DNA of 31,597 nucleotides, taken from a virus. Under the pieces are notes generated by a model. That model saw only the letters and a list, made by a program, of their open reading frames with translations, did no database searches and was not told where the DNA came from. The stretch lies in the IMG/VR virus record IMGVR_UViG_3300031673_000312, positions 1-31,597 of that record; one strand, 5' to 3'. This document shows, one piece after another, positions 1-31,597 of this stretch (the first letter of the stretch is position 1; each line of letters opens with the position of its first letter). Made by a program: the position numbers and the translations under genes.

Positions 1-3000
1 TTAGCTGGATTAAAACCACTTGACTTCGATTATATAGTAGCTGCTGATGGTAGTCTTACATTACCTAAAGATATAATTGATATATTCTGGGGTTACGCTA
101 TCGACGAGTTACACCAAATTAGACGTATTACTAATGAGATACACTACGCACGCACTCATGGAACAGAGGATTCTCTTAAAGAAAACATACACTATAAGTT
201 AGATGCAAAGACAGGTAATCGTAACTATGCTGATGCTAATGGTTATAAATGGCAACATTTTACAGACTTTAACGGTAAAAATATAACAGAAGGTAGCTTA
301 CGTGGTCATGTTGAAAAAGTATTAAAAGATAGAATAAAAGACGGTTTAAGATTTTTAGATGATGCTAAACTTATTAATGTGTTTGAAAACGAGAAAGGTG
401 TTATAACCAACGTAACTAATCGCATGTTTGATGAGACGGCTATTAAGAAGAAAGCTAAAGAATCTTTTAACAATATTCAACCAATTGCTATACGTAACAA
501 AGTGGCTAACTTTACACTTAACAGTATAATGGCTACGATAGAAGCAGAAAAAATTATATTTATGTCACCGGTATACTATAAGAATCTTGAAGATAAGATT
601 AAAAGGTATACAGTTATAGCATCTACAGGTACGGTAAGTAGGTTATCTATACCACGAGATACAATGAAGGGTGATAGACTACTTCACAACAATGATAAAT
701 TTAATTATAGTATACTAAACACTCAAACTTACGATGCTAAAAAACTACGTGAGGACTTAAGACCTAAATTTGTAGCGAAGTACATGCGTAATGGTATGGC
801 TGTAGCTGAAGCTGAAAAAAGGGCAGATAGAGCATTATCAGGTTTCATGGAAGTGGACCCATCAGACGGTCAGGCTTATATTACACCGGAAATGTTTCGA
901 GCTTTACATATAAGATTAGGTGAATGGAACGATGTTAAAGAAGAGGCGTATAAATTACTAAGCGTTACGGAAAGGGAACTTACAAAGAAAGAACAATCCG
1001 TTATGGATGATTTGTTTATGCAACCTTTAAAGTTTGGTTACTTTGGACCTGTAATTAATCCTGGTACCATGTCACCTTTGTACTTTAAAATGTCCTTAGC
1101 CACACTTACTCCTAGATTAGTTAAAGGTACAATGTTACAAGCACTGTATGATTCTATGACAGATAGTAACAGTCCTAAAGATATGGTATTGTTTGACACA
1201 GCTGTGAAGGTAGGTATAGGTGAGAAAACTACATACTATGCTGAAGACGCTAACAGACAACCTATAACAGATTCCCCCAATGTAGCTGATATAGTAGACA
1301 TGCCATCAAGTACTGCCAATTTCCAATACTTAAGGAAACAAGTAGTAACTGACCCCCATAATGAATTAAGGACTTTGGTAGGTACACAGTTCAGAAAAAT
1401 AGCTTTGTCTAATATTATAGATGACCAGACGTATATTGTAGGTAACAAGAAAGTAAAAGGAAATAAACTTAAAGAAGATAATAAAGACCTTATGTCTGAA
1501 TTGTCTGACAGAGGTGTAGAAGAATTCTTAAAGGTACTAGGTATAGACGATGAAACTTATTTGTCTGATGATCCTGATAAAATGTATGATATGATACGTT
1601 CAAAAGCGCGTTTATCAGGTATGCCAGATGCTTTTATAGATGCGTTTGCAAAACAAGATGATGGGGAACGTTACGAACCTGATGCCCTACCTGATAGGAA
1701 ATGGGTACAGTCCTCGTTACTTTCCATGCTTGCTAAAAAGTCTGTTGAATTACACCTACCAGGTACGTCTCTGATACAGATGACTAACTTTGGTTTACGT
1801 AAGGTGGAAGAAGACGACAGTTTAAAATTGATTGATGAGAACGGTTTCATGGAAGCTAAAGTTTCCATAGAAATATTTAGAGATGCAATACCTAACTATA
1901 ACAACCTGACACATAAACAACGTGAAGATTATATAAATGCACAGTTTACAGGCATAGGTTATCGTATTCCAACTCAGGGTTTAGTTTCAACAGTACCATT
2001 AAAGATTGTAGGATTTTTACCAGAAACTTCGACAGCTACTGTAGTGTTACCTTCAGAATTTACTAAATTAACAGGCTCTGACTTTGACATTGATAAATTA
2101 TACTTTATTCGTCATAACTATAGTATAATAGATGGTACACCTAAACGTATAAGCTTCCTAACTTCTGATAACTCAACACTAGAAGAAAGATTAGAAGTAT
2201 ACTCTCACGAAGCAATAGCTTTTGAAGCGAAGGGTATACGTAAAGCAAATTTAGAAGTGTTAACAGAATTGTTTGGTAGAAGAACTGAAGCCTCTTATGA
2301 GATAAAAAGTATCAAATCAGAAACAGATGATTTACTTGATACGGAAGAGGACACAGACATGTCTTCACCAGAGTTCATTGAAAAAAGAGACAGTCTTCGA
2401 AAAGAGTATAACAAGGCTATACAAAAGGGAGACAATATTAAAGATATTATTTCTAATACACGTCAGGAAATTGAAGATGAGATTGAGGCAATACGTAAAG
2501 CTTGGATAAAAAGTAATTATAAATCTTTCGGTAAACTTTCTGAAATAAAACAAAATACTAAGAAAGCTTTAGAAAATAGATTAGTAGATTCTTACTTTGC
2601 TGTACTTAAGTCTAATGATCATGTTATAGATAATTATCAACCGCTTGATGCAACGACTACCTTATTGAAAGGTTTAGCTGACGATGTATCAAAATGGGAA
2701 GGTAATGATACAGAATTACCCTCTTTGTATAGTGCGTCGTTTATGTACCAATCGGAAGTGAAGCACAAGTATTTGTGGGGTATAAAAGGTATAGGTCCTT
2801 TTGCTAGAGCTAACGTACATCACGTTTTAGGTCAGATAGCAGGCATACACCTAGGTAACTATATAGGAGTAGGTAATACTAAAGATTTCGACGGCAGACA
2901 AGTCACCGATTTATCACAGATATACGGTCAGGATGGTGAGGCCATACTTGATTGGTTATCAGCTCTTATTAACGCACATGTTGACATTGCTAAAGAACCT

Positions 3001-4872
3001 TATATATTTTATCTTAACGTGAACCCTTCTACCTATTCAGTAGGTGAGTTACTTGTTAGAGCAGGTGCTGGTGAGAATGCTTTCTTATTCTTAGCACAAC
3101 CGATATTGAAAGACTACGCACAAGCACATAGCAATTCACGTGGTAAGATACGTCCTTCTAGGACAAAACCACTTTCAGAGGTTAAAACTGCGTATAAGAA
3201 TTCATTAAACAACGCTATACGTAAGGAGAAACGAAGAGGTAGGGTATTTGTTAAGGAAGGTATATTTAATACTACTAGACTTAAGAAAGATATACACAGT
3301 AATACTTTAAAGGATGCAGATTTCTATGCAAGACAACTTCAAATATTAGATAAATTTAGCGAACTAAACAAACTTGGGCAGTTCTTATTTGAAGCAGTCG
3401 AAGCTGTACAGATAGACACTAAGAAGACTGGTAAAAACTTAGCAGAGTTACGTAGATTTAACAGACTTAAAAACAAAGTTCTTAACGACAATGTTATAAA
3501 GAATATGGATGTTATGTTTGAGGATACGTTTCTTAGCGCATACTTTGATAATAGTGTTGTACTTGGGCTTACTCTATTTAAGGACACTACAGTGATGGCT
3601 AGTGATGCTATTGTTGCATTAAGTGACCGTATAATGGATGAAATAGGTCGAAGAACAGATATAAGCAAGAACGCAGTTTATCAACTCAATAGTATAAACG
3701 ATGAAATATTCGCTGCAATTACAGGTAGGTTCATGGTTAATGAGCTAGGTGTTGATGAAGATGTACTTGAAGGTATGTTATACGGAAATGATTCTATGGT
3801 ATCAAGGCTTAACAATGTAAAAAACAACCCAAAATATGCTGGTAACCCTCTTATCAAATTATTACAACCTTCCATGTCGTTTAAAGATGTTGTACCTAAC
3901 TTTATTATAACCTTTACAGCCACAGACACTAAAACAAAATGGTCGAAAGATCGTATAATAGATGGTTGGTCTGAGTTACTTACGTCTAGTGATCCTGAGA
4001 TATCAAGATTTGCTAAAGATTTAGTAACCTATTCTTTCTTTACTTCAGGTTTTAGAAAGTCCTTGTACTCAATATTTAACTATATACCACCAGCTTATTT
4101 GAAAGAAGTAGGTTTCTCTGAGTATATAGGTAATATGCGTAATGGGTTCAATGACACCAGTAATTATGATTTGTTAGAAAGTATTCATGATGACGTGTTC
4201 CAAAATTTGTGGACAGAAGATGATATTGTTCCTAATGTACCATACGAAAGTTTTAATAACAAGCGCAGACCAGGTGTTAAAAGTGGTTGGGGTGAAAAGT
4301 ACCCAACACACGTTAGCATATCTAACAAGGCATCAGAGGAGTTAGCTTTAGGCTTGAATGAATTTGGTGTAGTTATATACAAACCTTTTATCAAGACAGT
4401 TATAAGTAAAACAAGATTACTTTATAAGTTTGTTGGTTATCTTACAGATGAGAATGGAAAGACAGAGCCGGTGTATGAACTATCACAACGTAAAGGTTAC
4501 TCTGACGCAGGTAAGATAGTAAAAGAACACGGGTTGCGAAGAAGTGTTATACCTACAAATAGAACTAAACAACTACCTGGTGGTTGGACTGATGAGATGG
4601 AGACACGTAGTATATATGGTACTGTTGCCTTTGAAGGTGAACCTGAAAAGACACAGATAACTTATGATTTTACAGGCTTCCAGAGGGTACTACCAGAAAA
4701 TATGACAATAGTTGAACTGTTTGAAGGTGATGTTGATGATACTTTAGAGGAATTTGAAGATAAGTATGCAGAACCAGTAGAAGTTGTTGAAGAGAAGCCC
4801 TTGTTATTAGAAGGTCTCACACAACAAAAGATTGATGAAGTAAAAGATGAACACAAAGAATGTAATTTATAA
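1..4872 (+). CDS. Giant virion RNA polymerase (crAss-like), 3' part, cut by the window edge
   Basis: The frame is open from base 1, so the GTG at 379 is only an internal codon and the true start lies to the left. About 1623 residues are visible. Bases 2080-2094 (visible residues 694-698) encode DFDID in the context GSDFDIDKLYF. This matches the DxDxD metal-binding loop of two-barrel RNA polymerases as found in crAss-like phages such as Cellulophaga phage phi14:2, where a giant single-chain polymerase is packaged in the virion and injected to transcribe early genes. A second conserved-looking block, KYLWGIKGIGPFARANVHHV, lies about 230 residues later and may belong to the other barrel. The C-terminal ~50 residues are acidic. 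The next gene starts 5 bases after the TAA. The polymerase call rests on the motif, size and context; the exact domain limits are not visible. Confidence 0.85.
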   Translation, partial: LAGLKPLDFDYIVAADGSLTLPKDIIDIFWGYAIDELHQIRRITNEIHYARTHGTEDSLKENIHYKLDAKTGNRNYADANGYKWQHFTDFNGKNITEGSLRGHVEKVLKDRIKDGLRFLDDAKLINVFENEKGVITNVTNRMFDETAIKKKAKESFNNIQPIAIRNKVANFTLNSIMATIEAEKIIFMSPVYYKNLEDKIKRYTVIASTGTVSRLSIPRDTMKGDRLLHNNDKFNYSILNTQTYDAKKLREDLRPKFVAKYMRNGMAVAEAEKRADRALSGFMEVDPSDGQAYITPEMFRALHIRLGEWNDVKEEAYKLLSVTERELTKKEQSVMDDLFMQPLKFGYFGPVINPGTMSPLYFKMSLATLTPRLVKGTMLQALYDSMTDSNSPKDMVLFDTAVKVGIGEKTTYYAEDANRQPITDSPNVADIVDMPSSTANFQYLRKQVVTDPHNELRTLVGTQFRKIALSNIIDDQTYIVGNKKVKGNKLKEDNKDLMSELSDRGVEEFLKVLGIDDETYLSDDPDKMYDMIRSKARLSGMPDAFIDAFAKQDDGERYEPDALPDRKWVQSSLLSMLAKKSVELHLPGTSLIQMTNFGLRKVEEDDSLKLIDENGFMEAKVSIEIFRDAIPNYNNLTHKQREDYINAQFTGIGYRIPTQGLVSTVPLKIVGFLPETSTATVVLPSEFTKLTGSDFDIDKLYFIRHNYSIIDGTPKRISFLTSDNSTLEERLEVYSHEAIAFEAKGIRKANLEVLTELFGRRTEASYEIKSIKSETDDLLDTEEDTDMSSPEFIEKRDSLRKEYNKAIQKGDNIKDIISNTRQEIEDEIEAIRKAWIKSNYKSFGKLSEIKQNTKKALENRLVDSYFAVLKSNDHVIDNYQPLDATTTLLKGLADDVSKWEGNDTELPSLYSASFMYQSEVKHKYLWGIKGIGPFARANVHHVLGQIAGIHLGNYIGVGNTKDFDGRQVTDLSQIYGQDGEAILDWLSALINAHVDIAKEPYIFYLNVNPSTYSVGELLVRAGAGENAFLFLAQPILKDYAQAHSNSRGKIRPSRTKPLSEVKTAYKNSLNNAIRKEKRRGRVFVKEGIFNTTRLKKDIHSNTLKDADFYARQLQILDKFSELNKLGQFLFEAVEAVQIDTKKTGKNLAELRRFNRLKNKVLNDNVIKNMDVMFEDTFLSAYFDNSVVLGLTLFKDTTVMASDAIVALSDRIMDEIGRRTDISKNAVYQLNSINDEIFAAITGRFMVNELGVDEDVLEGMLYGNDSMVSRLNNVKNNPKYAGNPLIKLLQPSMSFKDVVPNFIITFTATDTKTKWSKDRIIDGWSELLTSSDPEISRFAKDLVTYSFFTSGFRKSLYSIFNYIPPAYLKEVGFSEYIGNMRNGFNDTSNYDLLESIHDDVFQNLWTEDDIVPNVPYESFNNKRRPGVKSGWGEKYPTHVSISNKASEELALGLNEFGVVIYKPFIKTVISKTRLLYKFVGYLTDENGKTEPVYELSQRKGYSDAGKIVKEHGLRRSVIPTNRTKQLPGGWTDEMETRSIYGTVAFEGEPEKTQITYDFTGFQRVLPENMTIVELFEGDVDDTLEEFEDKYAEPVEVVEEKPLLLEGLTQQKIDEVKDEHKECNL

Positions 4873-4877
4873 CGACT

Positions 4878-7800
4878 ATGATTTGTCCAAATATAAATCT
4901 GCTAGAATGGCAGCAGGCTGTCAGTACTTACGATAAAGACACTGCTCTTGTCATATTTGACCAGTTAGGTGGTCGTGTTCCTTCTAAAGGGGAATTAAAT
5001 GTACTTGCTAAAGAAGGTAGTCTTGATAAATACCATAATCAAAGAGTATGGGATACTAATGTAGCGGAGAATCTTATAGATAAGGAGACGTGGAGTAGTA
5101 AAGATAACTTACCTGTTGTAGGGTTGAACTACTACTTTGAAAAGAAAGCTGCTGATAAGGTGCGTGATCTTAACATTAAGTATAAAGATGAAGATATTAC
5201 TTTTGAAAGGGGTGCCCCCAAAGGTAGGAAATTTCCTATACGTCCTATAGACGAACGTTTTGTAGGAGATTTGAACGAATTACATAACTTACATATAACA
5301 CGTAATATACAACGTGCCGACATTGCTGCTGATGAAGCTGCTCGTGTAGCTGAAACTGAAAGCACAGGTACTATGACATACAAAACACAACCGTATGCTG
5401 ACAAGACTGTGTTTAACAAACAAGATGTTATTGAAAGTCTAATTTCTGATCTTCACGAATCAGTTAAAGAAGAAATGCGTTCTGAAGTAGCACAGTTACC
5501 TAAAGATGTATTCAATGAAGAAGCGTCTAAGGCAGGCTACAACAGTGTTGGTAATTACTGGGTATTACACCCCGTGCAACGTACAGATGAAAGTCGTAAA
5601 CTAATAGGAGTTACTCAAGAAGAAGGAGACTTAGATCAAGCCAGGGAACAAATGAAATTGTTTCAGAAAGTAGTTCCCCATGTAGAGATGGTGTTGTTTG
5701 ATAAAACATTACCTACAATTGCTCAGGCTGATCCAGGAGGTAGGACTATACGTGTTAATCCAGATTTACTTACGAAGGATGCCATTGGTCATGAGTTTGG
5801 TCATATACTTATAGACTTACTTGGTGGTATGTCTAACCCACTCATACGTAAAGGTAGAGCACAATTAGAAGGTAAGGATGTGGAGACTGCTGTATTTGAA
5901 GCTTACCCAGATTTAATTAATAATAAAGATGGACGTGTAGATAAAGAAATACTTGCTACAGCCGTAGGTTTAGAAATAGTTAGCATCTTTAAAGAAGAAG
6001 AAGAACAGAATACTTGGATGCGTTGGCTCATACGTTTCTTCAGAGCGTTACGTAGTAAGTTAGGTATAGAAGCTTCAGTAGCTAGACAGCTTGCTGAAAA
6101 GCTTGTATCTGGTACCAAACTAGCAAGCAGGGAGAGAGCGACCGTTAGAGAGCTTAAAAAGGGCCTCTACGAGCAAGGCAGACCTTCTATATACACACAA
6201 CACAGTAGAGATCTTGGAAATTCTATGACTTTACTCGATAAGATGATTACCGAGGAGGAGATTTTCCAAAGGAAGGGTACGTTAGCTCTGCAAAAGAAAC
6301 TTGACGTTCTTGCAAAACAAGGCAAGGACACCAAAGAGTATAAGTCGTTAGAGGACATGTTGCCACGTATGCAAAATGCTAACCCAACAAAAGGTATAAT
6401 ACAAATGATTCGTTTTGCTGTACAATCTACTAAGCAAATGAATGACACATATCTTGCTTATGAAGCTAATGCCCGTAATGCGGCTAGAGAACATGGTACA
6501 CAGACACAAAACTATACTGCTAAACTATTAAGTGAGTGGCGTACGTCTGTTGCTGCTTGGGATATGCTGGAAGACTTGCGTACTATGTTAGATAGAACCA
6601 AAAGTGAAGTAGAAGTTTTTGGTGTAGATTCTGATCTGAGAGCATTGAACAAGTTATTATCAGAGAATAGAGATTTATTATCTCATGTTATAGACACTAA
6701 AGTTTTTAAACAACACATAAAAAATAAAGATAACATCTTAGATATGCTACTTCCTTTATTGGATCATGCTATATCTGTTAAAAATAAAATGCAATCTCTT
6801 TATATAGAAAAGGGTAAAGAACTGATGGTTGACTTCTTATTTCCTTTTGTTCATCATATTGAGATAGCTAAGCGTGAAGAATATGAAAAGGAATGGAGAG
6901 CTTTTGACGATAAGAAAAGAGCCGAAGTACCTATGGATAAGTATATACACGAAAAAATACTTAACAATACTGATGTTATTGAACAAGATACTAAGGATTT
7001 AATACTTAGAGAACTTGGTAAAGCTGAAGGGGATATTGGTATACTTACAAGATACGTAGACACTATATTAGATAGTAAGGATGTAATATCTTCGGCATTA
7101 GCTCGTACAGTATTTGGTATACACGAAGCAACTCGTAGGGAAGCACAAGCATGGTACTATAAGTTTTTAGATGTACTTGCACCACTAGAGAAACAACTTG
7201 GTCGAAGTGTTGGTATGGCTGATGAAAAGTTTTGGGGCTGGATACTTGAGACTGACCCTAAGACAGGGAGACCAATACAAAAAATTATATCTGCTGTTCC
7301 TAGTCAATTGATAGAGGACTTTAATGCTTACAAGGAAATGGTGAAGTCGGAATTGTATCAAGACAATAATGGAAAAAAGCCAAGTGATGCTGAAAAGCGT
7401 AAGCTTATACGTGATTGGATGGATAAAAACGCTAAAGTAGATAAGGAAGAACGATTAAAAGCATTTACTGAATTTATAGAGTCTTTACATAAGCGTAATA
7501 TAATAAGAACGGATGAAAAAAATAGATGGTTACGCAGTTCAAAAGTTACGTACACATCTTCAAAGACACCGTTGGAAGAAATATTTGCTAATCAAGAAGC
7601 TATAGAAGAAGTTAAGAGATTTGAAAGACAAACTTATTGGAATTTTAGAGAGTTGTCTCCGTTCTACAAGGAACTTAATAAAAAGTGGAATGCCTTGCAA
7701 GCCATGAGGGAAAACGGAATTAAATCTGGGAAACAAACAGATGCGAGAGTTATATTCTACGATTTTATATCTAATGTAATAGATGAGGCAGCTGTCCGAT

Positions 7801-9734
7801 TACCTAATAAGTACTCTTTATATAACGATCTTCCTTCAATGATGAAGGGTACAGGTCAACGTTACAGAGCTACTAAGATAATGGGCATGTCTAAGATGGA
7901 TTTTCTTAAGCATGAGTTTTCTGATACATTTCAAAAGAAAGCTTCTGACGTAGATAGAGGACTGTTAAACGCTGAACTTAATATTATAGGGAAAGAAGCA
8001 CTGGAAGAAGGTGAAGTCGAAAGTGGCGTAGAAAGAACGGCGTTAGTAAACGAAGCTAACGAACCTATATTCTTTTTACCTATCTATTATACTCAAAATC
8101 TTGCTAAAGACAAGAGTCATAAGATGTCGGTTGAAGATCAATCTTTTGATATTGCATCTTTATACTTTAACTATCTTAAAATGTCTATAGACTTTGGTAA
8201 TAAATCCAAAGTGTTAGCGGAATTAGAAATGACTAACTACTTTATAAATAACAGGGATGTTATACGTAGAGATAATAAGGGTAATATACTTATAGATGCA
8301 GCTACTAAGAAATTAAAAAAGGTAGGGGAAACATTACGAGATAAGGCTATCGTTGGGTCAGGTAAAAATTCTTTGATTGCAGCGCAAGTAATGGACTTTA
8401 TGAAGTTAAGTGTTTATGGTATGGAAAAGGATGAAGAACCCGATATGAATATATTTGGTTTTACTTTAGACCGTGCTAAGTTACTTGATACGATTAATGG
8501 TTTTACAGCCATAAATTTACTTGGTGTTAACTTTGTTGCTGGTATAGCTAACGTTAATTTGGGTGAAATAACTCAGGTTATTGAAGCTATGGCTGGTCAG
8601 TATGTTACATTGAAAAATTTAAAGGATGCCACTGGGTACTATTATAAGAACCTAGGAGGCCTTCTAACTGATATTGGGATTAGGAGACCAAGAAATATAG
8701 TAAGTCTCTTAAACGACCGCTTTGATACCTTGAGTGAGGAAATAGACGGCAAGATCAATTTAAATTCGAGATTTGCTAATTTAATGAAAACTAATACCTT
8801 ATTCTTTACTTCTCATTCTGGGGAACACTATATGCAGACAAGGTTTATGATAGCCATGTTAAAAAATTTAAGAGCATATGATGCCGAAGGAACTGATTTA
8901 GGGGATATGTTGAGCCAAATATCTGTTGATGAAGTAACTAACACATTAAAGGTTGATGAGAAAGTAGTTAACTTTACAGAAGAAGACCAAACAGACTTTT
9001 CTGCAAGGATGCATAGAATATTGGCAAGTATGCATGGTGAGTATTCTCAATTAGGTAAATCAGCATTACAACGTGTTGCTTTAGGCAGAATGGCGATATT
9101 ATTCCGTAAGTTTATAGTACCGGGTTTCAAACGTAGGTGGCAAGGTAGAGATCGTAAAAATAATTTAGATGGTATAAACAATTTACTTGGTGATTATCAA
9201 GAAGGTTATTACAGAACATTTGGTCATTTTGCTAAATTAATGTATAAAGATATTTTAAATTTTAAATTTGAAGCTGTAAGAGCACATGGTCGTTTAATGA
9301 CAAAGCAAGAACGTGCTAATCTTATAAGATTTACTGGTGAATTATCTTTTCTGATTATATCAATTATAATGGTAGGTCTTACATTAAAAATGAAAGGGGA
9401 AGATGATGATAAAGATGACTGGGTATTGAATAATTTAGCGTATCAAGCTTTAAGGTTACGTTCTGAATTAGCATTTTTCTGGAATCCTAACGAATCTATG
9501 AAGATTCTAAGATCACCTATGGCTTCAATGTCACAATTAGAAAATGTAATTAAATTGTTTGGTCAATTAGTATATCCTGTCACAAGTGGTACATTTGAAT
9601 TTGATGTGTACGAACGAGGTGCTTGGAAAGATCAAGTTAAACTTGCTAAGACAACTACTAGTTTATTACCTGTACTTAAACAGTACTATAGAATACGAGA
9701 TATTGGGGATCAACTTAGTTGGTTCCAACAATAA
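4878..9734 (+). CDS. Giant virion protein with zincin metallopeptidase motif
   Basis: This 1618-residue protein follows the RNA polymerase gene with a 5-base gap and no Shine-Dalgarno sequence. Residues 305-309 are HEFGH, the HExxH zinc-binding motif of zincin metallopeptidases, within DAIGHEFGHILIDLLGG; a plausible third ligand is the Glu in KEILATAVG about 60 residues later. The middle of the chain is long, charged and mostly helical by appearance. A hydrophobic stretch near residues 1488-1505 (LSFLIISIIMVGLTLKM) could span or insert into a membrane. In crAss-like phages very large proteins encoded beside the virion RNA polymerase are carried inside the particle and ejected with DNA, and a zincin domain is known among them. 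By position this is likely such a cargo protein; the protease target is unknown. The gene ends just before the terminator that closes the plus-strand block. Confidence 0.75.
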   Translation: MICPNINLLEWQQAVSTYDKDTALVIFDQLGGRVPSKGELNVLAKEGSLDKYHNQRVWDTNVAENLIDKETWSSKDNLPVVGLNYYFEKKAADKVRDLNIKYKDEDITFERGAPKGRKFPIRPIDERFVGDLNELHNLHITRNIQRADIAADEAARVAETESTGTMTYKTQPYADKTVFNKQDVIESLISDLHESVKEEMRSEVAQLPKDVFNEEASKAGYNSVGNYWVLHPVQRTDESRKLIGVTQEEGDLDQAREQMKLFQKVVPHVEMVLFDKTLPTIAQADPGGRTIRVNPDLLTKDAIGHEFGHILIDLLGGMSNPLIRKGRAQLEGKDVETAVFEAYPDLINNKDGRVDKEILATAVGLEIVSIFKEEEEQNTWMRWLIRFFRALRSKLGIEASVARQLAEKLVSGTKLASRERATVRELKKGLYEQGRPSIYTQHSRDLGNSMTLLDKMITEEEIFQRKGTLALQKKLDVLAKQGKDTKEYKSLEDMLPRMQNANPTKGIIQMIRFAVQSTKQMNDTYLAYEANARNAAREHGTQTQNYTAKLLSEWRTSVAAWDMLEDLRTMLDRTKSEVEVFGVDSDLRALNKLLSENRDLLSHVIDTKVFKQHIKNKDNILDMLLPLLDHAISVKNKMQSLYIEKGKELMVDFLFPFVHHIEIAKREEYEKEWRAFDDKKRAEVPMDKYIHEKILNNTDVIEQDTKDLILRELGKAEGDIGILTRYVDTILDSKDVISSALARTVFGIHEATRREAQAWYYKFLDVLAPLEKQLGRSVGMADEKFWGWILETDPKTGRPIQKIISAVPSQLIEDFNAYKEMVKSELYQDNNGKKPSDAEKRKLIRDWMDKNAKVDKEERLKAFTEFIESLHKRNIIRTDEKNRWLRSSKVTYTSSKTPLEEIFANQEAIEEVKRFERQTYWNFRELSPFYKELNKKWNALQAMRENGIKSGKQTDARVIFYDFISNVIDEAAVRLPNKYSLYNDLPSMMKGTGQRYRATKIMGMSKMDFLKHEFSDTFQKKASDVDRGLLNAELNIIGKEALEEGEVESGVERTALVNEANEPIFFLPIYYTQNLAKDKSHKMSVEDQSFDIASLYFNYLKMSIDFGNKSKVLAELEMTNYFINNRDVIRRDNKGNILIDAATKKLKKVGETLRDKAIVGSGKNSLIAAQVMDFMKLSVYGMEKDEEPDMNIFGFTLDRAKLLDTINGFTAINLLGVNFVAGIANVNLGEITQVIEAMAGQYVTLKNLKDATGYYYKNLGGLLTDIGIRRPRNIVSLLNDRFDTLSEEIDGKINLNSRFANLMKTNTLFFTSHSGEHYMQTRFMIAMLKNLRAYDAEGTDLGDMLSQISVDEVTNTLKVDEKVVNFTEEDQTDFSARMHRILASMHGEYSQLGKSALQRVALGRMAILFRKFIVPGFKRRWQGRDRKNNLDGINNLLGDYQEGYYRTFGHFAKLMYKDILNFKFEAVRAHGRLMTKQERANLIRFTGELSFLIISIIMVGLTLKMKGEDDDKDDWVLNNLAYQALRLRSELAFFWNPNESMKILRSPMASMSQLENVIKLFGQLVYPVTSGTFEFDVYERGAWKDQVKLAKTTTSLLPVLKQYYRIRDIGDQLSWFQQ

Positions 9735-9740
9735 GTAATT

Positions 9741-9775
9741 AAAAAGGCCCCCTCGAAAGAAGGAGCCTTTTTTTT
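9741..9775. terminator. Bidirectional intrinsic terminator between converging blocks
   Basis: An A5GG...CCT8 hairpin: bases 9741-9754 pair with 9759-9772 (two C-A mismatches) around a GAAA loop, flanked by A5 on the left and T8 on the right. It sits 6 bases after the stop of the giant zincin gene and 22 bases beyond the stop of the converging minus-strand gene, so it can end transcription from both sides. Confidence 0.9.
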
Positions 9776-9797
9776 ATCAACATAATACCAGGAACGC

Positions 9798-10595
9798 TTA
9801 AATAATAACCTCCTCTTTCTCAGTTAACGACAACTTGTAATCAAGGTATGCTTCCGTTTTTGGAAACATGTGGTTATAGAATGTTATCACCTCTTTTTTA
9901 ATAATATTTTTATCGTGGTCAATTAAATATCTTGGAAACTTTTCTGGTGAACGTGCTGTAGCATAATTTACAAAAGAATCTGTAAATATACCGCACAATT
10001 CCGGGTCACTTTTCAAGGAATGTATCCAATTTACTACATTTTTACCAGAAAATTTATCTTGTAATTCCACATCTTTTAAATGTTGTAGTTTTAAATCTAC
10101 AAATTGTTTGTTTACTTCCGGACTATTGAAAAAGTTTCGTATAATAGATTCTTTTAAATTTGCATACATTATAATAGGTACAAAGTTAAACTCGTTGAGT
10201 ATAATATGTCCCAATTTTACATATTTTACAAACTTATTTAATTGATTGATAAGTTCTTCATGTCCTTCTTTAGGTACGCCTAGTCCTTTTTCTAAACTTA
10301 ATATAAATTGTTTTGTTATATACGGACATTTATAAACAAGGTAATTTGAAAAATCAAATATGTTTTTAAATTCTTGTTTTTTATAATCCTCGTAGTTCAT
10401 TTTTAAAAATGTAAATGCATCATTAATGTTTTTACTTAGTTGTATGACATGTGCTGATGACATTCTTTTGGTTTTAGAAATATCGTATTGTATTTTATAT
10501 AGAAATACAATTTCTTCGTTCTTCTTTATACTTATACAAAATGGTTGTAGTAAACGATTTAAAAGAAAGAACATAATTTGATCATATTTATTCAT
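9798..10595 (-). CDS. Unknown phage protein, 265 residues
   Basis: I do not recognise this protein. It is the last gene of the minus-strand block, ending near the shared terminator. The chain is helix-rich with many Lys, Asn and Phe residues, has no signal peptide or clear membrane segment, and shows no catalytic motif I can name. Its ATG at 10595 lies about 15 bases downstream of the pseudoknotted RNA element at 10611-10740, so that structure forms its leader and may control its expression or insulate it from upstream genes. Confidence 0.75.
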   Translation of the reverse strand: MNKYDQIMFFLLNRLLQPFCISIKKNEEIVFLYKIQYDISKTKRMSSAHVIQLSKNINDAFTFLKMNYEDYKKQEFKNIFDFSNYLVYKCPYITKQFILSLEKGLGVPKEGHEELINQLNKFVKYVKLGHIILNEFNFVPIIMYANLKESIIRNFFNSPEVNKQFVDLKLQHLKDVELQDKFSGKNVVNWIHSLKSDPELCGIFTDSFVNYATARSPEKFPRYLIDHDKNIIKKEVITFYNHMFPKTEAYLDYKLSLTEKEEVII

Positions 10596-10598
10596 ACG

Positions 10599-10765
10599 TA
10601 AGGAATAAAAAATAGTATGTATTGCGCAGGGTTTCTGATTTTACACGTGCGGAGTTGGAACATCTAATATAAACCCTTATTCAATGCCAATTGACGTGTA
10701 AACTAACAGCGATCTAAAGAGTATTGCAATACTTACTATTTATACTTATTAAAGAATAAAAAATA
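10599..10765 (-). repeat. Two copies of a 16-base A/T-rich direct repeat
   Basis: TAAGGAATAAAAAATA (10599-10614) and TAAAGAATAAAAAATA (10750-10765) differ at one base. On the minus strand each reads TATTTTTTATTCYTTA and directly follows one of the two structured RNAs, so the copies look like matching 3' tails. A looser relative (TTTTTAATTATTCTTA) follows the third structured RNA at 20720-20826. Confidence 0.6.
10611..10740 (-). ncRNA. Structured RNA with closing stem and pseudoknot
   Basis: Bases 10611-10625 pair with 10726-10740 (14 of 15 pairs). Inside, AGGGTTT (10628-10634) pairs with AAACCCT (10671-10677), and TTTACACGT (10640-10648) pairs perfectly with ACGTGTAAA (10694-10702); TTGG (10655-10658) with CCAA (10687-10690) extends the latter. 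The two inner helices cross, giving an H-type pseudoknot. The palindrome GTATTGCAATAC (10721-10732) overlaps the closing stem and offers an alternative fold. On the minus strand the element ends in TATTTTTTATTCC just before the start of the 265-residue gene. Strand is assigned from the flanking genes. It could be a leader switch, an elaborate terminator or a free small RNA. Confidence 0.6.
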
Positions 10766-10847
10766 AAGGGTCGTGCTACTACCGCACCAAACGTCCCAAC
10801 TAGTTTCTGAAGTTCACCATTGGTTGGCCTCATAGTCGTACCCTTTA
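10764..10847 (-). ncRNA. Structured intergenic RNA or complex terminator
   Basis: TAAAGGGT (10764-10771) pairs perfectly with ACCCTTTA (10840-10847), enclosing about 68 bases with further pairing potential (ACTA/TAGT next to the closing stem, and CCAAC/GTTGG inside). It begins about 7 bases after the stop of the 181-residue gene on the minus strand and is followed on that strand by TTTTTTATTC, so it may act as a terminator. It stands in tandem with the pseudoknotted element. I tested it as a tRNA and it does not fit. Confidence 0.5.
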
Positions 10848-10854
10848 CTTATAC

Positions 10855-11400
10855 TTATTTCGGATTCATGTAAATTTCTTGTTCTAAAACTGGTTTAGGC
10901 CAATGTTCACCAACCACGAATTTATCAGTATCTTTCTGTTCTGTTGTTTCCTTGCTTGTAGCGTACAAAGCATCTGACAACTTGTTTTCTTTTACTTTTT
11001 CTATTCCCCAAAAGTGTAGGATTTTTTCCTTCAATCCATTACTGAATTTTGTATATTCACCTTTAAGGAAATGTTGGAAGTCTTCTTTATGTTCATCTGG
11101 AATATCAAATATATACATAACTTGACGTTCCCCAGCGTAATCATAATCTGAAGAAAACTCAGGAATGAGTTCAAGTTTATGTTCAAATTTAACATATTCT
11201 CCACTCATTAAATACTCATAAAGTAAGAATATCTTCTTACCTAGTTCGGGATGATTCTCATCACCTACGAAACAGTTCTCAAAATTCTTCGTAATGAAGA
11301 AATTATCATTCCTATCTTTTGAACCTAACATAGGCAACACAAAACGAGTTGTGTATGTAAGATTCGGGATTTCATTCAAACGACGTGTTACTGTATTCAT
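10855..11400 (-). CDS. Unknown phage protein, 181 residues
   Basis: The ATG at 11400 is preferred: it lies one base after the TAA (11402-11404) of the upstream nuclease gene, whereas the longer frame back to 11439 would overlap that gene. The protein begins MNTVTRRLNEIPN and contains a soluble mixed alpha/beta stretch with many aromatic and acidic residues (for example GDENHPELGKKIFLLYEY). I cannot name the family. Its place right behind two nuclease genes suggests a role in DNA metabolism, but that rests on position only. It is followed by the structured RNA at 10764-10847. Confidence 0.75.
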   Translation of the reverse strand: MNTVTRRLNEIPNLTYTTRFVLPMLGSKDRNDNFFITKNFENCFVGDENHPELGKKIFLLYEYLMSGEYVKFEHKLELIPEFSSDYDYAGERQVMYIFDIPDEHKEDFQHFLKGEYTKFSNGLKEKILHFWGIEKVKENKLSDALYATSKETTEQKDTDKFVVGEHWPKPVLEQEIYMNPK

Positions 11401-11401
11401 C

Positions 11402-12409
11402 TTATAGATTTTCAGTACCATCACCTTCATAGTAAGCACGTGAGTATTCCCATTTATTTGTAAACCAATGCCAACTTATTTCAGTTAACAAGTTTGTAAT
11501 AATTATAATTTGACGTTGAAACTCAACATCTGATAATTTATACACTTTACATTCAAAGGGGTCTACAGTGTTTACAAAAACTATGTAGGCTTCTATTTTG
11601 TAATCGTTCGGAATTTCTTTGATATTTTTCACAGCTAACATATAAAAAGCTAACTGCCTATAATATTGTCGTTCTTCTAAAGTACTTACTTGGCTACCTA
11701 TTACTGAAGTAGTTTTTAAATCTACTAAAGTAACCACTTTTTTTTCGTGGTCGACGATAAGCCGGTCCAAAAGTGATTTGCATTTTAATGCGGTACCCTC
11801 TATGACTATAGGAAAATCCCAATATACAGGCAGTTCATTAAACGTCTGAGTCCTCGAAGATACTTGATCCTCGAAGATTAGGGCGTTTGCTTTTTTATGT
11901 TTTCTAATAGCTTGTGTGATGGTTGTTAATAACTCTTGCCGTGACTTACTTAGTACTTCACGGTAATCTCCCTTTATAGAGAGATATTTTATATACTCTG
12001 AGTTAATTTCGAAAAGTATTTTAGCAGATTTTAGTATGGATTCAGCAGACTTTTTATCTGCAGTATAATTATCTTGATATGCATAAACTAATGATGCTTC
12101 ATGTGATAAGAATTTTTCATCTTCTATATCTAAAGCACTTTCAGTTTTTGTATATTTAATATAATCTTCGCAGAAAGTCTGTTGTTGTTTACTCGTAGGA
12201 GTTTTAAAATCTAAGTAAGTATAATTCTTTTCAAATTCTTCTGATTCTAATATATACATATGTGATTGCTTACCGAGATAAGTATAGGATTTCTCCTCAT
12301 CTATTATTTCGTTATTCATTCTCTTCCAACAATAATTGGGAGATATTTGAAAATAGCGTATCACTGAATTAGATACAGCAGGTATTGAAAAATACTTCTT
12401 AATTTCCAT
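11402..12409 (-). CDS. RecB/RecE-like PD-(D/E)XK exonuclease
   Basis: The 335-residue protein shows the order of motifs of phage RecB-like exonucleases: an N-terminal SPNYCWKR segment, H50 in GKQSH, then D215 in KSLLDRLIVD, D230-x-K232 in LVDLKTT, and a QYYRQLAFY helix (about 248-256) that in this fold supports DNA binding. D215, D230 and K232 form the expected metal-binding catalytic set, so it is probably active. Likely role: 5'-3' or end-processing exonuclease in phage recombination or host DNA breakdown. Its ATG overlaps the upstream stop as TAATG, so it is translationally coupled to the DUF1064-like nuclease gene. The Sak4-like ATPase and SSB-like protein upstream would be natural partners. 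Confidence 0.8.
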   Translation of the reverse strand: MEIKKYFSIPAVSNSVIRYFQISPNYCWKRMNNEIIDEEKSYTYLGKQSHMYILESEEFEKNYTYLDFKTPTSKQQQTFCEDYIKYTKTESALDIEDEKFLSHEASLVYAYQDNYTADKKSAESILKSAKILFEINSEYIKYLSIKGDYREVLSKSRQELLTTITQAIRKHKKANALIFEDQVSSRTQTFNELPVYWDFPIVIEGTALKCKSLLDRLIVDHEKKVVTLVDLKTTSVIGSQVSTLEERQYYRQLAFYMLAVKNIKEIPNDYKIEAYIVFVNTVDPFECKVYKLSDVEFQRQIIIITNLLTEISWHWFTNKWEYSRAYYEGDGTENL

Positions 12410-12828
12410 TATAATAATCTAACTTTTAAGTTATTTACTACTTTTTGTACAACCGTCTCAACATCTTTTTTATTTCGTGGGAGATACAATGTATAACGTA
12501 ATTTATTAATATATAAATAATGTTTAAATATTTTCCACCTAAGTGGAAACGCATCATTCATAAATCCTTTACATTCTACAATAAATGTATCCCCAACAAA
12601 ATCTGGTAAAAACGTCATGCCTCTAATTTTCTCACCATTATAGGAGAAAGGCTCTAAGATTTGAAATTTAACGTTTTCATATTCGACAGGTATGCTTTTT
12701 TCTTTAAAGAGCTTATAACAATACATCTCTAATTTACTTTTAAAAGATATATTGTCATATTCAAGGGGTGTGGCATTTTTTACCTTTTTATTGGACGTCG
12801 AGTGGTTTTTGTTACCACTCTTTTTCAT
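12409..12828 (-). CDS. DUF1064-like PD-(D/E)XK endonuclease
   Basis: This 139-residue basic protein has the layout of small phage PD-(D/E)XK endonucleases of the DUF1064 type: SKLE (E34) early, then TFLPDF (D76), then IVECKG (E85, K87), and a helix starting FPLRWKIFKHY. E34, D76, E85 and K87 match the metal-binding and catalytic positions, so it should cut DNA. The first 20 residues are a Lys/Ser/Asn-rich tail, possibly for DNA binding. Its stop overlaps the start of the RecB-like exonuclease gene by one base, so the two nucleases are probably made together. A Holliday-junction or structure-specific role is possible but not shown. Confidence 0.75.
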   Translation of the reverse strand: MKKSGNKNHSTSNKKVKNATPLEYDNISFKSKLEMYCYKLFKEKSIPVEYENVKFQILEPFSYNGEKIRGMTFLPDFVGDTFIVECKGFMNDAFPLRWKIFKHYLYINKLRYTLYLPRNKKDVETVVQKVVNNLKVRLL

Positions 12829-12838
12829 TTATTTTAAT

Positions 12839-14131
12839 TTAAAAAGGCATTTCATCAGGTACCCAAGTGTTTAAGTTAGAATTCCACACAGCATGTTTTT
12901 TAAGTAGCCATCCATTTGCATATAAACTATATACAAAGGCGGTACCTTTATCTTCAATTTCAAGAAATTGTAAATAACCAGCTGTTTCATCTTCTTTTAT
13001 ATAATTATTACACTTGGTACAAAATACTCTTCCTTCATAAGGTAGAAAGAAGTAATTGTCTGCAATTTCTGTAGTACAAGTCTTGCACTTTGCATCACCT
13101 GTAAATACAATTGCCCGTATGCCACGGTAACTGTATATCTTCTTGTTGTATTTCATTACATCAATTTCAATAAAATTATCGAAATCGTTATTAGCGTTCT
13201 TAAAGTATAGTGGTGGGTGAAATTTACCTTGTCTTGGTTTGATTGGTAAATATGGACCGGTAAAGTTAATTAGATTTGAATAACTTTCTCTTCCTTTACC
13301 TTTGTACTTTGAAGAATATTTTTTATATTTAGGTATTGGTGCATCATAACTGAATTTTTTATCAGGGTACTCCGTAATAACATCGTACATTAAATTATAA
13401 CACCTATTTACATCTGAAATAGATACAGTTTCTTTACTTGAATGTGGTTCATGATAACCACTTGAATAATTTACACAACTTATACCAATACCCCCTGTAA
13501 CAAGAGTATCTACATCGGCACAAAGACCTATACAGTCTGTATATCCATATCTAGTATGTATTTCTTCCATTGTATCCAAATAATCATCACTTGTAATAAG
13601 TATATTACCTGATACTGTGATAACATCTTGATTACCACGGCGATCTGCAGACATAACATAATTACAATTTTGAAACCATTCTTTGTGATTAGTGATAGCG
13701 TAATAGGAACCTTTACTACCAACTTCTTCTTCTCTGAAGAATACACCTTTCATGATTGGTATATCAGTTAATAGTTGTAAGAGTACATATACACCTACTT
13801 TATCATCTCCCCCAATACCGTGTTGATGTCGTTTAGTGGGATTAAAAGCAAACAATGTATCGCCTGTTATATAAATTTCCATTTTATTTATGATGGTCTG
13901 AACAGTATCAGTATGAGCTATGACACAAGGATAATTTTTGGATTTACCTTTAATAACATAAATGTTACCAAAACCATCTTCCTGTACAGTAACATCAAGA
14001 AACTTTAATTGTTCTTTTATATAAACAATCATCGCATCATCGTTACCACTTTGTGTTTGTACTGATAGTGTAGCAGTCAACATTGTAGGGTCAATTCTGT
14101 TTTTGATTTTAGTTTGACTCATGTTTGACAA
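12839..14131 (-). CDS. M20-type zinc metallopeptidase with C-terminal zinc ribbon and SSB-like tail
   Basis: The 430-residue protein carries the metal-ligand set of M20 peptidases (PepT/carboxypeptidase group): AHTDTV (H73, D75), GIGGDDKVGVY (bridging Asp at 109/110), FFREEEVGSKG (E134-E136, catalytic base and ligand), SADRRG (D163) and YHEPHSS (H227/H230). The usual reaction is removal of residues from small peptides in the cytoplasm. The typical dimerisation insert appears reduced. A C-terminal domain holds two CxxC pairs (C349/C352 and C371/C374), a likely zinc ribbon. The last residues are VPDEMPF, resembling the tip of SSB proteins. A start at 14122 (second Met) would shorten the overlap with the upstream gene. 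The fold call is firm; the substrate in a phage context is unknown. Confidence 0.8.
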   Translation of the reverse strand: MSNMSQTKIKNRIDPTMLTATLSVQTQSGNDDAMIVYIKEQLKFLDVTVQEDGFGNIYVIKGKSKNYPCVIAHTDTVQTIINKMEIYITGDTLFAFNPTKRHQHGIGGDDKVGVYVLLQLLTDIPIMKGVFFREEEVGSKGSYYAITNHKEWFQNCNYVMSADRRGNQDVITVSGNILITSDDYLDTMEEIHTRYGYTDCIGLCADVDTLVTGGIGISCVNYSSGYHEPHSSKETVSISDVNRCYNLMYDVITEYPDKKFSYDAPIPKYKKYSSKYKGKGRESYSNLINFTGPYLPIKPRQGKFHPPLYFKNANNDFDNFIEIDVMKYNKKIYSYRGIRAIVFTGDAKCKTCTTEIADNYFFLPYEGRVFCTKCNNYIKEDETAGYLQFLEIEDKGTAFVYSLYANGWLLKKHAVWNSNLNTWVPDEMPF

Positions 14132-16010
14132 ATCTTAAGTGTTTAAAAGGTATCATAATTCCTTTAATTTTGACACCGGACGAGAAAATATTTTTAGTAT
14201 TTATATTATATACACGTGATTTTCGCATGTCGATTAAAGATTCTTTAAAAGGTAATAACTTAACCTGTTCTTTTATCTCCGATAATCCTTCATATGTAAT
14301 ATTTACTAATTTATTACTATACATTTTACGTAGTTTTAACAAACGTATTGTATTATGAAATTCTGCAGTATTTGTAACATCTTTAATAACATTTGTTTTT
14401 AAAACAGATATATAAAAAACATCACAGTTGCGTATGTAGCATTTATGATATGTTGAATATGTAACATATTGTTTATCATAGTATTCAATATTATAAATGT
14501 TGGTCTTATTATTATATAGCAAAGTTGGTCGTAAAGAATTATATTTTTCTATAATATTCTTTTCACACCATTTACCTTCTACTTTACAATTTCCATTTAT
14601 AGTGACTATTTCTTTTTTGCTTACTAAAGAAGTCGATGGTTTATTTACAAGAGCATAATTATTTAAACTACTATCTATGGAATTACCATTAATATCTTTA
14701 GGAAATTTTAATTCGTGTGTTCTATTTTTATTTTTTTGTATAAAAATTTGTCTGTCTCTGTCATACCCGACATAACCACTTCGATTTAGATTTTTTATAA
14801 GATAATCACTACCTAAGGAATTTAAATAATTAGTTAAAACTTCATAATCAGGAGCTATATAACTCCCAATAATATCTATGGCGCACATTGAATCCAAATA
14901 AGGATAATTGTTTTTTGCCATTTCAAAGGTGTCAAGTTTTACAACACATCTGTTACTATATGATAAACCATAATTATCTGTATTACTAGAATATACGGTA
15001 TCTATATTATTTTGTTTACAATAAGCAACTAAATCATTTGCGTAATTAGAAGATGAATAATATATACGATCAATGTATTTTTTACCATGGGGTGTAGTCC
15101 ATAAAACAGCTCTAGCTAATAATTTTTTATCTTTAATATAGGTTAATAAAGAAACGTTAGTTGGGTTATTAGCATAAAATTTTATCTGTTCTGTATTTTG
15201 ATGGTTTTTCATACAACTGCACCCAAGAGGACCATTATCGTTATGGTAATTGTGAGAATTGTAAAAATAAGTAATTAAGTCACCTTTTAATTCTAATATA
15301 TTACTATTAGGTTTTGTCTTTTCTTTATTACTTAATATTTCCGATTTTATAAAATCACTTAACGTTGTAATACCATTCATAGGTATATATGGAAATAAAC
15401 TTATAAGTATTTTAGAAATAGTTATTACACTGCTTTTAAAATGAATAAAGTTGAGAATTTCTTTCCATCCTTTAATATCATTTTTATTACAAAGTTTTAT
15501 TAATTCTTCTAATACTTCTCTGTCTATCTTCTTTGTTTTTTCATCTAATGTAGATGAACGTAGTTGTGATCTAAATGCTTGTGGGTTGATAGCATAGAAA
15601 GAATCTTCTTTATAGTAAATAAAATTTAAAAAAGTTTCTGTTGACAATTCTTTATCATAAGTATGTTTAATCCAAACGAATTGTTGATTTTCTTCTACCC
15701 CCTTTGAAGTTCCGGTTGTAATATTTAAAATATTATTTATTGCTGGATTATCTTTACTGAATATATTCATAAATAATCCAATTTCTGATACATTTAATTC
15801 TTTATTCTCACCTTCTTTATTAGTGTATTTAAAAGTAGATAAATAGTTTTGTATAACAGTTCTATTGATTAAATCAATAGGTGTAAAACAAATATTTACT
15901 TCTGTTTGTTTTAAATAAGGGTAGAAAAAATTAACTAATTTGGTACCAGTTAAATCTAAAACTGGACTAATTACAGGCATCTTGTGTGGGTATAAAAGCA
16001 ACGAATTCAT
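14109..16010 (-). CDS. Unknown large phage protein with CSCM segment, 633 residues
   Basis: I cannot assign a function. The central part holds GPLGCSCMKNHQNTEQIKFY followed by a stretch reading LLARAVLWTTPHGKKYIDRI and an Asn/Tyr-rich region. This SCM...R-A-L-W...DRIY pattern is one I associate with uncharacterised phage proteins, but that is memory rather than a search. The protein is Lys/Asn/Ile-rich, with no signal peptide or membrane segment. A second Met at 15980 would cut the overlap with the upstream ligase-like gene from 44 to 14 bases. It lies between the ligase-like and peptidase genes and overlaps both, so the three are likely one translational unit. Confidence 0.75.
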   Translation of the reverse strand: MNSLLLYPHKMPVISPVLDLTGTKLVNFFYPYLKQTEVNICFTPIDLINRTVIQNYLSTFKYTNKEGENKELNVSEIGLFMNIFSKDNPAINNILNITTGTSKGVEENQQFVWIKHTYDKELSTETFLNFIYYKEDSFYAINPQAFRSQLRSSTLDEKTKKIDREVLEELIKLCNKNDIKGWKEILNFIHFKSSVITISKILISLFPYIPMNGITTLSDFIKSEILSNKEKTKPNSNILELKGDLITYFYNSHNYHNDNGPLGCSCMKNHQNTEQIKFYANNPTNVSLLTYIKDKKLLARAVLWTTPHGKKYIDRIYYSSSNYANDLVAYCKQNNIDTVYSSNTDNYGLSYSNRCVVKLDTFEMAKNNYPYLDSMCAIDIIGSYIAPDYEVLTNYLNSLGSDYLIKNLNRSGYVGYDRDRQIFIQKNKNRTHELKFPKDINGNSIDSSLNNYALVNKPSTSLVSKKEIVTINGNCKVEGKWCEKNIIEKYNSLRPTLLYNNKTNIYNIEYYDKQYVTYSTYHKCYIRNCDVFYISVLKTNVIKDVTNTAEFHNTIRLLKLRKMYSNKLVNITYEGLSEIKEQVKLLPFKESLIDMRKSRVYNINTKNIFSSGVKIKGIMIPFKHLRFVKHESN

Positions 16011-16896
16011 TTACAACTGTGACATAATCTAGTGTTCCAACCACATCATCTAAATAAGTATAACCAGTAAACCAGAAAGGAAAAGATTTTAGGCGGCTGC
16101 GATAATTCCATAGATAACTTCTTAAAGCAAAATTATTTGAATGAATAGGAATATTTATATACTCCTTTTTAAATCTTGCTATAATATACAAGGCAAGTTC
16201 GGTCTTATCTCCATTAGAATGTTGTTCAGTAGTGGACACTATTTTCTTTATATGTCCTCTATACAATTGTGTAGCCTTTACAGAAAAAGACACGTGATCT
16301 ACATTTTCCCAATATAATTGAGAAGCGCCTTGAATGTATTTACCATCTGTTCTGTAAACTAAAATTTCCGAAGATACATTAAGTTCGAAAGTATCACGTA
16401 CAAAATTACGTAAATCAATACTTCCTTTTGTTATTGTTATTTTTAAGGTTTCACAATTAGGTAATATACCTATTGTTTTTTCAAGTATATCATATCTCCA
16501 TTTATAGTCATGATCAATATTAAATACAGGAAATGTAAGGTCATATACAAGTATTTTAGTACCCTCAAAAAATAATTTGTTGGGAGAATATAAAGAATAT
16601 CTATGTGCTAGCATTCCTGCTACTACATCACAGATAAGTATTCCAATAACTACAACTTGTAGATTTATTGAAGTTTGTAAAAGTTTCTCAAAATGGAACA
16701 GAAGACTTTGATTCTTCAATTCGTTATGATTAAAATCGTATATTTTTCCTCGTTGGATATATACGTCTATTCCAGTCGGCTTTGCTAAAGTCATAAACTC
16801 TCCTGGGTAAATATCAAGTAGGTCGTACTTACGTATATCAGGCAATGGTTTATGCTGCATTGGCTGAAAATAATGTGAGTTTAACATTGGGGCCAT
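15967..16896 (-). CDS. Degenerate ATP-dependent DNA ligase-like protein
   Basis: The 309-residue chain follows the motif order of ATP-dependent DNA ligases but with several key residues changed. YFQPMQHKP resembles the N-terminal PMLA segment; AKPTGIDVYI aligns with motif I KxDGxR, keeping the lysine (K39) but with Thr for Asp; IQRGKI keeps the motif Ia arginine (R49); VVVIGILICD replaces the DGE motif and lacks the Glu; ILVYDL fits motif IIIa; YKWRYDIL fits the Y..R...L helix; and SSEILVYRTDGKYIQGAS fits EGxVxR...YKxGRS with Gly lost. It may be a weak, altered or structural nucleotidyltransferase. The start at 16896 is kept because the PMLA-like segment would be lost with later Mets, even though it overlaps the primase gene by 47 bases. 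Confidence 0.6.
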   Translation of the reverse strand: MAPMLNSHYFQPMQHKPLPDIRKYDLLDIYPGEFMTLAKPTGIDVYIQRGKIYDFNHNELKNQSLLFHFEKLLQTSINLQVVVIGILICDVVAGMLAHRYSLYSPNKLFFEGTKILVYDLTFPVFNIDHDYKWRYDILEKTIGILPNCETLKITITKGSIDLRNFVRDTFELNVSSEILVYRTDGKYIQGASQLYWENVDHVSFSVKATQLYRGHIKKIVSTTEQHSNGDKTELALYIIARFKKEYINIPIHSNNFALRSYLWNYRSRLKSFPFWFTGYTYLDDVVGTLDYVTVVNEFVAFIPTQDACN

Positions 16897-17917
16897 AATT
16901 TAGTAAATAAAGTAAATAACGTAATGTTGATATTTTACCATATGTACGGTAAAAAGCTGATATGTCTTTAGGTAAAGATTTATGTAAGAAATTAAATGTT
17001 ATTTTATATTCCCCTCTATACTTAGTAAACATTTTTCTTGCACCTACCATACCTCCATGATCTCGATCATATAGTAATATGAATTTTTTTATACCATACT
17101 GTTCTGAAAGTAATTTCATAGCAACTGGTGGTATTAAAATACTCTCTGCGGGTGGTGCTATTGCAAGGTAGCCAAGTGTGCGTAACACAGCTACATCTTT
17201 AAGAGATTTCGTAATAATAAGTGTTGTTTCGTTATTCATTTCAGGGAGTTGTTCCCACCCTTGTATATCATAACGTGTAGTGTTTGATAACCACTTATAG
17301 GATTTATTTTTTTCGAAAGGACGGTATATTTTCATTTTATCAAAAATCTTATATATAAATACAGGATTTTTTGGGGTACTTACCCATTGAAGAAGTTCTT
17401 TACCATCAATAAACAATCTTTTTGAACTATATATTTTGAAGAACTTAAGCCATTCTGAAGTAATACCTATATCTTCCCAATACTTTCTTTCGAAAAGGGA
17501 GAATTTACTATTTTGCTCGAATTGAATCAGCTTAGTTAATTTAGTAGTTTTCTCTGTAGGTTTTCTATCAGAATAGCTTAATGATCTTCTTAGCTTTCCT
17601 AAGTATAAGTCTCGATGCACCATATTAAGTGCTTCTTTATAACTAATACCTGTGTACATTTGTGACACGAAAGAAAAGCAATCTCCTACATATCGGGGGT
17701 CACCCTGATCTTTGTGTAAGAGACCGTGGTAGTACCTCGATTGAAATATACCAAATGAGGGACTGTCGTCCTTCCTAAAGGGGGACTTAAAGGGCGTACC
17801 TATTTGAAAGGCGTGTCCTAAATAAAAACTATAAATTTCATACTCTGTTACACGTTTTAATATCGCTTCTTTTAGGTCTTTACCCGCGTCTATTGCAAAT
17901 GCTACATTGTATAACAT
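16850..17917 (-). CDS. dnaG: DnaG-type primase
   Basis: The 355-residue protein has an N-terminal domain like the DnaG zinc-binding domain (SPFRKDDSPSF, residues 45-55, then GDCFSFVSQM at 78-87) but without the CHC2 cysteines. The TOPRIM region follows: LIITKSLKDVAVL (233-245), E258 in APPAES, and DRDHGG (284-289), the DxD metal-binding motif. It would make RNA primers for the phage replisome and partner with the DnaB-type helicase encoded upstream. The first TOPRIM position, often Glu, is Lys (K236) here, a form I believe occurs in phage primases. The gene starts 5 bases after the metallophosphoesterase gene and runs 47 bases into the ligase-like gene. There is no separate helicase-binding domain. 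Confidence 0.8.
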   Translation of the reverse strand: MLYNVAFAIDAGKDLKEAILKRVTEYEIYSFYLGHAFQIGTPFKSPFRKDDSPSFGIFQSRYYHGLLHKDQGDPRYVGDCFSFVSQMYTGISYKEALNMVHRDLYLGKLRRSLSYSDRKPTEKTTKLTKLIQFEQNSKFSLFERKYWEDIGITSEWLKFFKIYSSKRLFIDGKELLQWVSTPKNPVFIYKIFDKMKIYRPFEKNKSYKWLSNTTRYDIQGWEQLPEMNNETTLIITKSLKDVAVLRTLGYLAIAPPAESILIPPVAMKLLSEQYGIKKFILLYDRDHGGMVGARKMFTKYRGEYKITFNFLHKSLPKDISAFYRTYGKISTLRYLLYLLNYGPNVKLTLFSANAA

Positions 17918-17922
17918 ATTTA

Positions 17923-18924
17923 CTATCTTAAATATAAGTCTTTACCCATATAAAATTTCTTATCGTAGAACGGGCACCATTCAACTTTAAAACGATTGAT
18001 ACTGCCATTAGGAGCACGATGCATTTCAACAAAACCTCCTCCTATCATAGCTTGTATTTTTCTTTTCCTCATAAACAGGGTTTGATCACAAGTTGTACCC
18101 ATTTGTACCATGTGAATTTCTCTTGGATAACAAACATCATATTTATGATAATGCCCTGCAAGTACAACAGTTGGTTTTTCACCTCCCTGATAACTTTCAG
18201 CAAGTTTTTGCATTGCATAAGATGTAGCATAAGCAGAACCACCTCCAGGATGTACAAGACGTATATAACTTTTATGTGACTGATCTGGATCACTTAAAGC
18301 GATGTTAGCTTCAGCATATCCAAGATATATAAAATCATTCCTGCCGAGAGATTCACGAATTTGAACCATATATTCTCCTATGTCAATACCCTCTCTTTGT
18401 ACATACCACCCTTCGTGATCATCACCAGCTACAAATTGAGTTGTTATATCTTTTCGGTATGGGAAATTAACAGCAAGATATTTTACCTGTTTTGTCATTC
18501 CATGTGCTTCGTCTACCAATTCGTTTTTATTAAAACGATGTTCTCCGTCAATCATGTTACCACCATTATATACAATTTTGATACCTTCTTTTTGAAAGAG
18601 GTCATATAATGTATGTACAACATCTAAACGACTGTGCACGTTTCCAAGATGGTTGTCTGATGTAAAACCAAAGCGAAACCAATCACCTTCCCACATACGC
18701 GGATCAAGTGAATGCCCAGTAATACCTTTATTTAAATCAGTACTAAGAGTTATAATAGAATTTTCTTCTTTGATGTTGTATTTGTTACTTTTAAGATTAA
18801 CAAGTATATTATTAATATCATTTATAGAAACATCAAAATGTTGTGATATTTCAATTAACGACCGTTGATCTTTTTTTAGGAACTTTTTTAAAGTTTCTTC
18901 TGTAAATAGTTTTTTCCTTGCCAT
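17923..18924 (-). CDS. Calcineurin-like metallophosphoesterase with N-terminal helix-turn-helix
   Basis: The 333-residue protein begins with a helix-turn-helix-like segment (residues 20-45, SLIEISQHFDVSINDINNIL). The metallophosphoesterase motifs follow: SDNHLG (D90, H92), NGGNMIDG (120-127), AGDDHEGW (166-173), H225 in LVHPGGG, and AGHYHKYD (GHxH at 257-260). This set binds two metal ions and supports a phosphodiesterase, possibly a nuclease of the SbcD/Mre11 kind or an RNA or nucleotide hydrolase. Compared with the textbook GDxxD and GNHE motifs, the Asp and Asn appear swapped (GNxxD and GDDHE). It lies between the HNH gene and the primase, in the replication cluster. The helix-turn-helix may bring it to DNA. 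Confidence 0.8.
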   Translation of the reverse strand: MARKKLFTEETLKKFLKKDQRSLIEISQHFDVSINDINNILVNLKSNKYNIKEENSIITLSTDLNKGITGHSLDPRMWEGDWFRFGFTSDNHLGNVHSRLDVVHTLYDLFQKEGIKIVYNGGNMIDGEHRFNKNELVDEAHGMTKQVKYLAVNFPYRKDITTQFVAGDDHEGWYVQREGIDIGEYMVQIRESLGRNDFIYLGYAEANIALSDPDQSHKSYIRLVHPGGGSAYATSYAMQKLAESYQGGEKPTVVLAGHYHKYDVCYPREIHMVQMGTTCDQTLFMRKRKIQAMIGGGFVEMHRAPNGSINRFKVEWCPFYDKKFYMGKDLYLR

Positions 18925-18961
18925 ATTGATTTGGATTTAATAATAAATAAAAAGGGGTAAA

Positions 18962-18983
18962 GAAAAAGCCGTCGTTAAGCGGC
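18962..18983 (-). terminator. Short terminator overlapping the HNH gene stop
   Basis: GCCG (18968-18971) pairs with CGGC (18980-18983). On the minus strand the hairpin is followed by TTTTTCTTT. The stop codon of the HNH gene (18975-18977) lies in its loop. The stem is short, so it may be a partial terminator. Confidence 0.5.
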
Positions 18984-19286
18984 AGCTCTTTCTAATGATT
19001 GTTCATAAGATATAAGTCGATGACAATTCGCACATAACGTTTTTAGATTATTAACATTGTTATTTAATCTATTCCCATCAATGTGGTGAACATCAAGTTG
19101 ACATGTATATTTTGGAATAAAACCACACTCTTCACAGAATGTTTTCCTAAAAAGTAAATAAGGTTTTCTATGGCAATATATACAGGTTTTACCCCAAATA
19201 CCATTTCCTTTATTACGTACAGGATATTTATTACAAATAACACACATATCGCCTTTATTTCGACGTTTTTTCCTACCTACTTTCAT
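18975..19286 (-). CDS. HNH endonuclease, free-standing
   Basis: The 103-residue basic protein has an HNH core: CEECGF, then LDVHHIDGNRLNNNVNNLKTL, then CANCHRL. The HH pair, the Asn of the N-N-NL segment and the final His fit the catalytic motif, and the two CxxC pairs bind a structural zinc. An extra N-terminal pair (CVIC, CIYC) suggests a second zinc finger. Such small HNH genes are typical selfish homing endonucleases of phages. It sits between the SSB-like and metallophosphoesterase genes, with its own terminator-like hairpin at the stop, and looks like an insertion into the replication operon rather than part of an intron: I see no intron core around it. Confidence 0.85.
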   Translation of the reverse strand: MKVGRKKRRNKGDMCVICNKYPVRNKGNGIWGKTCIYCHRKPYLLFRKTFCEECGFIPKYTCQLDVHHIDGNRLNNNVNNLKTLCANCHRLISYEQSLERAAA

Positions 19287-19304
19287 GACCCCCAGATATA
19301 TAGA

Positions 19305-19964
19305 TTAGAAGGGCATTTCATCTTCCTTTTTCTCATCACCCGAAGGTAGATCAGTAAGCAAGGATAAAGATGTATTTTCTTCTATTTCATTCTTTCTTAA
19401 ATTAGCACCTTCAAGATTTGCTGGAATGTCTTTTTCCATCTTATCTTTATTTAGAATCTTAATTTTAGATTCTGATGCTGGTATTGACATTAACTCTATC
19501 CACTCATAATTTGTATAAGCAGGAAGAGCAGTAAAATTACGTTTATCATAAATAACTTTAATACGTATTTTTACACCTTCATTAGAAGTACCAAGAGCCT
19601 TAACAACGCTAAGACAGAATTCTTCAAATGTGAGTCCTTCAACTTCATCTCTCATTCTTTCTTCAGATATGAAAGTAGTAATTATCTTGTTTATTCTCCT
19701 AATTTGTGAAGTGACAAGGCGTATGTATAAATCAGACTCCTTTTCACTCATTGTGTCAACATTTTTATGCGGCATTACTCTCCATTCTGTATGTGCAAAT
19801 TGCTCACCGAGCGCATTTACAAAATTGAAAGCGATAAGTTCGCTACCCTTATCTGTTTTCTTATATTCAACTGAAACCAAATCAGTATCCGGGTGGATAC
19901 CAGGTTCCATGTACTTCCGTCCAGTATCATTTTTCTGGAGTTCAGCGGTTACACTATATAACAT
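19305..19964 (-). CDS. SSB-like protein with acidic DEMPF C-terminal tip
   Basis: A 219-residue protein with a beta-rich N-terminal two thirds (LVSVEYKKTDKGSELIAFNF and later strands) and a disordered-looking acidic tail ending GDEKKEDEMPF. That tail matches the layout of bacterial and phage SSB proteins, whose last residues (DxxxPF type) dock partner enzymes. It lies directly downstream of the Sak4-like RecA-fold ATPase gene (9-base gap), and phage Sak4 recombinases are commonly encoded near SSB genes. I therefore propose a single-stranded DNA-binding protein with an OB-like fold. The fold itself cannot be confirmed by eye, so the tail and context carry the call. The likely role is coating DNA during replication and recruiting other proteins through its tip. 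Confidence 0.6.
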   Translation of the reverse strand: MLYSVTAELQKNDTGRKYMEPGIHPDTDLVSVEYKKTDKGSELIAFNFVNALGEQFAHTEWRVMPHKNVDTMSEKESDLYIRLVTSQIRRINKIITTFISEERMRDEVEGLTFEEFCLSVVKALGTSNEGVKIRIKVIYDKRNFTALPAYTNYEWIELMSIPASESKIKILNKDKMEKDIPANLEGANLRKNEIEENTSLSLLTDLPSGDEKKEDEMPF

Positions 19965-19973
19965 ATGCGTAAA

Positions 19974-20696
19974 TTATTCAGTTATTAATTGTTCATCTTC
20001 CTCTTCATATTCCCGTATACGATCCAAAACAAGTTTTATATCGTTTGGTATTCGCATTTCCGTAAACATGCCTTCTGGAGATTTACAACTATTTTTTCCA
20101 TTATTTTGAGTAAGAAAATAGTAGGTAGGTATACTATCCTTTACTTCCACTTCCGTGTAAAGTACTGTAGTAAACATACCATCAATTTTTATTTTCTCTT
20201 TTAAGAGTTTGCCACCAGGTACCATAAATGATACTCTTAGTGCTCCTTCCGCGTCGTAATTTTCTTCGACATGTGCGACAATAATAACTGTAAGGTCTTC
20301 GCGTAAACTATCAATCATTTTTATAGTCGAATAGACATCATAAGCAAAGTCATTGAATTTTTCGTAACCTTTTTCGCCTATTCGTTTCATCAATTCTGAA
20401 ATCATCATTGAAGTAATAGTATCAATAACAACAACCTTTATTTCAGGTTTATTTTCAGAAATTGTTCTTAAAAGTGTTTTAACAATTTGTGGAGATGTGG
20501 TTCTATAGAAGTTTGTATTAGCAATATCTACTTTACCATTTTCGCCAATTATAGTTTTGTAATTATTCTTCCATCCTCTAAAAGGTAATGCCTTTTCATC
20601 AGGACATATAATAAAAGTTGATTTTGGGTCTAAATTCTTAGCTGACGTAGTCTTCCCCGAACCGGGTTGTCCTAACACTAGAATTTTATTTGCCAT
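19974..20696 (-). CDS. Sak4-like RecA-fold ATPase (AAA_24 type)
   Basis: The 240-residue protein is a compact RecA-like ATPase: Walker A GQPGSGKTT (residues 9-17, K15), Walker B VVVIDTITS (88-96, D92), then a strand VIIVAHVEENYD that fits the RecA-fold sensor strand. Phage proteins of this size and order are annotated as AAA_24 nucleotide-binding proteins or Sak4 single-strand annealing recombinases, which work with SSB. The SSB-like gene follows after 9 bases, in agreement. The acidic C-terminus (EYEEEDEQLITE) could contact partner proteins. The gene starts about 24 bases after the structured RNA at 20720-20826, which forms its leader. An alternative is a general DNA-packaging or repair ATPase, which I find less likely. 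Confidence 0.75.
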   Translation of the reverse strand: MANKILVLGQPGSGKTTSAKNLDPKSTFIICPDEKALPFRGWKNNYKTIIGENGKVDIANTNFYRTTSPQIVKTLLRTISENKPEIKVVVIDTITSMMISELMKRIGEKGYEKFNDFAYDVYSTIKMIDSLREDLTVIIVAHVEENYDAEGALRVSFMVPGGKLLKEKIKIDGMFTTVLYTEVEVKDSIPTYYFLTQNNGKNSCKSPEGMFTEMRIPNDIKLVLDRIREYEEEDEQLITE

Positions 20697-20719
20697 AAAT
20701 TACTTTTAAGAATAATTAA

Positions 20720-20826
20720 AAATTTACTCTACCCTACTAATGCCATGCCCTTCTTTTGAAAGGACTTCGCGTGGATTGTGAACCACTTAATAGTAGACAC
20801 TACCTTTACGGAGATAGAGTAAATTT
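20720..20826 (-). ncRNA. Branched structured RNA in the leader of the Sak4-like gene
   Basis: AAATTTACTCTA (20720-20731) pairs perfectly with TAGAGTAAATTT (20815-20826). Inside, CTACTA (20734-20739) pairs with TAGTAG (20791-20796), and this helix encloses two hairpins: CCTTC-TTTT-GAA(A)GG (20749-20763) and GTGG/CCAC (20771-20774 with 20783-20786). The result is a closed, branched RNA about 107 bases long. On the minus strand it is followed by TTTTTAATTATTC and then by the start of the Sak4-like gene. It could be a riboswitch-like leader, a complex terminator or a processed small RNA. It does not fit a tRNA. Confidence 0.55.
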
Positions 20827-20827
20827 A

Positions 20828-20851
20828 AGGGGTAAAGTAAACTCTACCCCT
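20828..20851 (-). terminator. Hairpin after the 213-residue gene
   Basis: AGGGGTA (20828-20834) pairs perfectly with TACCCCT (20845-20851) around a 10-base loop. On the minus strand it follows the stop of the 213-residue gene by 17 bases and is followed by TTAAATTTA, a weak T tract. It probably ends or protects that transcript. Confidence 0.55.
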
Positions 20852-20868
20852 ATGTTTGTTTGTAACTC

Positions 20869-21510
20869 TTAGTACTGTCTTAGAGTTCTAATAGCTACTA
20901 ATTCATACTCGCATACGAGGTCCCGAAGAACCTGAGCCGGCATAATGACGGCAATTTCGTTACGATTATAAGGAATAACTTTCCCATCTACAACCATAAA
21001 ACGGCTATGGAAACGAACGTTAGTCCCGTCAGTAGTACGGATTGATCTTTTGTCATTAGCAAATTGTTTCATTGCTTTTTCGATTTTGTTCCAGTCTTTG
21101 ACAATGTCGTAAACAGGAGCAAAACCTTTTTGACAGAAATATTGGTCTCTTTTTGTCCAATTAACATCGAATCTTGAAGAGCTACCAAATGTAATTTGGT
21201 CACCTTTCCGTGCTTGTGTGATGTCACCACCACGAACGGGAGATGTACCATCGCCGGATACAGTTAGATTAAGATTCTGAGCCTGTCTTACAAGTTCTTT
21301 AACGTAAGGAGCTTTCTCTGAAACATTTACAAAGAATTGACCTTGATTATTAAGGAGAGATGTTGGTCTTGGCTTAGGTGCTCTGTAAGGTGTTCTGTTG
21401 TAATCATATCTGAAATCATCTGGTGCTCTGTAATCGTAAAGAGTATCGAGCGAATATGAAGGGAGTACGAAATCATCCTCGAAACGGATTGGGTTTGCGT
21501 AATGTAACAT
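20869..21510 (-). CDS. Unknown conserved-looking phage protein, 213 residues, GC-richer than neighbours
   Basis: I do not recognise this protein. The first 55 residues are Tyr-, Arg-, Asp- and Pro-rich (for example DTLYDYRAPDDFRYDYNRT), suggesting a flexible tail; the remainder is mixed and ends REVALRT-like in IRTLRQY. No catalytic motif, signal peptide or membrane segment is visible. Its base composition is clearly less AT-rich than the genes on either side, which may reflect high expression or separate origin. It stands between the DnaB-type helicase gene (upstream, 27-base gap) and a hairpin plus structured RNA (downstream), which points to a strongly and separately controlled transcript end. 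Confidence 0.75.
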   Translation of the reverse strand: MLHYANPIRFEDDFVLPSYSLDTLYDYRAPDDFRYDYNRTPYRAPKPRPTSLLNNQGQFFVNVSEKAPYVKELVRQAQNLNLTVSGDGTSPVRGGDITQARKGDQITFGSSSRFDVNWTKRDQYFCQKGFAPVYDIVKDWNKIEKAMKQFANDKRSIRTTDGTNVRFHSRFMVVDGKVIPYNRNEIAVIMPAQVLRDLVCEYELVAIRTLRQY

Positions 21511-21537
21511 AAGTCTAAAGTTAAAATTAATAAATAA

Positions 21538-22497
21538 TTAAAAAAGTTGGAGACTGTTAGGATTTGCAGAACTTGGTTTACACTCTATTATTCTATTATG
21601 CTCGAGATTATTTTCAAAGGTTAGAACTTTTAGTTCGCCTTCTCGATTTTTTAGGAAATGCATATATACTAGGTTGGCGACTGGCCAATTTGCAGGCCCA
21701 TATGCCCTTAGGAGTAATAACTCGGGCCTATGTAGAACAATAACATAATCAGATGCTAGAAATACACTTTCTCCTCCAAAGATATCTCTACGTGTGGGAA
21801 AATGCATAGATGGGTTGCTAAGCCTATCTGTGTTTTCTATTTCCCGATTCATTTGACTAAGTTGTATAATCGTATTCTGTTTAAACTTTTTCATCTCCAT
21901 GAACATATATTGAAGATTGGCTAAAATTTCTCGTTCTTTTTCACCAGCCTTACCTTTAGTAAGTAAGGTGTGATCAAGGGTTATAATTAACCATTTGTTT
22001 TTAACAAAGTCTAGTTTGGAAAATTCCAAAATAGTGTTTTTTATATCGTCGACATTACCAGGAACATCAACATAGTAAATTGGTAGTTTTTTAATATTCT
22101 CAGCAGTTTCAAAAGCTTTTTTCAAATCTTCATCAGACAACTTATCATAAGATAAACCACTGTAAAGTTGTTGGGTTGTTTTATTTAAGGCGTTAGATAT
22201 TTTACGTCCTACTTGTCTACTTGAGAGCATCTCAAAGTTAAAAGATAATACTACAAAATTAGCTTTAGGATTCATTTCAAATAAATCACTTTCCAACATA
22301 TTTAAAAATGATGATTTACCACTACCACTTACACCAGCAAATGTGTATATTGAATTTGGTTCAATACCCCCCATACACTGATTGTTAAATTTTTCCCAGC
22401 GTGTACTAAGGGAATAACTATTCCCAGATCGACGCTTATCCATATAGGATAATATTTCATCTGCTGCTTTCGATATGTGTATATAAGGTAATCCCAT
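21538..22497 (-). CDS. dnaB: DnaB-type replicative helicase (ATPase domain only)
   Basis: The 319-residue protein corresponds to the C-terminal RecA-like motor of DnaB/gp4 helicases: Walker A GVSGSGKSS (residues 55-63), SFNFEM (85-90, matching SLEM), Walker B LIITLDH (170-176, D175), QLSQMNRE (212-219) and DIFGGE (238-243), followed by the DYVIVLHRPE strand with a likely arginine finger. It would unwind DNA as a hexamer ahead of the polymerase. The N-terminal collar domain that binds primase in cellular DnaB is nearly absent (about 30 residues). Its ATG directly follows the TAA of the preceding gene (TAAATG), so it is coupled to the probable initiation protein. Confidence 0.85.
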   Translation of the reverse strand: MGLPYIHISKAADEILSYMDKRRSGNSYSLSTRWEKFNNQCMGGIEPNSIYTFAGVSGSGKSSFLNMLESDLFEMNPKANFVVLSFNFEMLSSRQVGRKISNALNKTTQQLYSGLSYDKLSDEDLKKAFETAENIKKLPIYYVDVPGNVDDIKNTILEFSKLDFVKNKWLIITLDHTLLTKGKAGEKEREILANLQYMFMEMKKFKQNTIIQLSQMNREIENTDRLSNPSMHFPTRRDIFGGESVFLASDYVIVLHRPELLLLRAYGPANWPVANLVYMHFLKNREGELKVLTFENNLEHNRIIECKPSSANPNSLQLF

Positions 22498-23070
22498 TTA
22501 TTCTAAATTAAGTCCATAGCCTAAGTTAATTGTCTCGGTGTTTAAATCTTCACGTTGAATTTGCCATGTAGCCCATTCTTGCGATGAAATCCAATTAGGC
22601 AATCGTTTCATATAAGACATTTTACCTGTCTTTTCACGTTCGCGAATTTCATATTTTAAACACTCCATAATTTCTTTATGTAAGACTCTGTCTTGCTTTA
22701 CAGCTAGAACATATAGCCTACGACATTTATTTAGGTTGATCTTTAAATAGTCTTTAATACCATCGGGTCTTATGACAGTACCTGGGAAAATATACAATAA
22801 GTCATCAAAAAAGGTGTCTTTTTTCATTTCACCTATAAACTTATTTCGAAGTAGTATCAGAGAAACATCTATTTCTCCAAATTGATTAGAGTTATGAATT
22901 AGTCTTTTTTTGACTAACTTTTCCAAAGTAGAATATGTCAGTGTTGGTATTTTCCCTACTAATTTTTTAGCAGATACTAATGCCTTATTCTGAATCAACT
23001 GTAATAAAGTATATTCATCAGGTGTTAAACCTAATTTATACATTTTATCCATATCAATTGTGACTATCAT
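22498..23070 (-). CDS. Probable replication-initiation or helicase-loading protein
   Basis: The 190-residue protein begins with a helical segment like a winged helix (LTPDEYTLLQLIQNKALVSA, then TYSTLEKLVKKRLI). The middle carries a basic helical part (LKINLNKCRRLYVLAV). The C-terminal third has Trp-rich segments (LPNWISSQEWATWQI) of the sort seen in replisome-organiser and helicase-loader proteins. No ATPase motif is present. It lies between the polymerase (11-base gap) and the DnaB-type helicase gene (adjacent, TAAATG), which strengthens a role in origin recognition or helicase loading. Family assignment is inference from context and general appearance. Confidence 0.6.
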   Translation of the reverse strand: MIVTIDMDKMYKLGLTPDEYTLLQLIQNKALVSAKKLVGKIPTLTYSTLEKLVKKRLIHNSNQFGEIDVSLILLRNKFIGEMKKDTFFDDLLYIFPGTVIRPDGIKDYLKINLNKCRRLYVLAVKQDRVLHKEIMECLKYEIREREKTGKMSYMKRLPNWISSQEWATWQIQREDLNTETINLGYGLNLE

Positions 23071-23080
23071 ATTTCTAATC

Positions 23081-23341
23081 TTAATGATCCCAGTGTTTTT
23101 TAACTACTGGGTTTGCTGGCATTGGCATACTTTTTACAAAGATACTACCAGCATATTCCATACATTCTTGTTGAAGTTTAGCAATCTCTTCGGTTCTATT
23201 GTCAACACATTCTATACTTGTTTCATCGTGTACAACACTAACAAGTTTAGCATCTGCTTCATTATCATAAGGCATTATACCTAATAAAAGGAGCTTTTCT
23301 CTGATCAGCACAATGGCTGTTTTTGTAATATCAGAGGCAGT
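23081..23341 (-). CDS. polA: DNA polymerase I, exon 2 (C-terminus)
   Basis: These 86 codons complete the polymerase after the intron is removed. They begin with ACT GCC TCT GAT, giving TASDIT, which joins exon 1 to form NTPIQG-TASDIT, the conserved family-A motif. VSVVHDE (H613, D614, E615 of the joined protein) is motif C, with the second catalytic aspartate, so without this exon the polymerase would be inactive. The apparent TTG start at 23344 is made of the last three intron bases and is not a real start. The next gene begins 11 bases after the stop. Confidence 0.9.
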   Translation of the reverse strand, partial: TASDITKTAIVLIREKLLLLGIMPYDNEADAKLVSVVHDETSIECVDNRTEEIAKLQQECMEYAGSIFVKSMPMPANPVVKKHWDH

Positions 23342-24131
23342 CAAATTATTATCTTATAGGTTCTTTATCCTATAATTCTACAAATTTATATTCCTTGTAG
23401 TTTGGACTATTTCATCAAATAACCACTCATGTTAGAACAGAAAGTATACAATTCCTCAAAAGAGGCGTCATTCTTCATAGTGTTAGCTTTTTTAGATACT
23501 ACTTGTATATTACCAGGAATATAACCAAGACTGGGTACTAACCTGTCTATTGTAGGTGAGTAACGATCTCTATCAAAAGGAACTTTTAATAAAGGACACT
23601 CTGTTGGTATTATAATATCTTTTTTACTGATTAAGAAAGGTATATTTCGTTGTTTACATCTGGAACGTGTAGCATAAAATAATCTTTTTTCTACATCTTT
23701 CCAATAGTATACTTTCTTTTGCTCACTAATGTGTTTTTTATACAATAAATCTGTTCTTAATCTATCTTTTCGTTGTTTAGATGTCCTATCTTTAGTACGT
23801 TCACGTATTTCTTTTGTAATAATACGTTTACATGATTTACAATAACTATCTAAACCAGATGAAGAACAAGAATTTTTATAAAAATCACTTTTACTTTGTT
23901 CTTTTTTACATTTTGCACAAATCTTCATAACAATTGTTTTTCTATTATACGAAGAAAATCACAAAAAGTTTCATTCATGGGTGTTTATTTGTTCCGCGCT
24001 CGTGGGTTTTTACCATCCTAATAAGGATTCCATAACCTAGTCTCTGCACTTTTCTTACATTACTATAAGACTTAGCTCAAGATTAGCATTTCAGCCTTCC
24101 TTGAATTCACGGAATTTATACAGGGCCACTG
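23342..24131 (-). mobile_element. Group I intron (790 nt) in the DNA polymerase gene
   Basis: P1: the 5' exon end CAGGGT (24132-24137) pairs with GCCCTG (24121-24126), with a U-G pair at the splice site. P10: the first intron bases CAGT pair with the 3' exon start ACTG. P3: 24109-24115 with 24027-24033. P4: 24099-24104 with 24077-24082. P7: GACTA within AGTGCAGAGACTAGG (24036-24050) with TAGTC (23405-23409). P9: 23378-23383 with 23395-23400; P9.1: 23355-23360 with 23369-23374. The last intron base is G (23342). The Q-like AATCTTGAGCTAAG and R-like GTGCAGAGACTA segments are typical of group I cores. An HNH gene fills the region between R and S (the P8 side). Splicing restores the polymerase frame. 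Confidence 0.92.
23407..23928 (-). CDS. Intron-encoded HNH-type homing endonuclease
   Basis: The 173-residue protein lies wholly inside the group I intron. Two N-terminal CxxC pairs (CAKC at residues 4-7 and CKSC at about 31-34) form a likely zinc ribbon. The middle is strongly basic (Lys/Arg-rich, residues 38-90). The C-terminal part, with CPLLKVPFD, SPTIDRL, GYIPGNIQVVSKKANTMK, matches the intron- and phage-type HNH endonucleases with the pattern DR...GY..GN...VS..AN..K. Its job would be to cut intron-less polymerase genes and copy the intron into them. Its TAG stop (23407-23409) lies within the intron's P7 3' strand. Translation may depend on unspliced or intron RNA. Confidence 0.88.
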   Translation of the reverse strand: MKICAKCKKEQSKSDFYKNSCSSSGLDSYCKSCKRIITKEIRERTKDRTSKQRKDRLRTDLLYKKHISEQKKVYYWKDVEKRLFYATRSRCKQRNIPFLISKKDIIIPTECPLLKVPFDRDRYSPTIDRLVPSLGYIPGNIQVVSKKANTMKNDASFEELYTFCSNMSGYLMK

Positions 24132-25856
24132 ACCCTGAATTGGAGTATTCATTGCTCTACGTTCAATATTACCAAGTGTCTTCATAAAAATACTTGATTC
24201 TTTGAATGTACGATGTGTTTTGTTTTTTAAATCTTGGTATTCCTTCCAATACCTGAAATGTCTAATACGATTTGTGATAGGATTAGTTCTTATGAAACCA
24301 TTATCTAATGCAAATTGTTTACTGGTATCAAACATTTGTTTTAGTTTTGGGAAACTGTTAAAGAAAGAGTCAATTAAGACTTGAGCATCAGTTTGAAGTA
24401 TTTTTAAATTTTTTGAAAGGGTAAATGCTGAAGCACCAAAGTTTATAGAAAAATTAAGTATTTTACCTTTCTGTCTATATTCCTTGTTCTCATTTGTGGC
24501 TGTAACTATAAATTCTTTCCCAAATACGGCTGAAAATATTTTTGTAGCAATGTATGAATGTATGTCACCACTACCTTTTAAAAAGAAGTCTATATAAGAC
24601 TCATCGTTTGCTTTGTCCGCAATAATTCTAGCTTCCTGTGATGAATAATCTGCAGTGATTATTTGTCTCCCTTCAGGAGCTTCAAAAGCAGCCCTAAAAT
24701 CAATTTCTTTAGGTATCTGCTGTAGATTTGGAGACCTTGAGGATATTCTTCCTGTCTCAACAATTTGGTTATATTGAGTACGAATCCTCCCGTCTGCGTT
24801 TTGATATTTTTGTAAATATTTCTCACCAAAAGAGTTAACTGCTTTCTCTTCTTTACGCAGTTGTAATAAAAGTGTAGTAATCTCATGTTTTGATGGTAGT
24901 AACGCAATGGCTACTGCACCAGAACTGGCTTTCCCATGTTTATCTTTGGGATTTAAACTAAACACTTTATTTAATATTTCATATACTTGTTTATCACTCC
25001 CCCAATTTATAAAGGTCAATCGTTTCGATTCATATGAGGGATCAAAGAGATCAGTTTGATGTGCGTCTAATTTATACTTTCTAGCAATCTTACCTTCTTG
25101 ATTTAAAATTAAATCATCTAGCTTTCTAGCAGTATTTATCACACGTAATTTATAGGCTTCATTTATATCTAACCATTTCTGGTTGTTTAAATTAAACCCG
25201 TTATATTCAATATCACCTAAAGCTAAAACTACTTTATTTTCTAAGTCAATACAAGGTTGTAAATTATATTTATTTATTAACTCCTGTTGTTTGACTTTTA
25301 TTTTAAGTGGAAATACAACATCAAGTGCTCCATACATAACCTGTTGGTATGTAAAAGGTTCTTGTTGAACCTTATGAAACTGCTGACGTGTTTCTTTATC
25401 TATTGTTTCATTAAAATAGTATTTGTATACACCAGCTAATGAAAATCGGTGATATTTTTTTAGATACCCTATATCGTATATCCCGTTATAAATAACTTGA
25501 TCTACTACCATAGTATCATAAACGTTTTGTAATAGTATTTTACGTGTTTTTAAGACATTATAATCAAACTTAATGTTATGACCTATGAATACACGTTTGG
25601 GGTCTTCTAACAGGTTCCTAAAGCGTTCTGTGGGTATATTACGCATGTCGAAGACAAATTGGTCTTCATCGGTACCTATTTGAAGCATTAATAATTCTGA
25701 AGTGCGTGTATTAAGACCAGTAGTTTCTGTATCTAATGCTAATAATAAATGTTTATTTAGTAATAATAATGCGTCATCTAAAGAAAATGTTGTATCTATA
25801 TTCTTATTAGTCCATAAGCTCTTCGTCTGAGAGCAATGTTGAATAAGGTAGATCAT
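24132..25856 (-). CDS. polA: DNA polymerase I, exon 1 (3'-5' exonuclease and most of the polymerase domain)
   Basis: Exon 1 encodes 575 residues. The proofreading domain is intact: LALDTETTGL (D42, E44), IGHNIKFD (D98) and YGALD (D179). The family-A polymerase follows: TGRISSRSPNLQQIP (about 368-382), motif A ADYSSQEARI (D403), and the O helix RQKGKILNFSINFG (R461, K465, with Phe at 469 and 473). It ends with RRAMNTPIQG. Unspliced, the frame runs 19 more codons to a TAA at 24072-24074, giving a product without motif C. Joined to exon 2 it gives 661 residues, normal for a phage Pol I lacking the 5' nuclease. The start overlaps the previous gene by 50 bases; it is the only ATG ahead of the exonuclease motif. 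Confidence 0.92.
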
Positions 25857-26145
25857 TCTTTAAATCAATTTTAGTAGTTACATCCTCGTATGTATTATGA
25901 TATTTTTCAATATCGTAATAATCATCTTGGACGGTGAGAGGTTCTTTTAATACCTCTGAAACTTGACTTGGAAATACTATAATGTGGTTACCAGAATAGT
26001 ACTTACTATCACATATAAAATGTGTTGGGTTTCGTAGTATTACTGGAAGTATATCTCCCCTATCTGCATGTAAACGTCGAACAGGGTTGCGACTGTCATC
26101 ATATCCTTCGATACCATATATATTTTCATTCAATAGTAATTTCAT
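25807..26145 (-). CDS. Unknown small phage protein, 112 residues
   Basis: I do not recognise this protein. Residues about 22-65 look like a small beta-barrel (GDILPVILRNPTHF, then HIIVFPSQVSEVL); the last third is acidic (DDYYDIEKYHNTYEDVTT, ending LSDEELMD). The acidic tail overlaps the polymerase start by 50 bases in another frame. This tight overlap and the constant association with the polymerase gene hint at a polymerase accessory role, which is inference only. A hairpin at 26165-26191 lies in its leader. Confidence 0.65.
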   Translation of the reverse strand: MKLLLNENIYGIEGYDDSRNPVRRLHADRGDILPVILRNPTHFICDSKYYSGNHIIVFPSQVSEVLKEPLTVQDDYYDIEKYHNTYEDVTTKIDLKNDLPYSTLLSDEELMD

Positions 26146-26164
26146 GGTTTTGTACTTAACATGT

Positions 26165-26191
26165 TGTATTAATTTTTACGTAAATAATACA
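26165..26191 (-). promoter_or_regulatory. Near-palindromic hairpin in the leader of the 112-residue gene
   Basis: TGTATTA (26165-26171) pairs with TAATACA (26185-26191), and the loop contains the palindrome TTTACGTAAA. It lies 20 bases ahead of the ATG. It could be an operator for a dimeric repressor or an RNA hairpin; nothing decides between them. Confidence 0.35.
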
Positions 26192-26218
26192 TAAAAGTTA
26201 CAACAATATTTTATTTTA

Positions 26219-26237
26219 TAACCGACGTTATCGGTTA
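26219..26237 (-). terminator. Hairpin at the stop of the 117-residue gene
   Basis: TAACCGA (26219-26225) pairs perfectly with TCGGTTA (26231-26237) around a 5-base loop that contains part of the TAA stop codon (26228-26230). On the minus strand it is followed by TAAAATAAAATATT, an A/T-rich but broken T tract, so any termination is probably weak. Confidence 0.45.
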
Positions 26238-26581
26238 AATATTAGTGCACTTTGACTTGCAATTTCTGATAAGTCTTGGTTAAGTATTTCTTTTACTATT
26301 GTATCGAAAAAATCGTTATCTTCTTTTAAAAACGAAAAGAATTTCATTTGCGTTAAAAAGACATCAAATGTTATTTCTCTTATTGTTTTTAATTCATAAT
26401 TCCAACAAATATATTTACTACTACTTGTTTGAGTATGTTGTATAACGTTGAAAGGATATTTTGTGACATGTTGTTTGAACTCAATAGCACGTAAATATAC
26501 ATTAGATGGTACAATAAATATATCATCTGTATATTCGTAACCACAATTAACGACGTATTCCTGGATGTTTTTTGGTTTCAT
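26228..26581 (-). CDS. Unknown small phage protein, 117 residues
   Basis: I do not recognise this protein. It is a soluble-looking mixed alpha/beta chain rich in Ile, Phe and Tyr, with no signal peptide, membrane segment or catalytic motif. Its start overlaps the end of the preceding 74-residue gene by 35 bases, and no later Met is available until well into the chain, so the two are likely read together. Its stop lies within a hairpin loop. Confidence 0.65.
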   Translation of the reverse strand: MKPKNIQEYVVNCGYEYTDDIFIVPSNVYLRAIEFKQHVTKYPFNVIQHTQTSSSKYICWNYELKTIREITFDVFLTQMKFFSFLKEDNDFFDTIVKEILNQDLSEIASQSALIFNR

Positions 26582-26771
26582 TTTCTTCTTTTTGTGTTTC
26601 TAACACAGTAATAATTACCGAACCTATACGTAAAGAAGCTATAGCAATATGTGATTTTATAATTTCTCTTTTATGTTCTTTTGTAATCTTTTCATCAAAG
26701 TACTCCTTGATTGTATCTTCTATGTTTTCAACTAAAGATTGTAATGCGTTTGTTATTAATTTTTCTGACAT
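26547..26771 (-). CDS. Unknown small phage protein, 74 residues
   Basis: The ATG at 26771 is chosen. A longer frame with a GTG at 26798 would run through the terminator hairpin at 26784-26816, which is unlikely to be coding. The protein (MSEKLITNALQ...) is helical and charged, with a hydrophobic stretch HIAIASLRIGSVIITVL that is too mixed for a sure membrane segment. No function can be given. It is the first gene after that terminator, so a promoter may lie in the few bases ahead of it, but I cannot point to one. Confidence 0.6.
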   Translation of the reverse strand: MSEKLITNALQSLVENIEDTIKEYFDEKITKEHKREIIKSHIAIASLRIGSVIITVLETQKEENETKKHPGIRR

Positions 26772-26783
26772 AAGACTAGTATT

Positions 26784-26816
26784 AAAAGAAAAGGGCACTC
26801 GTATAGAGTACCCTTT
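26784..26816 (-). terminator. Intrinsic terminator after the 239-residue gene
   Basis: AAAGGGCACTC (26790-26800) pairs with GAGTACCCTTT (26806-26816) with one mismatch and a 5-base loop. On the minus strand it is followed by TCTTTT. It lies 26 bases after the stop of the 239-residue gene and separates it from the next genes. Confidence 0.75.
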
Positions 26817-26841
26817 ATTAATTAACGTTACAAATTGATTT

Positions 26842-27561
26842 TTAAGCTGCTCTATCTAACACTTCTTCTTCTTCAATAACAGCCCATTCCAAAACAGGTG
26901 GTGTTCCATCTGCTGCAAGTAAGTCTATTTTTTCTTCACTCTTTTCTGGTAATTCTGCTTCAGCCGTTAATTCAAATAATGTTTGAATTAACTCTGTTTT
27001 AAATATATCAGTTACAGTATCACATTCTATATCTGCAAAAACTTGTTTTTTGAAATTGTCTTTTACATTTTTAGAGATTATGATAGGAAACAAAGGAACT
27101 GTTGGGTTCTTTAATGTTACCAATATAGTATTTGATATGAAATTCTGATCTTCTAACATTTTATTTAGAAAATCATCCTCAATTATACCAGAATAGATTT
27201 TAACAAATGAATAAGTACTTGTTGGTATACCGTTTGTTAAAGCATCAAAAGTATTGTTTATAAAATTACTTGCGTAATTGTTTTCATTTTCTAGGGTTTT
27301 TAGATTTTGTCTAATACCCTGTACAGCACTTACCACTTTTATCTTGTTATCTTGGGATAATAATGTATAATCAAAAGATTCTACATCCCCAACATAAGTA
27401 CCTAGATTTTTAGTAGTATTTATATGTAAACCTTGTAAGACTATTTGTTTCATATTTTTTAACAAATCAATCCTGGCTACTATTGAATTCTTTAGGCGTA
27501 AATTTAATTCTTTCGCTAAGATAGAAGAATCTTCACATGAACCTATTACAACGATATTCAT
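26842..27561 (-). CDS. Unknown phage protein, 239 residues, acidic C-terminus
   Basis: I cannot name the family. It begins MNIVVIGSCEDSSILAKELN, which looks like a first beta-strand and helix of a Rossmann or P-loop fold, but the loop lacks the GK(S/T) of a working Walker A, so nucleotide binding is unproven. The rest is mixed alpha/beta. The last 45 residues are acidic (EKSEEKIDLLAAD..., then IEEEEVLDRAA), like a protein-interaction tail. It starts 6 bases after the coiled-coil gene and ends at a terminator, so the two share a transcript. Confidence 0.7.
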   Translation of the reverse strand: MNIVVIGSCEDSSILAKELNLRLKNSIVARIDLLKNMKQIVLQGLHINTTKNLGTYVGDVESFDYTLLSQDNKIKVVSAVQGIRQNLKTLENENNYASNFINNTFDALTNGIPTSTYSFVKIYSGIIEDDFLNKMLEDQNFISNTILVTLKNPTVPLFPIIISKNVKDNFKKQVFADIECDTVTDIFKTELIQTLFELTAEAELPEKSEEKIDLLAADGTPPVLEWAVIEEEEVLDRAA

Positions 27562-27567
27562 ACAAAA

Positions 27568-28080
27568 TTATGGTTTAAATGGAAGTTCGACAGTAATAAG
27601 ATTATTCAGTTTTGTCAATTTCTTTTCAATGTCTGAACATTCTTTTCGTAAAATAGTTATCCAATCTTCTAATTCTGGACGTGTGTAAATTGGTTTTGCA
27701 TAAGTTACTATAATACCCTTTTCATTTGTACTTGTACCTTCGATAGCTTCCTTTAACATACTTTGTAAATTTAAAATCTGAGTTTTTTTCTCTGAAAGTA
27801 AATAAACATGATATGAAATTGGTTTAGTTTCTTCAAGCGCTATTAAAAGGTTACCAGTTTGTATAACAAGTTTAAGAGTAATTATTTTTTCCTGTAACTT
27901 TTCATTTTCTTTGACGGTTTTCTTCAAATCATAATTTCTTTTTTGTCCCTCCAATACGCTATTTTCAAGTTTCAAAATTGTATGATTTGATTTTAATTTA
28001 TCTTGAATTTGATCCTTTAACTCAAGTGCTTTACTCAATGTAATTGTTGATATTTTTTTCGAAAATAAAGATTTTAGCAT
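27568..28080 (-). CDS. Coiled-coil phage protein, 170 residues
   Basis: A charged, helical protein with heptad-like spacing of Leu/Ile from about residue 15 to 75 (for example LENSVLEGQKRNYDLKKTVK) and again near the C-terminus (RKECSDIEKKLTKLNNLI), with a short strand-rich part between (KGIIVTYAKPIY). This suggests a dimeric coiled coil, perhaps a scaffold or partner of the next gene's product, 6 bases downstream. No enzyme motif is seen. Family unknown. Confidence 0.7.
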   Translation of the reverse strand: MLKSLFSKKISTITLSKALELKDQIQDKLKSNHTILKLENSVLEGQKRNYDLKKTVKENEKLQEKIITLKLVIQTGNLLIALEETKPISYHVYLLSEKKTQILNLQSMLKEAIEGTSTNEKGIIVTYAKPIYTRPELEDWITILRKECSDIEKKLTKLNNLITVELPFKP

Positions 28081-28094
28081 GAGTTTGTTTTTAT

Positions 28095-28112
28095 ATGGTT
28101 AATACTAACCAT
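28095..28112 (-). promoter_or_regulatory. Perfect short hairpin ahead of the coiled-coil gene
   Basis: ATGGTTA (28095-28101) pairs perfectly with TAACCAT (28106-28112) around a 4-base loop, in the gap between the lysozyme-like gene and the coiled-coil gene. There is no T tract after it on the minus strand, so an operator or a leader hairpin is more likely than a terminator. Confidence 0.4.
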
Positions 28113-28130
28113 GAACCGAATAAATAAGTT

Positions 28131-28580
28131 TTATATGAGTTTTTTAACTTCGTCCCAATATTTAATGGTCTTTGGACCAGATCCGTTCCAATTTTTTGCC
28201 GCTTGCTCATAAGTTTTACCATATGCATAGTGCAGAAATATATGTTTGGAAAGATCATAATCATAACAATCTTCTAGGATGTAATTAGATCCTGTTCGTT
28301 TGTTATAATCATCTATTCTTACTTGTCTTATTTGAAAAGGTCCTACAGCATTTTCGTCTTTATTGTACAAATTTAATCCGCTGCTACTTTCCCATTGATA
28401 TACAGCACGTATTAATGGTTCATAACTCAATCTTAGTAAGTTATATATTGGTGTAGGCTGTTCTAAGTAAACACACCCTACATTATCCCTGATACACATA
28501 GTTGGTGCTGTTAATGTTTTAGGTGTCATGAGACCCGTAAGAATAAATAAAAGGGCAAAAGTTATATTTAACTTTTTCAT
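28131..28580 (-). CDS. Secreted lysozyme-like (transglycosylase-type) protein
   Basis: The 149-residue protein starts with a typical Sec signal peptide (MKK, hydrophobic ITFALLFILTGLM, likely cleavage near residue 25 after LTA). The mature part resembles soluble lytic transglycosylase/lysozyme-like domains: a candidate catalytic Glu at E64 in QWESS, GPFQI (80-84), a D.YD segment (104-108), and WNGSGP (131-136) near the end. It should act on peptidoglycan in the periplasm. C29, C36 and C105 could form a disulfide. It could be the phage endolysin, exported by the host, or an early factor affecting the cell wall. It lies in the minus-strand block, not with the plus-strand virion genes in this window. 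Confidence 0.75.
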   Translation of the reverse strand: MKKLNITFALLFILTGLMTPKTLTAPTMCIRDNVGCVYLEQPTPIYNLLRLSYEPLIRAVYQWESSSGLNLYNKDENAVGPFQIRQVRIDDYNKRTGSNYILEDCYDYDLSKHIFLHYAYGKTYEQAAKNWNGSGPKTIKYWDEVKKLI

Positions 28581-28650
28581 AATAAATGTTTTGGTTTTAC
28601 ATAAACCAGGCGAGAATTTAGTTATACGTTTTTTTTACACGTTTGTTACA

Positions 28651-31014
28651 CTATTCATTTTTTAAAGAACTTATGTAATATTCTTTAAGTTTTAATAGTA
28701 AACTATCTAATAATACATCTAAATCTGCGTTTTTTAAGTCAACATTTTCATCTAATACTTCTTTTAATACACTAGTTTTATTAAAAGCAGATTCTTCATA
28801 CTCGTATCTTCTGTATGTTGAAAGTGCTTTTTGATATGAAGTGGGGTTGGCAATACAATTTATTTTGATTTTATCATTTTTGACTATGATATTGTTTTCT
28901 TGAGAAAGATACAAGAAACGAAATAAAACGTATAGATCTTCTTCTAATAACTTAGAAAAGAATATAGTAGACATGTCGGAGAGCAAAATTTTTACTAAAA
29001 GAACAGGGTCACTATTAGAAATGGCATAGTAAACAAGTGTACTTTGTTTAAAAGACTCCATCTTTCTAAATATTGTATCAGAAAGAGAATGATTTAAGTG
29101 CTGAAAGTTTACACCTTTTTTTACTCTATTTAAAATTACTTTATAGATATTTAAACGATCAATAAATAATTGAGCCATATCTTTTTGTTCTTTGATTATT
29201 TGCAATGTTAAATCTATAATTTCCTCATCTGTTTTAGTGAAACAAATTATAAATAAAGCCTCTAACAAATAAGCTTTTTCTGTTCTTGTAATTTTAACAA
29301 ATGTAGAAAATAGATTTTGAAAAGAATTAAAGGTACTATCAGAAATTTTATAATTATTAGCTATAACAATATTAAAATAATCTTTTCTTTTCTCTGCTCC
29401 TCTGTCTTTTTTTAATCCGAATGTATTAGAAACTGTATACTTTATTAAGTATAACATAAGTAAAACAGCTTTTTCATAAGCAAACATTTCATTTGTTAAT
29501 ATTATATACTCTCTACTATTAAATGTTTCTTTTAAATAATTTTGTTTTTCTTTTAGGTCTGCAAGTAATGTTTTTAAATCAGACGAATTTTCACACAATA
29601 AATTTAAATTGCATATAAAATCTCCTCTGGTTAAATCATTACGATAATGCTCACTTGCAAATCTATTCAATAGTTTTGAATGTATATTGTTTGTGTAATA
29701 AGATAAGTTAACTAAACCATCTTTTGAAACTGCAAAATTATGATGAAATGTTGATATCTTAGCTTTATTTATTTCAATTATTTGATTATCAGTAAAGAAA
29801 TAAAGATCAGACATATACCCTCCATCTAATACTGACTTTGGTATGTTGTATAACTTATTACCGTATTCTTTCAACACAATGCTTTTATTAGTTGTATTTT
29901 TTAATTTTGATTTTAATATTCTAGAACTAAAATTAGCAGGTATGAAAGTTATATTGTTTATTAATTTGTAATTATTTGTTGTAATGTTAGGAAGAATACT
30001 CTCCAATGTTTGTTGTTTTAAATATTTACTCTTTACTTGACTTTTATTTATTTGTTTTGGGTAACCAATACTTGGATCTGTTCTGTTAGTAACTAATATT
30101 TTTGCATGGTCATTAACTTTACACTCTGTTGTTATTTTTGTTATATCTTTGAACCAATTTGTAAATTTTGGTAAATATATATACAATGTATAAGGAATGA
30201 ATATATTTAAAGTGTCATCTTCAAATGGTTTTTGATCCGTATTTTCGAAAAGTAGTGAACTGTTTTCAAATCTTTGTGCCTGAACATTATTTGATTTATC
30301 ACACGATAGATAACTAAACATTTGATCACGAAAGTTAGTATCAAAACAACTATATTTTTTGAGAATATCATCCAATACTGTAGAAGGAATAAGATTATGT
30401 AAATTAACAGTTAATCCAATATTATTTTGTGAAGTTGTAATTAAATAACTTAATGTATTTATAACATCTCCAATTTCATATAAAGAACACATTCCCTCTA
30501 AAATAAGTAAATAACCAGCATCTTCTAATTCTGCATTATTACATAAATTATTTCTCGTACGTGATTTTTTAATACAATATTTAGGATTATTTGTACTTTC
30601 TACACTTACTTTTTTTGTTAAAGCATTTATTTCTAAAGAATGATACTTATTTAAAAGTTCAGATGTTTTTTCTTCTGTAACAATTATATCTTCTTCGTTT
30701 TTTTGTGGCCCAACAACAAAATTTGACTTTTTGATGTTACGTTTTTCAAAGATATCAGATGTTTGCTCTAGATCTATTATATCAGTAAAAAATAAAGTAG
30801 AATAAAAATAATCATAATTGTATATAGTAGAAGACAGATTGCTTATAACACCGATAGAAGATAGAAAAGTTGGTATTGTCTCTTTTTTTGTACTGTTTAA
30901 ATCTTTATCATAGTTTTTATGTATCGTTTCAAACAAGTTGGTCTTTTCTTCTTTAGATAATAACTCTAAATCAAAAATAGTTGTATTTATAGTTGTATTT
31001 TTACGTATAAACAT
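28651..31014 (-). CDS. Unknown large phage protein, 787 residues
   Basis: I do not recognise this protein. It is Asn/Lys/Ile/Ser-rich, with no signal peptide or clear membrane helix and no catalytic motif I can name. The first 350 residues appear mixed; from about residue 450 on it looks mostly helical, possibly repeat-like (for example TLVYYAISNSDPVLLVKILL). Several Cys residues lie near residues 147-250. It starts 20 bases after the stop of the small Cys-rich peptide gene, so it may be made with that peptide and with the gene at the right edge. If the peptide is a modified natural product, this protein would be a candidate partner; that is inference from position alone. Confidence 0.75.
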   Translation of the reverse strand: MFIRKNTTINTTIFDLELLSKEEKTNLFETIHKNYDKDLNSTKKETIPTFLSSIGVISNLSSTIYNYDYFYSTLFFTDIIDLEQTSDIFEKRNIKKSNFVVGPQKNEEDIIVTEEKTSELLNKYHSLEINALTKKVSVESTNNPKYCIKKSRTRNNLCNNAELEDAGYLLILEGMCSLYEIGDVINTLSYLITTSQNNIGLTVNLHNLIPSTVLDDILKKYSCFDTNFRDQMFSYLSCDKSNNVQAQRFENSSLLFENTDQKPFEDDTLNIFIPYTLYIYLPKFTNWFKDITKITTECKVNDHAKILVTNRTDPSIGYPKQINKSQVKSKYLKQQTLESILPNITTNNYKLINNITFIPANFSSRILKSKLKNTTNKSIVLKEYGNKLYNIPKSVLDGGYMSDLYFFTDNQIIEINKAKISTFHHNFAVSKDGLVNLSYYTNNIHSKLLNRFASEHYRNDLTRGDFICNLNLLCENSSDLKTLLADLKEKQNYLKETFNSREYIILTNEMFAYEKAVLLMLYLIKYTVSNTFGLKKDRGAEKRKDYFNIVIANNYKISDSTFNSFQNLFSTFVKITRTEKAYLLEALFIICFTKTDEEIIDLTLQIIKEQKDMAQLFIDRLNIYKVILNRVKKGVNFQHLNHSLSDTIFRKMESFKQSTLVYYAISNSDPVLLVKILLSDMSTIFFSKLLEEDLYVLFRFLYLSQENNIIVKNDKIKINCIANPTSYQKALSTYRRYEYEESAFNKTSVLKEVLDENVDLKNADLDVLLDSLLLKLKEYYISSLKNE

Positions 31015-31034
31015 AATTACTTATATTAATTAGA

Positions 31035-31178
31035 TTATCTACAACCATGACAACCCGAACACTGTCTGCAAGCTACTTTTGAAACACTTGACTTATATGG
31101 TTCAAACATAAAGGTCATTTTATCAACCTTTTTTAGTTCTGGTTTTTCATACTTGATTTTTAATATTTTTTGTTTCAT
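31035..31178 (-). CDS. Cys-rich 47-residue peptide, RiPP-precursor-like
   Basis: A short gene of 47 codons. Its ATG overlaps the TGA of the upstream gene as ATGA (31175-31178), the classic sign of translational coupling, which supports it as real. Residues 1-25 form a Lys-rich leader-like part containing YEKPELKKVDKMTF; the C-terminus holds C37, C40, C43 and C46 in the strict spacing CxxCxxCxxC (CRQCSGCHGCR). A leader of the type Y-x-KP-x-L-x-KV followed by a Cys/Gly core resembles Bacteroidota peptide precursors modified by radical SAM or related enzymes. A metal-binding or iron-sulfur miniprotein is the alternative. No modifying enzyme is recognisable in the window. Confidence 0.65.
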   Translation of the reverse strand: MKQKILKIKYEKPELKKVDKMTFMFEPYKSSVSKVACRQCSGCHGCR

Positions 31179-31597
31179 AGTATAAGTTTTAAAAATTCAT
31201 TCTTATTCACTGTTTTAACTGTATTAAAATAATGAAATTCTTCCCTGAAAGTTACAGATAAGTCAGACCAATTCATAATAACTATTGGTTTTGTTCCTTT
31301 GCATTTTCCTCTATACGTAATATTATTACAATCACCTATGTTGATCAATATCTCATTTAATTTGGATGTATTCTCTGATATATGATCGTAATCGAAAACC
31401 ATAGATAGGTTATTTTTATCTGATATTTTTGCCATTTCAACATATTCATCATTATTCTTATTATTACAAATAACAACTTTTACTCCATCATAATTTCCAC
31501 AGGAAATCACCTCGACAATATCTTGAAATGAATATAACCTTCCAAACAATAATAGATTAGCTGGTTTTAATTTTGAATATTTTCGGTAATCATCCAT
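31175..31597 (-). CDS. Unknown protein, at least 140 residues, probably cut by the window edge
   Basis: The frame is open to the last base of the window, where the final codon happens to be ATG, so it may be a start or an internal Met. The visible part looks alpha/beta, with strands such as DGVKVVICNN, LSMVFDYD and KPIVIMNW separated by helices, and has Cys at three sites (SCGN, GDCNN, GKCKG). It overlaps the Cys-rich peptide gene by 4 bases. This alpha/beta pattern would suit the end of a TIM-barrel or Rossmann enzyme, but I cannot name one. The full gene would be needed to tell whether it is a peptide-modifying enzyme. Confidence 0.65.
   Translation of the reverse strand: MDDYRKYSKLKPANLLLFGRLYSFQDIVEVISCGNYDGVKVVICNNKNNDEYVEMAKISDKNNLSMVFDYDHISENTSKLNEILINIGDCNNITYRGKCKGTKPIVIMNWSDLSVTFREEFHYFNTVKTVNKNEFLKLIL

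Follow-up and report, generated by a model that had tools for sequence, protein, structure and literature searches.

In the IMG/VR virus record analyzed here (31,597 bases, hereafter the window), the gene of a family A DNA polymerase (polA) is interrupted within NTPIQG|TA (the bar marks the insertion point), raising the question of what the insert is and whether the two parts of the gene still yield one protein. The explanation that best accounts for the locus as a whole, and in which we place very high confidence on sequence grounds, is a group I intron that splits polA, would be removed by splicing, and probably homes by means of an HNH-like endonuclease ORF within it. Exon 1 matches Pfam DNA_pol_A (E = 7e-51) as well as DNA_pol_A_exo1, is 50-66% identical to relatives, and ends at position 303 of the DNA_pol_A profile, of which exon 2 spans positions 304-380. 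Joined across the limits given by the original prediction (23342-24131), which proved exact to the base, the exons connect in phase 0 and yield a 661-aa polymerase without a stop codon, restoring NTPIQG|TASDIT and returning motif C (VVHDE) to the protein as had been claimed. Alignment to intron-less polA relatives, which the original prediction had named as a check, found 10 IMG/VR loci (50-66% identical) contiguous across the site; in the intronless relative L001, the empty-site nucleotides read ACTCCTATACAAGGT|ACTGCTTCTGAT. The site is conserved, as predicted, and the same base is used by an intron in a second phage (L013). Group I introns generally favor conserved sites, and it has been argued in print that hosts are hardly able to change such sites (PMC2814812). 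The features of the locus are listed in Table 1.

Table 1. Coordinates of the polA exons, the intron, its helices, and its ORF in the window
Feature	Positions	Strand	Evidence or remark
polA exon 1	24132..25856	-	575 codons; encodes the 3'-5' exonuclease domain and the family A DNA polymerase domain as far as NTPIQG
polA exon 2	23081..23341	-	86 codons; TASDIT...VVHDE...HWDH, motif C
Group I intron, 790 nt, subgroup IA-like (P7.1/P7.2)	23342..24131	-	RF00028, covariation over 4 introns, empty sites
P1: exon CAGGGU (24137-24132) and IGS GCCCUG (24126-24121)	24121..24137	-	Sequence; U.G pair at 5' splice site
P10 strand CAGU	24128..24131	-	Pairs with ACUG, first four bases of exon 2 (23341-23338)
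P3 5' strand UUCCGUG	24108..24114	-	3' strand CGCGGAA, 23998-23992
P4-P5 hairpin, UCAAG/CUUGA and GGC/GCU	24077..24104	-	Rfam match, hand alignment, RNAalifold
P6-P6a hairpin	24048..24076	-	Hand alignment, RNAalifold
P7 5' strand GACUA	24038..24042	-	3' strand UAGUC, 23409-23405
P7.1/P7.2 insertion between P7 and P3'	24005..24037	-	GGUU/AACC; 2/4 columns covary
P8: CAAAUAA (23991-23985) with UUAUUUG (23422-23416)	23416..23991	-	ORF in its loop
173-aa intron ORF, HNH-like endonuclease (putative)	23407..23928	-	P8 loop; stop UAG in P7'
P9 CUACAA/UUGUAG	23378..23400	-	Hand alignment, RNAalifold
P9.1 UUAUAGG/CCUAUAA, conserved loop AUAAAGAR	23354..23375	-	5/7 columns covary; RNAalifold

The covariance search that had likewise been proposed bore out the group I assignment with a minus-strand match of a 1.1-kb stretch to Rfam Intron_gpI (RF00028; model positions 47-158, 44 bits, E = 1.1e-9; E = 7.6e-12 in a one-genome search), although this score lies under the curated gathering cut-off of 50 bits, a limit used in searches that does not itself define the structure. 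At that threshold, an Rfam scan of the full window reported nothing. The score is sub-threshold because the ORF in P8 separates the two halves of the ribozyme. After removal of the ORF, the intron gave a fold z-score of -3.55, with none of 200 shuffles as good. Every element listed in the original prediction (P1 with U-G at the splice site, a 4-bp P10, P3, P4, P7, P9, P9.1, and the terminal G at 23342) is present, and the helices are kept by compensatory changes. In a comparison of the window's intron with three related ones, in which helices were assigned by hand (one J7/3 base of cr116_1 was omitted, affecting no helix), 191 of 192 cells in 48 shared columns were paired and 32 of the 48 columns carried compensatory double changes. 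Both sides had changed in all five compared columns of P1, compensatory changes occurred in all five of P3, and all six of P8 covaried; P8' and part of P7' are also coding or stop sequence of the ORF. RNAalifold, applied to a MAFFT alignment of the four introns, recovered P4, P5, P6, P6a, P7, P9, P9.1, and, without prior input, P10 (24/41 pairs compensatory); P1, P3, P7.1, and P8 were not recovered in this alignment. P10 is re-formed in two of the three other introns despite different exons (UUGU/ACAA in cr116_1 and CUCAU/GUGAG in L034), and L013 has no P10 in the standard register. Together, the helix covariation and the re-formed P10 make it very unlikely that the structure arose by chance or is degenerate. 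A P7.1/P7.2 insertion is a hallmark of subgroup IA, the phage IA1/IA2 type, and its presence between P7 and P3' places the intron in this subgroup. Judged from their sequences, the three related introns settle the group I identification.

Two of these relatives were reached via the endonuclease ORF. The polymerase gene of L013 (IMGVR_UViG_3300027985_000661) carries a 780-nt intron at the identical base, with an ORF 54% identical to that of the window, and phage cr116_1 (L028:3280-4194) has a 915-nt polA intron inserted 7 nt upstream in another codon phase (NYPI|QSRGSA; P1 CCGAU/GUCGG). In the GenBank record of cr116_1, polA appears as two CDS around a hypothetical protein, and the intron is unannotated. 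The third, from the same family, is a 929-nt group I intron inserted at motif I of a phage DNA ligase gene on a 163-kb phage contig (L034:3263-4191; KIDG|VRC). No match to the intron region turned up in a direct DNA search of 50,697 phage records, and a viral-contig scan for the P7-to-P3' motif found the L013 phage only. That phage was also the sole real case among hits to a site-specific exon-plus-P1 pattern, the nine others showing stop codons or unrelated frames ahead of the site.

Other insertions were observed in these genomes. The L013 polymerase contains a second intron at motif C (4713-5596; VVHD|E; P1 CACGAU/GUUGUG, last base G) near the PhiI/W31 site, with a LAGLIDADG_2 ORF (4840-5529; E = 3e-18). 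In the same phage, a DnaB-like helicase is apparently split at Walker A (6349-7640; GTSG|KSS) by an insert that contains a GIY-YIG-like ORF (6593-7162) and is probably a third intron among neighboring replication genes. A polymerase insert at motif B in L014 (3800-4580) has an ORF that is 29% identical to the window's endonuclease and sited before P7; this is a distinct intron whose ORF is related.

The crAss-like host assignment of the original prediction holds, because a 1618-aa protein at 4878-9734 has its best matches among crAss-like phage RNA-polymerase-like proteins (E = 2e-105); matches of the window polymerase also include many Crassvirales. In the polymerase tree, the window grouped with intronless L001 (100/98) and L013 with intronless L004-L007 (99/99), so that the two same-site carriers belong to separate supported clades and each has intronless sisters. 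The distribution of the intron is therefore patchy, which homing or repeated loss would predict.

The 173-aa ORF in P8 (read from 23928 to 23407) was unmentioned in the original prediction, and its presence rules out the implied view of the intron as a ribozyme only. Its layout comprises an N-terminal Cys zinc-finger-like motif, a long helix, and a bba-metal-like C-terminus, and it matched PHROG 3322 (endonuclease, E = 5e-30), PHROG 1035 (endonuclease VII, 5e-28), and, over residues 1-95, PHROG 2340 (1e-7). An AlphaFold2 model (pLDDT 85.7) has strands at residues 126-129 and 141-144 and a helix at 146-154. Foldseek with this model gave no E below 0.001, and neither a PDB sequence search with the ORF nor an NCBIfam search of P0001 gave a match. 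The sole Pfam match, a Dof zinc-finger, was sub-threshold and was rejected. A genome-contig scan for relatives of the ORF found one distant relative only. In phage records, some relatives bear the names 'Srd anti-sigma factor' or 'decoy of host sigma factor', probably through misannotation.

All five aligned ORF relatives have D128-R129 where Asp-His is expected in an HNH nuclease, and the usual catalytic His is absent; motif spacing and the model suggest that R129 is equivalent to the His position. This Arg leaves cleavage activity uncertain, and nuclease activity of the product is, from its sequence, plausible but not assured. Splicing could thus be real while the product is not an active homing endonuclease but a decayed nuclease, a maturase, or a protein with another DNA-binding role, the intron being inherited vertically and lost repeatedly. 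Such a history would fit the Arg substitution and the modest best structural matches, which are nevertheless HNH nucleases (PacI, Z = 6.3; Gme HNH, Z = 4.1), but we consider it rather unlikely given that the ORF is intact, that even distant relatives share its D-R, GY, N, and AN residues, that carriers are scattered among intronless polymerases, and that the same family is present in another gene, that of DNA ligase. Homing driven by the 173-aa HNH-like protein is, on these features, very likely.

Loss of splicing in a degenerate group I intron, leaving the polymerase in two parts or absent, would agree with the Rfam score under the curated cut-off. We regard this as highly improbable, however, since every core helix is intact, P7 does not vary among the four introns (hand alignment and RNAalifold), no helix pair is broken in the window, the terminal G and the U.G pair of P1 persist, and the exons join in frame. 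Moreover, exon 2 carries motif C, which is essential for family A polymerases. An in-frame insertion, an intein, or an assembly artefact has a negligible probability, because the exon 1 frame meets a stop codon within the insert, an independent contig (L013) has the same insert at the identical base, and the RNA structure of the insert is conserved.

For a spliced, homing group I intron, anatomy and covariation suggest that the transcript would fold around the P3-P8 core and that guanosine bound in P7 would attack at the U.G pair of P1. P10 would then align exon 2, and ligation would restore the polymerase mRNA. The HNH-like protein, translated from the P8 loop, may nick or cut, near NTPIQG|TA, the polymerase genes of co-infecting relatives that lack the intron, and repair would copy the intron into the cut gene; the protein family and the distribution of the intron point to this cleavage and copying. 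We can also envisage, though with considerable doubt, a single IA intron lineage that moves among active-site motifs of replication genes (two NxPIQG positions and KIDG of the ligase) with an HNH-like endonuclease bearing Arg for the catalytic His, in which case the nuclease would use a changed catalytic mechanism. With two polymerase sites separated by 7 nt and served by different P1 helices, and with the copy in the ligase gene, a change of intron target becomes testable. These findings suggest that the family A polymerase genes of crAss-like phages harbor mobile group I introns that escape standard pipelines, through a sub-cut-off Rfam score in the window and split-gene annotation in cr116_1, and they add a polymerase insertion site to those that we found reported.

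Phage DNA polymerase genes interrupted by endonuclease-bearing group IA introns are well known. The window's site presumably corresponds to about residues 850/851 of E. coli Pol I (N-A-P-M-Q-G-T). In E. coli numbering, published polymerase sites are 674 (SPO1, SP82, Bastille, Pf-WMP3), 676 (phiL7), and 881 (PhiI, W31) (PMC3428280); the introns of LUZ24 and Leptolyngbya phage Lbo-JY46 mapped to motif B, and those of BSP18 and EW15 are apparently near motif B too, judged from polymerase match breakpoints. The site at about 850/851 is none of these polymerase sites, reported or mapped, in the phages examined. The SPO1, SP82, Bastille, and Pf-WMP3 introns (I-HmuI, I-HmuII, I-BasI, I-PfoP3I) are likewise family A polymerase group I introns with HNH-type endonucleases, likened here to the window's ORF by description, and differ in their site at residue 674 (PMC3428280). 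In vitro splicing is documented for the SPO1 and Bastille introns (PMC11878797), and the Pf-WMP3 intron splices both in vivo and in vitro. The Pf-WMP3 ORF begins in P6a and spans P7, whereas the window's lies in the P8 loop. PhiI and W31 also have phage DNA polymerase group I introns, but at site 881 in motif C (HDE) (PMC3428280), a place close to that of the second L013 intron and not of the window's. In LUZ24, a group I intron of the polymerase gene similarly contains an ORF for a bba-metal (endonuclease VII-like) nuclease (PMC6083498), but the intron lies at motif B and the ORF keeps the DHxH motif; a profile comparison of the window's ORF family with this ORF did not support kinship. Bastillevirinae polymerase introns carry endonucleases of PHROG 2340 (PMC11878797), the family matched by the N-terminal part of the window's ORF. 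A high density of introns, in PolB, MCP, and primase genes, is reported for some crAss-like groups (PMC7886860), and in PhiPA3 competition through an intron endonuclease has been demonstrated (PMC11620839). Finally, cr116_1 (MT774389; Crassvirales, Steigviridae, Pamirivirus faecium) likewise holds a homologous group I intron at the NxPIQ motif of a crAss-like polA, with an endonuclease in P8 that is 33.5% identical to the window's, and differs in its upstream site, its codon phase, and its own P1 and P10.
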